Below are positions 1 through 64,000 of a stretch of 64,000 nt of DNA, one piece after another (the first letter of the stretch is position 1; every line of letters starts with the position of its first letter). Made by a program: the position numbers and the translations under genes. The notes beneath the pieces were generated by a model. It had not been told where the DNA came from. It searched no databases and saw nothing but the letters and a program-made list of their open reading frames with translations. The stretch lies in assembly GCF_039851975.1 (NCBI RefSeq), contig NZ_CP156660.1, positions 310,001 through 374,000 on the forward strand. Reading direction: 5' to 3'. The DNA is from Desulfoscipio sp. XC116 (GTDB taxonomy: Bacteria; Bacillota; Desulfotomaculia; Desulfotomaculales; Desulfallaceae).

Positions 1-490
1 TGGGGTTGCCTTCGGCCCGGATAAAATTATTCATACCCATGCTTATGGAGAAAATAGCCGACCCCAGCATAATAATATGGGTAAAGTCCCGGGCGTAGGG
101 CAAAACTTCCCGGCTTGCTCCAAAGATGATTAAGATTTGTTCGGAAAATAACATATAAATAATCGTTAAAATTAACGGCAATATAACTAACATGGTAGCG
201 CCATTGCCGGCTACCTTTTCCGCTTCCTCCATATTTTGTTGTCCCATGCGTATAGAAATCAACGCCGTAGCGCCGACACCAATCAAAATGGAAACACCCA
301 TTAGAATAATCATTATCGGAAAGGCCACCGTTGTGGCCGCTATAGCTATGGCGCCGACCCCTTGCCCTACAAAGATTCTATCAATAACGTTATAAAGGGC
401 ATTAATCAGCATGCCCACTATGGCCGGCAAGGAAAATTTCCAAAGTAAGCTGCCGATCTTTTCTTCCCCCATAATTGTGCTTTTTGCCAT
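1..490 (-). CDS. MATE family efflux transporter, N-terminal part (runs off the window)
   Basis: This is the N-terminal 163 codons of an integral membrane multidrug/toxin extrusion protein, which would export organic cations or drugs using a Na+ or H+ gradient. The reverse-strand reading frame from the ATG at 490 encodes MAKSTIMGEEKIGSLLWKFS followed by hydrophobic helices with the MATE N-terminal pattern (LPAIVGMLINALYNVIDRIF, then FVGQGVGAIAIA). The C-terminal two thirds lie outside the window. It is transcribed divergently from fdhA, with about 520 bp between them. The family call is firm; the substrate is unknown. Confidence 0.88.
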   Translation of the reverse strand, partial: MAKSTIMGEEKIGSLLWKFSLPAIVGMLINALYNVIDRIFVGQGVGAIAIAATTVAFPIMIILMGVSILIGVGATALISIRMGQQNMEEAEKVAGNGATMLVILPLILTIIYMLFSEQILIIFGASREVLPYARDFTHIIMLGSAIFSISMGMNNFIRAEGNP

Positions 491-1013
491 GTTAAGACCC
501 CTTTATATTTTTATGTGTAGCAGCCCAAAATCCATAACAACACATTCTATCGCGTAGAATTTTTTGCGTCAACATGTAAAAGTACGGGATTGTCTTCTTG
601 GTTTCGTGCTCTGCTCACATCTTCTGTCTTCTTCTGTAAAAATTATTTTAATAAAGCAGGATTTTAAATCGGGTTGTCTAACTTTAATATTACATTACAA
701 CATAATAATATGCTCCGAGTTTTCCTGCCTAAAGCAGTTTGGCCATGGCAGTTTAAACTGTTGGGTAGAATCGGAAACGAGTTCGCCTTCCGTGGTTGGA
801 AAGGAGCTTGATCTTAAGACTAAAATATTTGGCAGTTCATATTTGGCAACTTGTTTTTTATTATGTAATCTTGAGATCACAATAAAGGTTCTCCAGCCAT
901 GGCTGGAGATTTTTATTTACCCCGGGGCATTTTGCACTCATCAAGCCGGCCGCTAAACCGGCTGCTTAATAAGACAGTAAAGGAAAATTAATAATGATAG
1001 GAGTGGTAGTGTT
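491..1013. other. Intergenic region between MATE gene and fdhA
   Basis: This divergent intergenic region carries no credible gene: the open frames at 564-956 (+) and 695-880 (-) have no recognisable protein character. It holds two hairpins on the fdhA side, a perfect palindrome at 891-908 followed by a T-rich stretch, and a GC-rich stem at 944-963 (AGCCGG/CCGGCT). A good ribosome binding site (AGGAG, 999-1003) precedes the GTG start of fdhA. Confidence 0.5.
891..915 (+). terminator. Palindromic hairpin with T-rich tail upstream of fdhA
   Basis: CTCCAGCCA/TGGCTGGAG (891-908) is a perfect 18-bp palindrome followed by ATTTTTATTT. It lies about 100 bp before the fdhA start. It could be a terminator or attenuator in the fdhA leader, or a protein binding site. 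Which one cannot be decided from sequence alone. Confidence 0.4.
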
Positions 1014-3701
1014 GTGGAAATGGTCAACTTAGTTATTAACGGCCAAGAAATTGAAGTTCCGGCGGGCACTACGGTCTTAAACGCCGCCGAACAAATGGGC
1101 GTCCACATCCCCAGGCTTTGCTACGAATCGGACCTGAGCCCGTTTGGGGCGTGTCGTTTATGCGTGGTGGAGATTGAGGGGATGCGTAACCTGCCGGCTT
1201 CCTGTGTGACTGCCGTAACTCCCGGTATGGTGGTGCAAACGCACTCGCCGGCGGTAATTGAGGCCAGGCGTACCATTCTTGAACTACTGATTGCCAATCA
1301 CCCCTTGGATTGTCTTACCTGTGAAAAAATGGGTGATTGCAAGCTGGCTCAATACTGTTATGAATATGGCGTTAAGACAAGTCCCTTTATCGGTGAGAAA
1401 CACGATTATCCGCTGGAAGACAGCAACCCCTTTATCGTACGTGACCCCAACAAGTGTATCTTATGCGGCAAATGTATACGGGCTTGCGCGGAAATAACCG
1501 GTAAAAATAATTTGGACTTTGCTTACCGTGGCTTTGATACCAAGGCTACCACTTTCTTTGATGTTCCTTTTGTGGAATCCGACTGCGTCTTCTGCGGGGC
1601 CTGTGTTTCCGTATGTCCCACGGGAGCGTTGATGGAAAAGCAGATCCAGGGCAAAGCCAGGCACTGGGAATTGCAGAAAGTTGCAACTACCTGCCCGTTC
1701 TGCGGCACCGGCTGCAGTTTTGACTTGTGTGTCCATGACGGCCGGGTTGTAGGGGTCAAATCAGGCCCGGACGGTGTGGTGAACGGTCGCGCCCTTTGCA
1801 TTAAGGGGAGGTTTGGCTGGGACTTTATTTATAGCGATCGGCGCTTGACTACTCCCCTGATTAAACGCGACGGAGAATTTACACCGGCATCTTGGGATGA
1901 GGCGTTTGATGTAATTGCGGAACGGCTGGGCGAAATAAAAGCGAAATATGGCGGCGATGCTTTTGCCGCTCTGAGTTCGGCCAGGTGTACCAATGAGGAA
2001 AATTATCTTGTACAAAAATTCACACGGGGGGTGATGGGCACAAATAATGTAGACCATTGTGCCCGTACCTGACACGCTCCGACAGTAGCCGGTCTGGCTA
2101 CTTCTTTCGGAAGCGGCGCAATGACTAATTCTATTTCAGAAATTGACCATGCCGAGCTGTTGTTCCTGGTAGGTACGAATACCACTGAAGCTCACCCGAT
2201 TATTGGTTATAAAATGAGACAGGCGACACGCCGGGGTGCGAAACTCATTGTTGTAGATCCCAGGCGCATAGAACTGGCGGAGGAAGCCGATTACTGGCTG
2301 CGTATCCGGACAGGAACCGATATACCGTTTCTCAATGGACTGATGCATATTATCATCGCTGAAGAGCTTTATGATAAGGCTTTTGTTGAAGAGCGGACCG
2401 AGAATTTTGAAGCCTTAAAGGAAACCGTTAAAAAATATACACCCGAGTATGTATCCGATTTAACCGGTATACCGGTAGAGGATTTGTATGCGGTGGCCCG
2501 CCTTTACGCCGGTACCGACAAAGCAATGACTTTTTATACCCTGGGTATTACCGAGCACGTATGTGGAACAAATAATGTAATGAGCATTGCCAACCTGGCC
2601 ATGCTGACCGGGCACATGGGACGGCCGGGCACCGGGGTCAACCCGATACGCGGTCAAAACAACGTGCAGGGCGCCTGTGACATGGGGGCGCTGCCCAATG
2701 TATTCACGGGTTACCAGAAGGTGATTGACCCGGCGGCGCGGGAAAAATTTGAGCAGGCTTGGGGCGCTTCTCTGTCCGGTGATATTGGGCTGATGATTCC
2801 CGAGATGTTTGATAAAGCCAATTCCGGCGACTTGAAAGCGATGTATATTCTTGGCGAAAATCCGGTGCTTACCGATCCCAACAGCAACCATATTCGCTCC
2901 GGCCTTGAAAAGTTGGAGTTTCTGGTGGTTCACGAGCTGTTCCTGACCGAAACCGCGGAATATGCTGATGTAATTCTGCCTGCCGCCAGTTTTGCGGAAA
3001 CGGATGGTACCTTTACCAATACCGAGCGCCGGGTGCAGCGGGTTAGAAAGGCCATTGAGCCTTTGCCGGGCAAAGCCAACTGGCAGGCTATTGCGGAACT
3101 TTGCGGTAAAATGGGTTGCCCCGCCGATTATGTAAGTGCCGAGGAGATCTTTAACGAGATGGCGTCTCTAACGCCGTCCTATGGCGGTATAAGCTACCCG
3201 CGCATTGAGCAAAAGGGGATTCAGTGGCCGTGTCCGACCGCCGATCATCCGGGGACACCTTATCTGCACGCCAATTCATTTGTCCGGGGCAAGGGCCTGT
3301 TCCAGTCTATTGAACATGTTCCGCCCGCGGAATTGCCGGATCAGAAGTATCCCTACTTGCTGTCTACGGGTCGCATACTGTACCACTACAATGTAACCAC
3401 ACCGTATTCCGCTTCCATCAACAGTATGTGGTCACAAGAGTATGCCGAAGTTAATCCGGAAGATGCTGCCCGTTTGGGACTGTCTACCGGCGATACCGCA
3501 AGGGTAACCTCACGGCGGGGAGAGGTGACCACGAAAGTGCGGGTTACCGACCGGGTTCCCCCCGGTATGGTTTGGATGTCCTTCCATTACGGGGATACTC
3601 CTACTAATGCTTTGACCAGCGCCGCTCTTGATCCGATAACTAAAACCGGTGAGTATAAAGCTTGCGCTATTAAGATTGAAAAGATACAAGAGGCAGTCTA
3701 A
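1014..3701 (+). CDS. fdhA: Selenocysteine-containing formate dehydrogenase, catalytic subunit FdhA
   Basis: This is a cytoplasmic Mo/W-bis-MGD formate dehydrogenase, interconverting formate and CO2. The gene is one reading frame of 896 codons interrupted by TGA at 2070-2072, read as selenocysteine (residue 353). The context CART-U-HAPTVAGL matches the CxxxUH-type active site of FdhF and Moorella FdhA, and the frame continues unbroken to 3701. The N-terminus has a NuoG-like [2Fe-2S] domain (Cys36, 47, 50, 64), a Cys-rich His/Cys cluster (about 95-120) and two [4Fe-4S] motifs near residues 148 and 190. The Mo domain begins with CPFCGTGC near 226, and the C-terminus carries the molydopterin dinucleotide-binding domain. 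The 895-residue length is close to Moorella FdhA. The start is the GTG at 1014 with AGGAG ten bases upstream. moeA follows. No NuoE/NuoF-type partner is visible here. Mo versus W cannot be told from sequence. Confidence 0.95.
2070..2110 (+). promoter_or_regulatory. SECIS element at the fdhA selenocysteine codon
   Basis: The TGA (2070-2072) is followed by an mRNA hairpin. GTAGCC (2085-2090) pairs with GGCTAC (2096-2101) around the loop GGTCT. A lower stem CCGA (2079-2082) can pair with TCGG (2107-2110). The GGUCU apical loop is the same as that of the well-studied E. coli fdhF SECIS, at a comparable distance from the UGA. It would recruit SelB-Sec-tRNA. selABCD genes are not in the window. Confidence 0.85.
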
Positions 3702-3823
3702 GTTAAAATGAGGGATATTGTCGGCCCGGGGCATGGCGGTTTTTGCCTGAAGTGTGATGTTTGTCGTTCCCGGCCTGTTCATCTGACAAGTCCGCAGGCA
3801 TGGTAAACGGAGGAATAAAAAAC

Positions 3824-5056
3824 ATGCTGACCAAAATAACGCTTGAAGAGGCCCAGGAACTTATAATACGTAATTGCAGTCCTTTGCCCGGACAGTCGGT
3901 TCCTCTGGCCGAAGCTGCCGGCCGCGTATGCCGCCAGGAAATTTATACCGAATATGATTTGCCTCCTTGCTGCCAGTCGGCAGTAGATGGCTATGCTGTT
4001 TCAACGGACGGTTGTGCAGGTGAAAAATATCAGCTAAAGGAAAGTCTTCGTCCGGGTGACTATCCGGAATTTTCCCTTGAACCGGGACAGGCTGCCGGTG
4101 TGGTAACCGGCGGCCCGGTACCCCCCGGTACCCGGGCTGTTATACCCTGGGAATTTACTGAAGTAAAAGACGGGTATGTTGTCACTGCCAGGGAGGTTGC
4201 CCCCGGTGCTAATCTAAAATCTCCGGGGGAGGACTTTCATGGCGGCGATATTATTGCGCGGCGCGGCGTTCCGCTTGGCCCGGGGTTGGTCGGTGTTTTA
4301 GCCGCTTACGGTATAAGTGATGTCAATGTTTTTGCACGGCCCAAGGTAGCTATTTTAAGCCTGGGACGGGAGATTGTACATTATCAGACGGTACCTGCGC
4401 CCGGTCAAATGAGGGACAGCAACGGCCCGCTTTTGGCTGCTCTCGTGCAGCGCGAAGGCGGCCGGGTATTGGGCGTGGAAACAGTTGGTGATGCGGAACA
4501 GGATCTGGTCAGGGGGTGTCTGGAAAAGCTGCTGCGCCAGGCGGATGTGGTGATAACTACCGGAGGTGCGGCGTCAGGCGTTTGCGACCAAGCTCTTAAT
4601 ATGATCAAGCAGACAGGAGCACGCTTGCTGTTCTGGGATGTTAAAATAAAACCGGGCAGTCATAGCGGCGCTGCCATACTAAATTCCAAGCCGATTATTT
4701 CATTATCGGGCAATCCGGCTGCTTGTGTGGTGGGATATCACTTGCTTGCCGCCCCGTTGTTGCATGCCCTGCAGGGCCTTGATCCGCATCCGGTGCGCTT
4801 TGAAGCGATATGCGCAAACGCCTGGCGAAAAAAAGGCGGGCCCCGAAGATTCGTCAGGGGGTATGTATTCTGGAAGCAAAATCAGTGGCAGGTTGCATTT
4901 TTACCGGGTCAGAAATCAAGCATGCTGCGGTCATTAATCGGCTATAACGCGTTAATTGACCTGCCTGCAGGCCACCCGCCTGTTGAAGAAGGACAAAAGG
5001 TATCAGTTATACCATTGCTTGCCTGTAACTTTACCCGAGAGTTACCATTTGTGTAG
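3824..5056 (+). CDS. moeA: Molybdopterin molybdenumtransferase MoeA
   Basis: MoeA inserts molybdate into adenylylated molybdopterin in the last step of Moco synthesis. This 410-residue protein has the usual order: MoeA N-terminal domain with the SAVDGYAV signature near residue 49, a MoCF/MogA-like domain with the ITTGGAASGVCDQ motif near 246-260, GNPAACVV near 300, and a C-terminal domain IV. Start ATG 3824 has a strong ACGGAGG site ten bases upstream; an in-frame ATG at 3800 is less well placed. It lies 122 bp after fdhA in the same direction and is followed by a clear terminator, so fdhA-moeA probably form one unit supplying cofactor to the formate dehydrogenase. Confidence 0.9.
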   Translation: MLTKITLEEAQELIIRNCSPLPGQSVPLAEAAGRVCRQEIYTEYDLPPCCQSAVDGYAVSTDGCAGEKYQLKESLRPGDYPEFSLEPGQAAGVVTGGPVPPGTRAVIPWEFTEVKDGYVVTAREVAPGANLKSPGEDFHGGDIIARRGVPLGPGLVGVLAAYGISDVNVFARPKVAILSLGREIVHYQTVPAPGQMRDSNGPLLAALVQREGGRVLGVETVGDAEQDLVRGCLEKLLRQADVVITTGGAASGVCDQALNMIKQTGARLLFWDVKIKPGSHSGAAILNSKPIISLSGNPAACVVGYHLLAAPLLHALQGLDPHPVRFEAICANAWRKKGGPRRFVRGYVFWKQNQWQVAFLPGQKSSMLRSLIGYNALIDLPAGHPPVEEGQKVSVIPLLACNFTRELPFV

Positions 5057-5089
5057 TCAGCGATAATAAAAAAGTCGCTGACTTTTTTT
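5056..5089 (+). terminator. Rho-independent terminator after moeA
   Basis: GTCAGCGA (5056-5063) pairs with TCGCTGAC (5075-5082) and is followed directly by seven T. The stem begins at the moeA stop codon. Confidence 0.85.
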
Positions 5090-5460
5090 GCTTGCCTTGT
5101 ACTTTGAGTGTGCGTGCGAAAAGGCGGGCTCCGGCGGGGCTGTTGCACAACGGGCTACTGCATGGTATTTAGCAGCTAAAATTCCTGTCTATATTCAATG
5201 ATATGGGCAGGAATTTTTGTATTAGGATCAGAATTCAGAATATAATAACCATTAGATAGTGGAAATTAGCTAATTTATCGGACATGTAACACAAAGCTGT
5301 AACAGTAGTAATGATTAATCTGCAATCCTGCTTAAATTCGGCATGTGCTTGTTTGGCACATCATTTTGATGCAATTGTATCATAATGGAACTATGCGGCG
5401 GTCATATTTGGGACATATTTGGAGAACGGATGGGTATCTTAATATGACAAGAAATAACAT

Positions 5461-5489
5461 TTGATAGCCAGTTTAAGGTTTTATATAAT
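5461..5489 (+). promoter_or_regulatory. Sigma-A type promoter of the 5816 gene
   Basis: TTGATA (5461-5466), a 17-bp spacer and a perfect TATAAT (5484-5489). A start near 5496 would give a 5' leader of about 320 nt before the gene at 5816. Confidence 0.65.
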
Positions 5490-5495
5490 CTTAAG

Positions 5496-5700
5496 GTGGT
5501 AAGGTAATATGAATTAGCATGGATTTTGCTTGTATTAATAACAAAATAATTATTCCGGGCCATCTTATCTAAAGTGAGAGCTAAGGTAGTATGGCCGCTA
5601 TGGTTTGTCGAAAAAACGGCAAGCTTTCCGATGCGGAAAGGAGTACAGTATAATACTTTGGTCTTAAGACCGGGATGCTGTATTTTTACTGCGTTCAGGT
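5496..5700 (+). promoter_or_regulatory. Structured 5' leader, possible riboswitch or attenuator of unknown class
   Basis: Between the promoter at 5461-5489 and the gene at 5816 the transcript would fold into several stems: GGCCAT (5558-5563) with ATGGCC (5591-5596), a CTTTCC/GGAAAG hairpin around 5624-5640, and a terminator-like structure in which TACAG (5643-5647) pairs with CTGTA around an inner GGTC-TTAA-GACC hairpin, followed by a T run near 5681-5686. I compared it mentally with common riboswitch classes, including Moco, c-di-GMP and THF, and found no convincing match. The function as a regulatory RNA is inference. Confidence 0.4.
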
Positions 5701-5815
5701 CTTTTTATTGTTTTAGGTTTATGCTTTTGGGTGTTTATGCCTGACTGTTATTGGGGACGAGGATAATTGATAAGTTGTTTTAGATTAGCGTGCGCCAATG
5801 AAAGGGGCTGTGAGC

Positions 5816-6841
5816 ATGAGATCTGTACCGGTACAGGAGGCAGTGGGGATGGTGCTTTGCCATGATCTCACCCAGATTATCCCCGGTAAGGCTAAAAAAC
5901 CACTGTTTAAAAAGGGACATGTTGTTAAGCCTGAGGATATTCCCAGTCTGTTGGATATCGGCAAAGAGCATCTCTATGTTTGGGAAATGCGCGAAGGAAT
6001 TCTGCACGAAAACGAGGCGGCACTGCGCATGGCCACGGCGGCCGCCGGCGATGGTCTCATCTTATCGGAACCCAGTGAAGGAAAGGTTAGCTTGCTGGCC
6101 GCGGAAGACGGACTGTTAAAAATCAATACAAACGCTTTATTTGCAGTTAATGAGCAAGAGCAGGTTATGTTTGCCACCCTACATTCAAATCAGCTGATTA
6201 AAAAGAATAGAATAGTGGCCGGTACGCGTATTATTCCGCTGGTTATAGAAGAGAAAATCATTACCGGCATAGAGCATATCTGCCGGGAATGTTTTCCCCT
6301 GGTGGAGATAAAACCTTTGAGATCTATGCGAGTCGGGATGGTAACCACGGGCAGCGAAGTGTACAAAGGGCGTATTCAGGATAAGTTTGGGCCGGTAGTG
6401 ACAGCTAAATTGGCCGAGTGGGGCAGTGAAGTCGCCAGGCAGATTTTAGTATCCGACAGCATAGACATGATTGTAGCAGCCATTAAGGAATTAATGGAAG
6501 AGGGGGTCGATATGATCCTGGTTACCGGTGGCATGTCGGTGGATCCCGATGATGTAACGCCTGCGGGCGTGGTTGCCGCCGGGGGGCGCATTGTCAGTTA
6601 TGGGGCGCCCGCTCTGCCGGGGGCTATGTTTATGATGGCTTATATTGACGAACTGCCTATAATGGGTTTGCCCGGGTGTGTTATGTATCACCGAAGCAGT
6701 ATATTCGATTTAATAGCGCCGCGGGTTTTGGCAGGGGAAGTGATTACTCGCAGGGATATTATTGCCCTGGGTTATGGCGGTCTTTGTTCCAACTGTCATG
6801 AATGCCGTTTTCCCGATTGCGGTTTTGGCAAGGGTATTTAA
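5816..6841 (+). CDS. MoeA/MogA-like molybdopterin-binding protein with C-terminal Cys cluster
   Basis: The 341-residue protein carries the MoCF (molybdopterin-binding) fold seen in MoeA, MogA and CinA. Motifs are VTTGSEV near residue 182 and LVTGGMSVDPDD near 236-247, the latter a molybdopterin/ATP-binding loop. It lacks the full MoeA domain set. It ends in a Cys/His-rich tail (CSNCHECRFPDCGFGKG) that could bind a metal or Fe-S cluster. ATG 5816 is preferred because AAGGGG lies nine bases upstream; the in-frame ATG at 5798 has no ribosome site. Such proteins usually sit next to xanthine dehydrogenase-family enzymes, as here with mop 65 bp downstream. A role in cofactor delivery or sensing for Mop is inference. 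Confidence 0.82.
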   Translation: MRSVPVQEAVGMVLCHDLTQIIPGKAKKPLFKKGHVVKPEDIPSLLDIGKEHLYVWEMREGILHENEAALRMATAAAGDGLILSEPSEGKVSLLAAEDGLLKINTNALFAVNEQEQVMFATLHSNQLIKKNRIVAGTRIIPLVIEEKIITGIEHICRECFPLVEIKPLRSMRVGMVTTGSEVYKGRIQDKFGPVVTAKLAEWGSEVARQILVSDSIDMIVAAIKELMEEGVDMILVTGGMSVDPDDVTPAGVVAAGGRIVSYGAPALPGAMFMMAYIDELPIMGLPGCVMYHRSSIFDLIAPRVLAGEVITRRDIIALGYGGLCSNCHECRFPDCGFGKGI

Positions 6842-6906
6842 AGTACCGGTTAACAACGTGTGAAATAAGTAAATATTTAATATACTTAATATAAGGAGAT
6901 GAATAT

Positions 6907-9684
6907 ATGCTTAAGAAAAGAGTTAACATTAACGGTGCCAATATGTCTTTGGTTGCCGACCCGGAAACCGCTCTGGCAGATGTTCTCCGCGGACAACTGC
7001 ATTTGACCGGTACCAAGATTGGCTGCGGCAAGGCCCAGTGCGGTGCTTGTTCGGTCATTATGAACGGCAAAGTTATCTTGTCCTGTGTCACCAAGATGAA
7101 AAAGGTTCCCGATGATGCCATTATTACTACCATTGAAGGCATCGGCACCCCCTCCAATCTGCATGCTCTGCAGCTGGCCTGGGTCAAACATGGCGCCGCC
7201 CAGTGCGGTTTTTGCGCATCCGGCTTTATTATCTCCGCCAAGGCCCTGCTTGACGAAAATCTTAATCCGACCAGGGAAGAGGTGCGCGCCTGGTTCCAGA
7301 AGCATAAGAATGTTTGCCGCTGCACGGGGTACAAGCCTCAGGTGGACGCAGTGATGGACGCCGCCCGCCTGATGCGCGGCGAAATAACCGTGGCTGATTT
7401 AAACTTCCAAATGCCGGCCGACGGTAAAATTTTAGGCACCGATTACCCGCGTCCTTCGGCCGTGGCTAAAGTTACCGGCACCATTGATTACGGCGCCGAT
7501 TTCGGTCTCAAAATGCCGCCCGGTACTCTGCAGCTTAAACTGGTCCAGGCCCAGGTTTCTCACGCTAAGATTTTAGCCGTTGATACATCCGAAGCTGAAA
7601 AAATGCCTGGGGTTTACAAAATTGTCACCCACAAAGACGTTAAAGGCAAAAACCGCGTTAACGGCCTGAACTTCCCGAGCAACAAGGGAGACAGCTATGA
7701 CCGGCCCATCCTGTGCGATGAGAAGGTTTTCCAGTATGGTGACGCCATTGCTATCGTTTGCGCGGACACCGAAGCCCATGCTCAGGCCGCGGTGGAAAAA
7801 GTCAATGTGGAATTGGAAGTGCTTCCGGCTTATATGAGCGCACCTGCCGCTATGGAGCCCGACGCTATTGAAATTCACCCCGGCACTCCGAACGTTTACT
7901 TTAAACAGGAAAACATAAAGGGCGAGGATACCGCGCCGCTGATGGAAAAAGCGGATGTTGTGGTATCCATGGAAGACCTGTTTGTTGGCCGCCAGCCTCA
8001 CCTGCCCATTGAGCCGGACGTTGCCGCCGCTTACCATGATGACAACGGCAACCTGCAGATTTTATCCAAGAGTATCGGACTTGACCTGCACGCTGCCATG
8101 ATTAGTGAAGGCCTTGGTCTCGAGCCCGGTAAAAATCTGTTCCTGTCTCAGTTTCCGGGGGTGGGCGGCACCTTTGGCTACAAGTTCAGCCCCACCATTG
8201 AAGCGCTGGTTGGTGTTGCGACTATGGCCACCGGCAAGCCCTGTTTCTTAAACTTCAATTATTACCAGCAGATTACCTACACCGGCAAACGGTCCCCCTT
8301 CTTTATGGACGTTAAGTACGGTGCCAATAAAGACGGCAAAATCATTGCTCTGGAACATAACTATGCGGTTGACCACGGCCCATACTCTGAGTTTGGCGAT
8401 CTCCTTACCTTGCGGGGCGCTCAATTCATCGGTGCGGGTTATGGCATCCCGAACATCAAGGGAGTTGGCTACACGGTCTGCACCAATCATGGCTGGGGTT
8501 CCGCCTTTAGGGGTTACGGTTCGCCCCAAAGTCTTTTTGCCTCTGAGACTTTAATGGACGTTTTGGCCGAGAAATTGGGTATGGATCCGCTGGAGCTGCG
8601 CTATATTAATGCGTACCGCCCCGGCGATACCAACCCCTCAGGCCATGAGCCCGAAGTATACTCCATGACCGCATTAATCGACGCGATCAGGCCCAAGTAC
8701 CAGGCTGCTCTGGAAAAGGCTAAAACGCTCTCTACGCCGGAGAAAAAACGTGGTGTTGGCGTGTCTGTCGGTGTCTACGGCTGTGGTTTGGATGGCGTGG
8801 ACGGTGCTGAAGTTTGGGTGGAATTGTTGGCCGACGGCAGGATCCAGGTGAGCACCAACTGGCAGGACCATGGGCAGGGTGCGGATATGGGTCTCTTGGG
8901 CACCTCCCATGAAGTTTTGCGGCCAATGGGTATCAAGCCCGAGCAAATCAAGCTGGTTATGAATGATATGAACTTGGCTCCGGCCGGCGGGCCGGCCGGC
9001 GGCAGCCGCTCCCAGGTGGTTATCGGCAACGCTGCGGTAAACGGCTGCGAGCAACTGGTGAGCGCACTTAAGAAAGCTGACGGAACCTACATGAACTATG
9101 ACGAGGCAGTTGCCAATGGCGTTGCCCTGAAATATGAAGGTAAGTGGAGCACGGCTGCCGATAATTGCACCGCCTGCGATGAACAAGGTCAAGGCAAACC
9201 ATTTGCCGTTTACATGTACGGTGTCTTTTTAGCGGAAGTGGAAGTGGATACCAAGACCGGCAAGGCTCAGGTCGCAGGTATGACCATGGCTGCCGACGTC
9301 GGAGAAGTTATTAACAAGACAGTTGTTGACGGGCAAATCTACGGTGGTTTGGCCCAAGGCATTGGCCTTGCGCTTACCGAAGATTTTGAAGATCTGAAGA
9401 AGCATACCACTATGGCTGCCTGCGGTATCCCTTACGTTAAGGACGTTCCTGATAATATAGAAATCATCTACGCAAACCACCAGCGTAAACATGGCCCGCA
9501 CGGTGCTTCCGGCGTGGGTGAACTGCCGCTTACTTCTCCGCATGCCGCTATTTGCAACGCCATATACAACGCCTGCGGAGTGCGGATTACACAGCTTCCG
9601 GCTCTGCCGAAGAAGATACTGGCCGGTTTGCAGGGTCAAGAAATCCCGGCGGTCAAACGGCCCATTAAAAACCCTGCTTATTAA
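6907..9684 (+). CDS. mop: Molybdenum aldehyde oxidoreductase (Mop-type, xanthine oxidase family)
   Basis: The enzyme oxidises aldehydes to carboxylic acids using molybdopterin cytosine dinucleotide. This 925-residue single chain matches the Desulfovibrio gigas aldehyde oxidoreductase over its whole length. It has a plant-type [2Fe-2S] domain (CGKAQCGACSV, residues about 39-49), a second helical [2Fe-2S] domain (CGFC near 99 and CRCTGYKP near 136), then the two Mo-binding regions with GGTFGYKFSP near 421 and AFRGYGSPQS near 532. The catalytic glutamate sits in GASGVGELPLTSPHAA (Glu872, equivalent to D. gigas Glu869). There is no FAD domain, as in D. gigas. The RBS AAGGAG lies ten bases before ATG 6907. 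It is the head gene of a module running to 19.4 kb. Confidence 0.93.
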   Translation: MLKKRVNINGANMSLVADPETALADVLRGQLHLTGTKIGCGKAQCGACSVIMNGKVILSCVTKMKKVPDDAIITTIEGIGTPSNLHALQLAWVKHGAAQCGFCASGFIISAKALLDENLNPTREEVRAWFQKHKNVCRCTGYKPQVDAVMDAARLMRGEITVADLNFQMPADGKILGTDYPRPSAVAKVTGTIDYGADFGLKMPPGTLQLKLVQAQVSHAKILAVDTSEAEKMPGVYKIVTHKDVKGKNRVNGLNFPSNKGDSYDRPILCDEKVFQYGDAIAIVCADTEAHAQAAVEKVNVELEVLPAYMSAPAAMEPDAIEIHPGTPNVYFKQENIKGEDTAPLMEKADVVVSMEDLFVGRQPHLPIEPDVAAAYHDDNGNLQILSKSIGLDLHAAMISEGLGLEPGKNLFLSQFPGVGGTFGYKFSPTIEALVGVATMATGKPCFLNFNYYQQITYTGKRSPFFMDVKYGANKDGKIIALEHNYAVDHGPYSEFGDLLTLRGAQFIGAGYGIPNIKGVGYTVCTNHGWGSAFRGYGSPQSLFASETLMDVLAEKLGMDPLELRYINAYRPGDTNPSGHEPEVYSMTALIDAIRPKYQAALEKAKTLSTPEKKRGVGVSVGVYGCGLDGVDGAEVWVELLADGRIQVSTNWQDHGQGADMGLLGTSHEVLRPMGIKPEQIKLVMNDMNLAPAGGPAGGSRSQVVIGNAAVNGCEQLVSALKKADGTYMNYDEAVANGVALKYEGKWSTAADNCTACDEQGQGKPFAVYMYGVFLAEVEVDTKTGKAQVAGMTMAADVGEVINKTVVDGQIYGGLAQGIGLALTEDFEDLKKHTTMAACGIPYVKDVPDNIEIIYANHQRKHGPHGASGVGELPLTSPHAAICNAIYNACGVRITQLPALPKKILAGLQGQEIPAVKRPIKNPAY

Positions 9685-9697
9685 GCATTAAAATCTC

Positions 9698-9736
9698 TCT
9701 TGATTCAGGTGGGGTTCAACCTCACCTGAATCAAGA
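9698..9736 (+). terminator. Long hairpin after mop
   Basis: TCTTGATTCAGGTG (9698-9711) pairs perfectly with CACCTGAATCAAGA (9723-9736). There is no long T run after it, so it may end or attenuate transcription, or stabilise the mop mRNA 3' end relative to the downstream genes. Confidence 0.55.
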
Positions 9737-9856
9737 ATAGCTTCTTGTAAATTAAAAATTTTGCTAAAATCATGCTTTGCCTAAAATGAACTATCTTTGT
9801 CTATTTTGCTCAGTTCGTTTTAGGTTACTTGTGTTTTATGGAAATGGTGGGGTAAA

Positions 9857-12181
9857 ATGGATCAAAAGCGGATAATTGAATTTGAAGAAAAATGCACCCA
9901 GGAGCACCCTCCTGCTTGTATGACAGCCTGTCCCGTTCATGTGGATGTAAGAAGTTTCGTGGCGGCAATAAAGGCCGGCAATTTTGAGCAGGCATGGCGG
10001 ATTTTCAGTAAAACCGTTCGTTTTCCCGGGATCATCGGGCGGGTTTGCGACCATCCCTGTCAGGCTGCCTGCAAGCGGCAGGAGGCGGGAGACGCCATCT
10101 CCATAGCTGCCTTGGAGAAAGCCTGCGCCGGGATGAATTCCGCTCCGCCGGTTAAGCTTACCATATCCTCCAAGAAGGATAAGCGGGTAGCAGTGGTTGG
10201 CGGAGGGCTGAGCGGTTTGGGGGCGGCTGCTGACCTGGCCGCAAAGGGCTACAATATAGTGGTTTTCGAGGCCACGGACCGTTTGGGAGGCAGACTGTGG
10301 GAAATGCCGGCTGAAGTTCTGCCCCGGCGGATTATTCAGGAAGATATTGCCATACTGGATTCCCTGGGTGTGGAGATTCGGTTTAGCGTCATGGTGGGAC
10401 AAACACTCTCCGTTGAAGATTTGTGTCGCGAATTTGATGCCGTTTACCTGGGTTCCGGTAAGATTAACGCAGCTATGCCCGGCTTGAATTATAACCGGGA
10501 GGGGCTGATTATTGTTGATCCGGTTACCCTGGCCACCGGGCCGGATGGAGTTTTTGCCGGGGGCGGCCTGCTGCGCGGGCCCGGGTATTCGCCTATTGGA
10601 TCCCTTTCCGACGGCAGGCGGGCCGCTATATCTATTGACCGTTATCTTCAGCAGGTGTCACTGACCGCCGCCCGCGAAAATGAGGGGCCTTACCGGACCA
10701 GACTTTTCACCGGCACCAAGGGGGTTAAACCGCTTCCCGCTGTTGTGCCGGCCAATCCCGCACATGGATACACACGGGAGGAAGCCATAGTGGAAGCCGG
10801 GCGCTGCCTTGTGTGCGAGTGTTTGGAGTGCGTGAAGGCCTGCCCCTACCTGGACCATTTTAAAGCTTATCCTAAAAAGTATGTCCGGCAAATTAGCCAT
10901 AATCTTAAAATGATCATGGGGCTGCACGAAGCCAACGCTTTAATAAACTCCTGCAGTCTGTGTGGTCTTTGCCAGGAGGTTTGTCCGGAAGGTTTTAATA
11001 TGGCGGATCTGTGCCGGGAAGCCCGGAGTGAAATGTTCAAAAAAGGGAAAATGCCGCCTTCCACCCATGACTTTCCTATTCGGGACATGGATTTCAGCAA
11101 TAGTGAGCTGTGTGTGCTGACCCGCCACCAACCGGGTTATGAGTTAAGCCGCTACATCTTTTTCCCGGGATGCCAGTTAGGCGCTTCCAAGCCCGACCAG
11201 GTGATCAAGACTTATGTTGATCTGACGGAGCGGGTTGCCGGAGGGGTCGGCCTGATGTTGCGCTGCTGTGGCGCCCCGGCGGAATGGTCCGGACGAACCG
11301 AGCTGTTTCAGACGGGGCTGCGCGAAATTAAGGAACAGTGGCAGGCCCTGGGCAGGCCGGGCTTGATTTTGGCCTGTTCCACATGCTATCAAATGTTTAA
11401 GGAGCACTTGCCCGAGATTGATATTGTATCTCTCTGGGAATTATATGACCAGATTGGCCTGCCGGAGATTGCCGTGTCGCAAAGGCCGGGGTTGGTGGCT
11501 GTACAGGACGCCTGTACTGCCAGGCATGAAAAACATGTCCACCAAAGTGTCAGAAATATATTGCAAAAGCTCGGTATCAGGATTGAAGAATTACCGACCA
11601 GTCGCGAAACGACGGAATGCTGTGGATACGGAGGTTTGATGTCGTTTGCCAACCGGAAACTGGCGGATGATACCATCAGGCGGCGCATCAACGAAAGCCC
11701 CGCCGACTATGTGGCCTACTGCGCCATGTGCCGGGATAATTTTGCGGCCAAGGGTAAGAAGACATACCACCTCCTGGATTTGATTTACGGTGAGACAGAC
11801 ATGACCTCGGCGGCGGAACGGGGGCCGGGTTATTCACAGAGGCGTGAAAACAGGGCCAGGCTTAAAAACACAATGCTCAAGGAGGTTTGGGGGGATAAGG
11901 TGACGGTGGAGCAAAGCTCGTATGAAGCAATCAATTTAATTATTTCCGACGAAGTGGGCGAAATCATGGAGGAGCGCCTGATCCTGAAGGAAGATGTTCA
12001 GAAGGTTGTTGAACATGCCGAAGGGAGCGGCCAAAAACTATTAAATCGCCATAACGGTCATATTATGGCCTGTCACAGGCCGGTAAGCGTTACCTACTGG
12101 GTGGAGTATACCCGGCAAGAGGACGGGTTTGTCATTCACAATGTTTATTCGCACCGGATGAAAGTAGAGGGCAATAGTTAA
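9857..12181 (+). CDS. Pyridine nucleotide-disulfide oxidoreductase / dicluster / CCG-domain protein (DVU_1558-like)
   Basis: This 774-residue protein fuses several redox parts. An N-terminal GltD-like Cys-rich domain (CTQEHPPACMTACPVH, residues 13-28; VCDHPCQAACKR about 63-74) is followed by an FAD-binding Rossmann motif VAVVGGGLSGLGAA near 112. Two ferredoxin-like clusters come next (CLVCECLECVKACPY about 318 and CSLCGLCQEVCPEGF about 367), then two CCG cysteine-rich domains of the HdrB/GlpC type (CCGAPAEWSG near 470; ECCGYGGLMSFANRK near 593). A small C-terminal domain closes the chain. It is likely a cytoplasmic electron carrier between Mop and a nucleotide, thiol or membrane acceptor. The partner is not identified. 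It lies 172 bp after mop. Confidence 0.85.
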   Translation: MDQKRIIEFEEKCTQEHPPACMTACPVHVDVRSFVAAIKAGNFEQAWRIFSKTVRFPGIIGRVCDHPCQAACKRQEAGDAISIAALEKACAGMNSAPPVKLTISSKKDKRVAVVGGGLSGLGAAADLAAKGYNIVVFEATDRLGGRLWEMPAEVLPRRIIQEDIAILDSLGVEIRFSVMVGQTLSVEDLCREFDAVYLGSGKINAAMPGLNYNREGLIIVDPVTLATGPDGVFAGGGLLRGPGYSPIGSLSDGRRAAISIDRYLQQVSLTAARENEGPYRTRLFTGTKGVKPLPAVVPANPAHGYTREEAIVEAGRCLVCECLECVKACPYLDHFKAYPKKYVRQISHNLKMIMGLHEANALINSCSLCGLCQEVCPEGFNMADLCREARSEMFKKGKMPPSTHDFPIRDMDFSNSELCVLTRHQPGYELSRYIFFPGCQLGASKPDQVIKTYVDLTERVAGGVGLMLRCCGAPAEWSGRTELFQTGLREIKEQWQALGRPGLILACSTCYQMFKEHLPEIDIVSLWELYDQIGLPEIAVSQRPGLVAVQDACTARHEKHVHQSVRNILQKLGIRIEELPTSRETTECCGYGGLMSFANRKLADDTIRRRINESPADYVAYCAMCRDNFAAKGKKTYHLLDLIYGETDMTSAAERGPGYSQRRENRARLKNTMLKEVWGDKVTVEQSSYEAINLIISDEVGEIMEERLILKEDVQKVVEHAEGSGQKLLNRHNGHIMACHRPVSVTYWVEYTRQEDGFVIHNVYSHRMKVEGNS

Positions 12182-12218
12182 GAAAACCTATCTTGTCTTT
12201 AATTAAGGATGTGAAAAA

Positions 12219-12428
12219 GTGGCCGGCAAGGATATGCAGGCGGAAGGTGTTTTTCAATGTCTTAAATGCAATATGCCCATGGAGCCGGGTAAGGTTACGG
12301 TATCGTATATGGGCAGTGATTTTCCGGTTGAATTGTTAAGATGCAAAAAATGCGGGTTTGTCCTAATTACCGAGGAACTGGCCCTGGGCAAGATGCTGGA
12401 AGTGGAAAAAACTTTGGAAGATAAATAA
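12219..12428 (+). CDS. Small CxxC redox protein (DVU_1557 family)
   Basis: The 69-residue protein has two CxxC pairs (CLKC near residue 14 and CKKC near 46) separated by a short beta-rich segment, the pattern of a zinc-ribbon or rubredoxin-like knuckle. I recognise it as the small redox protein that accompanies Mop/TrsS modules. Start GTG 12219 follows AAGGATG. It lies 37 bp after the dicluster protein. Whether it binds Zn or Fe cannot be told from sequence. Confidence 0.75.
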   Translation: MAGKDMQAEGVFQCLKCNMPMEPGKVTVSYMGSDFPVELLRCKKCGFVLITEELALGKMLEVEKTLEDK

Positions 12429-12508
12429 TTTGGGATATTCCTTACCCAAAATATGTATAACAATTGGTATTTTTAAGAGGTGTGTTATCTTTGCGCTAAG
12501 GAGTGAGG

Positions 12509-13273
12509 ATGGTGTATCCTACTGTATCGTGCCCGCTGTACGAGGGCAGACCGATCCGGGATGTGACCGGAGATACAATTAGACCCGGCGGGTTTGCCAT
12601 CACGGACCGAGCGCTTGCTATTTGTTCTTTTGCTGCAGGGGCCAGGGTTCTGGATGTGGGCTGCGGCGTTGGTGCTACGGTGGAGCATCTGATTTGTCGT
12701 TATCATCTGGATGCCGTCGGTGTGGATCCCTCCTCCGTGCTGCTTGGGCAAGGCCGCCGGAGACATCCCGGCCTGCCTCTTTGGGAAGCGGCCGGAGAGA
12801 ATTTACCCTTTGGGGATGGGGAAATGGACGGTGTTTTTGCGGAATGCACTCTTTCCGTGATGGAAAGCCCGGACAAGGCTTTGGCGGAATGCTGCCGGGT
12901 ATTGAAGGATGGCGGGTGGCTGGTGGTTGCCGATGTTTACGTCCGTAACCCGGCAGGAGTGGATGAACTGCATAGTCTTCCTTTGACCGGCTGTCTGACC
13001 GGAGCTATGTCCGTTCAAACACTAACCCAAAAAATTAGCGCCGGAGGCTTTGAAGTCGTTTTATGGGAAGATCATTCCAGGCTTTTGGGAGAGCTGACCG
13101 CCAGGTTAATCTTGGCTCATGGCTCCATGGACATGTTCTGGGGCTGTGTATCCGACCGGTCCGTTTCCTGTGCTGAGATTAAAAGGACGGTTCAAAAAGC
13201 CCGGCCGGGGTATGTCTTGGTCCTGGCTAAAAAAACCGGCAGCAGTAAGGAGGGAAGTTGCTGTAATGACTAA
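12509..13273 (+). CDS. Class I SAM-dependent methyltransferase (DVU_1556 / TrsM-like)
   Basis: The 254-residue protein has motif I VLDVGCGVGATVEHL near residues 47-61, the acidic loop GVDPSS about 74-79, and motif IV-like FAECTLSVMESP about 111-122, as in UbiE-like methyltransferases. Start ATG 12509 has AAGGAG about six bases upstream; the in-frame GTG at 12503 overlaps that site. It overlaps the next gene by 8 bp, showing translational coupling. Its substrate is unknown; the constant company of the C-GCAxxG-C-C and radical SAM proteins suggests it modifies a cofactor or small molecule of the module (inference). Confidence 0.8.
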   Translation: MVYPTVSCPLYEGRPIRDVTGDTIRPGGFAITDRALAICSFAAGARVLDVGCGVGATVEHLICRYHLDAVGVDPSSVLLGQGRRRHPGLPLWEAAGENLPFGDGEMDGVFAECTLSVMESPDKALAECCRVLKDGGWLVVADVYVRNPAGVDELHSLPLTGCLTGAMSVQTLTQKISAGGFEVVLWEDHSRLLGELTARLILAHGSMDMFWGCVSDRSVSCAEIKRTVQKARPGYVLVLAKKTGSSKEGSCCND

Positions 13274-13721
13274 TGAACTAATGCGTATGCTGGAATTGCA
13301 CCGGCAAGGGTTTAATTGCAGCCAGATACTGCTTGCTCTTGGTCTGGAAAGCCGGGGTGAGGACAATCCCGGCTTGATCCGGTCCATGGCGGGTCTTGGC
13401 GGCGGGCTGGGGTTTTCAGGTAAAACTTGTGGCGCGCTGATTGGCGGCGTTTGTCTGCTGAGCCTGTACACAGGCAGGGGTACGCCGGAGGAAAAGGAAC
13501 ACGATGAGTTTTTGTTGATGATTGATGAACTGGTGCAATGGTTTGAGGGGGAAATCGGTCGGACCTATGGCGGGATTGACTGTGGGGATATTCTGGGCGA
13601 AGGTCTGGCGGAAAAAGTAGTTTCTCCCAAATGCAGCAGTATCGTCATTGAAACCTATAACAAGGTCAAGGAAATTATGCTTGCCCGGGGGGTTGAATTG
13701 GCCGGTGAGAAAGATGACTGA
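13266..13721 (+). CDS. C-GCAxxG-C-C family protein (DVU_1555-like)
   Basis: The 151-residue protein has the conserved cysteine layout of the family: FNCSQ near residue 16, TCGALIGGVCLLS near 57-69, DCGDILGE near 105 and KCSSIV near 122. Family members are thought to bind a redox cofactor or Fe-S cluster, but none of the function is settled. ATG 13266 overlaps the methyltransferase stop by 8 bp, and its own stop overlaps the radical SAM gene by 8 bp. This tight packing indicates one translational unit of three genes. Confidence 0.85.
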   Translation: MTNELMRMLELHRQGFNCSQILLALGLESRGEDNPGLIRSMAGLGGGLGFSGKTCGALIGGVCLLSLYTGRGTPEEKEHDEFLLMIDELVQWFEGEIGRTYGGIDCGDILGEGLAEKVVSPKCSSIVIETYNKVKEIMLARGVELAGEKDD

Positions 13722-15111
13722 TGCAGGGCATGTTCTCTCGGTAACGGAAAGCCTTTGTCCTTATTGTCTGAGTAAAATTCCGGCCAGGCGGGTGGCGCGG
13801 GGAGACGAGGTGTTTTTGGAAAAGGAATGTCCGGAGCACGGGAGTTTCAAAGTGCCGATATGGCGTGGCCGGCCGCTTTTTCAGTCCTGGATAAGACCGA
13901 AAATTCCGGCTGACATAAAGGTCCCCCTAACCCGGGTTGAACGCGGCTGTCCCTTTGACTGCGGCCTTTGTCCCGACCATCGCCAGCATACCTGTACCGC
14001 GGTGCTGGAAGTAACCGGTCGTTGTAATTTGCGTTGTTCTTTTTGTTTTGCCGATGCCGGGAAGGTTGCCCCGGACCCCGACCCGGAAACCGTCAGGGGC
14101 TGGTACCGGCGTCTCCTGGACGTTGGGGGGCCATATAATATCCAGCTTTCCGGCGGAGAGCCCACCATGCGGGACGACTTGCCGGAGCTGGTTGCCATGG
14201 GGCGGGAGATGGGCTTTGGCTTTATTCAGCTCAACACCAATGGCCTGAGGTTGAGCCGTGAGCCGCAGTTCCTGGAAGCCTTGTCGCAGGCCGGGCTTGC
14301 CTCTTTATTTCTTCAGTTTGACGGGACGCAAGAGGAAATATATCGTAAACTGCGGGGCGGCGATTTTTTGGCCGCCAAGCTGGAAACAATCCGGCTGTGC
14401 GGGGAGCTGGGCATTGGAGTAATTCTGGTGCCTACCGTGGTTCCGGGTGTTAACGACCATAATCTTGGCAGCATTATTGACCTGGCCCTGGAATGGCTGC
14501 CGATAGTGCGGGGGGTGCATTTCCAGCCCGTCAGCTACTTCGGGCGCTATCCCCAGCCGCCGTCGGAGAAGATGCGCATTACCCTGCCGGAAGTTATCAG
14601 CAATATTGAGCATCAAACGGCCGGCCGGATTAAAATAGAGAATTTCCGTCCGCCGGGTTGTGAAAACGCCCTGTGCTCATTTCACGGCAACTTCATTTTA
14701 ATGCCGGATGGAGGGCTATTGCCTACCACCAGGCATGACTCCGCCCGGCAGGCGTCGAATTGCTGCTGCACTCCGGAGCTGGCGGTGGATGGGTCAAGGA
14801 AAGCGAGGAAATTTGTAGCAAACCATTGGTCGGCAATGCAGCCGCTGCCAAGCCGGCAAACAGGCAGTTGTAAATGCAGTGCTGCCGAACAAAATGATGA
14901 ACAGCCGGATAGCCTGGACCTATTCTTGGAAAGGGCTAAAACCCATACCTTCTGCATTTCGGGCATGGCTTTTCAGGATGTATGGAACGTTGACCTGGAA
15001 CGGGTTAAGGACTGCTGTATCCACACGGTATCTCCCGATGGGAAGCTTATTCCTTTTTGTGCCTATAACCTTACGGACAATCAGGGCAGATCCATCTACA
15101 GGGGGCGGTAG
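13714..15111 (+). CDS. trsS: Radical SAM protein TrsS family
   Basis: This 465-residue enzyme uses S-adenosylmethionine and a [4Fe-4S] cluster. The cluster motif CNLRCSFC lies at residues 104-111. It is preceded by a Cys-rich N-terminal region (CPYC about 15, ECPEHGSF about 39, GCPFDCGLCPDHRQHTC about 79-95). The SAM-binding SGGEPTMRDD motif follows near 148. The C-terminus has more cysteines (NCCCTPEL near 350, CKCSA near 389, CCIHTVSPDG near 433). The family is recorded as radical SAM (seleno)protein TrsS; this copy has no in-frame TGA, so it is a cysteine form. The substrate is unknown. ATG 13714 overlaps the preceding gene by 8 bp. Of all the genes in the module it is the least explained. 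Confidence 0.82.
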   Translation: MTDAGHVLSVTESLCPYCLSKIPARRVARGDEVFLEKECPEHGSFKVPIWRGRPLFQSWIRPKIPADIKVPLTRVERGCPFDCGLCPDHRQHTCTAVLEVTGRCNLRCSFCFADAGKVAPDPDPETVRGWYRRLLDVGGPYNIQLSGGEPTMRDDLPELVAMGREMGFGFIQLNTNGLRLSREPQFLEALSQAGLASLFLQFDGTQEEIYRKLRGGDFLAAKLETIRLCGELGIGVILVPTVVPGVNDHNLGSIIDLALEWLPIVRGVHFQPVSYFGRYPQPPSEKMRITLPEVISNIEHQTAGRIKIENFRPPGCENALCSFHGNFILMPDGGLLPTTRHDSARQASNCCCTPELAVDGSRKARKFVANHWSAMQPLPSRQTGSCKCSAAEQNDEQPDSLDLFLERAKTHTFCISGMAFQDVWNVDLERVKDCCIHTVSPDGKLIPFCAYNLTDNQGRSIYRGR

Positions 15112-15116
15112 GCGGT

Positions 15117-16466
15117 TTGATTGACAAAACACCTTTGGAGCAGTGGATTCTTAATAAAATAACGGGCAGAGCCGGGGAGGCGGGGAGGCTGACCCCTGCT
15201 CTGATTGCAAGCTATCAGTTGAAGAAGTTAAAGGAAACCGTTGCCCTGGCCCGTGAAAAAAGCTTGTTTTATCGCGCTGCTTTGGGCGGTTTTCCTGCGG
15301 ATAAAATTAGTTCATTAAAAGACTTGCAGAGCCTTCCTTTTACAACGGCAAATGATATTAGCCAAAATCCACTGCGGTTTTTGTGCTGTTCCCAGGACGA
15401 CATAAAACGGGTGGTCACCATGGAAAGCTCCGGTACGACGGGTTTGCCCAAAAGGATCTTTTTTACTGCCGACGACCAGGAGCTTACGAAAGACTTTTTT
15501 CACCATGGTATGACTGTTATTGCCAAGCCGGGTGATAAGGTGCTGATCCTGCTTCCTTATGAGCGGCCCGGAAGCGTTGGCGATTTGTTTGCGGAAAGCG
15601 TGCGGCGCATGAATGTTATACCCGTACCGTATGGCATTATAAGGGATCCCGAAGACACATTGAAAGTAATGGCTGCGGAACAGGCGGACACTTTGTTGGG
15701 GATACCGGCTCAGGTACTGGCATTGGCCTGTCATGAAGCGCCGGGCGAAAATAAATTTCAGGTTAATATCAAAAACGTGGTACTAAATACCGACCATGTT
15801 CCCCGGGCCGTTGTCAATTGGATCAAAAAGAAATGGTCCTGCCGGGTGTTCAACCACTACGCCATGACCGAGATGGGACTGGGTGGCGGCTTGGAATGCG
15901 CGGCGCTGGCGGGCTATCATATGAGAGAGGCCGACTTTATATTTGAAATAGTTAACCCCCTAACCGGTGCGGTGCTGCCGGAAGGCGCAGAGGGGGAAAT
16001 TGTTTTCACCACCTTAACTCGCGGGGGAATGCCGCTGATCCGGTATCGCACCGGAGATCTGGCCCGGTTTATCCCCGGGCCTTGTCCCTGCGGCACCGTG
16101 CTGAGGCGCATGGCTCCGGTGAAGGATCGGGTCAAAGGACTGGTTGCTTTGGCCGGGGGCGGCCTGCTCAGCATGTCCATGCTGGATGAGGCTTTGTTTG
16201 CGGTAGCGGGGGTGCTTGATTTCACGGCAACTATTTCATTCGGCAGCGGTGTTGATTATCTGGCCGTTAAAACCCGATTGGCCGGTTGGGTCGGGGAAGA
16301 AATAACGGAGTCTATCCAAAAAGCGCTGCTATCCATCCCTGTGGTTGCTGAAAACATCAAGCAAGGTTCTTTGGCCTTGACGCCCATTGAAGCGGATTGT
16401 TCCGGGATACTCTGGAAACCATCCAAACGAATAATCCGGGACTTGCGTCCCCAAAGCGGTGCCTGA
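15117..16466 (+). CDS. AMP-dependent acyl-CoA ligase (DVU_1553 family, PaaK-like)
   Basis: The 449-residue adenylate-forming enzyme has the P-loop MESSGTTGLPKR near residue 101, the YAMTEMGLGGG motif near 246, and the A8 RTGDLARF motif near 305. It resembles phenylacetate-CoA ligase in size and architecture. It would activate a carboxylic acid to its CoA thioester, which makes sense beside an enzyme that makes carboxylic acids from aldehydes (inference). The only in-frame start with this N-terminus is TTG 15117, five bases after the trsS stop. Confidence 0.83.
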   Translation: MIDKTPLEQWILNKITGRAGEAGRLTPALIASYQLKKLKETVALAREKSLFYRAALGGFPADKISSLKDLQSLPFTTANDISQNPLRFLCCSQDDIKRVVTMESSGTTGLPKRIFFTADDQELTKDFFHHGMTVIAKPGDKVLILLPYERPGSVGDLFAESVRRMNVIPVPYGIIRDPEDTLKVMAAEQADTLLGIPAQVLALACHEAPGENKFQVNIKNVVLNTDHVPRAVVNWIKKKWSCRVFNHYAMTEMGLGGGLECAALAGYHMREADFIFEIVNPLTGAVLPEGAEGEIVFTTLTRGGMPLIRYRTGDLARFIPGPCPCGTVLRRMAPVKDRVKGLVALAGGGLLSMSMLDEALFAVAGVLDFTATISFGSGVDYLAVKTRLAGWVGEEITESIQKALLSIPVVAENIKQGSLALTPIEADCSGILWKPSKRIIRDLRPQSGA

Positions 16467-16546
16467 CATATATAAAAACGGCTTACCGGTGGAATATGGC
16501 CGATATTGTGGAATATCCGACCGGGTGAATTGGAAGGAGTTATCTG

Positions 16547-17596
16547 ATGGTTAAGATTTTTCAGGACGTTTTGCGTTTGCTGGAGCAGGGTGAAAGTTTT
16601 GTTCTAGCCACTATTCTAGCCAATTACGGCTCTACCCCGCGCACGGCGGGATCTAAAATGATCATCCGCTGGGACGGTTCAATTATCGGTACCATTGGCG
16701 GCGGTTTGGTGGAAGCCAAGGTTATTGAGCTGGCTGCCCGGGTTATGACAGAGGGGAAAGCTCTGGTTAAAGAGTTTAATTTGAACAAAAAAATCACCGA
16801 TAAGATGGACATGATTTGTGGTGGTCACCTTAAAATACTATTGGATTATATGAGTGCGGAAAATGTAGATTTATTGGAGATTTATCGTTCACTGGGCGAT
16901 GCCGTGACAGCCGGGCGGAGGGCTGTGCTGATCAGCCCCGTTCCCGACGGAGAGGTGGATACATCCGCCGGAAGGCAGTGCCTGGTGGTTGCGGAAAGAC
17001 AGCCGGTGGGCACATTTTCCCCGCAACCGGCTGAAATGGATGAGCTGCTGCGCGTGGCCGACAGCCGCTATCCACAGGTGGTGACTTTGGGGGACCGCAG
17101 TTTTCTGGTGGAACAAATCAGCAGTTATGGCACTGTCTATATTTTCGGTGCCGGTCATGTGTCACTGCAAGTAGCCCGGCTGGCCAAAACAGCGGATTTC
17201 AAAGTGGTGGTGCTTGATGACCGGCCGGAATTTGCCAACCGGGAGCGGTTTCCCGATGCCGACATGACGATGGTATTGCCTGGTTTGACTGCGGATTTGG
17301 GTGAGTTGGGAGTTGACAAAGATAGCTACGTGGTCATAGTAACCCGGGGCCATGCGCATGATAGAACAGTGCTGGCACTGGCGCTGCGTTCCAAAGCCTG
17401 CTATATAGGGATGATCGGCAGCAAAACCAAGCGGGATGCTATCTACAAGGCATTAAGAAATGAGGGTTACGATAGTGCGGAGCTGGCGCTGGTGCACAGC
17501 CCCATTGGTTTGTCCATCGGTGCCCAAACACCTGAAGAAATTGCCGTGAGTATAGTGGGTGAATTAATCAAATTCAGAGCGGAGCGTATGTTATGA
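16547..17596 (+). CDS. XdhC/CoxI family molybdoenzyme maturation protein
   Basis: The 349-residue protein has the XdhC_CoxI N-terminal domain (TAGSKMIIRWDG near 31, GTIGGGLVEAKVIELA about 47-62) and a C-terminal Rossmann domain (YIFGAGHVSLQVARLAK near 201; TRGHAHD near 268). XdhC proteins bind Mo cofactor and help its sulfuration and insertion into xanthine oxidase-family enzymes, here most likely Mop. ATG 16547 has GGAGTTAT upstream. It overlaps the next gene by 4 bp (ATGA). Confidence 0.88.
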   Translation: MVKIFQDVLRLLEQGESFVLATILANYGSTPRTAGSKMIIRWDGSIIGTIGGGLVEAKVIELAARVMTEGKALVKEFNLNKKITDKMDMICGGHLKILLDYMSAENVDLLEIYRSLGDAVTAGRRAVLISPVPDGEVDTSAGRQCLVVAERQPVGTFSPQPAEMDELLRVADSRYPQVVTLGDRSFLVEQISSYGTVYIFGAGHVSLQVARLAKTADFKVVVLDDRPEFANRERFPDADMTMVLPGLTADLGELGVDKDSYVVIVTRGHAHDRTVLALALRSKACYIGMIGSKTKRDAIYKALRNEGYDSAELALVHSPIGLSIGAQTPEEIAVSIVGELIKFRAERML

Positions 17597-18756
17597 ACGG
17601 TGCAGCCGCGGTTGTGCTGGCGGCCGGTTGCTCCTCCCGCATGGGTAAATTCAAGCCCCTTTTGCCGCTGAATGGTACTACCGTCATAGCCGGGGCTGTA
17701 AACGTTTTTTTTGAGGCCGGTATACGACAAGTGCTGGTGGTAACAGGTCATCGGGCGATTGAATTGCAGCCCGTGCTGGAGGGGCCGGGCCTGTCGGTTG
17801 TTTATAATCCCGACTACCGGCAGGGTATGTTTTCTTCCGTTCGCGCCGGCATAGCCGGTCTTCCGTCTCACTTGGAGGCCTTCTTTCTGTTGCCCGCCGA
17901 CAATCCGCTGGTAAGGCCGCAAACCGTTAAATTATTGCTGAACGCCTGGCGGAAGAACAAGGCGGGCATTGTTTATCCTTGTTTTGCCGGGCAACGGGGC
18001 CATCCCCCTTTGATTTCAAGTGAATATATTGGGGAAATCTTAAGCTGTTCGGCGGATGGCAACCTGCGGGAAGTTCTTGCCCGGCATGAGGCTGATGCTC
18101 TTGATGTGGAGGTGGCCGACCGGGGAGTGCTATTGGATATGGACACACCGGAGGATTATCACCGTCTTTTGCGCCGTGCCGCGGCCATTGACATACCCGA
18201 TCAAATGGAGTGTGAGGTTATCTTTCGATTGGCCGGTACTCCCTCCCGGGTGATTGCTCACGGCAGAGCCGTGGCGTCCCTGGCCTCATTTTTAGGCGCA
18301 TGTCTTAACCAATGTGGGTATGGCCTGCAGCTTGCTTTAATCGAGGCGGCGGGCTTATTGCACGACGTGCGTAAAGGAATGCCGAATCATGCTGCAGCCG
18401 GGGCAAGCTTGCTTGCGTCCATGGGCTTTCCCCGGGTTGCCGGGATTGTAACCTGTCACATGGGGGATGGTTTAAAAACCGGTGTCGGGATTGGTGAAAA
18501 AGAGCTGGTTTATTTGGCGGACAAGCTTCTGTGCGGTGAAAATTTAGTTGCTCTCGAGCATCGGTTTATGAAGTCCATGAAGCGTTTTGCCGCCGAGCCG
18601 GAAGTTCAACAAACGGTGCGGGAGCGCTGGCGGCTGGCGGAATCAATTAAGAAAAACGTTGAACGGGTGCTGGAAAAACGATTGGATATATGGCTAAAGG
18701 GATGGAACAGGGGGGTAAATAAAGCCGATGTTGATTTATCTGGTGCGGCACGGTGA
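17593..18756 (+). CDS. MobA/MocA-like nucleotidyltransferase fused to HD domain (DVU_1551 family)
   Basis: The 387-residue protein has an N-terminal NTP-transferase domain with the signature VLAAGCSSRMGKFKPL (residues 7-22) and PADNPLVR near 99. This is the type that converts molybdopterin to molybdopterin cytosine dinucleotide for xanthine oxidase-family enzymes. The C-terminal half has an HD-type motif LLHDVRKGMPNHAAAG near 255, a predicted phosphohydrolase. This fusion fits cofactor synthesis for Mop, where MCD is the expected cofactor (inference). ATG 17593 overlaps the XdhC stop by 4 bp. The role of the HD half is not known. Confidence 0.85.
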   Translation: MNGAAAVVLAAGCSSRMGKFKPLLPLNGTTVIAGAVNVFFEAGIRQVLVVTGHRAIELQPVLEGPGLSVVYNPDYRQGMFSSVRAGIAGLPSHLEAFFLLPADNPLVRPQTVKLLLNAWRKNKAGIVYPCFAGQRGHPPLISSEYIGEILSCSADGNLREVLARHEADALDVEVADRGVLLDMDTPEDYHRLLRRAAAIDIPDQMECEVIFRLAGTPSRVIAHGRAVASLASFLGACLNQCGYGLQLALIEAAGLLHDVRKGMPNHAAAGASLLASMGFPRVAGIVTCHMGDGLKTGVGIGEKELVYLADKLLCGENLVALEHRFMKSMKRFAAEPEVQQTVRERWRLAESIKKNVERVLEKRLDIWLKGWNRGVNKADVDLSGAAR

Positions 18757-19405
18757 GATTGATACAGACCGGCAAAAACGTTTCATCGGCCAGATTGACC
18801 TCCCGCTGACCGGCGCCGGGGTGTGGCAAGCGAAGATGCTGAGGGAGCGGTTGGCGGGCATTACCCCGGCGGGTGTATATTGCAGCGATCTCAGCCGCTC
18901 ACTGCTAACGGCTCAAATAATCGCCGGGGCGCACACATTGTCACCCGTGGCTGACATTGGTTTGCGGGAGATTTGCCTGGGTGAGTGGGAGGGGCGCAGT
19001 TTTGCGGATATACGCCAAAAACATCCTGCCGAATTTGCCAAACGCGGGGCGAATATAGCAGAATATATGCCTCCCGGCGGCGAAAGCTTCTCCGCTTTTA
19101 GCCGCCGGATCATGACTGCCTTTAATCGCCTGGTGAGCAGTGTAAACGGGGATTTGCTTTTGGTGGGTCATGCCGGGGTTAACCGGGTTATTATCAGTCA
19201 ACTTCTGGGTATGCCGATACATAATATTTTTCATATCTGTCAGGGTTACGGATGTCTGAATATCATCTGCCGCAACAAAGATGGTTACCGGTTAAAGCTG
19301 TTAAACAGCTTGGAACATATTGATCGCTCTCCTAGAACCGATACGCTCCCCGCGCTTTGCCGCTTGAATATTTCGCAGAGAGGAAATATGGTAGAGGAAA
19401 GATAA
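18728..19405 (+). CDS. Histidine phosphatase family protein
   Basis: This 225-residue phosphoglycerate mutase-like phosphatase has the catalytic RHG (LVRHGEIDTD, residues 5-14), the acid residue region LREICLGEWEGRSF near 79, and the second histidine in LLVGHAGVNR near 140. It resembles alpha-ribazole-5'-phosphate phosphatase (CobC), but no cobalamin genes are here. It overlaps the 3' end of the nucleotidyltransferase-HD gene by 29 bp and closes the Mop module. The last about 25 residues are not conserved in character. Confidence 0.8.
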   Translation: MLIYLVRHGEIDTDRQKRFIGQIDLPLTGAGVWQAKMLRERLAGITPAGVYCSDLSRSLLTAQIIAGAHTLSPVADIGLREICLGEWEGRSFADIRQKHPAEFAKRGANIAEYMPPGGESFSAFSRRIMTAFNRLVSSVNGDLLLVGHAGVNRVIISQLLGMPIHNIFHICQGYGCLNIICRNKDGYRLKLLNSLEHIDRSPRTDTLPALCRLNISQRGNMVEER

Positions 19406-19426
19406 TGAAACGGAGAGAAATCCGTG

Positions 19427-19468
19427 ATGGAATATATCGGCACAAAAGACGCGGCAAGGGGGAAATAG
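19427..19468 (+). other. 13-codon ORF just before the LuxR gene, perhaps a gene-start remnant
   Basis: ATG 19427 opens MEYIGTKDAARGK then TAG, ending 1 bp before the LuxR start. The sequence resembles the first residues of small MEYIS-KDAA helix-turn-helix proteins found on Firmicute mobile elements, so it may be the stump of such a gene, or a leader peptide whose end supplies the LuxR ribosome site (GGGGGAAATAGC-ATG). It marks the left edge of the accessory island. Confidence 0.3.
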
Positions 19469-19469
19469 C

Positions 19470-21929
19470 ATGGCGCGGACCAAACGGATCAAACCGGAAA
19501 CACTGTTTTTCCCTAAAAGGCTTATGGAGCGTCTGAACTCCATCAAGGCGTATCCGCTGACGCTGGTGGAAGCCCCCTCCGGCTTCGGCAAGACCACGGC
19601 CCTGCGCCATTTTTTCGACTCGCGGGTTTCCAAAACTGCACAGATCATCTGGCATACCTTTCCCGCAGAACAGCCGGATGCTTCATGGAAAGCCTTTTGC
19701 GGGCTAATCGGACTGTTTGATCCGGACAGTGCCCGGCGGCTGACAGCGGTAGGCCCGCCGGATGAGGATACCCTGCCGGAAATCGAGAAGATTTTCCGAA
19801 AGCTCCATTGCGTGGAAGAAATCTATCTGGTGTTGGATGATTTCGCCGCGTGGAAGCTGCCGAACTCCGGCATGTTTTTGACGGCGCTCTCCCACCATGG
19901 CGGCGAGGCCCTTCATGTGGCAGCGGCCGCCCAGCTTCTGCCTTCGACGGCGCAGAGTTCCATTGTGGAGAACAACTGCTTTTTAATCCTGCGGGAATCC
20001 GTGCTTACCTTCTGTACCGGGGATATTGACGCCTATTACCGGCAGGCCGGTATTTCCCTCGCGCCTGTGCAGCTTGAGGAAGTGATGCGGATCACCGAAG
20101 GCTGGGTCATGGCGCTGTACCTCCAGCTTTTGTCCTTTATCGAAAGCGGCCGGTTTGAGGACGGGAACATCCAAAACATGATTCACAATGCCCTGTGGAA
20201 CCGTCTGCCTGCGTTTGAGCGGGAGTTTCTGACCGCGATTTCCATCTTTGGGCGCTTCTCTCTGGCGCAGGCCACAGCTTTGTCCGGCAGGAGCGCGAAG
20301 GAAACGGAGCGGCTCCTGCGGGAAAAGCGGGTGTTCGTCCATTTCGACCGGGAGACCCGGAGGTTTTACCTGCATACCCTGTTCCAAAATTTTTTGACCA
20401 GACAGTTCGAACTGCTGCCGGCGGAAAAACAAAAGGCTGCCTATCTTGCCGGGGGCGATCTGGCGGAAAAGGCCGGTGACCGGGTAAATACCCTGCGCTT
20501 TTATTACCTCTCCGGCGATTGGGAGCGTTTGCTCGCTCTGCCGCTGACCAGCTTTGATATTGCGGATGTGGTGGACGAACACACAAAGCCCATGATACTG
20601 GATATTATGGAGAACACGCCCTTTGAAATCAAGCGCAAATACCCGGCTGCCATGGTGCCGCTGGCCTTTACCCTGTTTTTCCTGCACGAAAATCAAAAAC
20701 TCCTTACTTTAAAAGAGGAAATTCAGCAGGTTATTGAGCAAAGTGATCTTCCCCAAGACCAAAAAAATGCGCTGTCCGGTGAAATGGAGCTGCTGCTGTC
20801 CTTTCTGGAATACAACCGCATTGATGCCATGAGCCGGCGGCACCGCAGAGCGCTGGAGCTGCTGAACGGCCCCGCCACCCTGATCAGTGTCAAAAGCACA
20901 TGGACGTTCGTTTCCCCGTCGGTATTGTATATGTTCTATCGGGAAAGCGGGAAGCTGGACGAGGAACTTTTGCAGATGGACGAGTGTATGCCCTTTTATT
21001 ATACGCTGACCGGCGGGCATGGCAGCGGCGCGGAATTCATTATGCGGGCGGAAGCGCATCTGATGCGGGGCGAGCTGGACGAAGCGGAAATGCTTTGCCA
21101 CAAGGCCATCTTTACCGCCGACGGCAAGCGCCAGAACAGCATTGTCCAATGCGGCTTGTTCCTTTTGGCCCGCATCGTCCTCTTGCGGGGGGATGAGGCC
21201 ATGCTGCAAAACGCTCTTGCTTCGCTTGCGGAACGCTCCCGCCAGAACACCGAGGACTTATGCCGTTATACGCTGGATTTGGCCTGCGGATTTTTGTACC
21301 TGCTGCTTCAGCGCAGGGACGAGGTTTCCCCCTGGCTTGCCAGTGGAGAAATAAACGACAGGCGGCTGGTTATCATGACCCAGCCCTTCGCCCACATTAT
21401 TTACGGGCGCATTCTGCTGGAGCGGGGAGAATATCAAAAGCTGCTTGGGGTCAGCGAATTCGGGTTGGGGCTGTCCTTCATCTTCCCCAACCTGCTGCCG
21501 CAGATTTACATAAAGCTGTACCAGGCGCAAGCCCTTGACGCGCTGGGGAAGCGTTCGCGGGCTTTGGAAGCCGCCGCCGGCGCTTTGGATATGGCTTTGC
21601 CCGATGGTGTATACCTGCCCTTTGCGGAAAATTATGCGGGGATCAAAAAGCTGCTGCCCGATACCGGCTGTGCCAGCAAGGCGCGGGAGAGCATAACGGC
21701 GCTGGCGGTTACGCTGGAGAACGGGCTGGCGGCGATTCGCCGAAAGGTTCCTCTGTCGCCCAGAGAGAACGAAGTTCTCCTGCTGCTGCAAAAGGGCTTA
21801 AGCAATCAGGAGATTGCCGACAGGCTGAATGTATCCTTCTCTACTGCGAGAGCTACCGTCAGCAGCGTTTTGAATAAACAGGGCGTTTCCTCCCGTGAAT
21901 TGCTGAAAAATACGGAAACGAAAAAATAA
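19470..21929 (+). CDS. MalT-type LuxR family transcriptional regulator
   Basis: The 819-residue protein has an N-terminal STAND NTPase with Walker A APSGFGKTTALRHF (residues about 32-45), a winged-helix and TPR-like middle region, and a C-terminal LuxR helix-turn-helix (LSPRENEVLLLLQKGLSNQE and following, about 755-812). Such regulators act as ligand- and ATP-dependent activators, as MalT does. Start ATG 19470 follows GGGGGAAATAGC. A short terminator ends it. The genes that follow in the same direction are its likely targets: the double-DUF2442 protein, micropeptides and giant surface protein. Fragments of this gene occur again at 27.88, 27.92 and 30.91 kb. Base and codon style differ from the Mop module, pointing to transfer. 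Confidence 0.88.
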   Translation: MARTKRIKPETLFFPKRLMERLNSIKAYPLTLVEAPSGFGKTTALRHFFDSRVSKTAQIIWHTFPAEQPDASWKAFCGLIGLFDPDSARRLTAVGPPDEDTLPEIEKIFRKLHCVEEIYLVLDDFAAWKLPNSGMFLTALSHHGGEALHVAAAAQLLPSTAQSSIVENNCFLILRESVLTFCTGDIDAYYRQAGISLAPVQLEEVMRITEGWVMALYLQLLSFIESGRFEDGNIQNMIHNALWNRLPAFEREFLTAISIFGRFSLAQATALSGRSAKETERLLREKRVFVHFDRETRRFYLHTLFQNFLTRQFELLPAEKQKAAYLAGGDLAEKAGDRVNTLRFYYLSGDWERLLALPLTSFDIADVVDEHTKPMILDIMENTPFEIKRKYPAAMVPLAFTLFFLHENQKLLTLKEEIQQVIEQSDLPQDQKNALSGEMELLLSFLEYNRIDAMSRRHRRALELLNGPATLISVKSTWTFVSPSVLYMFYRESGKLDEELLQMDECMPFYYTLTGGHGSGAEFIMRAEAHLMRGELDEAEMLCHKAIFTADGKRQNSIVQCGLFLLARIVLLRGDEAMLQNALASLAERSRQNTEDLCRYTLDLACGFLYLLLQRRDEVSPWLASGEINDRRLVIMTQPFAHIIYGRILLERGEYQKLLGVSEFGLGLSFIFPNLLPQIYIKLYQAQALDALGKRSRALEAAAGALDMALPDGVYLPFAENYAGIKKLLPDTGCASKARESITALAVTLENGLAAIRRKVPLSPRENEVLLLLQKGLSNQEIADRLNVSFSTARATVSSVLNKQGVSSRELLKNTETKK

Positions 21930-21989
21930 ATGGACACCGTCCAATATGAAAGATTTATTCCGCACCCTACAATAAGGGTGTGTTTTTTT
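21917..21989 (+). terminator. End of LuxR gene with terminator; copy 1 of a 59-bp repeat
   Basis: CACCCT (21963-21968) and AGGGTG (21975-21980) form a small hairpin followed by seven T. The 59 bp at 21917-21975, including the LuxR stop codon, are repeated with one mismatch at 27916-27974 before the lectin-like gene. The segment may also hold a promoter or operator for the downstream genes. Confidence 0.6.
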
Positions 21990-22037
21990 ATGCCCAGATC
22001 CAATTGAATATGGAAGAACAGGAAAGGAGGAAGGCCT

Positions 22038-22586
22038 ATGGCGGGTAAAAAGTCACGACAGGAAAAGGATATCCCCATGATTCAGACGGTGACTCCCCTT
22101 GACCATTACCGCCTGCATATTGAGTTCGGCAGCGGAAGTGTCCTGGAACTGAATATGAAAAACCGCTTGCGCACTACCCGGTACTATGATTTGAACAGCG
22201 ATGCGCTATTCCGTTCCGCTGTTACGGACGGAACAAAAATCATTTTTGCCGCGGGTAGCAATGACGAGCTGGAGATTTTCGCCAGGGAAGCAGTGAACAT
22301 GGCGATGAAGGCGCCGGGCGAGAGCATGTGCATTCTGCGTATTCAGCCTTTGGACGGCGTACGGTTGCGGCTGGAAATGAAAAGCGGCAGCATCCTTATG
22401 CTGAACATGGCAAACCGGCTGCACACCATCCGTTACAGTCCGCTGAAAGAGCCGGAGGTTTTACAGGCTGCGAGCACGGACGGGGAAAACCTGTTTTGGG
22501 GCGATGTCCTGAAAATCGACGCGGAAGAACTGACGAATCTGGCGCTGACTGTCCCGCCCGCCGGAAAGGAGAATGAAGCCATGTGA
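22038..22586 (+). CDS. Tandem DUF2442-like protein
   Basis: The 182-residue protein has two copies of one fold. The first is PLDHYRLHIEFGSGSVLELN (about residues 18-37) through the segment ending near FAAGSNDELEI. The second is PLDGVRLRLEMKSGSILMLN (about 102-121) ending in LFWGDVLKIDAEEL. The pattern of PLD-Y-L-x-F-x-x-G at the start and W-x-D-x-x-I-x-x-E-L at the end is that of DUF2442, a small domain often found with phage or toxin-antitoxin genes. Start ATG 22038 follows GAAAGGAGGAAGGCCT. It overlaps the first micro-ORF by 4 bp. Function unknown. Confidence 0.72.
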   Translation: MAGKKSRQEKDIPMIQTVTPLDHYRLHIEFGSGSVLELNMKNRLRTTRYYDLNSDALFRSAVTDGTKIIFAAGSNDELEIFAREAVNMAMKAPGESMCILRIQPLDGVRLRLEMKSGSILMLNMANRLHTIRYSPLKEPEVLQAASTDGENLFWGDVLKIDAEELTNLALTVPPAGKENEAM

Positions 22587-22684
22587 AAAAGTACGCTGAG
22601 GCTCTGTTCGCCGGAACCATTCTTGCCATTGCGGCGGACACGGATATTGATGAAATCCTTTGTATGCGGCATAACAGAGAGTGA
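22583..22684 (+). CDS. 33-residue micro-ORF with hydrophobic core
   Basis: GTG 22583 overlaps the previous stop (ATGTGA) and has AAAGGAG upstream, so translation is coupled. The product starts VKKYAEALFAGTILAIAADT and continues with an acidic, Cys-containing tail (DIDEILCMRHNRE). It has a short hydrophobic run like a membrane or export segment. I do not recognise a family. Its place between the DUF2442 pair and the GG-leader peptide supports a real small gene, perhaps a secreted signal or membrane micropeptide. Confidence 0.5.
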   Translation: MKKYAEALFAGTILAIAADTDIDEILCMRHNRE

Positions 22685-22689
22685 AGGGC

Positions 22690-22770
22690 ATGAGGAAAAT
22701 ACAAACGACCAACGCAAGCCTGAGCCTTGACGAACTCATGGATATTGCCGGCGGACGAAACAGGCTTTGA
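22690..22770 (+). CDS. 26-residue double-glycine leader-like micropeptide
   Basis: ATG 22690 encodes MRKIQTTNASLSLDELMDIA then GGRNRL and stop. The segment LSLDELMDIAGG fits the double-glycine leader rule of bacteriocin and RiPP precursors (LSxxEL-x-x-I-x-GG), with cleavage expected after GG. The product after cleavage would be only RNRL, so this is either a tiny signal or a leader acting by itself. No PCAT transporter or modifying enzyme is in the window. Weak RBS AAGGGC just upstream, 5 bp after the previous stop. Confidence 0.5.
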   Translation: MRKIQTTNASLSLDELMDIAGGRNRL

Positions 22771-22801
22771 AAGCGAAACATAGAATGGAGGGAATATTTG
22801 C

Positions 22802-25800
22802 ATGAAACGAACATGGAAACGAATCGGCGGCCTGATTTTGTCGGTGTGCATGATGGCAAGCATGCTGCCCATGGCTGCGTTTGCCGAAACCGGAACAACA
22901 GATTCCGGTACGCCGCCGGTGATCAGTGGTGTAATCACCGGATTTGCGGATTTGGATACCGCTGTATCCGAGCAAGCCGTGGAGGCGGGCACAGCCGAGG
23001 AGAAACTTGACCTGCCGGATAAATTGACGGCAACTGTCACCACCGGCTCAGCGATTACGGCTGACGTAAGCGATGATGATGCCGCGGTGGACAGCGACGC
23101 GCAGCAACCCGAAACACCGGGAACAGAAACCACCGTCGCCATGGCTGTCTACGGCTGGACTTCCGACCCGGTTTATGACGGTAATACTGAGGGGGACTAT
23201 GTGTTTACCCCCACGCTGGATTTGCCGGAGGGCTTGACGCTGGCGGCGGACGTGAGCGCGCCGACGATTACCGTGACGGTGGAAGAAATAACTGCGCTGC
23301 AGGCGTGGGGCGGCATTGCGCCAATGGGCGCAGGAGGGCCAACAGAAGACGGCACTCGCATTTACGCAAACGGTACGCCGGTTGTTGTGAAAGAGGTGAG
23401 TGGCAGCACGAATATGTATTTGGCGGCGGATACGGATTTTGCCGTTCCGGTTTTTGAGGACATCAGCGGCTATGTTATCTATGGCGGCTGGGAGAGTGGA
23501 GATCACACAGGCGATACCTCGCTCACCATTCTTTCCGGCACGTTTAACAAAACAGTCTACGGAGGGAGCCGGGACGGCAGCATAGCGGGTGATACAAATC
23601 TATCGATACATGACGGCACGTTCACCAACCATGCCTATGGCGGCAGCGCGCTGGCGGGCGCAAACGTATCGGGCTGCGCGAATGTAACGGTAGAGAACGC
23701 CACATTCATAAACAGCACCTTGTGGGGTGCGGGCTTCGAGGCCAACACCGTGGGAAGCACCAATGTCGTGATAAAAGACGGCAGCTTTCTATGGGCCTAT
23801 GGCGGCGGCAACGAAGGCTCGGTTACGGGAACGGCAAAGCTTACCATTACGGGGGGGAGCTTTTCCGAAGCGGTCTTTGGTGGCAGCGATAATGCTTCCG
23901 CTTCTGTCCAAAACACCGAGGTTGCCGTTGCGAACGCGAATATTTTCTACCTCTACGGCGGCGGTTGGAGCGCCCCGGTCACAGATACGGCGCAAATCAA
24001 TGTCGAGGGCGGCAACCTTGCCTCCCTCTTCGGCGGCGGTTTATGGGCCGATGTGGAAAATGTAATCGTCCATATCAAGGGCGGCACCTTCCATTCAGAA
24101 ATCTTCGGCGGCGGGTTGGAAAGCGATGTCACCCATGACGTGAGCATGACTATGGAGGGCGGCACCTTCCAAAGTATATTCGGCAGTGGTAACGGCACTA
24201 GTGGCAAAGGTGTAGTCGGCGGCAATGTGGAAATGCATTTGAAAGCAGGCACTTTCCTGGCAACCATTGCTCCGATAGGGGGTATCGACAGCGCAAAAAT
24301 TGACGGCAATGCCACCATCTTCGTCTATCCAGACGCACTCTTTGGCACATATGCGGAACTTCGCACTAACGACAGCTTTGTAACCGGCCGTTCCGCCATA
24401 AAATACGCTGTCGACGTCCAAACGAATGGAGGCGGCACAGCCAGCGCTAGCCCTGCATTTGCGGAAAAGGATGAGGAAGTTTCGCTGACCGCAAGCCCCA
24501 ACGGCGGCTATGCGTTCAAGGAATGGCAGGTCGCCAGCGGTGACGTAACCCTTGCTGATGCAACCGCAGCCAGCACAACCTTTACTATGCCTGCCGAAGC
24601 GGTGAAGCTTACGGCAAAGTATGAGGATGCTCTTACCGACATCACCTTCACGGCAGCACAGACCGGCGGAACCAGCGGCACAGCCGACTCCACCGGCATT
24701 GAGCTTACATTTAGTGAAGCGGTAACCGGACTGACAGCCGATAAGATCACCATTACAGGCGGTACCGGCGCAGTCGCCAAGGGAACGCTTTTAGGCTCCG
24801 GCACTACATGGACGCTTGCGCTTTCCAGTGTAACAACGCAAGGCGATGTAACGATTAACATAGCGGATTTCGGAAATTTTCATGTAACCACCGCTTCGCA
24901 GACGGTGGCGGTGTATAAAGGGAGTACGCCTTCCCCTAACCCGCTTGCCTTCACCGATGTTCTGGAATGGGACGGCACAACTCCCGGCAAAGCAAAATGG
25001 AATGCGGTTGTCAACGCTTCCGGCTACAGGGTGCAGCTTTACAGGGGAGGCTTTCCCCTTAGTAGCCCTGTCAGGAGTACCGCCGCGGAATATGACTTTA
25101 CCTCCGCAATCGCAGTGGCGGGAGCCGGAAGCTATACTTTCAAGGTGCTGGCCGTTGGCGACGGATCAACATGGTCTGACGGTCCGTGGTCTCTCGCGAG
25201 TGCGGCATATAACTATACGCCGAGCACCGGCACCGGCGTCACGGTCGGTGGCGTGGCGGTGACAAGCGCCAACAAGGATGCAATTACCGGCAACGGCATT
25301 TCGGGCAGCGTCAGCTACGACCCCGATACTAGAACCCTGACGCTGAATAACGCCTCTGTCCTTGTTGATAACGGCGACGCGAACCGCTCGGCTATCCTTG
25401 CCCAGCAGGATCTGACGATCCGCCTGGTGGGCAGCAACGTTTTGGGTACGGTCCCCACCGGAGTAACAACCGGCTATTCTATCGAAACCGGCGTTTGGGC
25501 ATCTTCATCCGACGTTGTGCTGACCGGCAGCGGAAATCTGACTATTTACGATGTGCACGCCGGTATCATAGGCGAAAATATAACCGTCAGCACCACCGGC
25601 CGCCTTGTCGTCAGCGAGTACGGCTCCGGCTTGGCCTGCTGCTTAAAGACAGACGGCGGCACGCTGACTGTCAACAGCGGTACGCTGGTGCTTATCTCCG
25701 AGACTTCCAACGCGCTGTTCGGCGACAGCATTGTCATTAGTGGTGGCACCATTACCGCCTTGGCCAAAAACGCGGAGGGCGATGGGCATTTTGCCTTTAA

Positions 25801-26440
25801 CAGCGCGCCCACCTTTGGCGCCAACTATCGGCACAGCGTTTACGCGGGCGACAGCGCGGCGACAGCGCAGCTGGTGGCAAGCCCTACTGCGGCAATCTAC
25901 ACCGCCAGCAAGTATGTCAGAATTGAACCGGTGACCTCCGGGGGCGGTTCCTCCTCCGGCGGCAGCACGACCACACCGGATACTGCCATACCGGTTGTTG
26001 CAACACCGGAAAAACAGCCCAACCAGCCGGTAACAGTATCGGCTCCTGTCACAGCGACAGCAGGAACGAACGGCGCGGCAAGCGCGTCCATCCCGGAGCA
26101 ATCCGTAACGGATGCCATCGCCAAAGCACAGGCTGATGCCAAAGCACAGGGCAAAACCGCCAACGGAACCGGCGTTGCGCTGAATGTTACCATGCCCCGG
26201 GGCGCAACCGCCCTGACAGCAACCCTGACAAGCAGCTCCCTGAACAGCCTTGTCGACGCGGGAGTAACCAGCCTTGAACTGAACGGCTCCCCGGTGACGG
26301 TTTCCTTCGACAAAAAGGCGCTGGCGGAAATTCATAAGCAGAGCACCGGCAATATCAGCATTGCTATTGTGCCCAATGCCAACCTTTCCGATGCAGCTAA
26401 AACCATGATCGGCACACGACCGGCAGCTTTACCGATGTAA
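22802..26440 (+). CDS. Giant exported beta-helix surface protein, N-terminal part (frameshifted)
   Basis: The 1212-residue frame begins with a signal peptide (MKRTWKRIGGLILSVCMMAS, cleavage near AFA-E). Then comes a long stretch of GG-rich repeats of about 30-35 residues (GGGxxx...VxGGxF, about 185-520), as in right-handed beta-helix adhesins. Next are an InlB-type bacterial repeat (about 538-608), an Ig-like domain (about 610-705), a fibronectin-like domain (about 712-805) and another beta-solenoid (about 810-1010). The coding potential continues in another frame: after IGTRP (about 26415) the S-layer domains resume at SFTDV. Homologues normally have about 100 or more residues between these points, so a deletion with a frame change has cut the wall anchor off. 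RBS GGAGGG lies before ATG 22802. Confidence 0.8.
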   Translation: MKRTWKRIGGLILSVCMMASMLPMAAFAETGTTDSGTPPVISGVITGFADLDTAVSEQAVEAGTAEEKLDLPDKLTATVTTGSAITADVSDDDAAVDSDAQQPETPGTETTVAMAVYGWTSDPVYDGNTEGDYVFTPTLDLPEGLTLAADVSAPTITVTVEEITALQAWGGIAPMGAGGPTEDGTRIYANGTPVVVKEVSGSTNMYLAADTDFAVPVFEDISGYVIYGGWESGDHTGDTSLTILSGTFNKTVYGGSRDGSIAGDTNLSIHDGTFTNHAYGGSALAGANVSGCANVTVENATFINSTLWGAGFEANTVGSTNVVIKDGSFLWAYGGGNEGSVTGTAKLTITGGSFSEAVFGGSDNASASVQNTEVAVANANIFYLYGGGWSAPVTDTAQINVEGGNLASLFGGGLWADVENVIVHIKGGTFHSEIFGGGLESDVTHDVSMTMEGGTFQSIFGSGNGTSGKGVVGGNVEMHLKAGTFLATIAPIGGIDSAKIDGNATIFVYPDALFGTYAELRTNDSFVTGRSAIKYAVDVQTNGGGTASASPAFAEKDEEVSLTASPNGGYAFKEWQVASGDVTLADATAASTTFTMPAEAVKLTAKYEDALTDITFTAAQTGGTSGTADSTGIELTFSEAVTGLTADKITITGGTGAVAKGTLLGSGTTWTLALSSVTTQGDVTINIADFGNFHVTTASQTVAVYKGSTPSPNPLAFTDVLEWDGTTPGKAKWNAVVNASGYRVQLYRGGFPLSSPVRSTAAEYDFTSAIAVAGAGSYTFKVLAVGDGSTWSDGPWSLASAAYNYTPSTGTGVTVGGVAVTSANKDAITGNGISGSVSYDPDTRTLTLNNASVLVDNGDANRSAILAQQDLTIRLVGSNVLGTVPTGVTTGYSIETGVWASSSDVVLTGSGNLTIYDVHAGIIGENITVSTTGRLVVSEYGSGLACCLKTDGGTLTVNSGTLVLISETSNALFGDSIVISGGTITALAKNAEGDGHFAFNSAPTFGANYRHSVYAGDSAATAQLVASPTAAIYTASKYVRIEPVTSGGGSSSGGSTTTPDTAIPVVATPEKQPNQPVTVSAPVTATAGTNGAASASIPEQSVTDAIAKAQADAKAQGKTANGTGVALNVTMPRGATALTATLTSSSLNSLVDAGVTSLELNGSPVTVSFDKKALAEIHKQSTGNISIAIVPNANLSDAAKTMIGTRPAALPM

Positions 26441-27177
26441 AAATTGGCAGTCCCTATCAACCGTATATTGAATGGGCGTACAAACAAGGCATCGTTCAGG
26501 GCATTGGCAACGGCCGTTTTGCCCCGGACAGAGCAATCACCCGTGAGGAAATCGCGGTGATTTTGGCAAACTACGCCAAGGCAACCGGCTACACCCTGCC
26601 CGTTACCCGTACCGCAGTGACCTTTGCGGATACTTCCGGCATCGGCAGTGCCTACAAAACAGCGGTCACAGCTATACAGCAGGCGGGCATCATGACGGGT
26701 GAGCAGGACAATAAATTCAACCCGAAGGCAAATGCCACCCGTGCGGAAGTTTCCTCCATGCTGCAGCGTTACATCAAGCTGACCATGGACCTTGCCACCG
26801 CGCAGGGCTGGGTGCTGAACGATGACGGACAATGGCTGTATTGTAGAAACGGTAAAGCCCTCACCGAAACGCAGACCATCGGCGGCATGAAATATTTCTT
26901 CAATGCGGACGGTTCTCTGAAAAGCGGTTGGGTGAAAGATAATGCAGGGAACTGGCGTTTCTATTCCGGCAAGACCATGCTGGTCGGTTTTGAGGATTTG
27001 GGCGTCAGCGGCAACAATAAGACCTACTATTTCAACAAGGACGGCATCATGGTTGCCGGAAAATGGCTGGAGATCGACGGCAAATGGTACTACTTCAACA
27101 CTGACGGTACCCTTGCCAAGAACACCAAAATCGACAACTACGAAGTCGATGAAAACGGCGTAAGAAAAACAAACTAG
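26416..27177 (+). pseudogene. Detached C-terminal part: two S-layer homology domains and cell-wall-binding repeats
   Basis: This frame has no start of its own at its natural beginning; the first ATG is at 26557. It encodes SLH domain one (SFTDVKIGSP... YIEWAYKQGIVQGIGNGRFA), SLH domain two (VTFADTSGIG... IMTGEQDNKFNP), and three or four choline/glucan-binding type repeats (WVKDNAGNWRFY, WLEIDGKWYYFNTDG). It is the wall anchor of the 22802 protein, out of frame by one base relative to it. It ends in a strong terminator. Pseudogene is the simplest reading. Ribosomal frameshifting is not excluded, but no slippery site is obvious. Confidence 0.75.
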
Positions 27178-27191
27178 TTATTGAATCAAAA

Positions 27192-27239
27192 AACAGCGCG
27201 CAGACTGAAGTTTACAGTCTGTGCGCTGTTCTTTGTTTT
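27192..27239 (+). terminator. Terminator after the surface protein gene; copy 1 of a 90-bp repeat
   Basis: AACAGCGCGCAGACTG pairs with CAGTCTGTGCGCTGTT around AAGTTTA and is followed by CTTTGTTTTA. The surrounding 90 bp (27150-27239) recur at 29624-29715 with about 7 differences. Confidence 0.88.
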
Positions 27240-27282
27240 ATCAAAATAGACCAATCTCATCTTTCCAACATTATGGAATACT

Positions 27283-27588
27283 TCATTTATCTCTCAGAAA
27301 TCTCGCCAAAAAATCCTGCTTGCTGCTGAAAGCATCCAAAATCTCTATCCTATTATCCTGCAAACGATATACTAAGAAGTACTCATCTTGTATCAATTTA
27401 CGCAGACTATCATCGCCAAAGCGCTTGTCGGTTACACCCAATAAAGGGAATCTTTCGAGTTGTCTTGCGTAAATAACCAAATCGCTCACTACTTTTTCAG
27501 CCTTGGCTGGAGAAAATCGGGCTATGTATGCCTTGATTGATTCAAGGCTTTCGATTGCTTGATTAGACCAACAAATGCGGTATCTCAT
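27283..27588 (-). CDS. RelE/ParE family toxin
   Basis: The 101-residue protein has the ParE/RelE pattern: MRYRICWSNQAIESLESIKA start, a long helix, PLLGVTDKRFGDDSLRKLI core with basic residues, YFLVYRLQDNRIEILDAF strand. It would block replication (ParE) or cleave mRNA (RelE). It overlaps the antitoxin stop by 4 bp (ATGA type), the usual antitoxin-first operon. It lies on the opposite strand to its neighbours, between the surface protein gene and the second repeat unit. Confidence 0.82.
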   Translation of the reverse strand: MRYRICWSNQAIESLESIKAYIARFSPAKAEKVVSDLVIYARQLERFPLLGVTDKRFGDDSLRKLIQDEYFLVYRLQDNRIEILDAFSSKQDFLARFLRDK

Positions 27589-27770
27589 TGACAGAACATC
27601 GCTTCAACCTGCTCTTGAGTATATACTTTGCCTGATTCAATATCTTCGAGCCCGGCGTTAATGCCTGCTTTTAAATATGCATTATAAAGTGCGTCAATTA
27701 GATATTCTTCATCAAACATTATTTCATCGGGTAGTTTCATCAGCATATTAATAACATCGCTCTTTGACAT
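27585..27770 (-). CDS. Antitoxin of the ParE/RelE pair
   Basis: The 61-residue protein (MSKSDVINMLMKLPDEIMFD ... EDIESGKVYTQEQVEAMFCQ) has the C-terminal E-x-G-K-x-x-x-x-E-E/Q-V-x-x pattern of RelB/ParD-type antitoxins that bind the toxin. ATG at 27770 is preferred because AAAGGAG lies about ten bases upstream; the longer open frame to 27872 would run into copied debris. Sits upstream of and overlaps the toxin gene by 4 bp. Confidence 0.8.
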   Translation of the reverse strand: MSKSDVINMLMKLPDEIMFDEEYLIDALYNAYLKAGINAGLEDIESGKVYTQEQVEAMFCQ

Positions 27771-27848
27771 CACCTTCACACTCCTTTGCCTATAGTATAG
27801 CATAAAAAGACACTTATTCATTATAGTCACCAAGGGAACCCTTGTAGG

Positions 27849-27974
27849 GAAATGACTGGAGATCGACGGCAAATGGAGAACACGCCCTTTGAGATTAAGC
27901 GGAAATCACTCCGCCAACGAAAAAATAAATGGACACCGTCCAATATGAAAGATTTATTCCGCACCCTATAATAA
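27849..27974 (+). repeat. Mosaic of three copied fragments from the surface and LuxR genes
   Basis: Three short tracts lie end to end. 27849-27876 copies the wall-binding repeat at about 27060-27087. 27877-27905 copies LuxR codons at 20611-20640 (AACACGCCCTTTGA and flanks). 27916-27974 copies the LuxR 3' end and terminator region at 21917-21975 with a single difference. These sources are not adjacent in the parent genes. A terminator-like CACCC...GGGTG hairpin with T-rich tail follows at 27962-27993. The simplest account is a second LuxR unit that lost most of its body by deletion, leaving the 3' flank in front of the 28041 gene. Confidence 0.75.
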
Positions 27975-28040
27975 AACTGGCGGGTGTATTTTTATGCCTG
28001 CATACAATCAAAAACGAAATGAAAGGGGAGCATGCTTATA

Positions 28041-28427
28041 ATGGCTAAGACAACAACGGTTTACTTGGAAAATGTAAGAAAAAACGACTACATGTGCTGG
28101 CATATATGCTCGCAATGCCTTAACACGGGAAAGATTGTACTTCGGGATGACAGTACAGTTTATCTCATGGTTGAAAAGAATACAAAAAGCACATCAATCC
28201 AGCATCTGTCGCAAGGCGCGGATACCTACCGGGGCGGCGCGAATCTTCGCTTCGAGATAACCGTGGACACCACTGCCGAACTGAGGACATCCAATGCCGG
28301 GGATGCGATATTGGACAGCAGCGGGCGCAATGTTGGTTTTATCTATAACTATTGCGTAGAGGACTCCACCGACAACGACTTCAATGATTTTTACTTAAAT
28401 ATCGCTGCTTGGCGTAATAAAGGATAG
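28041..28427 (+). CDS. Small protein with LecB-like calcium-lectin motif
   Basis: The 128-residue protein has no signal peptide. Near its C-terminus it has EDSTDNDFND (residues 107-116), the same spacing of acidic and Asn ligands as the calcium site of LecB/PA-IIL lectins (E-x-x-x-D-N-D-x-N-D), followed by a beta strand and a C-terminal glycine. The same motif also occurs in DUF4114 proteins, so a general calcium-binding beta-sandwich is the safe call and a sugar-binding lectin is inference. ATG 28041 lies ten bases after AAGGGGAG; an ATG at 28032 is too close to it. It sits after a copied LuxR 3' flank and 11 bp before the DUF6765 gene. Confidence 0.55.
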   Translation: MAKTTTVYLENVRKNDYMCWHICSQCLNTGKIVLRDDSTVYLMVEKNTKSTSIQHLSQGADTYRGGANLRFEITVDTTAELRTSNAGDAILDSSGRNVGFIYNYCVEDSTDNDFNDFYLNIAAWRNKG

Positions 28428-28438
28428 GGAGGATTGGC

Positions 28439-29611
28439 ATGGATATCAATTTTCATTATTACGCGGTCAAGGCGGTCGCCAGGAAGGCTGGTTTTGATGA
28501 AGCCGAGGCTCAGGCCATAGCGAGTTTTTCCCAATATGTAGACGACTTCACCGACTGGGTGCCGTTTTTTACTAGAAACGTACCGGAATGGGCGCGGAGC
28601 CTCGCTACAAATGTAGGCTTTGGGTATATGTTTCACCCGGCGACAACAGGCTTTAACAGTATGGCCACACTTGCCCGCGAAGGTAACCAGAAGTGGATTG
28701 TTGCGCCATTTCACTTCATTCCGTCAGCGCCGCTCAATACTTTGCTGGACTACAAGAACTATCGTGTCGCGCCGGCGTATATAAACGTCCCGTCTCTGAT
28801 TAGCAACATGCTGGAGGAAGCCAGATTGGAACTGGCGCATCCCGCGGCGGCACGTCCCGCGGTGCTGATGAAAATCGGGATGCTTCTTCATATTTTTGCG
28901 GACACTTACTCGCATCAGCGTTTTTCCGGATTTTGGAGCTGGGTAAATCACAGCAAGCTAACCAGCGTGATCGAAAATGACGACGCGGGCGCTGATGTCG
29001 ATATAACCGCCTCCTATTCCCCCGATGATTATTACAAGATCACGTCCATTGGTCACGCAAATGTCAACCACGCGCCGGACGACAGCAATGTCAGATTTTC
29101 GATGCTTCAAAAGGCGGCGGAGGGGGATGGCGAAGAAACCGTACCCTACACAAGGAGCAACACGGCGGACTTTATCGACGCGGCGGAGCAGATTATGATC
29201 TTTCTTCGGAACTGCCGCGGCTTGCCCCCCATAGTTGAGGCCGAGTGGGGGCCTTTTCGGGATCGCTTCAGGCTGGGGCTGCTCACCGCGCTTAAAGAAA
29301 CGGCGGCGTTGGGTGGCCACTGGCACGGAATATTCCCAGAGTATGAGTTCCATTATGAAAAGGATACTCTTTTACAGGGGCTGGCGGCCGCGATCCCCCT
29401 TGAAGGGGAGGCCAGAAGATTTTCGGAAGCGCATGGTATCGAGCCGCAGTTGAGAACGGCGACGAGCGACACGTATTTTCGCTACAACGTAATCGCAGAC
29501 CAAATCCGCCGTATGGTGGTTGGCGAAGTACACGCGCCCGGACACGTTGAGGAACTGAGAGCGGAAGCGAGGGCGGTATTCGGCGCGGCTGCGCCGGCAA
29601 ATTCAAGATAA
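28439..29611 (+). CDS. DUF6765-like protein, predicted metal-dependent helical hydrolase fold
   Basis: The 390-residue protein starts MDINFHYYAVKAVARKAGFD and soon shows ASFSQYVDDFTDW. This fits DUF6765 proteins, which begin with a conserved H and an AQYVDD motif. HIFADTYSHQRFSG near residue 150 places His, Asp and His as in zinc phospholipase C/S1-P1 nuclease-type helical metalloenzymes. Further His occur at GHANVNH near 203 and GHWHGIFPEYEFHYE near 293. RBS GGGAGG before ATG 28439. It forms a two-gene unit with the lectin-like gene; its 3' end runs into the copied surface-gene terminator. Activity is unproven. Confidence 0.68.
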   Translation: MDINFHYYAVKAVARKAGFDEAEAQAIASFSQYVDDFTDWVPFFTRNVPEWARSLATNVGFGYMFHPATTGFNSMATLAREGNQKWIVAPFHFIPSAPLNTLLDYKNYRVAPAYINVPSLISNMLEEARLELAHPAAARPAVLMKIGMLLHIFADTYSHQRFSGFWSWVNHSKLTSVIENDDAGADVDITASYSPDDYYKITSIGHANVNHAPDDSNVRFSMLQKAAEGDGEETVPYTRSNTADFIDAAEQIMIFLRNCRGLPPIVEAEWGPFRDRFRLGLLTALKETAALGGHWHGIFPEYEFHYEKDTLLQGLAAAIPLEGEARRFSEAHGIEPQLRTATSDTYFRYNVIADQIRRMVVGEVHAPGHVEELRAEARAVFGAAAPANSR

Positions 29612-29623
29612 GAAGGAGAGAAC

Positions 29624-29715
29624 TGAAAACGGCGTAAGAAAAACAAAATAGTCATTAGATCAAAGAACAGCGCACAGACTGAATTTTACAGTCTGTGCGC
29701 TGTTCTTTGTTTTTA
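29624..29715 (+). repeat. Copy 2 of the surface-gene 3' end and terminator
   Basis: About 90 bp match 27150-27239 with about 7 differences, starting inside the last codons of the surface gene (GAAAACGGCGTAAGAAAAAC). It includes the full terminator hairpin (AACAGCGCACAGACTG with CAGTCTGTGCGCTGTT, 29666-29704) and T-rich tail. It directly follows the DUF6765 gene, so that unit carries LuxR-derived sequence at its 5' side and surface-gene-derived sequence at its 3' side. Confidence 0.85.
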
Positions 29716-29766
29716 TGTCGGATTGATGTTTGCTTTGATGTTGTTGGCGTTTGCTTTCATGGCTTT

Positions 29767-30339
29767 CTAAGCTTCCCCTGATTCAATTTCCGTCATGGTG
29801 CGTCCGGTTCTGATGCTGGTGGTAAATGCGGAAATCCCGTCGCCGGTTTGGGCATACGCATCTTTCTCTTTCACCAACAGCCAGTTGTCTTTGGTCTCCC
29901 CCGCTTTCCCTTTCAAGCGTATCAGAGCCCACCTTCCTTTAAGCCTTTGTCCTTTCAGCATAAACTTCAGCATACCCTCACGAAGTCCGTCGGCCACATC
30001 CCCGGAGGGCTCCCAATGCCCTTCATCCCAGAGCATGACGACTCCGCCGCCATATTCTCCTTTGGGAATAGTTCCTTCAAAGTTCCTATATTCCAGGGGA
30101 TGCTCCTCCACCCGTACGGCGAGCCTCTTGTCCCGGGTGTCATAAGAAGGGCCCTTGGGCACTGCCCAACTCAACAGGGCTTCGTCCCATTCCAGACGGA
30201 AATCGTAGTGATCTCTGCGGGCCAGATGGTGCTGAACGACAAACCTCAGACCTTCTCCGGCATTTTCTGTCATGCCCTCCGGTTCCAAGGTTCTGGTAAA
30301 ATTCCTTTTTCGGTTGTACACACTGAGTTTTTCAGCCAT
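29767..30339 (-). CDS. Stand-alone LigD-type 3'-phosphoesterase domain protein
   Basis: The 190-residue protein matches the PE domain of bacterial NHEJ ligase LigD, which trims 3'-phosphate or ribonucleotide ends of DNA. It has FVVQHHLARRDHYDFRLEWD (about residues 30-49) with the metal-binding His/Asp residues, WAVPKGPSYD, VRVEEHPLEYRNFEGTIPKG and WLLVKEKD. No ligase or polymerase domain and no Ku gene are nearby, as in many Clostridia with split LigD parts. ATG 30339 (MAEKLSVYNRKR) is the natural start; the longer open frame upstream is rhuM remnant sequence. Confidence 0.85.
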   Translation of the reverse strand: MAEKLSVYNRKRNFTRTLEPEGMTENAGEGLRFVVQHHLARRDHYDFRLEWDEALLSWAVPKGPSYDTRDKRLAVRVEEHPLEYRNFEGTIPKGEYGGGVVMLWDEGHWEPSGDVADGLREGMLKFMLKGQRLKGRWALIRLKGKAGETKDNWLLVKEKDAYAQTGDGISAFTTSIRTGRTMTEIESGEA

Positions 30340-30340
30340 A

Positions 30341-30593
30341 TGATCATACCGGTGCCTTCCCTTTTCATTCTTTCCATCAGAAGCAGTGTAGGCAAATTTT
30401 GCCCACACAGTGAATTTCTTTCAAGTTCGCCTTTTTTAAAAATATTTCTTATATGTTTTCCAATTACACTTCTATCACGCTGAAATAATTCTGCCATTTG
30501 GTCAATAGATAGCCAAACTGTATCACCGTCAAAAGTAGTTTCTATTTTAGTTGAACCATCGTCTGTTTGATACATTATAATTTCAGAGTCCAC
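30341..30593 (-). pseudogene. RhuM-family gene fragment, truncated and frameshifted
   Basis: The frame from ATG 30593 gives the N-terminus of RhuM/virulence-associated proteins (MYQTDDGSTKIETTFDGDTV, then VWLSIDQMAELFQRDRSVIGKH). After ELERNSLC the family sequence continues in another frame as WAKFAYTASDGK (near 30405-30370) and then stops at the start of the LigD-PE gene. So only about 80 codons remain, with a one-base shift in GTGTGGG. RhuM genes often travel with restriction or toxin cargo, in line with debris in a mobile region. Confidence 0.68.
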
Positions 30594-30619
30594 ATTTACT
30601 CCCCTTACACACTTTTCCT

Positions 30620-30815
30620 TTATTATACATGTTTCAGCAAGACATTTCCATTATATTGCTTTTTGTTAAGATTTGAATTTTCAGTTTTTTTGCCATGCTA
30701 TCAATAGGAATCTGTCCTGCTTCATCATCAAACTCTACATCTATGTTGATATGTGTGCCTGCTTTTTTTGGGGAGAGCGATACAACCGTCTCAACGTGCC
30801 TTAAAGATACAAAAA
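30620..30815 (-). pseudogene. Possible fragment of an RlmD-type 23S rRNA methyltransferase C-terminus
   Basis: Reverse-strand translation gives LRHVETVVSLSPKKAGTHIN then IDVEFDDEAGQIPIDSMAKK. The HVETVV segment is typical of the end of RlmD/RumA uracil-5-methyltransferases in Clostridia. No start or upstream catalytic part exists here. The call is tentative. Confidence 0.3.
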
Positions 30816-30906
30816 AGATGCCGTATTTTGCTGGTATCTCCTTGGCGGCATCTTATTTCCTATAATAACCATCTATAGTAATGTCTATCTAATCCTTCGT
30901 CCTTCA

Positions 30907-30946
30907 AAGGCTGGGTCATGGCGCTACAAAACATGATTCACAATAA
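30907..30946 (+). repeat. Joined LuxR fragments at the right edge of the island
   Basis: AAGGCTGGGTCATGGCGCT (30907-30925) is identical to LuxR codons at 20098-20116. It is followed at once by ACAAAACATGATTCACAAT, matching 20172-20189 apart from its first base. In the intact gene these tracts are about 55 bp apart, so the copy has an internal deletion. It abuts the 3' end of the DUF364 gene (30948). Confidence 0.75.
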
Positions 30947-30947
30947 C

Positions 30948-31685
30948 TCAGGCAGACGTCGGGCAAAATCTCTTCAGACCCAGCAGATCGGCGACTCCGG
31001 CGATGGTCGTTCCATAAAAAAACACGGGCTTTTTCATTTTGATAAACGGGTCAATGGTTCCGTTGGCTATGGTGCTCCCTGTGGCAAAAATAATATCGCT
31101 CCAGGCCTCAATCTCCTGAGGGTCAATATCACCGTCTTCAATAAGGACATTGCATTTTACGTGGCCTATGTTATCGGGATCAAGGTCGAAAACTCTGGTT
31201 TCAAAGTGGCCGGCCAATTGCTCTGCGATGGCGGGCTGCAGTCCTATCACTGCAATTTTAGGGTCTCCAAAGGTTTGCTTGACAAATTGAACGGCCTGTA
31301 AGCTGCATTCCTTCGGTCCGGCATCCTTACAGTGAATGGTATTGGAGGCGCGGCCAAGTTTTCTCAGTGCGGCGTTCAGTGAGGCAATAATAACCGCGCG
31401 GCGAAAATTATTGGTGGCCGGCATGGTCAGAGCGCTTTCCAGAGTTCCTTCATAAAGACCGGGCATATCTGTAAACGCTTGGCCCGCAAAGCCGTCGATG
31501 TTTGCCTGCATAAGTTTTTCCTTACCCTTTTGCAGGGGAAAATCGTTTCTTTCCGGCGAACCTATGGCCTCCTGTACGGTTAGTGCCCTGCAGGTAATTT
31601 TGACAGTAGCGTCGCTTAGTTGAGGATCTCGTAAAATGTCGTTGATATGTGGCTCTAAATCCTTAAATATTGTGGGTATTTCCAT
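30948..31685 (-). CDS. DUF364 / DUF4213 putative heavy-metal chelation protein
   Basis: The 245-residue protein has the two-part layout of this family: an N-terminal DUF4213 region (TVKITCRALTVQEAIGSPER, residues about 27-46, and PGLYEGTLESALTMPATNNF) and a C-terminal Rossmann-like domain (PKIAVIGLQPAIAEQL near 141; IIFATGSTIANGTIDPF near 194). Members often lie beside molybdate/tungstate or cobalt uptake genes, as here 95 bp downstream of the transporter ATPase. Function proposed as metal handling; not proven. Its last codons abut the copied LuxR debris, so the very 3' end may have been altered. Confidence 0.75.
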   Translation of the reverse strand: MEIPTIFKDLEPHINDILRDPQLSDATVKITCRALTVQEAIGSPERNDFPLQKGKEKLMQANIDGFAGQAFTDMPGLYEGTLESALTMPATNNFRRAVIIASLNAALRKLGRASNTIHCKDAGPKECSLQAVQFVKQTFGDPKIAVIGLQPAIAEQLAGHFETRVFDLDPDNIGHVKCNVLIEDGDIDPQEIEAWSDIIFATGSTIANGTIDPFIKMKKPVFFYGTTIAGVADLLGLKRFCPTSA

Positions 31686-31779
31686 ATTAAGTCACCCCTT
31701 TTAAGATATCCATAAAACCTGTTGCATACTTAATATACATCATTTGGCATGCTAAAAAAAGTACAACTGGCGGTAAAAA

Positions 31780-32796
31780 TTATAGGATGACGCCGGGTTG
31801 TTCCGTATGCGGCTCGGAGGGGATTATATTAATGTTCTCCGGGTTAATGGACAGTTGCAGAGTATCACCCTTGCTTAAGCTTAAATCCTGCCATTCCGCC
31901 AAAGGCATAATGACTTTCCAGTGTCCGTTGCCGCTGCATATAATTTCTACGTATGATCCGCTGAAAGATATACTGTCAACTAATGCCGGCCAGCAATTAG
32001 GTGAACTCCTTATGATTTGCGCCTCATGACATTTAAACCTTGCCTGTCCGGTTTGTTGATGAGTTTTGTGGAAGGCCGTGTTCTTCATGCCGAGAAATTG
32101 CGCCGCAAATGGTGTGGCGGGGCGCATAAACAAATCCCGGGGGTTATCCGTTTGTTCAATTTGGCCGTTTTTTATGAGTATAATTTGCGTGCCCAGATGC
32201 ATGGCTTCGGTGAAATCATGGGTCACATGGATAATGCCGATTTTCTCCTTGCAGTGAATATCTTTTAATAAACTCTGTATGGACAGGCGTGTTTGTGGAT
32301 CCAACGCCGATAATGGTTCATCTAACAGCAGCAGGGCCGGGCGTGTAAGTAAGGCCCTGGCCAGTGAAACCCGCTGTCTTTCACCACCGCTTAAAAAGTG
32401 CGGCGGTCTTTCCAGCAGGTGGGTTAAATCCATTGTTTCAATAAGTTGTTCCATATACCGGAGGGTCTGCTGATCCGATTCCAACTTCCGGGCCCGGGCA
32501 CCGAATAAAATATTTTCCCTGACCGATAAAAAAGGATACAAAGGGTTATCTTGATAAGCAAAACCCAGCCGCCTTTTTTCAGGCGGCAGCTTGGTTATAT
32601 CCTTGTCCTGCATAGTTATGGAGCCTTTGCCGGGGGTGTAATGACCGGCTATGGTCTCCAGCAAAAGGGTTTTACCGCATCCGGTAGGACCAAGGATAAC
32701 CATATAATCATTATGTTTAAGGCTGAAGTTAATGTCTTGCAATGCGAAGTTACCTGCTTTGACATATAGGTCGCGCACCGTCAGCAAGTTGCTCAT
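31780..32796 (-). CDS. Molybdate/tungstate ABC transporter ATP-binding protein
   Basis: The 338-residue ATPase has Walker A GPTGCGKTLLLE (residues about 36-47), signature LSGGERQRVSLARAL near 135, Walker B LLLLDEPLSAL near 155 and the switch His in HVTHDF near 191. The C-terminal about 110 residues form a TOBE-type oxyanion-binding domain. It starts 4 bp inside the permease gene end, so the operon order is binding protein, permease, ATPase. ModC and WtpC cannot be told apart safely. Confidence 0.87.
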   Translation of the reverse strand: MSNLLTVRDLYVKAGNFALQDINFSLKHNDYMVILGPTGCGKTLLLETIAGHYTPGKGSITMQDKDITKLPPEKRRLGFAYQDNPLYPFLSVRENILFGARARKLESDQQTLRYMEQLIETMDLTHLLERPPHFLSGGERQRVSLARALLTRPALLLLDEPLSALDPQTRLSIQSLLKDIHCKEKIGIIHVTHDFTEAMHLGTQIILIKNGQIEQTDNPRDLFMRPATPFAAQFLGMKNTAFHKTHQQTGQARFKCHEAQIIRSSPNCWPALVDSISFSGSYVEIICSGNGHWKVIMPLAEWQDLSLSKGDTLQLSINPENINIIPSEPHTEQPGVIL

Positions 32797-33587
32797 ATAT
32801 GCACCTCGGTTTTGGTAATTATCTTTAATAAGGTTAGCAGCACCAAAGCTAATAGCAGCATAATTACCGCGATAACCAGGGAAAATTGCAGGTCGCCGAT
32901 GGACATATTCAAAAACACAGCTACGGACAGTGTCTCGGTTTTCATTCTGACTATACCGGCCAGCATGGCTGTTGCGCCGAACTCACCCAGCGTTCTGGCC
33001 CAGGCCATGGTAAGGCCCCCCAATAACCCGTTTTTAGCCAGCGGCAAGGTAACCTTTAAAAAAACTTTTTCAGGCGGGTAGCCTAGCGTACGGGCTATTT
33101 TTTCCAGCCGCAAATCAATGGTGGAAAAAGCATGCTTAAAAGTTTTAATGGCGAAAGGGGTGGCGATAAACCACTGGGCCAGCACCACACCCCGTTGGGA
33201 AAACACTATGTCAAGGCCGATTCTGGCGAGACTATCACCAAGAATAGGCCCGAAGAGTATCAAGAGTGCTACTCCGCTTACCAGGGGCGGCAAGACAATA
33301 GGCACATCCATCAAGGTATCGACCAGCACTTTGCCGGGAAAGTTATATCGGGCCAGAATGTAGCCGCATGGAATAGCCGTCAGCCCTGCCAGTAGGGTAG
33401 CCAGCACGGTTGTCCACAGAGTGAAGATAATCGCAAAGTGAAATTCCGGGTTGTGTCGTATGGCGGCGATTTCGCCCCAATTGCCGTAGACAAAAAGGCC
33501 GCCGATTAAAAGCAGCATGAACGCGGTCATCAATATTAAAACCAGCCGGAAAATCACGTTATACAGGTTAAAACGGGCGACTGTCAT
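32793..33587 (-). CDS. Molybdate/tungstate ABC transporter permease
   Basis: The 264-residue membrane protein has about six hydrophobic helices and the EAA loop of binding-protein-dependent permeases (IARTLGYPPEKVFLKVTLPL, about 163-182). It contains the PIVLPPLVSGVALLILFG helix typical of ModB/WtpB. It overlaps both neighbours by 4 bp, which implies coupled translation. Confidence 0.87.
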   Translation of the reverse strand: MTVARFNLYNVIFRLVLILMTAFMLLLIGGLFVYGNWGEIAAIRHNPEFHFAIIFTLWTTVLATLLAGLTAIPCGYILARYNFPGKVLVDTLMDVPIVLPPLVSGVALLILFGPILGDSLARIGLDIVFSQRGVVLAQWFIATPFAIKTFKHAFSTIDLRLEKIARTLGYPPEKVFLKVTLPLAKNGLLGGLTMAWARTLGEFGATAMLAGIVRMKTETLSVAVFLNMSIGDLQFSLVIAVIMLLLALVLLTLLKIITKTEVHI

Positions 33588-34405
33588 GGTTGTTCAGTTT
33601 TAAAACCATATTTAGCAAATACCTCCGGGCCGTTTTCCTGCATGAAGTCAAGAAAACCAGCGGCCAGTTCATTATTCTCAGAGAATGTCAGACTGGCGCA
33701 AGGTATTTCCTCAGGGGGATTGATTTCCGGGTCTATTTCCACCAAATCAAGTTTATCGCGGTTCTTATAGTAGTTGCTGTATTCGGCGATGCCTGCGTCA
33801 CCTTGACCCATGGTAAGGGTGGATAAAACCTTGGGTACCGTTTCGACTACTGTAAGTGTGTTTTTCTCGATCTCTTCCTCAATACCCAGCTTGGCGAATA
33901 CCTTATAAACGGTACGTCCGATGGCGGTAGCTTCTTTATCCGGCAATACTAATTTTACTCCCGGCCCGGCCAGATCGTTTATGCTATGAATATTCGCCGG
34001 ATTCCCCTTGGGGACAACTATTACCGGTGTATGGTAAGCGATAGGGCTTACGTAGTCGGCAATGTATCCTTTTTCCTGGATACTTTTCATATAGCTGATG
34101 CCTCCGGGCATATAAATGTCTCCGTGCTTGGTTGTTTCCATTTGGTTGATTAAAACTCCCGTGTTATTAAAGGTCATTTCCACTTTGTTGCCGGTTTCCT
34201 GCTCATATTTCGTTACCAATTCAACCACCGGCTCTTTGAGGTTGGCGCCTACATAAGCAAACAGCTCCGCCTGATCCTTGTTGGTTTGTTTGGCGGCGGG
34301 ATCTTCTCCGGGTGATTCCGCTTGCTCGCCGCACCCGGCGAGCTGCGCCGACATAATCAATACCAGTAAAAGCACTAAAAGATGTCTAATCGGTTTAATA
34401 TTCAA
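33584..34405 (-). CDS. Molybdate/tungstate ABC transporter substrate-binding lipoprotein
   Basis: The 273-residue protein has a lipoprotein signal (LVLIMSAQLAGCGEQAES; Cys25) and a ModA-type periplasmic binding fold (FAYVGANLKEPVVELVTKYE, then EMTFNNTGVLINQM; late VETVPKVLSTLTMGQGDAGI). Start is TTG 34405 with AAGGGGGA upstream. It heads the modABC-type operon and would supply Mo or W to FdhA and Mop. Ligand preference cannot be told from sequence. Confidence 0.85.
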   Translation of the reverse strand: MNIKPIRHLLVLLLVLIMSAQLAGCGEQAESPGEDPAAKQTNKDQAELFAYVGANLKEPVVELVTKYEQETGNKVEMTFNNTGVLINQMETTKHGDIYMPGGISYMKSIQEKGYIADYVSPIAYHTPVIVVPKGNPANIHSINDLAGPGVKLVLPDKEATAIGRTVYKVFAKLGIEEEIEKNTLTVVETVPKVLSTLTMGQGDAGIAEYSNYYKNRDKLDLVEIDPEINPPEEIPCASLTFSENNELAAGFLDFMQENGPEVFAKYGFKTEQP

Positions 34406-34460
34406 ATTGATTTCCCCCTTTTATAGTGTTGTTAATAAGAAACAAATTTTTATCGAATTC

Positions 34461-34560
34461 CAAGACTCCCATTTCTATAAGTGGGAGTTCCTATTTTACT
34501 TCAGGTGGGGTAGAATCCCCATCTGAAGCCTTAATGTTCAGCCTTGGCTGAACGAGTTCA
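34461..34560 (+). repeat. Dispersed hairpin-rich repeat, copy 1 (IS200/IS605-type end remnant)
   Basis: Three consecutive hairpins are visible: ACTCCCATTTCTATAAGTGGGAGT, CTTCAGGTGGGG...CCCCATCTGAAG, and GTTCAGCCTTGGCTGAAC, ending CGAGTTCAC. A second copy lies at 58014-58109 (about 85-90% alike by eye). Sequences of this kind form the subterminal ends of IS200/IS605/TnpB elements in Clostridia. No transposase or tnpB is present, so this is a solo end or MITE-like derivative (inference). Confidence 0.55.
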
Positions 34561-35299
34561 CTATGTGATTTTAATTTTGTGCCTTATAAGGCGGTTCCCG
34601 GCATGTACTACATTAGAGTCATGTTAACAATGTCGCGATATTCGCCTGCTTGGGTATGGTGGTTGCCTGATTGGCAAAGATATGCTTTTATCAGGCAGGC
34701 CGTCTATAATTATGGAGAGACATGATAGTATAAGAATTCGCACAATAATAAGCGGGAGCGAAGTGAATGCAGTTTCCAATTTATTCTCCTCATGTGCGGT
34801 ACCGGCGAAACATGTAGTTAATTAATTATTTTTTATTGTGTTAAATTAACTTAAATCGATGGTGTGATATTGAATCAAAGAATACAACATAATAAGAAAC
34901 AACATAACGCAACTTAGAATTAATAATAATACCAGGCAAAATTGATGTCAATAGTTAATACATGTTATAAATAAACATGAGGCTAATTGATATATTATTG
35001 GTGGGATTTTATTAGGGCGTGTACTGTTGCCGTTGATGGCGGTATAATAATAGAAAATGCAGGTCAATATTGCCAACGCGACTAAAACGAGCCAACCTGT
35101 TATACACTCTTGATGTACTGCCGGCTTTAAAGTATGATGATAACAATTGTAAATATAACGAATAATTGCTGTCTGCAATAACGATAGCAAATCATACCGG
35201 AAGAAAGTAAGCTGAGTTTTGCAGAATGACATATGGGTTAAAGCATAAATAAGAGTCATGTAAATAATTTAAGAAAGGAAAAGGTTTCTAAGCGGTTGA

Positions 35300-35366
35300 A
35301 TCCTGTTATGCTGCCTCCCGTTGAGTCGGACGGGAGAAATCTAAATAATAATTTTGTTTAGATTTT
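35300..35366 (+). promoter_or_regulatory. Leader hairpins and inverted repeat before the HTH-PBP regulator
   Basis: CTCCCG (35321-35326 region) pairs with CGGGAG, followed by AAATC. An inverted repeat AAATCTAAA (35337-35345) / TTTAGATTT (35358-35366) lies just before the start codon. The GCCTCCCG...CGGGAGAAATC hairpin recalls the 3' part of the Moco riboswitch motif, but I cannot place the other helices, so the riboswitch reading is weak. The inverted repeat could be the operator for autoregulation. Confidence 0.35.
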
Positions 35367-35377
35367 GGAAACCAGGG

Positions 35378-36310
35378 ATGCATTTGAAGGAAGATCTTTC
35401 TTTGACGCCTGAAGAAGTAGCCGGGATTTTGAAAATCGCTAAAAATACGGTTTACGAATTGGTCAAAAGAGGAGAACTCCCGGCATATAGGGTGGGCCGG
35501 AAAATACGGATTGAGTTAAATGATGTGCTGACGTATAAAAAACAAGGTAAAAAGACAGTCGTATCCGGTTTGCCCGGTGAGTTTTCACCTCCGGAAGTTA
35601 CGAGCGGTTATATGGTTGTATGCGGCCAGGATGCTTTATTGGATATATTAACCCGGCATTTGGAGCAAACCCCCGGGGGAATGCGTGTTTTTAGACATTA
35701 TGTGGGCAGTTTTGCCGGTTTGATGGCTCTTTATCATGGTAAAGTTCATATGACGGCGATTCATCTTTGGGATGGTCATTCGGGGCAATATAATATTCCC
35801 TTTGTGCGTTATATGTTGCCCGGCATCCCCACGGTAATTATCCACTTGACTTGCCGAATGCAAGGTTTTTATGTGGCTGAAGGCAATCCGCATAATATCG
35901 GCGGTTGGAGTGATTTAACGAAAACCGGGGTACGTTTTGTTAACCGTGAAAAAGGCAGCGGCACCCGTGTTTTGCTTGATGGGCAGTTGAACTTGCGAGG
36001 CATTGACCGGAAAAAGATTGTTGGTTATGAAACGGAAGAATTATCGCATTTAAGTGTTGCCAGCACTGTGGCCAGAGACGCGGCCGATGTAGGGCTCGGT
36101 AATGAAAAAGCATCATTGCAGGTGCGGGGGATTAGCTTTATTCCAATGCAAAAAGAGCGTTATGATCTGGTCATAAAAAAAGAAGATATGGAAAAGCCCG
36201 AGTATCAGGCTGTGCTGGATATCATTCGGTCGTCTTCGTTTAAATCGGAGCTTAAGGGGCTTGGAGACTATGATTTGACTGAAACAGGCATGATTATGGC
36301 TGAGACGTGA
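35378..36310 (+). CDS. HTH (excisionase-type) plus periplasmic-binding-domain regulator, probable Mo/W or cofactor sensor
   Basis: The 310-residue protein combines an N-terminal MerR/excisionase-type helix-turn-helix (SLTPEEVAGILKIAKNTVYE, VKRGELPAYRVGRKIRI) with a C-terminal domain resembling ModA-type binding proteins (about 75-305; MTAIHLWDGHSGQYNIPFVR, NREKGSGTRVLLDGQL, YDLVIKKEDMEKPEYQAVLD). This pairing is known in one-component regulators near molybdate or tungstate genes. It is divergent from the transporter operon 1 kb away. ATG 35378 is chosen because the in-frame TTG at 35354 lies inside the inverted repeat and has no ribosome site nearby. A strong terminator follows. Confidence 0.8.
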   Translation: MHLKEDLSLTPEEVAGILKIAKNTVYELVKRGELPAYRVGRKIRIELNDVLTYKKQGKKTVVSGLPGEFSPPEVTSGYMVVCGQDALLDILTRHLEQTPGGMRVFRHYVGSFAGLMALYHGKVHMTAIHLWDGHSGQYNIPFVRYMLPGIPTVIIHLTCRMQGFYVAEGNPHNIGGWSDLTKTGVRFVNREKGSGTRVLLDGQLNLRGIDRKKIVGYETEELSHLSVASTVARDAADVGLGNEKASLQVRGISFIPMQKERYDLVIKKEDMEKPEYQAVLDIIRSSSFKSELKGLGDYDLTETGMIMAET

Positions 36311-36313
36311 GTA

Positions 36314-36355
36314 TATGCTTAGAGCCACCATTGCAAAATGGTGGCTCTAAGCATA
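36314..36355 (+). terminator. Strong hairpin between convergent genes
   Basis: TATGCTTAGAGCCACCATT pairs perfectly with AATGGTGGCTCTAAGCATA around a 4-base loop, immediately after the regulator stop codon. The opposing ALDH gene ends about 90 bp further on. It may serve both directions. Confidence 0.8.
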
Positions 36356-36446
36356 TATAAGCTGGCAACTTTCCCAAATGCTTGTCGGGTGTCCCTCTGC
36401 AGCGGTATAAAAAGATTAGCGGTGAACCGTGGGGTTGCCGCTACCG

Positions 36447-37988
36447 CTAAAAATCACCGAACTTAATGCCTTGGGCCAGTGGTAATTTATCTCCCCAGTT
36501 GATGGTAACGGTTTGTCTCCTCATGTAGCCTTTCCAGGCATCGGAACCGGACTCGCGTCCACCGCCGGTGTCTTTCTCACCGCCGAAGGCTCCGCCGATT
36601 TCCGCGCCGGAAGTGCCGATGTTGACATTGGCTATACCGCAGTCGGATCCCTGTGGTCCCAGGAATTTCTCCACTTCGTGCAAGTTGGAGGAAAAAATGG
36701 CTGATGACAGCCCTTGCGGTACATCGTTGTGCATTTGAATTGCTTCATCCAGCGATGAATATTTCGTTACGTATAATATGGGGGCAAAGGTTTCATGCTG
36801 AACAATTTCATAATTGTTTTCCGCTTCGGCAATGCAGGGTGTTACATAGCAACCGCTTTTATATTCCTTTCCTTCCAGCACTTCGCCGCCGTATAAAATT
36901 TTTCCGCCTTCTGTTTTAAGTTTTTCCAAGGCGGCCAGCATATCATTTACCGCACCTTTTTTGACCAGCGGTCCCATGATAATGTTGCTTTCCAGGGGGT
37001 TGCCGATTTTAACCTGTTTATAAGCGCTAATTAATTTTTTTATAAAGGTGTCATACACGGAATCATGAATAATCAAACGCCGGGTGGTGGTGCATCTTTG
37101 CCCGGAGGTTCCTACCGCGCCAAATAAAACAGCCCGGATGACCATGTCCAAATTGGCATTTTCAGTGATGATAATAGCGTTATTGCCGCCAAGCTCCAAT
37201 ATGGTTTTGCCAAGGCGTTTGGCTACTTGCTCCGCAACTTGTCTGCCCATGGGTATACTGCCGGTAAAGCTTATTAAAGGAACCCTTGGATCGTCTAATA
37301 ATTTTTGTCCTATTGTGGAGCCCTGTCCGATTAACAAGTTAAAAATGCCTTCGGGCAGTCCTTGTTCTTTAAGCACTTTATTAGCTATTTTTTGAACTGC
37401 TATAGCAGTTAACGGGGTAACGCTTGACGGTTTCCAGATTACCACATCACCGGCAATAGCCGCTATAAGAGCGTTCCAGGACCAAACCGCGACTGGGAAA
37501 TTAAATGCGGTAATAACTCCGACAATGCCAAGCGGGTGCCACTGCTCGTAAAGCCGGTGGTTTTCCCGTTCACTGGCTATGGTCAGACCATACAGCTGTC
37601 TTGATAATCCAAGGGCGAAATCAGCTATATCAATCATTTCCTGAACTTCGCCTTCTCCTTCGGGCAGTAATTTACCCATTTCCAATGTTACCAGTTTGCC
37701 CAGCAAGTGTTTGTATTTGCGTAATTCAGCGCCGATCAGTCTTACGGTTTCTCCTCTTTGGGGTGCCGGAATATTGCGCCAGATTTTAAAAGCTTGCTGA
37801 GCTTTTTGGATTACCAGTTCATAATCCTCCGGCGTTGCCTGGTAAACTGATGCGATAGTCTCACCGTTAATAGGTGATACAGATTCCAGTAACGGGGCAT
37901 TGGGGCTTTGCAGCCATTGGCCGCAATACACACCGGCATTCTTATCATTAATGCCCAACTCGTTTAGAAAAGCCAAATCGATTTTCAT
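36447..37988 (-). CDS. ALDH7-type aldehyde dehydrogenase (aminoadipate-semialdehyde / P6C dehydrogenase-like)
   Basis: The 513-residue NAD(P)-dependent enzyme has the ALDH family motifs: FNFPVAVWSWNALIAAIAGD (near 158), FTGSIPMGRQV (near 240), catalytic Glu in LELGGNNAIII (near 262) and catalytic Cys in GTSGQRCTTTRRL (near 296). The GQWL start, the TTTRRL and the GGAFGGEKDTGGGRESGSDAWK signature are those of antiquitin (ALDH7A1), which oxidises alpha-aminoadipate semialdehyde from lysine or pipecolate. It stands alone on the reverse strand, so the substrate is only inferred. Confidence 0.88.
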   Translation of the reverse strand: MKIDLAFLNELGINDKNAGVYCGQWLQSPNAPLLESVSPINGETIASVYQATPEDYELVIQKAQQAFKIWRNIPAPQRGETVRLIGAELRKYKHLLGKLVTLEMGKLLPEGEGEVQEMIDIADFALGLSRQLYGLTIASERENHRLYEQWHPLGIVGVITAFNFPVAVWSWNALIAAIAGDVVIWKPSSVTPLTAIAVQKIANKVLKEQGLPEGIFNLLIGQGSTIGQKLLDDPRVPLISFTGSIPMGRQVAEQVAKRLGKTILELGGNNAIIITENANLDMVIRAVLFGAVGTSGQRCTTTRRLIIHDSVYDTFIKKLISAYKQVKIGNPLESNIIMGPLVKKGAVNDMLAALEKLKTEGGKILYGGEVLEGKEYKSGCYVTPCIAEAENNYEIVQHETFAPILYVTKYSSLDEAIQMHNDVPQGLSSAIFSSNLHEVEKFLGPQGSDCGIANVNIGTSGAEIGGAFGGEKDTGGGRESGSDAWKGYMRRQTVTINWGDKLPLAQGIKFGDF

Positions 37989-38504
37989 TAAAAGACCTCC
38001 TGTTTAAGTATATTGCTATGGTAGTTGAATTAAAATATGAGATGCCGCCCGATGAAAATTGGTTAGACCAGTTCATACCATAGTTCTGCAAAAAAAATAG
38101 TGCAAATCAAAAACACTCGGGAAAATCAAGGGTAAAAGCTAATAAAACAACCAAGTATTAATTAAATACTTTACTTGTTATTAGATAAACCCTTCTCCTC
38201 ACTGTGAGGCGCGTTCGTTTCCAAACGCATCCCAACGACCTTTAATCCATAGATGCTGGCTTGGGACATAGGCTCCTCGGAGGTATAAAGCTGTTCTATA
38301 AAATTTTCTACATTGTTTTAATAAACTCCTTCAATAAATAAATTTATTCCATTGAAATTTTTCATCTCCCGGAAGTTCGGTCTTTGACTGTGAACATAGA
38401 CTCTGGTAATCCATAACGGACCACACGTACCTTGATTTAACGTTTATATTTAAAACAAATGTAGAGAAACTAGTTTTAATATTTAAAAAAGGAGGTATGT
38501 AAAT
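37989..38504. other. Intergenic region before the DUF1540 gene
   Basis: About 515 bp, AT-rich. A small reverse-strand frame at 38159-38257 (about 32 codons, MSQASIYGLKVVGMRLETNA) has an AGGAG three bases upstream of its ATG, but no family is recognised. Otherwise I see only a short GCGTT/AACGC stem near 38210-38230. No further gene is supported. Confidence 0.4.
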
Positions 38505-38675
38505 TTGCCCAGAGTTAAGTGCTCAGTAAAAGGCTGCTTGTATCAAGAAGGTACTGAATGCAGAGCTTCCAGCATCCAGGTCAAGCCTACCGACCCCGAC
38601 TTGATGACCAGCGTAACCGACGATACCGCTTGCCAGACGTTCAAGCCGCGCACTTCTGCAGCCGAGGATATATAG
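38505..38675 (+). CDS. DUF1540 domain protein
   Basis: The 56-residue protein (MPRVKCSVKGCLYQEGTECR ...) has the DUF1540 cysteine pattern C-x4-C-x7-C with a fourth Cys later (TACQTF), and the C-x-A-x-x-I-x-V segment after the third Cys. These small metal-knuckle proteins are widespread in spore-forming Clostridia; function unknown. Start TTG 38505 lies eight bases after a perfect AAGGAGGT-like site (GGAGGT 38491-38496), which supports translation. Confidence 0.78.
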   Translation: MPRVKCSVKGCLYQEGTECRASSIQVKPTDPDLMTSVTDDTACQTFKPRTSAAEDI

Positions 38676-38686
38676 AAGTGCAGTAA

Positions 38687-39928
38687 TTATTCGGGCTGAA
38701 ATGCATAAGCGATATTTTGTAAACTGTCGATATTCTCCAGAGGGTCACCGGATACTGCTATCATGGCGGCGGAGCGGCCCGGAGCTATGCGGCCCCAGTT
38801 AAGATTCAATATGCGAGCGCTGTTTATTGTGGCGCAGCGTATTATTTCCCGAGGTGCCAGCCCGGCCTGCCGGTAAAGTTCCAGTTCCCGCCAGTAGCTG
38901 TAACCATGACGCACACCCGATGCGCCGGCATCGGTGCCCACGCCCAGGGTAACACCCAGGGCGTGGGCTTCATTAATCATACTCAGCTGCCGGTCTACGG
39001 TTCGGGCAATAACACTATCACTATGTTGGCTGGCATGCCTGTCGCCGGAATGGGGCGGCCGGGCGGTTAATTGGGCGGCCACCGGTATAACGGTGGGAAT
39101 CCAGGCGATGCCTTTTCCAGCCATCAGCTTCAGGGTTTCCCGGCTTAAGAAGTAACCGTGCTCTATAGTATCCGCTCCGGCCTGCACGGCCAAGGCAACC
39201 GCTTTGTCCGAACTGGCGTGAGCCATTACCCGCAGTCCCCGGACGTGGGCACCTGCCACGATAGCCGCAAGCTCTTCCGCGGTATACTGCGGCGGCCCCA
39301 CCCGGGAGTATTCTTTGAAACTGACCACACCTGATACGAGTACCTTGACCTGGTCCACCTTTTGCCGGGTCAGCTGTTCCAATGCGTTGTCCAGCATTTC
39401 AGCGGGGGTGCCCCGGCCGAGAAAGGAGCCGTATTTTTGCGGTTTGCGCAGTGCATAGCCCGAGGCCCGAATGACCGGTCCGGTTAATTCACCGTCCGTT
39501 ATGCGATTCCGGTAGCGCAAAGCTATGCCCGGCCGGTCTCCGCCGTCTCGCACGGCCAGTATGCCGTGGCGGATGGTATCGCATAGTTGGGCGCCGACCT
39601 CGTTGTCCAATTCCCCGGGTTGGTCCCAGCGCTCGCGGGCGGCTGAAAAATCCCGGCCGTCCAGGGCCAGATGTACATGGCAATCTACCAGGGGAGGCAT
39701 AAGCGTTAAATGGTGCAGGTCAAGTGAAATGGTTTGGCGGGTGGGCCAGGTAAACTTGTACGGTGTATCTGTTGCTTTAGTTATTGCCGCTATCCGCCCG
39801 TCTTCCAAATAAATACGATCAGCCGGGCAATTAGTTGCTGACTTGCCGCTTGCGCCAAGTATATAATCGGCTATGCCGCCTGCTTTTATGATATAGTTTT
39901 TGGTACTAATAATTTTAATCAGTTCCAT
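38687..39928 (-). CDS. Amidohydrolase family protein (imidazolonepropionase-like)
   Basis: The 413-residue metal-dependent hydrolase has the HxH metal motif in PPLVDCHVHLALDGR (near 79), a Lys-containing strand QVKVLVSGVVSF (near 199), further His in RVMAHASSDKAVALAVQAGA (near 234-253) and IEHGYFL, and the Asp in VGTDAGASGVRHG (near 330). The C-terminus ATINSARILNLNWGRIAPGR is typical of the superfamily. Substrate unknown. It ends 12 bp from the convergent DUF1540 gene. Confidence 0.85.
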   Translation of the reverse strand: MELIKIISTKNYIIKAGGIADYILGASGKSATNCPADRIYLEDGRIAAITKATDTPYKFTWPTRQTISLDLHHLTLMPPLVDCHVHLALDGRDFSAARERWDQPGELDNEVGAQLCDTIRHGILAVRDGGDRPGIALRYRNRITDGELTGPVIRASGYALRKPQKYGSFLGRGTPAEMLDNALEQLTRQKVDQVKVLVSGVVSFKEYSRVGPPQYTAEELAAIVAGAHVRGLRVMAHASSDKAVALAVQAGADTIEHGYFLSRETLKLMAGKGIAWIPTVIPVAAQLTARPPHSGDRHASQHSDSVIARTVDRQLSMINEAHALGVTLGVGTDAGASGVRHGYSYWRELELYRQAGLAPREIIRCATINSARILNLNWGRIAPGRSAAMIAVSGDPLENIDSLQNIAYAFQPE

Positions 39929-40350
39929 ATTTTTAATGTAACATTGCTTAGCTATTTTAGCAATTCCAAGTATCTAAACTTATTCATTAAAGTTAGGCAC
40001 GGCAGGGAACGAAGCAAAATTTAACTTTGACAAAAATTATTACAATATTGCCACAACACTATTGGTGTGTTAAAATTAAGAGCAGTATGGGGACGGTATC
40101 TGTTTTGGAACCGTACCGAATTTTTATCCTCTGATGGCGTCGTGCAAACGGTATGATGTTTACGACACCTTCGGGTTTTCTTAAACGAAACGACATATAC
40201 GGCAGATTGTTTGGCCGGGTTTTTTAAGTTTTGCATCTCCGCTTGGAGCCGCTGGGACCGAGACGGGTTACAACAGGGATATTATGCCCTTCGGACTTGT
40301 CCGGGGGCTTTTGTGTTTTTTAGGTACAATTGACATAAGGAGTTGTTTAT
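39929..40350. other. Intergenic region upstream of panC with leader structures
   Basis: About 420 bp. It holds the divergent promoter area of the amidohydrolase gene and a probable panC leader with an ACGGT/ACCGT stem near 40094-40126 and a terminator-like hairpin at 40286-40322. The reverse frame at 40021-40236 is not convincing as protein. Confidence 0.45.
40286..40322 (+). terminator. Terminator-like hairpin in the panC leader (possible attenuator)
   Basis: GCCCTTCGGAC can pair with GTCCGGGGGC (with G-T pairs), followed by TTTTGTGTTTTTT. It lies 30 bp before the panC start, a place where it would attenuate panC expression unless an upstream structure prevents its formation. No known riboswitch or T-box was recognised upstream. 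Confidence 0.55.
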
Positions 40351-41196
40351 ATGCAGGTCTGTCATACGATAAGGGAGATCGGAGAGTTTGTGCAGAACGC
40401 CAGGGCCGTGGAAAAAACCATCGGTTTAGTGCCCACCATGGGTTATTTCCACGCTGGGCATTTGAGCCTGATGCGGGAAGCTAAAAAAATGTGCGATGTC
40501 GTAGTGGTTTCTCTGTATGTTAACCCGCTTCAGTTCGGGCCTAAGGAAGACCTGGGCGAATATCCCCGGGATTTCGAACGGGACTGTGCCATGGCCCGCT
40601 CAGTAGGGGTGGGGGCTATCTTTGCCCCCGGCAATGCTGAAATGTACCCGGCGGGATACAACTCCTTTGTCGAGGTGGCCGGTATAACGGATAAGCTTTG
40701 CGGGTTGTCCCGGCCGGGCCATTTTCGGGGAGTAACCACTGTGGTGGCCAAATTATTTAATATTGTCAGGCCGGACCAAGCTTTTTTCGGCCAAAAGGAT
40801 GCTCAGCAGGCGATAATTATTGAAAAAATGGTGCGGGATTTGAATATGGGGCCGGAGATTGTTACCTTGCCTATTATGCGCGAGGCGGACGGGCTGGCCA
40901 TGAGTTCCCGCAATGTTTATTTAACCGAAGATCAGCGCCGGGCCGCGCCGGTGCTTTACCGGAGTCTGTGCGCATTTAGGGAGGCCGTGGCCGGCGGTGA
41001 AAGGGATGTTGCCAAATTGCGCCGGGATATAAAGGAAATGATTTTGTCCGCCCCCGGTGTTCAAATTGATTACGTGGAAATATTATCAGTGCCCGGTTTG
41101 GAGCCGCCAGACACATTAACGGGCAAATGCATTGCCGCTCTGGCGGTGCGTTTTGGCAAAACCAGGCTTATTGACAATATGGTTGTGGAGGTATGA
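40351..41196 (+). CDS. panC: Pantothenate synthetase PanC
   Basis: PanC joins pantoate and beta-alanine with ATP to give pantothenate. The 281-residue protein has the HIGH-like motif [18 protein letters not shown] (residues about 28-45), [17 protein letters not shown] near 68, FFGQKDAQQ near 147 and the KMSKS-like [14 protein letters not shown] near 186. AAGGAG lies before ATG 40351. panD follows 4 bp later; panB is not in the window. Confidence 0.93.
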
Positions 41197-41200
41197 ACAA

Positions 41201-41581
41201 ATGTTTTTAACTATTTTTAAATCTAAAATTCACCGTGCCGTGGTTACCGAGGCGAATTTAAATTATGTAGGCAGCATTACTATTGATGAAGCACTGATGG
41301 AGGCAGCCGATATATTGCCCAATGAAAAAGTGCAGGTTGTAAATAACAATAACGGGGCTCGTTTGGAAACTTACGTTATACCCGGTCCCCGGGACTCCGG
41401 AGTGATTTGCCTGAACGGGGCGGCGGCCAGGCTGGTGCAGCCGGGCGATACCGTGATCATTATAACCTATGCTGTTATGGACCGTGATGAAGCCCGTAAT
41501 TTCAAACCCAGGGCGATATTGGTGGATGAGCACAATAAGGTTACCCGTATAATGGAAGAAAAACACGGTGCAGAGGCTTAA
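41201..41581 (+). CDS. panD: Aspartate 1-decarboxylase PanD
   Basis: PanD makes beta-alanine from aspartate, the co-substrate of PanC. The 126-residue proenzyme has the self-cleavage site Gly24-Ser25 (NYVGSITID), which yields the pyruvoyl group, and the N-x-GARxETYVI segment ([15 protein letters not shown]). Start ATG 41201, with GGAGGT upstream overlapping the panC stop. Confidence 0.93.
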
Positions 41582-41605
41582 CGGGTCAATATTAAAAACA
41601 TTTTG

Positions 41606-41635
41606 TTGAGATATAACAAAATTTATGTGTATAAT
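41606..41635 (+). promoter_or_regulatory. Probable sigma-A promoter of nadABC
   Basis: TTGAGA (41606-41611), 18-bp spacer, TATAAT (41630-41635). A short TTGTT...AACAA palindrome overlaps the -35 (41603-41619), a possible operator for an NAD-responsive repressor (inference). Confidence 0.55.
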
Positions 41636-41688
41636 ATTGAGGACATTAATTCTCGGTGGCTAATTCGCGTTAATGAAGGAGTGATTAT

Positions 41689-42612
41689 GTGCCCAACGTT
41701 GCCGATAACAAACAATTAACGGACGGAATAAAGCGACTTAAGCAGCAACGCAACGCGATTATTTTAAGTCACGTATACCAGCCGCCCGAAATTCAAGAAA
41801 TTGCCGACTTTGTGGGCGATTCCCTGGAGCTGTCTCGGCGGGCGGCCGCTACCGATGCTGACGTAATTGTATTTTGTGGGGTACACTTTATGGCTGAGAG
41901 TGCGGCCATATTGTCGCCGCAGAAAACAGTGCTGCTGCCCGAGGTAAGTGCCGGGTGTCCGATGGCGGATATGGTTACGGTTGATGCGCTGCGGGCCCAA
42001 AAGGCCCGGATGCCTGAAGCGCTGGTGGTGTGTTATGTTAATACATCGGCGGAGGTTAAGGCGGAATGTGATATTGTCTGCACATCGGCCAATGCCGTGC
42101 ATGTAGTAGAATCAATGCCCGCCGACCGGCCTGTTCTTTTTGTGCCGGATAAAAATTTAGGCCGTTATGTGGCCAAGCAGTCCGGGCGGACGATGCATAT
42201 ATGGGAAGGATGCTGTTATGTCCACGATCGGCTGACCGCGGATGAGGTGCTGAAAGCCAAGTCCGAGCATCCGCAGGCTTTAGTGCTGGTGCATCCCGAG
42301 TGTCGTCCCGAGGTGGCGGAATTGGCCGACCATGTGGCCAGCACCACGGGTATGCTGCGATTTGCCAAGGAAAGCGGGGCCAGGGAATATATTATAGCTA
42401 CCGAAAAAGGTATATTACACCAGTTTAACAAGCAGTGCCCCGGTAAAAGGTTTTATCCCGCCTCGGATAATCTTGTTTGCCGGGATATGAAGTCCACCAC
42501 GCTGGAAAAGGTACTTAATTCTTTACAAAAGCTGGAGCCCCGGGTGACTGTTTCCGCAGAGATCGGGGACCGGGCTCTGAAGTGCCTGGAAAGGATGCTG
42601 GCGGTACAGTAA
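41689..42612 (+). CDS. nadA: Quinolinate synthase NadA
   Basis: NadA condenses iminoaspartate with dihydroxyacetone phosphate to quinolinate, using a [4Fe-4S] cluster. The 307-residue protein has the expected three-cysteine pattern (VFCGVHFMAESA near 65, WEGCCYVHDR near 171, and NKQCPGKRFYP near 250) and the SHVYQPPEIQEIADFVGDSL start. GTG 41689 lies eight bases after AAGGAG. First gene of nadA-nadB-nadC. Confidence 0.92.
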   Translation: MPNVADNKQLTDGIKRLKQQRNAIILSHVYQPPEIQEIADFVGDSLELSRRAAATDADVIVFCGVHFMAESAAILSPQKTVLLPEVSAGCPMADMVTVDALRAQKARMPEALVVCYVNTSAEVKAECDIVCTSANAVHVVESMPADRPVLFVPDKNLGRYVAKQSGRTMHIWEGCCYVHDRLTADEVLKAKSEHPQALVLVHPECRPEVAELADHVASTTGMLRFAKESGAREYIIATEKGILHQFNKQCPGKRFYPASDNLVCRDMKSTTLEKVLNSLQKLEPRVTVSAEIGDRALKCLERMLAVQ

Positions 42613-42627
42613 ACGGAGGGTTTACCA

Positions 42628-44211
42628 GTGGCCAACCATTATATTATGAATTTTAACACCCGGGACCTGCCTGGATGTAAGACCGATTACATTATCCTGG
42701 GCAGCGGTATCGCCGGGTTTTTCACCGCCCTTTTAGCCGGCCGGCTGGGGGCCGGAGTTACCGTGCTGACCAAGCAAAGCATCTTGGACAGCAATACCGA
42801 CAAGGCGCAGGGTGGTATAGCCGCCGCCATGGATACTGATGATTCGCCTGAACTGCATTACCGGGACACGCTGCTGGCTGGTGCCGGGCTGTGTGACCGG
42901 GGGGCGGTGCGTATTCTGGTCAATGAAGGGCCGCGCCGGGTTCTGCAGTTGATGGATATGGGGGCCCGCTTTGATGTGGAAGGCGGGCGTTTGGCGCTGA
43001 CCCGTGAGGGCGCCCATAGCTGCCGGCGTATACTGCATGCCTGTGGTGATGCCACCGGGGCGGAAATTCAGCGTGTGCTGAATAAGCAGGCTTTGGCTGA
43101 GCAGAATATTCAGGTGCTGGAGCGGCACATTGCCATAGATCTTTTAGTTAAGGATAATGTTTGCCACGGGGTGCTGGCTTACGATTGTGAGACTTGCCGG
43201 CTGCAAGTTTATCAAAGCCGGGCCGTAGTTCTGGCTACCGGTGGTTTGGGGCAGCTGTATGATCACAGTACCAATCCCGAGGTGGCTACCGGGGACGGTA
43301 TTGCCATGGCCTATCGGGCCGGTGCCGAAGTAATGGACATGGAGTTTTTGCAGTTTCATCCCACCGTACTGAACTTGCCCGGTGCGCCGCGATTTCTAAT
43401 TTCCGAGGCTGTGCGGGGCGAGGGTGCTTACCTGCGTAACGGGCGAGGCGAACGGTTTATGCCGGGATACCATGAACTGGCGGAGCTGGCGCCACGTGAT
43501 ATTGTGGTGCGGGCTATTTTACAGGAAATGCGTCGAGGTTCCGAAACAGGCGTATTTTTGGACTTAAGCCATCTGGATCCCGATCTGGTGCTGCACCGTT
43601 TTCCCAATATCAATCGCACCTGTCTGGGCTATGGACTGGATATTACCCACGACATGGTGCCGGTGGCCCCGGCCGCTCATTATATGATGGGTGGCGTAAA
43701 AACCAATTATTTTGGGGAAACCAATGTAGAGAGGCTTTACGCCTGCGGTGAGGTGGCCTGCCAGGGGGTGCACGGCGCTAATCGTTTGGCCAGTAATTCA
43801 TTATTGGACGGTCTGGTGTTTGGCGGTCGCATTGTGGAGCGCACCGCCGGTCTCTGGCGGGAGCAGATGAGTCCTTGGCCGGATTTTGCCTCGGAATTGC
43901 CCGAATCCACAGATGATGTAAATAGCCGGGCGCTTAAGGAGAAACTGCAGTCTTTGATGAGCATGTATGTCGGCCCGCTGCGGAACCGGGAAGGTTTGGA
44001 AAAGGCGCTGGGTTTTATGGATGAATATTCCGGCTTGGAAAACACTGCGGTTCGGACCCCGCTGGCTGCTGAGACCGGCAACCGTTTATTGGTATCTCGT
44101 TTGGTGGCGGAATCGGCGCTGATGCGCACCGAGAGCAGGGGGGGGCATTTTCGCCAGGATTATCGGGTACCTCGCAACAGCTGGCTAAAACATATAATTT
44201 TACGCAAATGA
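42628..44211 (+). CDS. nadB: L-aspartate oxidase NadB
   Basis: NadB oxidises aspartate to iminoaspartate for NadA, with FAD. The 527-residue protein has the FAD Rossmann motif ILGSGIAGFFTALLAGRLGA (about 23-42), NTDKAQGGIAAAM near 55, EFLQFHPT near 239, and the Arg/His active-site region HYMMGGVKTNYFG near 350. The C-terminus has the succinate dehydrogenase-like helical domain. GTG 42628 follows GGAGGG. It lies 15 bp after nadA. Confidence 0.93.
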   Translation: MANHYIMNFNTRDLPGCKTDYIILGSGIAGFFTALLAGRLGAGVTVLTKQSILDSNTDKAQGGIAAAMDTDDSPELHYRDTLLAGAGLCDRGAVRILVNEGPRRVLQLMDMGARFDVEGGRLALTREGAHSCRRILHACGDATGAEIQRVLNKQALAEQNIQVLERHIAIDLLVKDNVCHGVLAYDCETCRLQVYQSRAVVLATGGLGQLYDHSTNPEVATGDGIAMAYRAGAEVMDMEFLQFHPTVLNLPGAPRFLISEAVRGEGAYLRNGRGERFMPGYHELAELAPRDIVVRAILQEMRRGSETGVFLDLSHLDPDLVLHRFPNINRTCLGYGLDITHDMVPVAPAAHYMMGGVKTNYFGETNVERLYACGEVACQGVHGANRLASNSLLDGLVFGGRIVERTAGLWREQMSPWPDFASELPESTDDVNSRALKEKLQSLMSMYVGPLRNREGLEKALGFMDEYSGLENTAVRTPLAAETGNRLLVSRLVAESALMRTESRGGHFRQDYRVPRNSWLKHIILRK

Positions 44212-44336
44212 TATTGTTTTTAAGTTGAAAATAACTTTATGCAAGCCTGGTAGTATAAGCGGGCATGTTCGGGACCGGGCATGTCCGCCGTAAAACAGCG
44301 GTATCGGGTGCGCACCCGGAGATGGAGGGGTTTCTA

Positions 44337-45200
44337 ATGTTTATTAACGAACGTTTATTAAATGAACTCATTAGCCGCGCTCTGGATGAGGATATCGGTT
44401 CGGGCGATCTGACCACGAACAGTATAGTTCCGGGTGATATTGCCGTGGTGGGTTATATCAAAGCCAAGCAGCGCGGTGTGGCAGCCGGCTTGCCCGTGGC
44501 CGGGGCGGTGTTTCGGCGCCTGGACCCGGATTTGCAATTCATGCCTCGGGTGGCCGAGGGAGCCCGTATTAGTCCCGGTGATGTGCTGGCGCAGCTGAAC
44601 GGGCGGGCCCGGACCGTGCTTACCGGGGAAAGGCTGGCCCTTAATTTTTTGCAGCGTCTTTCCGGGATAGCCACTGTCACCGCGGATTTAGTGGAAGCGG
44701 TGCGAGGTTATTCGGTGCGCATCGTGGATACCCGAAAAACTACTCCGGGACTGCGCCAGCTGGAAAAGTACGCTGTCCGGGTGGGCGGCGGGCATAACCA
44801 TCGCCTGGGATTGTTTGATGCCGTGTTAATTAAGGATAATCATATCAGGGTAGCCGGTGGCATCAAGCAAGCTGTGGAAAGTGCCCGGTCCCGGGTGCCT
44901 CATACCGTTAAAATAGAAGTGGAAACCGAGGATCTGAACGGGGTGCTGGAGGCATTGGAAGCAGGAGCCGATATTATCATGCTGGATAATATGGATATAC
45001 GTACTATGGCCGAAGCGGTACGTCTGATTAACGGCCGTGTACCGGTGGAAGCATCGGGAGGGATCGGCGCGCAAACCATTGATGCGGTGGCAGCCACCGG
45101 AGTGGATATTATTTCGGTGGGGGCATTAACCCATTCCGCCGTGGCGCTGGATATCAGTCTGGACGTGGGCGAGCTAAAACCAATGCGTGGCAGAGTTTAA
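44337..45200 (+). CDS. nadC: Nicotinate-nucleotide diphosphorylase (carboxylating) NadC
   Basis: NadC turns quinolinate and PRPP into nicotinate mononucleotide. The 287-residue protein has ALDEDIGSGDLTTNSI near 13, GERLALNFLQRLSGIAT near 99, VDTRKTTPGLRQLEKYAVR near 128, GGGHNHRLGLFDAVLIKDNH near 151 and the C-terminal VEASGGIGAQTI. ATG 44337 is chosen for the GGAGGGG site; the open frame extends upstream to 44265 without features. Last gene of the NAD operon. Confidence 0.93.
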   Translation: MFINERLLNELISRALDEDIGSGDLTTNSIVPGDIAVVGYIKAKQRGVAAGLPVAGAVFRRLDPDLQFMPRVAEGARISPGDVLAQLNGRARTVLTGERLALNFLQRLSGIATVTADLVEAVRGYSVRIVDTRKTTPGLRQLEKYAVRVGGGHNHRLGLFDAVLIKDNHIRVAGGIKQAVESARSRVPHTVKIEVETEDLNGVLEALEAGADIIMLDNMDIRTMAEAVRLINGRVPVEASGGIGAQTIDAVAATGVDIISVGALTHSAVALDISLDVGELKPMRGRV

Positions 45201-45339
45201 GGAGCTTTTGGTGCCGGGTGTTGAAAGTCTGAACCTCTCTTATCGCGACGCAGCAAACTAAAATAGCGCACAGCAAACAGATCATCACAAGATAGTCTTT
45301 AAAGAGGTAAACAAATGTAAACCTATTTGAATGTCATAG

Positions 45340-45368
45340 TTGACAACGATTTCGGCGGGAATTACAAT
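45340..45368 (+). promoter_or_regulatory. Sigma-A promoter of birA
   Basis: Perfect TTGACA (45340-45345), 17-bp spacer and TACAAT (45363-45368), 85 bp before the birA start. Confidence 0.7.
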
Positions 45369-45453
45369 TAATTGAGATTTGATTCGCTGCATAAACCCAT
45401 GTTCTAGAAAAATATATCGTGCTATGGGGATGGGCGCATTGGAGTGTCGGCAT

Positions 45454-46425
45454 ATGAAGAGCAATATAGTGCGTATATTAAAACAAAGCGGTGACTGGAT
45501 TTCCGGTGAATATCTGTGCCGGGAGCTGGGTGTGTCCCGCACGGCGATCTGGAAACATATCCGGGGTTTGCGGGAGGAAGGATATGACATAGAGGCCAGA
45601 GCCAATCTTGGGTATCGCCTGCGCAGTGTGCCTGATGTGCCCTATCCCGGCGAGGTTGCCGCAGGTCTTGGCACCGAGGTGATGGGCAGCCGCATTGAAT
45701 ACTATACCGATGTGTCCACTACCAACGGGGAGGCCAAGAAGCTGGCCCGGGCGGGCTGCCCGGAAGGCACAGTGGTGGTGGCTGAAAGTCAGAACGGCGG
45801 TAAGGGGCGAATGGGCCGTTTTTGGTTTTCACCCCGGGCTAAGGGATTGTGGTTTTCGGTGGTACTGCGCCCGATAGTTGATCTGGTGGAAACACCGCAG
45901 GCGACCCTGGTGGCAGCTGTAGCGGTGGCGCAGGCGGTTCGCGAGCACACCGGGGTTGCGGCGGGCATTAAGTGGCCCAATGACTTGCTGGTAGAAGGTA
46001 AAAAACTATGCGGTATACTGGTGGAATTAAATGCTGAAATGGACAGGGTCAACTTTATGGTGGCGGGCATTGGCTTAAATGTAAATATTGATAGCAGTCA
46101 TTTTTCGCCTGAACTGGCCGAAACAGCCACATCATTAAAAATTGAAGCCGGGCGTCATATTCCCCGGGTACCTTTATTGCGAGCAGTATTGCAATCCTTG
46201 GACATCTGGTATCGGCGCTGGCTGCGTGAGGGTTTTGTTCCCGTACTGGATAAATGGCGGGAATTATGTGTTACTTTGGATTGCCCGGTAACAGTACATA
46301 CAATGAAAGGCAGCTATGTCGGTCATGCCTTGGACGTGGATGAAACCGGGGCGCTGCTGGTACAAACATCGGACGGTGCGGTACAGCGTTTGGTAGCGGG
46401 GGAGGTGTCGCTGCGCAAAGTATAA
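45454..46425 (+). CDS. birA: Biotin operon repressor / biotin-[acetyl-CoA-carboxylase] ligase BirA
   Basis: BirA makes biotinyl-AMP, transfers it to biotin-dependent enzymes and represses biotin genes. The 323-residue protein has an N-terminal winged helix (SGEYLCRELGVSRTAIWKHI, about 19-38), the ligase motif ESQNGGKGRMGRFWFSPRAKG near 112, KWPNDLLVEGKKLCGILVE near 176, and the C-terminal SH3-like domain (VTLDCPVTVHT...). It is thus a bifunctional group II BirA. ATG 45454 follows GGAG by nine bases. A BirA box lies in the bioY leader downstream. Confidence 0.92.
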   Translation: MKSNIVRILKQSGDWISGEYLCRELGVSRTAIWKHIRGLREEGYDIEARANLGYRLRSVPDVPYPGEVAAGLGTEVMGSRIEYYTDVSTTNGEAKKLARAGCPEGTVVVAESQNGGKGRMGRFWFSPRAKGLWFSVVLRPIVDLVETPQATLVAAVAVAQAVREHTGVAAGIKWPNDLLVEGKKLCGILVELNAEMDRVNFMVAGIGLNVNIDSSHFSPELAETATSLKIEAGRHIPRVPLLRAVLQSLDIWYRRWLREGFVPVLDKWRELCVTLDCPVTVHTMKGSYVGHALDVDETGALLVQTSDGAVQRLVAGEVSLRKV

Positions 46426-46482
46426 GTTTTACTGTTGCGATTATGCAGAAAAGGTGAATTTTTTATGCCTCTTTTTTATGCC

Positions 46483-46522
46483 CCAAACGTTAACCATATT
46501 TAATCATCTGGTTAACGTTTGG
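46483..46522 (+). promoter_or_regulatory. BirA operator upstream of bioY
   Basis: CCAAACGTTAACC (46483-46495) and GGTTAACGTTTGG (46510-46522) form a perfect 13-bp inverted repeat with a 14-bp spacer. The GTTAACC-N14-GGTTAAC core is the known Firmicute BirA box. It would let biotinyl-AMP-bound BirA repress bioY. Confidence 0.8.
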
Positions 46523-46571
46523 TAAAAGTTAAAAGGTGATCTAGCCTGAAAAAGCCAGATTAAACATCGCA

Positions 46572-46625
46572 GGTCGTATTCATAGTAACGTGGGCTTCAA
46601 GCGTTGTGGTCGTATTCATAGCAAT
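46572..46625 (+). repeat. Two-copy 17-bp direct repeat in the bioY leader
   Basis: GGTCGTATTCATAGTAA (46572-46588) and GGTCGTATTCATAGCAA (46609-46625) differ at one base, 37 bp apart. They lie between the BirA box and the gene. The role is unknown. Confidence 0.6.
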
Positions 46626-46761
46626 GACAGATTAAGCTATATTTTTATCTTTCCGACGGTGTCGCGTTGGCGGCATGGATGTCTATATGAAAATTACCGT
46701 ATTGAATTCTATAAGGGATTTCTTTAAGGAGAATCTGCTAAAGGAAAGGAGTGTATATATT

Positions 46762-47337
46762 TTGAGTAAACTGACACCGAGAGATATGGTGCTGGTGGCT
46801 CTGTTTGCCGCATTGGCCGTGGTGGCCGCTTTACTGTTTCGTTTTCTTGGCGGCATGATTGTCCCCTTCAGTTTGATACCCTTTGTGGCGTTGCTGGCCG
46901 GCGGGTTGTTGGGGGCCAGATTGGGAGCGATGAGTATGGCTATTTATACTTTGATGGGTGTGCTGGGGGTGCCGGTATTTGAAAAACCGCCCTTTGGGGG
47001 ACCGGCTTATGTACTGTCGCCTACCTTTGGTTTTTTACTGGGCTTTATTTCTGCCGCTTTAATAACCGGGTTGATTTTACGTGGCCGGCGGGATGCGGGA
47101 CCGGTGCGCCTTTCCCTGGCCATGCTGGCGGGGGTGGCTATGATTTGGGTTGTTGGATTGCCTTATCTTTATGTGATACTGAATTATTATCTGGGTAAAT
47201 CTCTTGGTCTGTCGGAGATTATGATGCTCTTTTTTGTGCCCTTTATCGGATTTGACTTCCTTAAAGCACTGGCCGCCGGGGTGCTTGTGCGCATGGTGGG
47301 CGCGCGCCTTCCAATGCCGCAAGAACAGCGGAATTGA
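46762..47337 (+). CDS. bioY: Biotin transporter BioY (ECF substrate-binding component)
   Basis: The 191-residue membrane protein has about six hydrophobic helices and BioY motifs: LVALFAALAVVAALL start, GARLGAMSMAIYTLMGVLGVPVFE (about 52-75), GGPAYVLSPTFGFLLGFISA, and the conserved DFLKALAAG near 169. The likely start is TTG 46762 (MSKLTPRDMVLVA) because AAAGGAG lies nine bases upstream; an upstream in-frame ATG at 46675 would add an unusual tail. The BirA box above supports biotin as the substrate. Confidence 0.9.
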   Translation: MSKLTPRDMVLVALFAALAVVAALLFRFLGGMIVPFSLIPFVALLAGGLLGARLGAMSMAIYTLMGVLGVPVFEKPPFGGPAYVLSPTFGFLLGFISAALITGLILRGRRDAGPVRLSLAMLAGVAMIWVVGLPYLYVILNYYLGKSLGLSEIMMLFFVPFIGFDFLKALAAGVLVRMVGARLPMPQEQRN

Positions 47338-47434
47338 TATAAATACCGGATACATGGTGATTGGCTGAAATACCCGATGTAACTCAAATTAGATTATTTA
47401 CATGCGGAATATATGGATGTCTGCTGAGAAACTA

Positions 47435-47485
47435 GCTAATATTAAAGAACCCACGCCTTGCGGTGTGGGTTCTTTAAATATTAGC
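47435..47485 (+). terminator. Long hairpin terminator after bioY
   Basis: GCTAATATTAAAGAACCCAC pairs with GTGGGTTCTTTAAATATTAGC across a short loop. The stem has an A/T-rich lower part that can act in both directions. Confidence 0.75.
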
Positions 47486-47614
47486 TTCAAAATCAAACAG
47501 TAAAATTTCTGTTATTATTGCTATAATGCGAATTTAATTGCACGCAAGCACCGGTTTTGTTAAAATTGGCATAGTTCAAAAAGAGTGTAAATAAGGAAAA
47601 GAGGGGAACTGCCG

Positions 47615-48388
47615 TTGATACTGGTATTTGATGTGGGTAACACTAATATTGTGCTGGGCGTTTTTAAAGAGCGGGAGCTGGTGGAAAACTGGCGGCTGTC
47701 TACCGCCCGGCACCGTACTTCCGACGAGTACGGTATATTATTGAGGGATTTATTTAGGGCGTCCACAGTTACTATGGAGGATATCAAGGCTACGGTATTA
47801 TCCTCAGTGGTACCGCCGATTAACCCGACCCTGGAGCGGACCTGCCGGAAATACTTCGGGTTAACTCCCCATATGGTGGGGCCGGGGACTAAAACGGGTA
47901 TGCCCATTAAATATGAAAACCCGCGGGAAGTGGGGGCCGACCGTATTGTCAATGCTGTGGCGGGTTATGAGCAGTATGGCGGTCCTTTGATTATTGTGGA
48001 TTTCGGTACCGCCACTACGTTCTGTGTGATATCGGCAAAGGGGGAATATTGGGGCGGGGCTATTGCTCCGGGAATAGGCATATCCACCGAGGCGCTGTTT
48101 GCCCGGGCTGCAAAACTACCCCGGGTGGAACTGGTCAAGCCCCCCTCAATAATAGGTAAAAACACTGTTAACAGTATGCAATCGGGTATAGTTTACGGCT
48201 TTGTGGGACAAGTTAATGAAATTGTGCGCCGGATGAAAAAGGAAATTGATAGCGTTCCTCTGGTAGTGGCCACCGGCGGCTTGGCTGAGTTGATCGCGGG
48301 AGAGACATCTGCTATTGACCGGGTGGATAAATATCTGACTTTAAATGGCTTGCGTATAATTTATGAGCGTAACTGTAGAGCGCATTAG
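47615..48388 (+). CDS. coaX: Type III pantothenate kinase CoaX
   Basis: CoaX phosphorylates pantothenate in the first step of CoA synthesis. The 257-residue protein has the ASKHA phosphate-1 motif [15 protein letters not shown] (residues 3-17), [16 protein letters not shown] near 102, [14 protein letters not shown] near 126, and [10 protein letters not shown] near 226. Start is TTG 47615 after GAGGGGAAC. It complements panC/panD 6 kb upstream. Confidence 0.92.
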
Positions 48389-48487
48389 TAGTTCGGTCAA
48401 GCATGTCCGGTGCTTAAAAGTATAATGATATTCGGAGTTGAAAAGGCTGCAACTGCTGTGGCAGAGTGATGAGCCGGGAAAAGAAGG

Positions 48488-49534
48488 ATGAAAAAATTGT
48501 GCGGTAAACTGCCAATGCCCGATGACAGACAATCAGGCACCTTTAACATAGGCCATGTACCCGTGGCCAATCAGGTAGTGGCGGCTCCTATGGCGGGTGT
48601 GACCGACCGGGCCTTTAGAATACTGGCTGCCGAACATAATTGCGGCCTGGTTTGCACTGAAATGATCAGTGACCAGGCTCTTATTTACGGCAATCCCAAG
48701 ACTAATATTTTATTGGATATAAGCGGTGAAAAGGGACCTGTTAGCGTGCAGATATTCGGCAGCCAAGTCGGGTATATGGCGCGTGCCGCTGAGATTGCGG
48801 CCGGTCGGGGGGCTGATATTATTGATATTAACATGGGCTGCCCCACTCCCAAAATAGTGAAAAACGGTGAAGGCGCTGCGCTGATGCGCAATCCGGACCT
48901 GGCGGCGCGTATCGTGGAGGCGGTAGTAAACCGGGTGAATTGTCCGGTAACGGTGAAGATGCGCAAAGGTTGGGATGAGACATCGGTTAATGCGGTGGAA
49001 TTGGCCCGCCTGGTGGCGCGGGCGGGGGCGGCGGCGGTAGCGGTGCACGGGCGCACCCGTGAACAGTATTACAGCGGGGAGGCCGACTGGCGGATTATTC
49101 GTCAAGTGCGCGAAGCCGTAACTGTGCCGGTAATCGGTAATGGAGATGTGCGTACTCCTGAAGATGCCCGGCGTATGCTGCAGCAAACAGGCTGCCATGC
49201 CGTGATGATTGGACGGGCGGCTGCGGGCAACCCCTGGATTTTCAGCCGCACTGCTCATTACCTGGCTGCCGGTGAGCTGCTGCCCGGGCCTACGCTCCTA
49301 ACCCGGCGGGAAACTGCTATACGGCATTATAAATTGTTGGTAAAGATAAAGGGGGAGGATGTAGCCAACAGGGAGATGCGCAAACACCTGGCCTGGTACA
49401 CTAAGGGGCTGCGCGGATCAGCCGGTCTTCGGGCGCGGATTAATCAGGGCCGCAGTTATAAGTTTTATACTGAGCAGATTTGGGAATTATTGATAGACGC
49501 CCATACCGGCAAACGAGACATAAAAGAAGAATAA
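48488..49534 (+). CDS. dusB: tRNA-dihydrouridine synthase DusB
   Basis: The FMN enzyme reduces specific uridines of tRNA D-loops. The 348-residue protein has APMAGVTDRAFRILAAEHNC (about 33-52), DINMGCPTPKIVKNGEGAAL near 115 with the active Cys, TVKMRKGWD, AVHGRTREQYYSG near 188, and VPVIGNGDVRTPEDARRML near 213. ATG 48488 has AAGAAGG upstream. About 100 bp after coaX. Confidence 0.92.
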   Translation: MKKLCGKLPMPDDRQSGTFNIGHVPVANQVVAAPMAGVTDRAFRILAAEHNCGLVCTEMISDQALIYGNPKTNILLDISGEKGPVSVQIFGSQVGYMARAAEIAAGRGADIIDINMGCPTPKIVKNGEGAALMRNPDLAARIVEAVVNRVNCPVTVKMRKGWDETSVNAVELARLVARAGAAAVAVHGRTREQYYSGEADWRIIRQVREAVTVPVIGNGDVRTPEDARRMLQQTGCHAVMIGRAAAGNPWIFSRTAHYLAAGELLPGPTLLTRRETAIRHYKLLVKIKGEDVANREMRKHLAWYTKGLRGSAGLRARINQGRSYKFYTEQIWELLIDAHTGKRDIKEE

Positions 49535-49663
49535 CAGTATAGTTAATCTGTTTGCGAAAGCCATAGCGATGTGTCATCCAGAATATACAAAACAGAATGG
49601 CCGTACCTATAAATGCCTTCTCGGGGATGGGAAGATGTTGTGGGATGTGCCGGCGAATCAGTT

Positions 49664-49689
49664 AACCGGTTTTCAGCCGGTTTTTTTTT
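49664..49689 (+). terminator. Rho-independent terminator
   Basis: AACCGG (49664-49669) pairs with CCGGTT (49677-49682) and is followed by a run of T to 49689. Confidence 0.85.
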
Positions 49690-49726
49690 GTTAAGGAAAT
49701 TATGTGCTGTGCTATCAGAAACTTCT

Positions 49727-49755
49727 TTGACTTATCCGGTGCGTACTGTTAAAAT
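49727..49755 (+). promoter_or_regulatory. Sigma-A promoter of the 49862-51507 gene pair
   Basis: TTGACT (49727-49732), 17-bp spacer, TAAAAT (49750-49755), just downstream of the terminator at 49664-49689. Confidence 0.65.
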
Positions 49756-49861
49756 ATATCTGTACACAACATTGTGCACAGATAGCGGCAAACCGTCATA
49801 AAGTTTGCTAAACTATATTTTTTGCTGTAGTGATAGGCTTGCTAGCGTTGGGGAGGATATG

Positions 49862-50392
49862 ATGGACTTAATACGCATTGGCGATAAAGTAGTCAGCAGG
49901 CATAAAATAGACAGTTTTATAGCAGAAATATTGCAACTTCGGTCTTTAGGGCTTTCCCAGACAGATGTAGCCGCCCGGTTGGGTATTGACCGCACTCTGG
50001 TTTCACGATTGGAAAACATGGGTGAAGTTCGTAAAGGCAAAAGTGTGGCCGTGATTGGTTTTCCCATTGCCAACCGTGATGAGATAGACGCTTTGATGCA
50101 GGCCGAGGGGGTAGATTATGTACTGCTGATGACTGAATCCGAACGCTGGGATTTTGTCAGACAGAAAAGTGGTGTAGAGCTTTTCGACGCTATTATGGAG
50201 CTGATCGCCCGGGCTCACTCTTATGATCAGGTGGTAGTTATCGGATCTGAGAAAAGAATAAGAATTATTCGGGCCGTGCTGGATAAAGAGGTGATTGGAC
50301 TGGAAATAGGTTCGTCACCTATCAAAGAAGACAAGTATGTAGACCCTGCGGAATTGGTGGCGGTAATCAGGGCTATTAAAGCAAGTCATTGA
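49862..50392 (+). CDS. Helix-turn-helix regulator with C-terminal nucleotide-fold domain
   Basis: The 176-residue protein has an Xre/sigma-type helix-turn-helix (LRSLGLSQTDVAARLGIDRT, about 28-47, then LVSRLENMGE) and a C-terminal alpha/beta domain (SVAVIGFPIANRDEIDALMQ; QVVVIGSEKRIRIIRAVLDK) of unknown ligand. It precedes the acyl-ACP reductase-like gene by 14 bp and is probably co-transcribed with it, so it may regulate it. ATG 49862 follows GGAGG by five bases; an ATG at 49859 is too close. Confidence 0.75.
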   Translation: MDLIRIGDKVVSRHKIDSFIAEILQLRSLGLSQTDVAARLGIDRTLVSRLENMGEVRKGKSVAVIGFPIANRDEIDALMQAEGVDYVLLMTESERWDFVRQKSGVELFDAIMELIARAHSYDQVVVIGSEKRIRIIRAVLDKEVIGLEIGSSPIKEDKYVDPAELVAVIRAIKASH

Positions 50393-50406
50393 AGGAGAAA
50401 AGTTCT

Positions 50407-51507
50407 ATGAATAATTTTGCGTTCATGATTCATCCTTTGGATATTAGTGATTTTGCCCGTAAATTCGGGTTGTTGGGTAAACTGCCGCCCCGTTTGCTGG
50501 AGGGGTTGTTTAAATATGCACCGCCGATCAAGGTGTCAAAAATTACCGGCGTTTATTCGGAACACGGTTGTACGGAAGGTTGGTTTGTAGCCTGTCCCAT
50601 TACGGCTCGTCTGATGGTTGAACTGCCCGAAAAATATGTTATGCGCAAAATTATTAAAACCGGTAAGCTGGCCCAGAAGATGGGCGCTAAAATATTAGGA
50701 TTGGGTGCTTTTACTTCCGTGGTTGGTGATGCCGGTATTACTGTGGCTAAAAATTTAGATATTGCTGTTACCACGGGCAACAGCTACACTGTAGCTACAG
50801 CTGTGGATGGCGCCAGGGAGGCGGCCCGCTTGATGGGACACGACCTGAAAAAATGCCATGCCGTGGTGGTGGGGGCGACGGGTTCCATCGGGCAGGTTTG
50901 CGCTCGTATGCTGGCCAGGGATGTGCGATCCGTGACGCTGGTGGCACGGCGGAAAAATCGGCTGGAGGAATTGGCCGATAAAATTATGTATGAGACCGGT
51001 GTAGCGGCCAGGATTACTTCAGATATTAAACAGGCTTTGAAAGACGCCCACATAGTAATTGCTGTGACCAGCGCGGTGGATACCATTATTGGTCCCGAGG
51101 ATTTAATGCCCGGCGCCGTGGTTTGTGATGTCAGCCGTCCCCGCAATGTATCCAGGCAAGTGGCTGAAAAACGACGGGATGTGCTGGTTATTGAGGGTGG
51201 TGTGGTTAATGTGCCGGGTAAGGTTAATTTTAACTTTAATTTTGGTTTTCCCCCGGGCACGTCCTATGCTTGCATGGCGGAGACCATGATGCTGGCCATG
51301 GAGGGTCGCTACGAGAATTTTACCCTGGGCCGGGATTTAAGCCTTAAGCAAGTGGAGCAAATATCTGCTTTGGCCCGTAAGCATGGTTTTCGGCTGGCTG
51401 GTTTTCGCAGCTTTGAGAGGGCGGTCAGTCCGGAGGAGATAGCCGGGATCAGGGAAAGGGCCCGGGCCCGGGCCCGGGCCAAACAAGCCCTGTCTAAAGC
51501 CAGATAA
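50407..51507 (+). CDS. Acyl-ACP reductase-like / shikimate dehydrogenase-fold oxidoreductase
   Basis: The 366-residue protein resembles cyanobacterial long-chain acyl-ACP reductase (AAR) along most of its length. It has KITGVYSEHGCTEGWFVACP (about 41-60), LGLGAFTSVVGDAG near 100, VTTGNSYTVATAV near 120, the NAD(P) Rossmann motif HAVVVGATGSIGQVCARMLA near 156, VIEGGVVNVPG near 262, and YACMAETMMLAMEG near 287. Cys289 aligns with the thioester-forming Cys of AAR. Whether it makes a fatty aldehyde is inference; many automatic calls would say shikimate dehydrogenase-like. It ends in an Arg-Ala repeat encoded by a GGGCCC tandem. ATG 50407 follows AAGGAG. Confidence 0.68.
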   Translation: MNNFAFMIHPLDISDFARKFGLLGKLPPRLLEGLFKYAPPIKVSKITGVYSEHGCTEGWFVACPITARLMVELPEKYVMRKIIKTGKLAQKMGAKILGLGAFTSVVGDAGITVAKNLDIAVTTGNSYTVATAVDGAREAARLMGHDLKKCHAVVVGATGSIGQVCARMLARDVRSVTLVARRKNRLEELADKIMYETGVAARITSDIKQALKDAHIVIAVTSAVDTIIGPEDLMPGAVVCDVSRPRNVSRQVAEKRRDVLVIEGGVVNVPGKVNFNFNFGFPPGTSYACMAETMMLAMEGRYENFTLGRDLSLKQVEQISALARKHGFRLAGFRSFERAVSPEEIAGIRERARARARAKQALSKAR

Positions 51508-51544
51508 TAAATATAGTATAGTGTTAACATGCCTTTAACAAACC

Positions 51545-51573
51545 TTGACAAAAAATAGCTGTCTACATATAAT
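51545..51573 (+). promoter_or_regulatory. Consensus sigma-A promoter of greA
   Basis: Perfect TTGACA (51545-51550), 17-bp spacer and perfect TATAAT (51568-51573). The transcript would have a leader of about 165 nt to greA. Confidence 0.85.
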
Positions 51574-51601
51574 GTTAAGGATGAAACGTCGGAACATCGG
51601 G

Positions 51602-51630
51602 GCACTGCAATTTTTTTTTTGCAGTGCTTT
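51602..51630 (+). other. Hairpin with poly-T loop in the greA leader
   Basis: GCACTGC (51602-51608) and GCAGTGC (51621-51627) enclose a loop of AA and ten T, followed by TTT. Because the T run is in the loop, it is not a standard terminator. It lies just after the predicted start point of the promoter at 51545-51573 and could act on greA expression. Confidence 0.5.
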
Positions 51631-51746
51631 AATAATAACTGGGGGGATTTGTAAAACATTGCTTATTTATCCTTGTTTTTTTGAATAATTAAAGGGGAAC
51701 AACATATATTGTTTTGTAAAACTTAAGATTAAGGAGAAGGAATTAA

Positions 51747-52223
51747 ATGAGCGATAAGGAAGTTATACTTACTATAGAAGGTCTCAAGAAATTAGAAGTG
51801 GAACTGGAACAATTAAAATCTGTAAAACGCCGGGAAGTGGCTCTGCGGATCAAGCAGGCTATAGAATTCGGTGATATTAGCGAAAACTCCGAATACGAAG
51901 ATGCCAAAAACGAGCAGGCCTTCATAGAAGGACGTATTCTCACGCTGGAAAAGATGTTGCGTAACGCTAAAATTATTGATGATGAAAATCTGGGCACCGA
52001 GGTGGTATCCATTGGCTCCACGGTGCTTTTGCGTGATGTTGAGTTTGACGAAGAATTTAAATGCACCATTGTCGGTTCCGCGGAAGCAGACCCCGGAGAG
52101 AGTAAGATATCCAACGAATCCCCGGTGGGCAGATCCATATTGGGAAAATCAAAGGGTGAAACCGTGGAAGTTATCGTGCCGGCAGGTGCCTTAAAATATC
52201 AAATAGTAGATATTATCAAGTAG
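51747..52223 (+). CDS. greA: Transcription elongation factor GreA
   Basis: GreA rescues backtracked RNA polymerase by stimulating transcript cleavage. The 158-residue protein has the N-terminal coiled coil ([20 protein letters not shown], about 7-26) with the tip acidic residues in [20 protein letters not shown] (about 40-59), and the C-terminal FKBP-like domain ending [23 protein letters not shown] precedes ATG 51747 by about 12 bases. It forms a unit with lysS. Confidence 0.95.
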
Positions 52224-52252
52224 TTCGAGTGCATCGGAGGTAAGCAAGTACA

Positions 52253-53764
52253 ATGTCCAGTGATCAATCAAAACAAGATGTCCATGTGCCTCGGTCTCAA
52301 ACTGAGGATATTAACGAATTGATTCGGGTGCGGCTGGCTAAGCTGGATGAGTTTAAGCAGCAGGGATTGGACCCATATGGCGGTAAATACGAATGCAGTC
52401 ACACAGCCAGTGAAATATTGAATGACTTTGATAATTTTGAAAACCAGCAGGTTTCCCTGGCAGGCCGGATTATGGCTAAAAGGGGACACGGTAAGGCTGG
52501 TTTTGCCAACATACAAGACAGTACAGGCCAGATACAAATTTATGCCCGGCTGAATGATGTGGGCGAGCAGACGTATGATTTATTTTCCAAACTGGATATA
52601 GGCGATATTGTTGGTGTGGTCGGCAAGATATTTAAAACCCGCATGGGTGAAATCACCCTGGCGGTGGAAAACCTGCGCTTGTTAAGCAAGTCTTTGCGGC
52701 CTTTGCCCGAAAAATGGCATGGCTTGCGTGATGTGGAGCTGCGTTACCGGCAGCGTTATGTGGATTTAATTGTCAACCCTGGTGTTAAGGAATCCTTTGT
52801 TAAACGCAGCCGGATTATACAGGCCATCCGCGGATATTTGGATCAGCGGGGTTTTCTGGAAGTGGAAACGCCCATGATGCATTCCATTGCGGGTGGAGCC
52901 GCGGCCCGTCCTTTTATTACGCATCATAATACGCTGGATATGGACTTGTTCCTGCGCATTGCCCCGGAGCTCTATTTGAAGCGTCTGTTGGTAGGTGGAT
53001 TTGACCGGGTGTATGAGATTAACCGCAACTTTCGCAACGAGGGCATCAGTACCAAACATAATCCCGAGTTCACCATGCTGGAGTTATATCAGGCGTACGC
53101 CGACTATAATGATATGATGGATTTGGCTGAAGATATTATCTGTACTGTAGCGGAGCAGGTACTGAGCACCAATGTGGTGCGTTATGGCGATGCTGATATC
53201 AGCCTGGCCAAGCCCTGGGCTCGCGTGCCCATGCTGGAAGCGGTTAAAAAATACAGCGGGGTGGACTTTGAGACGCTTGGCAATGATGAAGAAGCTTATG
53301 ACGCTGTGCGGAAATTGCCTGTCGAGGTGGAGCGTGGTGAGTCCTGGGGTGCTATTTTAAACAAGGTATTTGAAGAAATGGTGGAGCCCAATTTAATTCA
53401 ACCCACTTTTATATATGATTACCCGCTTGATATATCACCTCTGGCCAAGAAAAAGGAAGACAGGCCCGATCTTACCTACCGGTTTGAGTTATTTATTTAT
53501 GGGCGGGAAATGGGGAATGCTTTTTCTGAGTTAAACGACCCTCTGGATCAAAAGGAAAGATTTCTAAACCAGCTGGAAAAAAGGCGGGCCGGTGACGACG
53601 AAGCACACATGATGGATGAAGACTATGTTAACGCGCTGGAATACGGTATGCCCCCCGCGGGTGGGCTGGGCATCGGTATTGACCGGTTGGTGATGCTTTT
53701 GACGGACGCGGCATCCATAAGGGACGTTATCTTGTTTCCGTTGATGAAACCGCGGGAGAGTTAA
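52253..53764 (+). CDS. lysS: Lysyl-tRNA synthetase, class II
   Basis: The enzyme charges tRNA-Lys. The 503-residue protein has an OB-fold anticodon domain ([20 protein letters not shown] near 66) and the class II core with motif 2 [20 protein letters not shown] (about 262-281) and motif 3 [13 protein letters not shown] (near 472). GGAGG precedes ATG 52253 and the gene starts 29 bp after greA. Confidence 0.95.
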
Positions 53765-53859
53765 CGCCGGCGGCATAATTTGTTTATTGACACCTTTTGT
53801 GCGCTATGATAATATTTAAAGCCGAGGCGGCAGTGAAATGCAGCTAAGATAACCATTGG

Positions 53860-53936
53860 GGGCTTGTAGCTCAGCCGGTTAGAGCGCACGCCTGATAAGC
53901 GTGAGGCCGGTGGTTCGAGTCCACCCAGGCCCACCA
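53860..53936 (+). tRNA. tRNA-Ile (GAT anticodon)
   Basis: The 77-nt cloverleaf has acceptor GGGCTTG/CAGGCCC, D-arm TAGCTCAGCCGGTTAGAGC, anticodon loop CTGATAA (anticodon GAT), T-arm GGTTCGAGTCC and an encoded CCA. It stands 96 bp after lysS. No rRNA gene is adjacent. Confidence 0.95.
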
Positions 53937-54098
53937 AACGCATATAATCCGAACCACTCACGACAGGTAAAATCTGCCGGCGAAGGGTTCGGACTTGTTT
54001 TATATTTAGAATGAAATAGAGAGAGGTAAGTGATTATGCTTGTCTCTTATTCATTCCTATATAATTGCTATGATACTTGTGATTGATATTGCGAAAGA

Positions 54099-54659
54099 GT
54101 GGTGACTGTTTTGGTATTAGAAACATCCCGCCTGTATTTGAGAAAAATACAAGTTGATGATTACAACGATATTTGCACGATTTTACAAGATATTGACGTA
54201 ATGTATGCGTGGGGACATGCCTTTTCCGACATAGAAGTAACCGAGTGGATTAATGAGAATATTATGAGGTACAGCCGGGATGGTTACAGTTATTGGGCTG
54301 TTATAGAAAAAATATCTGATAAACTTATAGGTGTTACCGGGCTTATAGCAGAGAAAGTTGATAACGAAGATCATGTTGGTGTTGGCTATATCTACGATAA
54401 GGCATATTGGAAAAAAGGATATGCGTTTGAGGGTGCCGCAGCTTGTGTTGATTATGCTTTCAATACTTTGCATATAAATGAAATAACAGCCCAAATCCGA
54501 CCCGAAAATGAATCTTCAAGAAAAGTAGCGGAAAAACTTGGTATGTCCATAAAGAAGGACTTTATAAGACGATACAAAGGTGAAGATATACCTCATCTGC
54601 TTTATGCTTGTAACAGTTTGGTACAGGCAAGGCTCCCGGAGAAGACTGTCGCTGAGTGA
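54099..54659 (+). CDS. GNAT family N-acetyltransferase (RimJ/RimL-like)
   Basis: The 186-residue protein has the GNAT pattern of ribosomal-protein or antibiotic acetyltransferases: LETSRLYLRKIQVDDYNDIC near 6, YSYWAVIEKISDKLIGVTGL (about 63-82), the acetyl-CoA loop YWKKGYAFEGAAACVDYAF (near 107) and ARPENESS-like IRPENESSRKVAEKLGM near 140. Substrate unknown. It sits between tRNA-Ile and the tRNA-Ala/Asn pair and is more AT-rich than its neighbours, which suggests a later insertion. The GTG 54099 start is uncertain; TTG 54111 is also possible. Confidence 0.8.
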   Translation: MVTVLVLETSRLYLRKIQVDDYNDICTILQDIDVMYAWGHAFSDIEVTEWINENIMRYSRDGYSYWAVIEKISDKLIGVTGLIAEKVDNEDHVGVGYIYDKAYWKKGYAFEGAAACVDYAFNTLHINEITAQIRPENESSRKVAEKLGMSIKKDFIRRYKGEDIPHLLYACNSLVQARLPEKTVAE

Positions 54660-54690
54660 ATACCTAAACGCGTATACAAAAGACATACAT

Positions 54691-54727
54691 AAGAACCCCT
54701 CCACATCTTCTGTTGGGAGGGGTTCTT
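54691..54727 (+). terminator. Terminator hairpin after the GNAT gene
   Basis: AAGAACCCCTCC pairs with GGAGGGGTTCTT around an ACATCTTCTGTT-type loop, 32 bp after the GNAT stop. Confidence 0.75.
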
Positions 54728-54755
54728 GTGCGAAAAGAAGGGAGTTTGATGAAGG

Positions 54756-55252
54756 ATGCCTGTTCGGTTATACTATACCATTGCCACAGGGGAAAGAGGG
54801 CGCCCCTTCGCGGTTATTGGGAAACAACCATTGGTTGATTCCTTAAGCACACCTGTATTGGCGGCCTCAATGCCCATCTTGTTTTTGTGGAAAAGCCCTT
54901 TATCCTGCCTGCTCCGGATTGGCAGAAAAATGAGTTTTTTTACAGGTCAGGTGACCTGGCGGGATATTATTATGATTGGCAAATTATCCATTGTAAGGAG
55001 CAAGTCCTTGATTGCAACTCTGGAAACCGTGCGCATCAGCATGTGGTAAGCTCCATTATTGCCAAAAAATATGAGCTGTGTCGGCAAATAAGCATCCTCT
55101 TTTGGGGCAGGTTAAGAACAAGTGGTTCCCTGCCATGCCCTGTTGGAAAGTGTCGGTACCTGCTCTTTGTGGGTGATGCCAAGCGGTTTTCAGGGCGAAT
55201 TTTACGAATAAAAGGCTCAGTAAAATTTATAATGCTTGCTAAGTTGCTATAA
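54756..55252 (+). pseudogene. Degraded protein gene of unknown family
   Basis: Coding-like sequence switches frame. 54756 onward gives MPVRLYYTIATGERGRPFAV and IGKQPLVDSLSTPVLAASMP. Then at about 54880 the plausible protein continues in another frame as VEKPFILPAPDWQKNEFFYR then SGDLAGYYYDWQIIHCKEQV. Beyond about 55030 the text is not protein-like. I read it as a frameshifted remnant of one protein. The family is not recognised. Confidence 0.5.
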
Positions 55253-55342
55253 ATGTGATAACATCTAATACCGTAGGGCGGTTGCTTAAAGCTTAGGCCC
55301 TGATATTGCGATATATCAGCAAATTAAATAAACAGCCCAAAC

Positions 55343-55418
55343 GGGGGTGTAGCTCAGTTGGGAGAGCACCTGCCTTGCAAGCAGGGGGTCACCGGTTCGA
55401 GTCCGGTCATCTCCACCA
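55343..55418 (+). tRNA. tRNA-Ala (TGC anticodon)
   Basis: The 76-nt cloverleaf has acceptor GGGGGTG/CATCTCC (with G-T pairs), D-arm TAGCTCAGTTGGGAGAGC, anticodon loop CTTGCAA (anticodon TGC), T-arm GGTTCGAGTCC and encoded CCA. Confidence 0.95.
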
Positions 55419-55423
55419 GTTAT

Positions 55424-55498
55424 TCCTCGATAGCTCAACGGTAGAGCATCCGGCTGTTAACCGGAGGGTTGCTGGTTCGAATCCAGCTCGGGGAGCCA
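55424..55498 (+). tRNA. tRNA-Asn (GTT anticodon)
   Basis: The 75-nt cloverleaf has acceptor TCCTCGA/TCGGGGA, D-arm TAGCTCAACGGTAGAGC, anticodon loop CTGTTAA (anticodon GTT), T-arm GGTTCGAATCC and encoded CCA. It lies 5 bp after tRNA-Ala, so the two are co-transcribed. Confidence 0.95.
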
Positions 55499-55505
55499 AA
55501 TTATA

Positions 55506-55552
55506 AGCTGCATTTTTATTGGTAATAAACCAATGGAAATGCAGCTTTTTTC
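55506..55552 (+). terminator. Terminator of the tRNA-Ala/tRNA-Asn pair
   Basis: AGCTGCATTTTTATTGGT pairs with ACCAATGGAAATGCAGCT (one mismatch region) and is followed by six T. Confidence 0.88.
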
Positions 55553-55595
55553 ATTTAAAAATTAAAACTTGGAACTGGAGAAAGGATTCACCGAT

Positions 55596-55664
55596 ATGGT
55601 TGAGGGGCGCACAAAGCCTGCAAGCGAAGTATCTCCTCATATTCGTAAGGATTATGGTATATGA
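55596..55664 (+). pseudogene. Antitoxin C-terminal remnant
   Basis: The frame gives MVEGRTKPASEVSPHIRKDY-GI and stop. The G-R/K-x-x-P-x-x-E-V-x-x-x-I-R-x-x-Y-G-I pattern is the toxin-binding tail of RelB/Axe-type antitoxins. The DNA-binding N-terminus is missing. It overlaps the next ORF by 4 bp (ATGA), the usual TA overlap. Confidence 0.5.
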
Positions 55665-55852
55665 TTTATGAGATTGAAATCTCCGAACAGGCAGAATTAG
55701 ATTTGCGTAATATTTTTAAGTACATCGCTTTTACTCTGCTTTCAATGGAAAATGCTATTGGACAGTTAGGACGTTTGGAAGAAAGTATCCAAATGGCATT
55801 GCGTAGTACAAGCTCTGCGGTGCTTTTTTATTTGCAATGTGCTAACTGCTGA
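55661..55852 (+). pseudogene. Truncated RelE/ParE-type toxin
   Basis: The 63-residue frame starts MIYEIEISEQAELDLRNIFK and YIAFTLLSMENAIGQLGRLE, the N-terminal helix-rich half of a RelE/ParE toxin, and then degenerates at about residue 44. Normal length is about 100. With the antitoxin tail just upstream it is a decayed TA module. Confidence 0.6.
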
Positions 55853-56357
55853 AATGCTTGCTGTTTTTAATTAATACATTATAAGTCTGGGTTGCCACCA
55901 CGCCCACAATATATCCTGTTATCAAAGCAGACACCAGCAAGACCGGCAGGTAAACATAAATGCGAAAATCTTGCATTAGTAAGCCGGCTGCAAATAATTG
56001 CCCTATATTATGCGCGGTAGCTCCCACCAGACTAATGGTTACAATGTTAACTTGCCTGTTCAAATATCGCCACATTAGAACCATGATTAATGTGCTTAAC
56101 AGACCACCGCTGATACTAAATAAAAAACCTATCGGGTTGCCGCCGTACAGGGCGGCCAGCAGGCATCGCAAAGTGACAATTAAAAAGGTGTCTTTCCACC
56201 CCAGGATTAATAAAGCCAGCAAGGTAATTATATTAGCCAGCCCCAGCTTTACACCCGGAACGGCAATGGGCAGTGATATAAATCCTTCTATGATATTTAG
56301 TACCGTTGCCTGGGCGATAAACAAGGCTATGATAACCATTCGTTTTGTATTAAGCAT
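55842..56357 (-). CDS. Gx transporter family membrane protein (heptaprenyl diphosphate synthase component I-like)
   Basis: The 171-residue protein has about five hydrophobic helices and the family signature VPGVKLGLANIITLLAL (about 33-49), followed by LRCLLAALYGGNPIGFLFSI near 63 and the GATAHNIGQLFAA segment near 111. Related proteins are called Gx transporter or Hpre_diP_synt_I. They often lie with ApbE and a NusG-domain-II protein, as here. Probably a small-molecule transporter linked to a redox complex; the substrate is unknown. Confidence 0.82.
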   Translation of the reverse strand: MLNTKRMVIIALFIAQATVLNIIEGFISLPIAVPGVKLGLANIITLLALLILGWKDTFLIVTLRCLLAALYGGNPIGFLFSISGGLLSTLIMVLMWRYLNRQVNIVTISLVGATAHNIGQLFAAGLLMQDFRIYVYLPVLLVSALITGYIVGVVATQTYNVLIKNSKHFSS

Positions 56358-56477
56358 GTTCTGTTCTCCCCAAATAGTGCAATAGCGTTAAGCACACATC
56401 AAAATAGCTGTTAGCAATGGAACTTGCTACTATTATTTGCTATATTATTCTATTGATTAATCAATTAGTTTTGATAC

Positions 56478-56867
56478 TTAAAAGGAAATGGTGTCCGGCT
56501 GTTTCACATCCTCTTTTACTCCTTCGATTACCACCCTGAGACGATTGGGCATGCAAACGGCCATTTGACCCGGTTTAGTCAGCCAGCCTGCTTTTACGCA
56601 TAATTTGTTCGGGCAGTCCGCTTCCTTGATGCGTACCCGGCCATCCTTTATTTCCACTATGTTGTAATGCCCTTCGCTGTCCTCGATTTTAATTTGTTTA
56701 TTTATACTTTCGGTTAAATTTATCCTTTGATATACTTGTTCATTTTTATAGATAACGGCTACCGGTTTTTGATTTTTCAGGCTTTGTTTATAAATAGCCG
56801 CGCCAATAAAGCTGGCTATTATTAAAGATGCCAGTATAATATAGATAAATTTGTTAATATTATTCAT
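56478..56867 (-). CDS. NusG domain II-containing protein
   Basis: The 129-residue protein has one N-terminal membrane helix (FIYIILASLIIASFIGAAIY) and a small beta-rich extracellular domain (VAVIYKNEQVYQRINLTESI; GHYNIVEIKDGRVRIKEADC). Two cysteines occur in the conserved DCPNKLCVKAG, then QMAVCMPNRLRVVIEG. This is the NusG_II family of secreted proteins. It lies in one operon with ApbE (8-bp overlap) and the Gx transporter gene. Confidence 0.85.
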   Translation of the reverse strand: MNNINKFIYIILASLIIASFIGAAIYKQSLKNQKPVAVIYKNEQVYQRINLTESINKQIKIEDSEGHYNIVEIKDGRVRIKEADCPNKLCVKAGWLTKPGQMAVCMPNRLRVVIEGVKEDVKQPDTISF

Positions 56868-57897
56868 AAGTGAAATCCCCGTCAGTTAATTGAAAACTAT
56901 CCTTTAATCCTTGCGTGATATATACCTTCTTGTCGTTGGTGATAAAAATAGCTTCCACCCCATCCAAACTATCAATCAGTTTCATACCCTCAGTCAAACC
57001 CATAACATATGCCCCGGTGGACAAAGCATCGGCATCAATACCCCGGTCTGTGACTATGGTAACGCTGATTAAGCCATTATCGGCAGGGTATCCCGTGTCG
57101 GGGTCCATAATATGGTGATAGCGCCGTCCATCTTTGATGAAGTAACGCTCGTAACCGCCCGAGGATACCACAGCTTTGTCGGTTGCGTAGACAATGCCCA
57201 GGTATGTGCCTCGTGCTGCCAGAGGATTTTGGATGCCTACGCGCCATGGGGCGCCGTCTTTTTTGGCCCCGACGGCCATAACATTGCCCCCTAAATTAAT
57301 TATGCCCTGCCGCACTCCGTGCTCCAACAGTATTCTCTTGGCTTCGTCTCCGGCATAACCCTTGGCTATGCCTCCCAGATCCACTACCTGTCCCGGGCGG
57401 GCGATCATAGCTGTGTGGCCGTTATTGCTGATCTGTAAGGAGTTGCCATCAACCAGGGATATAGCCCTTTGGATATCGGCTTCACCGGGTATTACAGCGA
57501 GGCCTGAACCTATGTTCCAGAGCTTGACCAGCGGCCCGATGGTGGGGTCGTAAGCCCCCTGTGTTAAAGTGCTTATAGTAATGGCCCGGGTCAATACATA
57601 ATGGGTATCCGCGCTGGTTTTCACCGCTTTTAACCCGGCTTGTGCGTTAAGCTTGGCGAGTTCGCTGTCCTCACTAAAAAGGGTCATCTTTTTTTCTATT
57701 TCGGCAATCCTTTGGAAAATAGCGGCACAAATTTCGGGGGCCCGGCTGTCTTCGATGGTGATGGTTATTTCGGTATCCAGCAAAAAGTCTTGGGCGGTAT
57801 AAGGTTCCTGTTCCTGCGCTGTTGAACATCCGGCGCAAGCAAAAGCTAAAAGCATAAAAGCGGCCAGCCGGCCGGCAAGCCTATGATAAGTGATCAT
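56860..57897 (-). CDS. apbE: FAD:protein FMN transferase ApbE
   Basis: ApbE attaches FMN covalently to Thr/Ser of flavoproteins such as Rnf/Nqr subunits, outside the membrane. The 345-residue lipoprotein has a lipobox (LAFACAGCSTAQ), the FAD-binding GGIAKGYAGDEAKRILLEHG near 174, INLGGNVMAVGAKKDGAPW near 200, SSGGYERYF near 243 and the Mg-binding TDRGIDADALSTGAYVMGL near 295. ATG 57897 follows GGGAGA; the open frame extends to 57954 without features. The target flavoprotein is not in the window. Confidence 0.9.
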   Translation of the reverse strand: MITYHRLAGRLAAFMLLAFACAGCSTAQEQEPYTAQDFLLDTEITITIEDSRAPEICAAIFQRIAEIEKKMTLFSEDSELAKLNAQAGLKAVKTSADTHYVLTRAITISTLTQGAYDPTIGPLVKLWNIGSGLAVIPGEADIQRAISLVDGNSLQISNNGHTAMIARPGQVVDLGGIAKGYAGDEAKRILLEHGVRQGIINLGGNVMAVGAKKDGAPWRVGIQNPLAARGTYLGIVYATDKAVVSSGGYERYFIKDGRRYHHIMDPDTGYPADNGLISVTIVTDRGIDADALSTGAYVMGLTEGMKLIDSLDGVEAIFITNDKKVYITQGLKDSFQLTDGDFTYE

Positions 57898-58013
57898 CGT
57901 ACATCTCCCATTCATAATCCAGCTATAAATAAAACCCACGAGCAGGGAACTCATGGGCTTATTATATGTGCTGATTGTTTATTATTCAATAGAATGGATG
58001 GCTAATCAAATTT

Positions 58014-58109
58014 CAAGACTCTCACTTCTATAAGTGGGAGTTCCTATTTTTACTTCAGGTAGGATGGAATCCCCATCTGAAGTCCTGATGTTCGGCTTTA
58101 GTTCGAGTT
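58014..58109 (+). repeat. Dispersed hairpin-rich repeat, copy 2
   Basis: Matches 34461-34560: AAGACTCTCACTTCTATAAG onward, then CTTCAGGTAGGATGGAATCC...GATGTTCGGC. The third hairpin is more degraded here than in copy 1. Solo end of an IS200/IS605-like element is the preferred reading. Confidence 0.55.
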
Positions 58110-58346
58110 TAATCCAAACAAGATGGTTTAAGAAGTATTAAATTCAGAAATGATAAATTACAGTGAGTAAAACAGTGCTAATTCAGCGTTAATAGTTTAG
58201 CCGGTTTTTTTTAGCTGTTGAAAAAAAATATATGCTATGTGTTATACTTATAGTAAAGGTAAGTTAAAGTCAAAATCAATAACTTGGCAGCTGCGATGGG
58301 GCGCGGAAACTTAAATGTATTTTTTTAGTAGGAGGTTAATTGCATA

Positions 58347-58817
58347 ATGTCTAGCTTGTCCAACATAATCGAGCAATATTTAAACAGATTATTTCAGCAG
58401 AGCAGCGAAAAGACAGTTGAGATACAGCGTAATGAGCTAGCCGAAAAATTTGACTGCGCTCCATCACAGATTAATTACGTTCTAGCCACCAGGTTTACCA
58501 TTGAAAAGGGTTACGTGGTGGAAAGCCGCCGGGGTGGCGGGGGATTTGTGCGGATAGTTAAAGTGCCGCTGAATGCCGGGGAGTTGGACCTGGTTAACGA
58601 AGTAATCGGTTTGGTGGGTGACCGTATCTCGGAGCGTGGTGCCGGTGCTATTTTATCCCGGCTGTTGGAAGAGCAAATAGTTACCCTGCGGGAGGCCGCT
58701 ATCATTAAGGCGTGTCTTGCGCGGAATGTATTGCGTATTGGCTTGCCGGCCCGAGATCAGCTGCGGGCTAATATTCTAAAATCCATATTAATGGTTGTAT
58801 TTAAAAATTATAGATAA
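58347..58817 (+). CDS. ctsR: Transcriptional repressor CtsR
   Basis: CtsR represses class III heat-shock genes and its own operon until inactivated by McsB/Clp. The 156-residue protein has the winged helix (NIIEQYLNRLFQQSSEKTVE, ELAEKFDCAPSQINYVLATR about 27-46) and the glycine-rich wing VVESRRGGGGFVRIVKV (about 58-74). GGAGG before ATG 58347. A promoter-like TTGAAA ... TATACT (58218-58248, spacer 19) and a partial GTTAAAGTCAAAA motif (58263-58276) upstream may include a CtsR half-site. Confidence 0.93.
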   Translation: MSSLSNIIEQYLNRLFQQSSEKTVEIQRNELAEKFDCAPSQINYVLATRFTIEKGYVVESRRGGGGFVRIVKVPLNAGELDLVNEVIGLVGDRISERGAGAILSRLLEEQIVTLREAAIIKACLARNVLRIGLPARDQLRANILKSILMVVFKNYR

Positions 58818-58834
58818 TTCCGGAGGGATTATTG

Positions 58835-59368
58835 ATGCTTTGTGAAAGATGTCATGAAAGGCCGGCCACTGTGCATTATACAGAGATAGTGAACGGCCAC
58901 AAAACAAAGATGCATTTGTGTGAAGTCTGCGCCGGGCAAATGCAGGCCGGTGGATTGGTTCTTATGCCCCAAATTAATCTGCATAACATTCTGGCCAGTT
59001 TTTTGAGCCAGACACCGCCGGCTCATTCATTTGCCGCTGAAACCCGGCAGGAAAACAGCTGTCCCACATGCGGTACTACCGAGAATTTATTTGCTCAAAA
59101 GGGGCTGTTAGGGTGTGGCGACTGTTACCGGCATTTCGGGGATCGCCTGGAACCCCTGATGCGCAGAATACACGGTTCCAGCAGTCATGCGGGCAAGGTG
59201 CCCGAACGAACCGGCGGGCGGGTTAAAATGATTAAACAAATTAACGATATAAAAGGCCGGCTGCAGCAAGCCGTGGTGCGGGAAGAATTCGAAATGGCGG
59301 CGCAGCTGCGTGATCAAATTCGGCAATTGGAACAGCAGCTATCGGGGGGTGAGGACAGTGGGAATTAA
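58835..59368 (+). CDS. mcsA: McsA, activator of the McsB arginine kinase
   Basis: The 177-residue protein has CxxC pairs at the N-terminus (MLCERCHERPA; HLCEVCAGQ) and middle (NSCPTCGTTENLF; LLGCGDCYRHF) and a C-terminal UVR domain (LQQAVVREEFEMAAQLRDQI). It stimulates McsB kinase. ATG 58835 follows GGAGGG. It overlaps mcsB by 11 bp. Confidence 0.92.
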   Translation: MLCERCHERPATVHYTEIVNGHKTKMHLCEVCAGQMQAGGLVLMPQINLHNILASFLSQTPPAHSFAAETRQENSCPTCGTTENLFAQKGLLGCGDCYRHFGDRLEPLMRRIHGSSSHAGKVPERTGGRVKMIKQINDIKGRLQQAVVREEFEMAAQLRDQIRQLEQQLSGGEDSGN

Positions 59369-60425
59369 AGAAACGGTGAACAGCGCCAGAAGCGGCTGGA
59401 TGGTAGGGGGCGGCCCCGAGGGGGATATATTGATCAGCAGCCGGATTAGGGTGGCCCGCAATTTAAAAGGATATGCTTATCCTCATCTGCTGGATATGGA
59501 AAAAGCTGAAAAAGTTATTCATGCTGTGCAGTTGGCTCTGGGAAATCAGATTATTACAAGTCGGATAGGTAATCTGGAAATAACACGTATGTCTGAATTG
59601 AGCCCTGTGGAGAGGCAAATACTAGTAGAAAAGCATCTAATCAGCCCGAATCTTTTGGAGGATTACGGGAAAAAGGCCGTGGCTTTGCGGGATGACGAGG
59701 TTATCAGCATTATGATCAATGAAGAGGATCATTTGCGTATTCAATGCCTGCTGCCGGGATCGCAATTGGAGAAAGCCTGGGCAATGGTGAATCAAATAGA
59801 CGATGGTTTGGAGAATACGCTTGATTATACTTTTTCTGAGAAATTCGGCTATCTAACCGCTTGTCCCACTAATGTCGGCACGGGCATGCGAGCCTCGGTA
59901 ATGCTGCATTTGCCCGGGCTGGTGCTGGTGGATCAGGTAGGCGCGGTGCTGACTACTATCTCCAAGCTGGGATTCACGGTGCGGGGACTGTACGGTGAAG
60001 GTACCGAAGCGCTGGGCAATTTGTTTCAGCTTAGTAATCAGGTCACTATGGGGCATTCGGAGGAAGAAATCATCAACAGCTTAAACTCGGTTACCGGGCA
60101 GATACTGGCCCAGGAACGGGAGGCCCGTAAGGCATTGCTGCAGCGGCGCAAAGATCAGCTGGAAGATAAAGTGGGACGTTCGTATGGCTTGCTGAAATAT
60201 GCGCATGTAATGTCATCCGAGGAAACCATGCGCCGCTTATCGGATGTGCGGCTGGGGATTGATCTGCAGCTGATCTCCGGTATAACGGCTGAACAATTAA
60301 CGGAATTGATGGTCATGACTCGTCCCGCATATTTGGTTAAGCAGCGGGACGATGAATCAAATCCCTTGCATCAGAATATTTTAAGGGCTCAAATTATTCG
60401 CGATAAGCTAAACCAGGGAGGTTGA
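59358..60425 (+). CDS. mcsB: Protein-arginine kinase McsB
   Basis: McsB phosphorylates arginine on damaged proteins and on CtsR, marking them for ClpC. The 355-residue phosphagen-kinase-fold protein has [18 protein letters not shown] near 26, the [10 protein letters not shown] segment near 122, [20 protein letters not shown] (about 172-191) and the C-terminal [13 protein letters not shown] 59358 is preferred over other starts because GGTGAGG lies upstream and the family begins here. Confidence 0.92.
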
Positions 60426-60430
60426 TTAAT

Positions 60431-62896
60431 ATGTTGTTTGGCAGGTTTACTCAGAGAGCGCAGAAAGTGCTTATGCTGGCTCAGGAAGAGGCTAAACGAT
60501 TTAAGCACCCCTATGTGGGTACGGAGCATATATTATTGGGGTTGATCAGCGAGGGTGAAGGGGTGGCGGCCAAGGCTCTGGCGAGTTTGGGCGTGCAGGC
60601 CGATAAAGTGCGGGCTATGGTAGAGCAATCTATTGGTACGGGAGAAGGATCGCCCCGGGAAATGGCTCTAACGCCCCGGGTTAAAAAGGTGCTGGAGCTC
60701 TCCGTTGACGAGGCCAGGCGCATGGGTACCAATTACGTAGGTACTGAACACTTGTTGCTGGGTTTGATACGGGAAGGGGAAGGTGTGGCTGCCCAGGTGT
60801 TGGGTGTTTTGGGCGCCAATCAGGAAAGAGTGCGCCAGGTGGTTATACAACTGCTGGGCGGGGCCGGGGGAGGGGGTTCCCAGAGGCAGCAGCCCCAACC
60901 GGGCTGTGCCGGGGGAACCTGTGGCACTAAGACCGTCACCTTGGACCAGTTTGGCCGGGACCTGACCGATATGGCCCGTGAGGATAATCTGGATCCCGTG
61001 GTCGGCCGGGAAAAGGAAATTGAGCGGGTGGTGCAGATTTTAAGCCGCCGCACTAAAAATAACCCTGTGCTCATTGGTGACCCGGGGGTGGGGAAAACAG
61101 CTGTTGTAGAGGGTCTGGCCCAGCGTATTGTGTCGGGAAACGTGCCCGAAACATTATTGCAAAAACGTCTGGTTACATTGGATTTAGCCTTGCTGGTAGC
61201 CGGCACCAAGTACCGGGGTGAGTTTGAGGAGCGGCTTAAAAAAGTGGTGGAGGAAATTACCCGCGAAAAGAATGTTATTGTATTTATTGATGAACTGCAC
61301 ACGATAATTGGTGCCGGAGCGGCGGAAGGGGCCATTGATGCCGCCAATATATTAAAACCGGCTCTGGCCAGGGGAGAGCTGCAGTGTATTGGGGCTACCA
61401 CTCTGGATGAATACCGTAAGCACATTGAGCGGGACTCTGCACTGGAACGTCGTTTCCAGCCTATTACAGTTGAGGAACCCAGTGTGGAGGAAACGGTACA
61501 GATTTTAATGGGATTGCGCGATAAATATGAGGCGCATCACCGGGTACGCATTACGGATAAAGCCTTAAAGGCCGCAGCCCGGCTTAGCGACCGATATATT
61601 ACCGATCGTTTTCTGCCTGACAAGGCTATTGACCTAATGGATGAGGCGGGCTCCAGGGTACGCTTGCAGGCTTTTACCGCGCCTCCCGACGTAAAGGAAC
61701 TGGAGCAGCGCATTGAAGAGATGCACAAGGAAAAAGAAGCCGCCGTAAACAATCAGGAATTTGAAAAGGCGGCTCAGCTTCGGGATGAGGAAAATAAGTT
61801 AAGGCAGGAGCTGGGAGGTAAGCGCAGCAGCTGGCAGCAGCAGAAGGGCGGCAAGCGGCTGGAAGTGACGGAGGAGGATATTGCCCAAATTGTAGCCAGT
61901 TGGACCGGTATTCCGGTGCGCAAACTGGCGGAGGAGGAATCCGACCGGCTGCTTCGGATGGAGGAAATACTGCACCGGCGGGTTATCGGCCAGGACGAAG
62001 CTGTTGCGGCAGTTTCCAGGGCTATCCGCCGGGCCCGGGCCGGGCTGAAGGATCCCAAGCGGCCAATTGGCTCGTTTATCTTTTTGGGACCTACCGGAGT
62101 AGGTAAAACCGAGTTGGCCCGGGCTGTGGCCGAGGCCATGTTCGGCGATGAAGACGCCATGGTGCGTGTTGATATGAGCGAATATATGGAAAAGTTTGCG
62201 GTAAGCCGGCTGGTGGGTGCGCCTCCGGGATATGTGGGTTATGATGAGGGCGGGCAGTTAACCGATGCGGTTCGCCGCAAACCCTACTCCGTGGTGCTGT
62301 TGGATGAGATTGAAAAGGCCCATCCGGATGTGTTTAACATACTGCTGCAAGTTCTGGAAGACGGTCGACTCACTGATGCCAGGGGCCGTACGGTAGATTT
62401 TCGCAACACGGTAATTATTATGACCTCCAATGTGGGGGTAAGCTTAATCAAGCGGGAAGCCATGCTGGGCTTTAAAACAGATGAGGGCGAAAACAAAAAT
62501 TATGAGAACATGAAGAGAAGAGTTATGGATGATTTGCGCCGTGCATTCAGGCCGGAGTTTCTAAACCGCATTGATGATACAATAGTCTTCCATGCACTGA
62601 ACCAGGAGCACATTGCCGAAATTGTGGGTTTAATGGTGCGGGAAGTGGCCGGGCGGCTGGCTGAAAATGAGATAGAAATTGAAGTCACTGAGGCGGCTAA
62701 GGAGTATCTGGCCCGGGAGGGATTTGACGAAGAATACGGTGCCAGGCCGCTGCGCCGGGCTATCCAGAAGGAAATTGAGGATCGCCTTTCAGAGGAAATG
62801 TTGAAGGGCACTTTTAGGAAAGGCAATCGGGTATTTATTGATAAAGAGGCCGGCGGCGGTTTAACGGTAACCAAAAATTTAACGCTATTGAAATAA
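60431..62896 (+). CDS. clpC: ATP-dependent Clp protease ATP-binding subunit ClpC
   Basis: The 821-residue AAA+ unfoldase works with ClpP and McsB-marked substrates. It has two N-terminal Clp repeats ([40 protein letters not shown]), Walker A1 [18 protein letters not shown] (near 213), a UVR middle domain ([20 protein letters not shown] near 442) and Walker A2 [18 protein letters not shown] (near 553). A Gly-rich linker lies near 145. ATG 60431 follows GGGAGG by nine bases. Followed by a terminator, then radA. Confidence 0.96.
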
Positions 62897-62934
62897 TGGA
62901 CTTATAGCAAGGGCCATTAAGCTAAATTATAACA

Positions 62935-62974
62935 ACGGGGTAAAGGGTGGATGTTAAACCCCCTTTTATCCCGT
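62935..62974 (+). terminator. Hairpin after clpC
   Basis: ACGGGGTAAAGGG pairs with CCCTTTTATCCCGT (small bulges) around a GTGGATGTTAAACC-type loop, 40 bp after the clpC stop. No strong T run, so the strength is uncertain. Confidence 0.5.
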
Positions 62975-63000
62975 AATTACATAAATTGGTCATAATATTG

Positions 63001-63042
63001 GGGACTAAATACCCGGGACTAAATACCCGGGACTAAATACCC
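63001..63042 (+). repeat. Three tandem copies of a 14-bp unit
   Basis: GGGACTAAATACCC occurs three times without a gap. Each unit's CCC end meets the next GGG. It lies between clpC and radA and could pair with itself in RNA or be a slipped-strand tract. Confidence 0.9.
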
Positions 63043-63115
63043 GGCGCATTGGTACTCCAATGATGTTTATGCTATGATATAATTATTTGATAATTGTTTA
63101 TTGGGAGACTTGGCT

Positions 63116-64000
63116 GTGACTGCAAAAAAAACCGGTTATTACTGCCAGGAGTGCGGTCATTTTACTCTCCGCTGGATGGGCCGTTGCGCCGGTTGTGGGG
63201 CTTGGAACACTTATGTGGAAGAGGTTTGTGCACCTGCGCGGCGCCGCCGGGCGGCGGAGTGCCCGGAAGAGCCCCGTCCTCTTATTGAAGTTCCGCCGGT
63301 GGACAGTGAACGCCGCTCTACAGGTATGGCTGAATTAAATCGTGTGCTGGGTGGCGGTTTGGTGCCGGGTTCATTAATTTTACTGGGCGGTGATCCGGGC
63401 ATTGGTAAATCCACTTTGCTTTTGCAGGTAGCCGGCGCTGTTGGTTCCGCGGGTCACCGGGTGCTTTACGTATCGGGGGAAGAGTCACCCCAGCAAATTA
63501 AACTGCGTGCCGACCGGCTTGGGGTAAACGGCGCCGAGCTTTACGTTTATCCCCAAACTGATCTGGAGGACGTGGAAGATCAGTTGGTTAAGGTGAACCC
63601 TTTACTGGTGGTAGTGGATTCCATTCAGACTATGTACTTATCCCATGTTGCATCCGCCCCCGGCAGTGTGAGTCAGGTGCGGGAGTGTACCGCCCGTCTT
63701 ATGCAGCTGGCCAAAAAACAGTCGGTATCTATTTTTGTTGTGGGGCATGTAACCAAGGAGGGGATGATTGCCGGTCCCCGGGTGATGGAGCACATGGTGG
63801 ACGTGGTTTTATACTTTGAAGGTGAGCGCCGCCAGACATTTAGGATATTGCGCGGAGTGAAAAACCGTTTCGGCTCTACCAATGAAATCGGTGTTTTTGA
63901 AATGTCCGGCGCCGGTTTGCGGGAAGTGTCCAATCCGTCCTCTTTCTTCTTAATGGATCATGTCCACCGGGATATGGCCGGTACGGTGGTGGTGCCGACA
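63116..64000 (+). CDS. radA: DNA repair protein RadA (C-terminal part beyond the window)
   Basis: RadA is a RecA-like branch-migration and repair protein. The 295 codons present show the zinc finger YYCQECGHFTLRWMGRCAGC (about 8-27), the Walker A GGDPGIGKSTLLLQ near 91, the VSGEESPQQIKLRADRLG segment, Walker B LLVVVDSIQT near 163 and the RadA signature KNRFGSTNEIGVFEM near 247. GTG 63116 follows GGGAG by eight bases. The Lon-like end lies outside the window. Confidence 0.95.
   Translation, partial: MTAKKTGYYCQECGHFTLRWMGRCAGCGAWNTYVEEVCAPARRRRAAECPEEPRPLIEVPPVDSERRSTGMAELNRVLGGGLVPGSLILLGGDPGIGKSTLLLQVAGAVGSAGHRVLYVSGEESPQQIKLRADRLGVNGAELYVYPQTDLEDVEDQLVKVNPLLVVVDSIQTMYLSHVASAPGSVSQVRECTARLMQLAKKQSVSIFVVGHVTKEGMIAGPRVMEHMVDVVLYFEGERRQTFRILRGVKNRFGSTNEIGVFEMSGAGLREVSNPSSFFLMDHVHRDMAGTVVVPT

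Follow-up and report, generated by a model that had tools for sequence, protein, structure and literature searches.

Within a 64,000-nt window of the Desulfoscipio sp. XC116 genome (4.26 Mb, two contigs), two open genes lie between a second copy of the 3′ edge of a nearby luxR gene and a second copy of the terminator that closes the luxR unit. The explanation we favor, and consider fairly probable, is that a duplicated LuxR unit was eroded to its promoter and terminator around an orphan gene and a DUF6765 gene, which would probably now form a LuxR-driven satellite operon. The more interesting part of the finding is the putative switch located at the luxR 3′ edge, which is common to part of the regulator family.

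Copied tracts and the genes they frame

The source unit (unit 1) begins with an intact luxR gene (19470–21929, + strand) encoding an 819-aa MalT-like regulator. The product carries a C-terminal LuxR-type helix-turn-helix (HTH; Pfam GerE, 41.5 bits, cut-off 23.5, E 1e-10) and matches both Pfam TPR_MalT (E 4e-9, 36.6 bits) and the NCBIfam MalT equivalog (E 8e-25, 87 bits) below the respective cut-offs of 45 and 537. Next comes the first cargo gene of the unit, which encodes a DUF2442 protein (22038–22586, +; Pfam 25.7 bits, cut-off 23.9), followed by a surface gene with SLH and choline-binding repeats (22802–27177, +). Compared to the related loci of Lacrimispora (L020) and a Pelotomaculum metagenome-assembled genome (MAG; L024), the surface gene is broken: about 430–440 bp are missing at 26414–26424, where the reading frame shifts, leaving its two open frames in different registers. 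A terminator recognized by its inverted repeats (27184–27240, +) closes the unit.

Two short frames were noted in and beside unit 1. Immediately 5′ of luxR, the 13-codon frame MEYIGTKDAARGK (19427–19468, +) looks like what remains of a truncated small HTH gene, and a related Desulforamulus locus (L022) has a similar but longer start, MDYISAKEAA..., at the same spot. Between the DUF2442 and surface genes, a 26-aa frame (22690–22770, +) has by eye a double-glycine-like end, ELMDIAGG, and is possibly the relic of a peptide gene; L020 holds a stretch resembling it downstream of its DUF2442 trace.

The four copied tracts described in the earlier note were all located, far above chance. The luxR end and leader at 21917–21975 recur at 27916–27974 with one mismatch in 59 nt (58/59), and with gaps the match extends to 21994 and 27998 (90%, E 4e-24), so that copy 2 of the luxR end and leader spans 27916–27998 (+). 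The surface-gene end and terminator at 27150–27239 recur at 29624–29713 (90 nt, 92%, E 1e-30); by sequence match and inverted repeats, this second copy occupies 29624–29717 (+) and retains a 20-pair stem. Upstream of the copied leader are two smaller relics on the + strand, one of the surface-gene end (27847–27876, equal to 27058–27087; 30 nt, 93%, or 89% over 35; E 5e-5) and one of the luxR middle (27873–27906, equal to 20607–20640; 34 nt, 91%, E 1e-5), which overlap by ATGG (27873–27876). A third luxR relic, absent from the earlier note, was found at 30907–30944 (+). Its first part (30907–30925) is identical to 20098–20116 over 19 nt and its second (30927–30944), one base further on, to 20172–20189 over 18 nt, without the approximately 55 bp of luxR that separate them in the intact gene. 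Counting the intact gene, luxR is represented by three traces; the surface-gene end is represented by as many, including the one still on its gene.

A genome search with 27849–28031 at E ≤ 0.001 returned only itself and the three source tracts, and a search with the 3′ tract returned only its two copies and its own inverted arms. Chance repeats were ruled out, as the tract E values are far beyond chance and the genome holds no additional copies. Between the copies, a ParE-like toxin gene (27283–27588; Pfam 45.7 bits, cut-off 23) and a probable antitoxin gene (27585–27773; weak RelB/ParD match, 18.5 bits, cut-off 60) together occupy 27283–27773 on the − strand, with 39% G+C compared to 56% in luxR. 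Elsewhere in the window we observed a 95-bp direct repeat (34452–34545 and 58005–58099; 86%, 23.5 kb apart, no Rfam match at gathering score) and two molybdenum/tungsten (Moco) riboswitches (RF01055; 701–822 and 5541–5659, +).

On the 3′ side of the copied leader, two open genes, both with a likely ribosome-binding site, lead up to the copied terminator. Leader copy, two genes and terminator copy make up the anatomy of a small operon, and the cargo pair would likely be expressed under active LuxR. The first gene (28032–28427, +) encodes an orphan, beta-rich protein of 131 aa. It has no NCBIfam match, a sub-threshold Pfam match only (AHJR-like, E 0.18) and chance-level PDB matches only (E at least 0.25), and a single-sequence structure model is all-beta at low confidence (pLDDT 46). 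No relative was found at 0.001 in the 397 other genomes of the phylum, in plasmids or, by pattern scan, in viral contigs. The earlier label of this protein as lectin-like was not borne out by any profile or structure match to a PA-IIL-type calcium lectin; the label rests on a DNDFND motif reminiscent of PA-IIL. The second gene (28439–29611, +; 390 aa) was correctly recognized as DUF6765 (Pfam PF20551, 158.5 bits, cut-off 26.6, E 4e-46). Among solved structures its product had one chance-level match (E 0.29), and a second DUF6765, 28% identical, lies within a 1077-aa gene elsewhere in the genome. We considered and rejected the idea that the cargo came from a phage or plasmid: pattern scans of viral contigs gave no match, and in plasmids the first gene had no relative and the second had a single distant DUF6765.

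The leader and its relatives

The 59-bp tract contains the luxR end with its stop codon, the palindrome TGGAC-N3-GTCCA and a −10 box. In the aligned leaders of the family, a short palindrome directly past the luxR stop is followed by about 20 conserved bases, a hairpin and then T residues. The copy 1 palindrome, TGGACACCGTCCA (21931–21943, +), is a likely LuxR operator on the basis of the leader alignment and family spacing. The hairpin and T run behind it (21961–21989, +; −13.0 kcal/mol, z −4.5) enclose the −10 box, TACAAT (21968–21973), which reads TACACT in L022. This hairpin looks like the luxR terminator, since a base change in one arm in L021, a Clostridia MAG, is matched in the opposite arm. 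The palindrome is centred 31 nt 5′ of the −10 box in each of the two copies in the window, which puts it at approximately −43, a usual position for activators of this class. The 59-bp tract most likely carries a complete LuxR-dependent promoter, with the palindrome as the site that LuxR would bind. A regulated promoter in the shared flank, which the earlier note raised as a condition, is the most likely reading, given the palindrome/−10 spacing and its recurrence in the family, and a single LuxR protein may control both cargos.

In copy 2 the palindrome TGGACACCGTCCA is unchanged (27930–27942, +; leader alignment). An independent consensus scan of 27240–29760, which returned 7 sites compared to 3.4 in shuffles, ranked as its top promoter-like site 27945–27972 (+), where ATGAAA is followed after 16 nt by TATAAT (27967–27972; 10/12), placing the putative transcription start near 27979. 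L024 has TACAAT, as does copy 1, so the change to TATAAT arose in copy 2. The copy 2 hairpin (27961–27987, +) has decayed: with matched ends its energy is −8.2 kcal/mol (z −1.1), compared to −13.0 in copy 1, −15.9 in L024 and −16.9 in L020. An unchanged palindrome, a −10 box moved to consensus and a weaker hairpin are expected if the promoter was kept while the terminator, which serves no purpose without an upstream luxR, was allowed to decay. Divergence by itself makes a weak case: the promoter tract has changed at 1 of 59 positions and the other tracts at 14 of 159 (p 0.075, not significant). In the luxR and surface-gene relics, comparison with L024 placed five of six differences in copy 2 and left one unresolved.

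A single scan of 84,980 species yielded five close LuxR loci, 72–85% identical in the best segment: L020, L021, L022, L024 and a further locus from an uncultured Clostridia MAG (L023). At 1e-30, none of six other genomes of the genus gave a match. The Lacrimispora LuxR is closer to that of the window than the Desulforamulus one is, and the Desulforamulus genome is listed in the window's order. This patchy distribution points to horizontal transfer, by which the LuxR unit was probably acquired. Surface proteins with different middles stand behind the same LuxR in L020, L022 and L024. A DUF3137 protein is encoded downstream of the DUF2442-like gene in L023, L021 has a DUF2442 gene with opposite-strand genes beyond it, and in L020 the DUF2442 gene is reduced to a 58-bp trace. 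The leader occurs once per genome, adjoining luxR, in all five close relatives, some of which are incomplete MAGs; compared to these five, a full leader pattern search found a second, LuxR-less copy in the window genome only. The idea that the leader is common among relatives was rejected, as 3 of 60 genomes matched, our own included, and the two foreign matches spanned 30–31 bp. The terminator of the 3′ flank was not found at the relatives' loci.

Repeats of other kinds accompany several of these units. In L022, a 50-nt direct repeat (88%; L022:9744–9793 and 16904–16952) stands on either side of the unit, its right copy inside a transglycosylase-like gene and its left copy a worn fragment. 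A second LuxR/DUF2442/surface locus of the window genome (L036; G000:C1:2815000-2830000) has direct repeats on both sides, of 59 bp (97%), 50 bp (98%) and 30 bp (87%), near genes that resemble sugar-nucleotide and transposase genes. These repeats at first resemble the footprint described here, but we set them aside as an instance of it; the region holds a putative transposase gene, which we take to be REP-associated. At a third LuxR locus (L037; G000:C1:688000-705000), a 2293-aa surface gene contains a 2.2-kb internal tandem repeat (70%).

For the wider family we sampled 398 genomes of the phylum, our own included, 31 of which had a LuxR match at 1e-60. The geometry set comprised 33 loci, namely the window, the five close loci and 27 distant ones (25–34% identical), leaving out L028, L055, L063, L064 and L067, where the luxR end is missing or misread. 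A palindrome lies 30.5–31 nt 5′ of a −10 box at 17 of these 33 MalT-like LuxR loci, a spacing that was noticed first and tested afterwards, compared to a mean of 0.60 and a maximum of 4 in 500 dinucleotide shuffles; the other 16 lack it. Without the close group the count is 11 of 27 (shuffle mean 0.53, maximum 3). When all spacings were scanned, 13 loci fell at 31–31.5 nt and 7 at 30–30.5 nt, and 300 simple shuffles gave at most 6 at any spacing. A follow-up on 8 more distant loci (24–29%) gave 0/8 at 30.5–31 nt and 2/8 (L088 and L091) at 31.5 nt, counting four without a DUF2442-like gene in view that are probably of another kind. We take a fixed spacing, with slight play, to apply to much of the LuxR family but not to the whole. 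By rule, the −10 box falls within a terminator-like hairpin at 13/33 loci (L051 lies outside the rule yet folds so), and a DUF2442-like gene lies within 1.5 kb downstream of luxR at 22/33. Behind one related LuxR with the palindrome spacing are Nif11-like leader peptides (L032:4132–4437; TIGR03798, 34.6 bits, cut-off 32.3), with more copies visible by eye; the cargo regulated by LuxR may thus include RiPP precursors.

Among the 17 spaced loci, the more alike two HTHs are, the more alike are their half-sites (Mantel r 0.85, a value reached in 0 of 5000 permutations), and part of this correlation must reflect shared descent. The window and L020 regulators agree at 398 of 461 positions (86%) in residues 275–735 and at 28 of 64 (44%) in the HTH, and their palindromes show mirrored differences, GGAC/GTCC versus GTAC/GTAC. 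The window and L024 are alike at 62 of 65 HTH positions and have the half-site in common. L021–L023 have the L020-type HTH and palindrome, though they are less window-like overall, suggesting that the HTH was probably replaced, and the operator changed alongside it, in the line of the window and L024.

Origin of the arrangement

We propose that a unit of MalT-like luxR, DUF2442 gene, surface gene and terminator, probably acquired horizontally, was duplicated in place more than once. The extra copies would then have eroded through short deletions, one of which may have left the joint that shares ATGG. Whole parts of one copy would remain, namely the promoter at the luxR 3′ edge and the surface-gene-end terminator, which came to frame the orphan beta-rich gene and the DUF6765 gene; these new genes may either have been inserted between the copied flanks or have been moved to the promoter by deletion. 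LuxR made from the intact gene 6 kb upstream would then bind the palindrome, probably leading to transcription of both genes. A tandem array would explain the order of the relics, which runs from surface end through luxR middle and luxR end to the cargo and a further surface end, and the failure to find the terminator at the relatives' loci indicates that at least the 3′ flank was copied in the window's lineage. In line with the earlier note, the flanks are best read as what is left, in colinear order, of a duplicated unit of luxR and surface gene. A single tandem duplication is insufficient to account for the footprint, which also includes the surface-gene relic at 27847 and the luxR relic at 30907.

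The same debris could be a dead scar of deleted copies, in which the 59 bp are a lucky survivor and neither gene is expressed, or both are served by another promoter. The sister relics at 27847–27906 and 30907–30944 are plainly non-functional, unit 1 itself has a broken surface gene and the lower rate of change in the promoter tract falls short of significance, all of which suit this reading. We nevertheless consider it unlikely, because the operator is intact, the spacing is kept and the −10 box has become consensus while the hairpin weakened, and because two open frames with ribosome-binding sites are followed by a whole terminator.

Separate arrival would also place foreign genes between related flanks: a second related unit already carrying both genes would have entered next to unit 1, its luxR being lost afterwards. 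Such units do hold different cargo in different genomes and look horizontally spread, and copy 2 retains leader letters that are gone from copy 1. Against this, the 59-bp tract is one base off copy 1 and six off L024, the 3′ terminator was not found at the relatives' loci and has only its two copies in this genome, and the first cargo gene is the orphan described above, which makes separate arrival improbable. More improbable still, to the point of being hardly credible, is the working cassette exchange raised in the earlier note, in which recombination at the shared flanks would swap the enclosed cargo under a shared regulator and terminator. That the same luxR leader precedes different cargo across genomes speaks in its favor; however, each of the five relatives has a single leader, and no recombinase was found among the scanned ORFs of at least 80 aa at 27.2–29.8 kb. 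The flanks, 59 and 90 bp long, offer little length for homologous recombination. The expectation that the same flanks would surround different cargo elsewhere was borne out for leaders linked to luxR, whereas flank pairs lacking luxR did not turn up in other genomes.

Implications and relation to known systems

Erosion of a duplicated LuxR unit would represent natural regulon growth that is legible in the DNA, with promoter and terminator copied, the genes of the donor unit lost and other genes brought under an old regulator. The family pattern also gives testable operators for many uncharacterized regulators that precede exported proteins and peptides, and the operator may perhaps be predictable from the HTH. 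We tentatively raise a broader possibility, which we consider less likely than not: that the clostridial MalT-like luxR family carries a portable switch at its 3′ edge, consisting of the HTH codons, the stop, the operator and a promoter within the terminator hairpin. With the −10 box inside the luxR terminator hairpin, cargo would be shielded from read-through and come on only when transcription starts at the LuxR-dependent promoter, and with the HTH and operator adjoining, the two could be replaced together. If so, copying some 60 bp past the stop would suffice to bring any gene into the regulon, as would have happened here, and the cargo would span surface proteins to Nif11-type RiPP precursors. 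In the titles and abstracts of incomplete literature listings, we found no description of this HTH–operator–terminator arrangement.

Setting a gene behind a resident promoter by duplication or deletion with little or no homology is a known route, with the Salmonella histidine genes and the E. coli citrate transporter as cases of promoter capture (PMC11111574). Our locus is alike in that one copy of the promoter tract is at its home gene (21917–21994) and another stands before a different gene (27916–27998). It differs in that the promoter belongs to a dedicated regulator, the terminator was copied too and the donor gene was erased from the copy.

The regulator resembles MalT-like/LAL proteins in size, C-terminal LuxR HTH and, by a sub-threshold match, TPR region; it differs in scoring below the NCBIfam MalT and Pfam TPR_MalT cut-offs, and its likely operator is palindromic, whereas MalT boxes are not palindromes. 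Nor are the heptameric direct repeats reported in one study (PMC5930380). In LuxR-type class II activation, a palindrome centred near −42 to −43 is paired with a poor −35; the palindrome position, counted from the putative start, and the poor −35 look alike here, while the −10 box lies within the terminator hairpin of the regulator's own gene. Finally, DNA-binding domain and operator are reported to co-evolve in the GntR and LacI families (PMC4494728, PMC4052901), and here too the operator sequence tracks the HTH. Unlike in those families, the HTH codons and operator adjoin on the DNA, and the HTH seems to have been replaced between proteins that are otherwise 86–89% alike.
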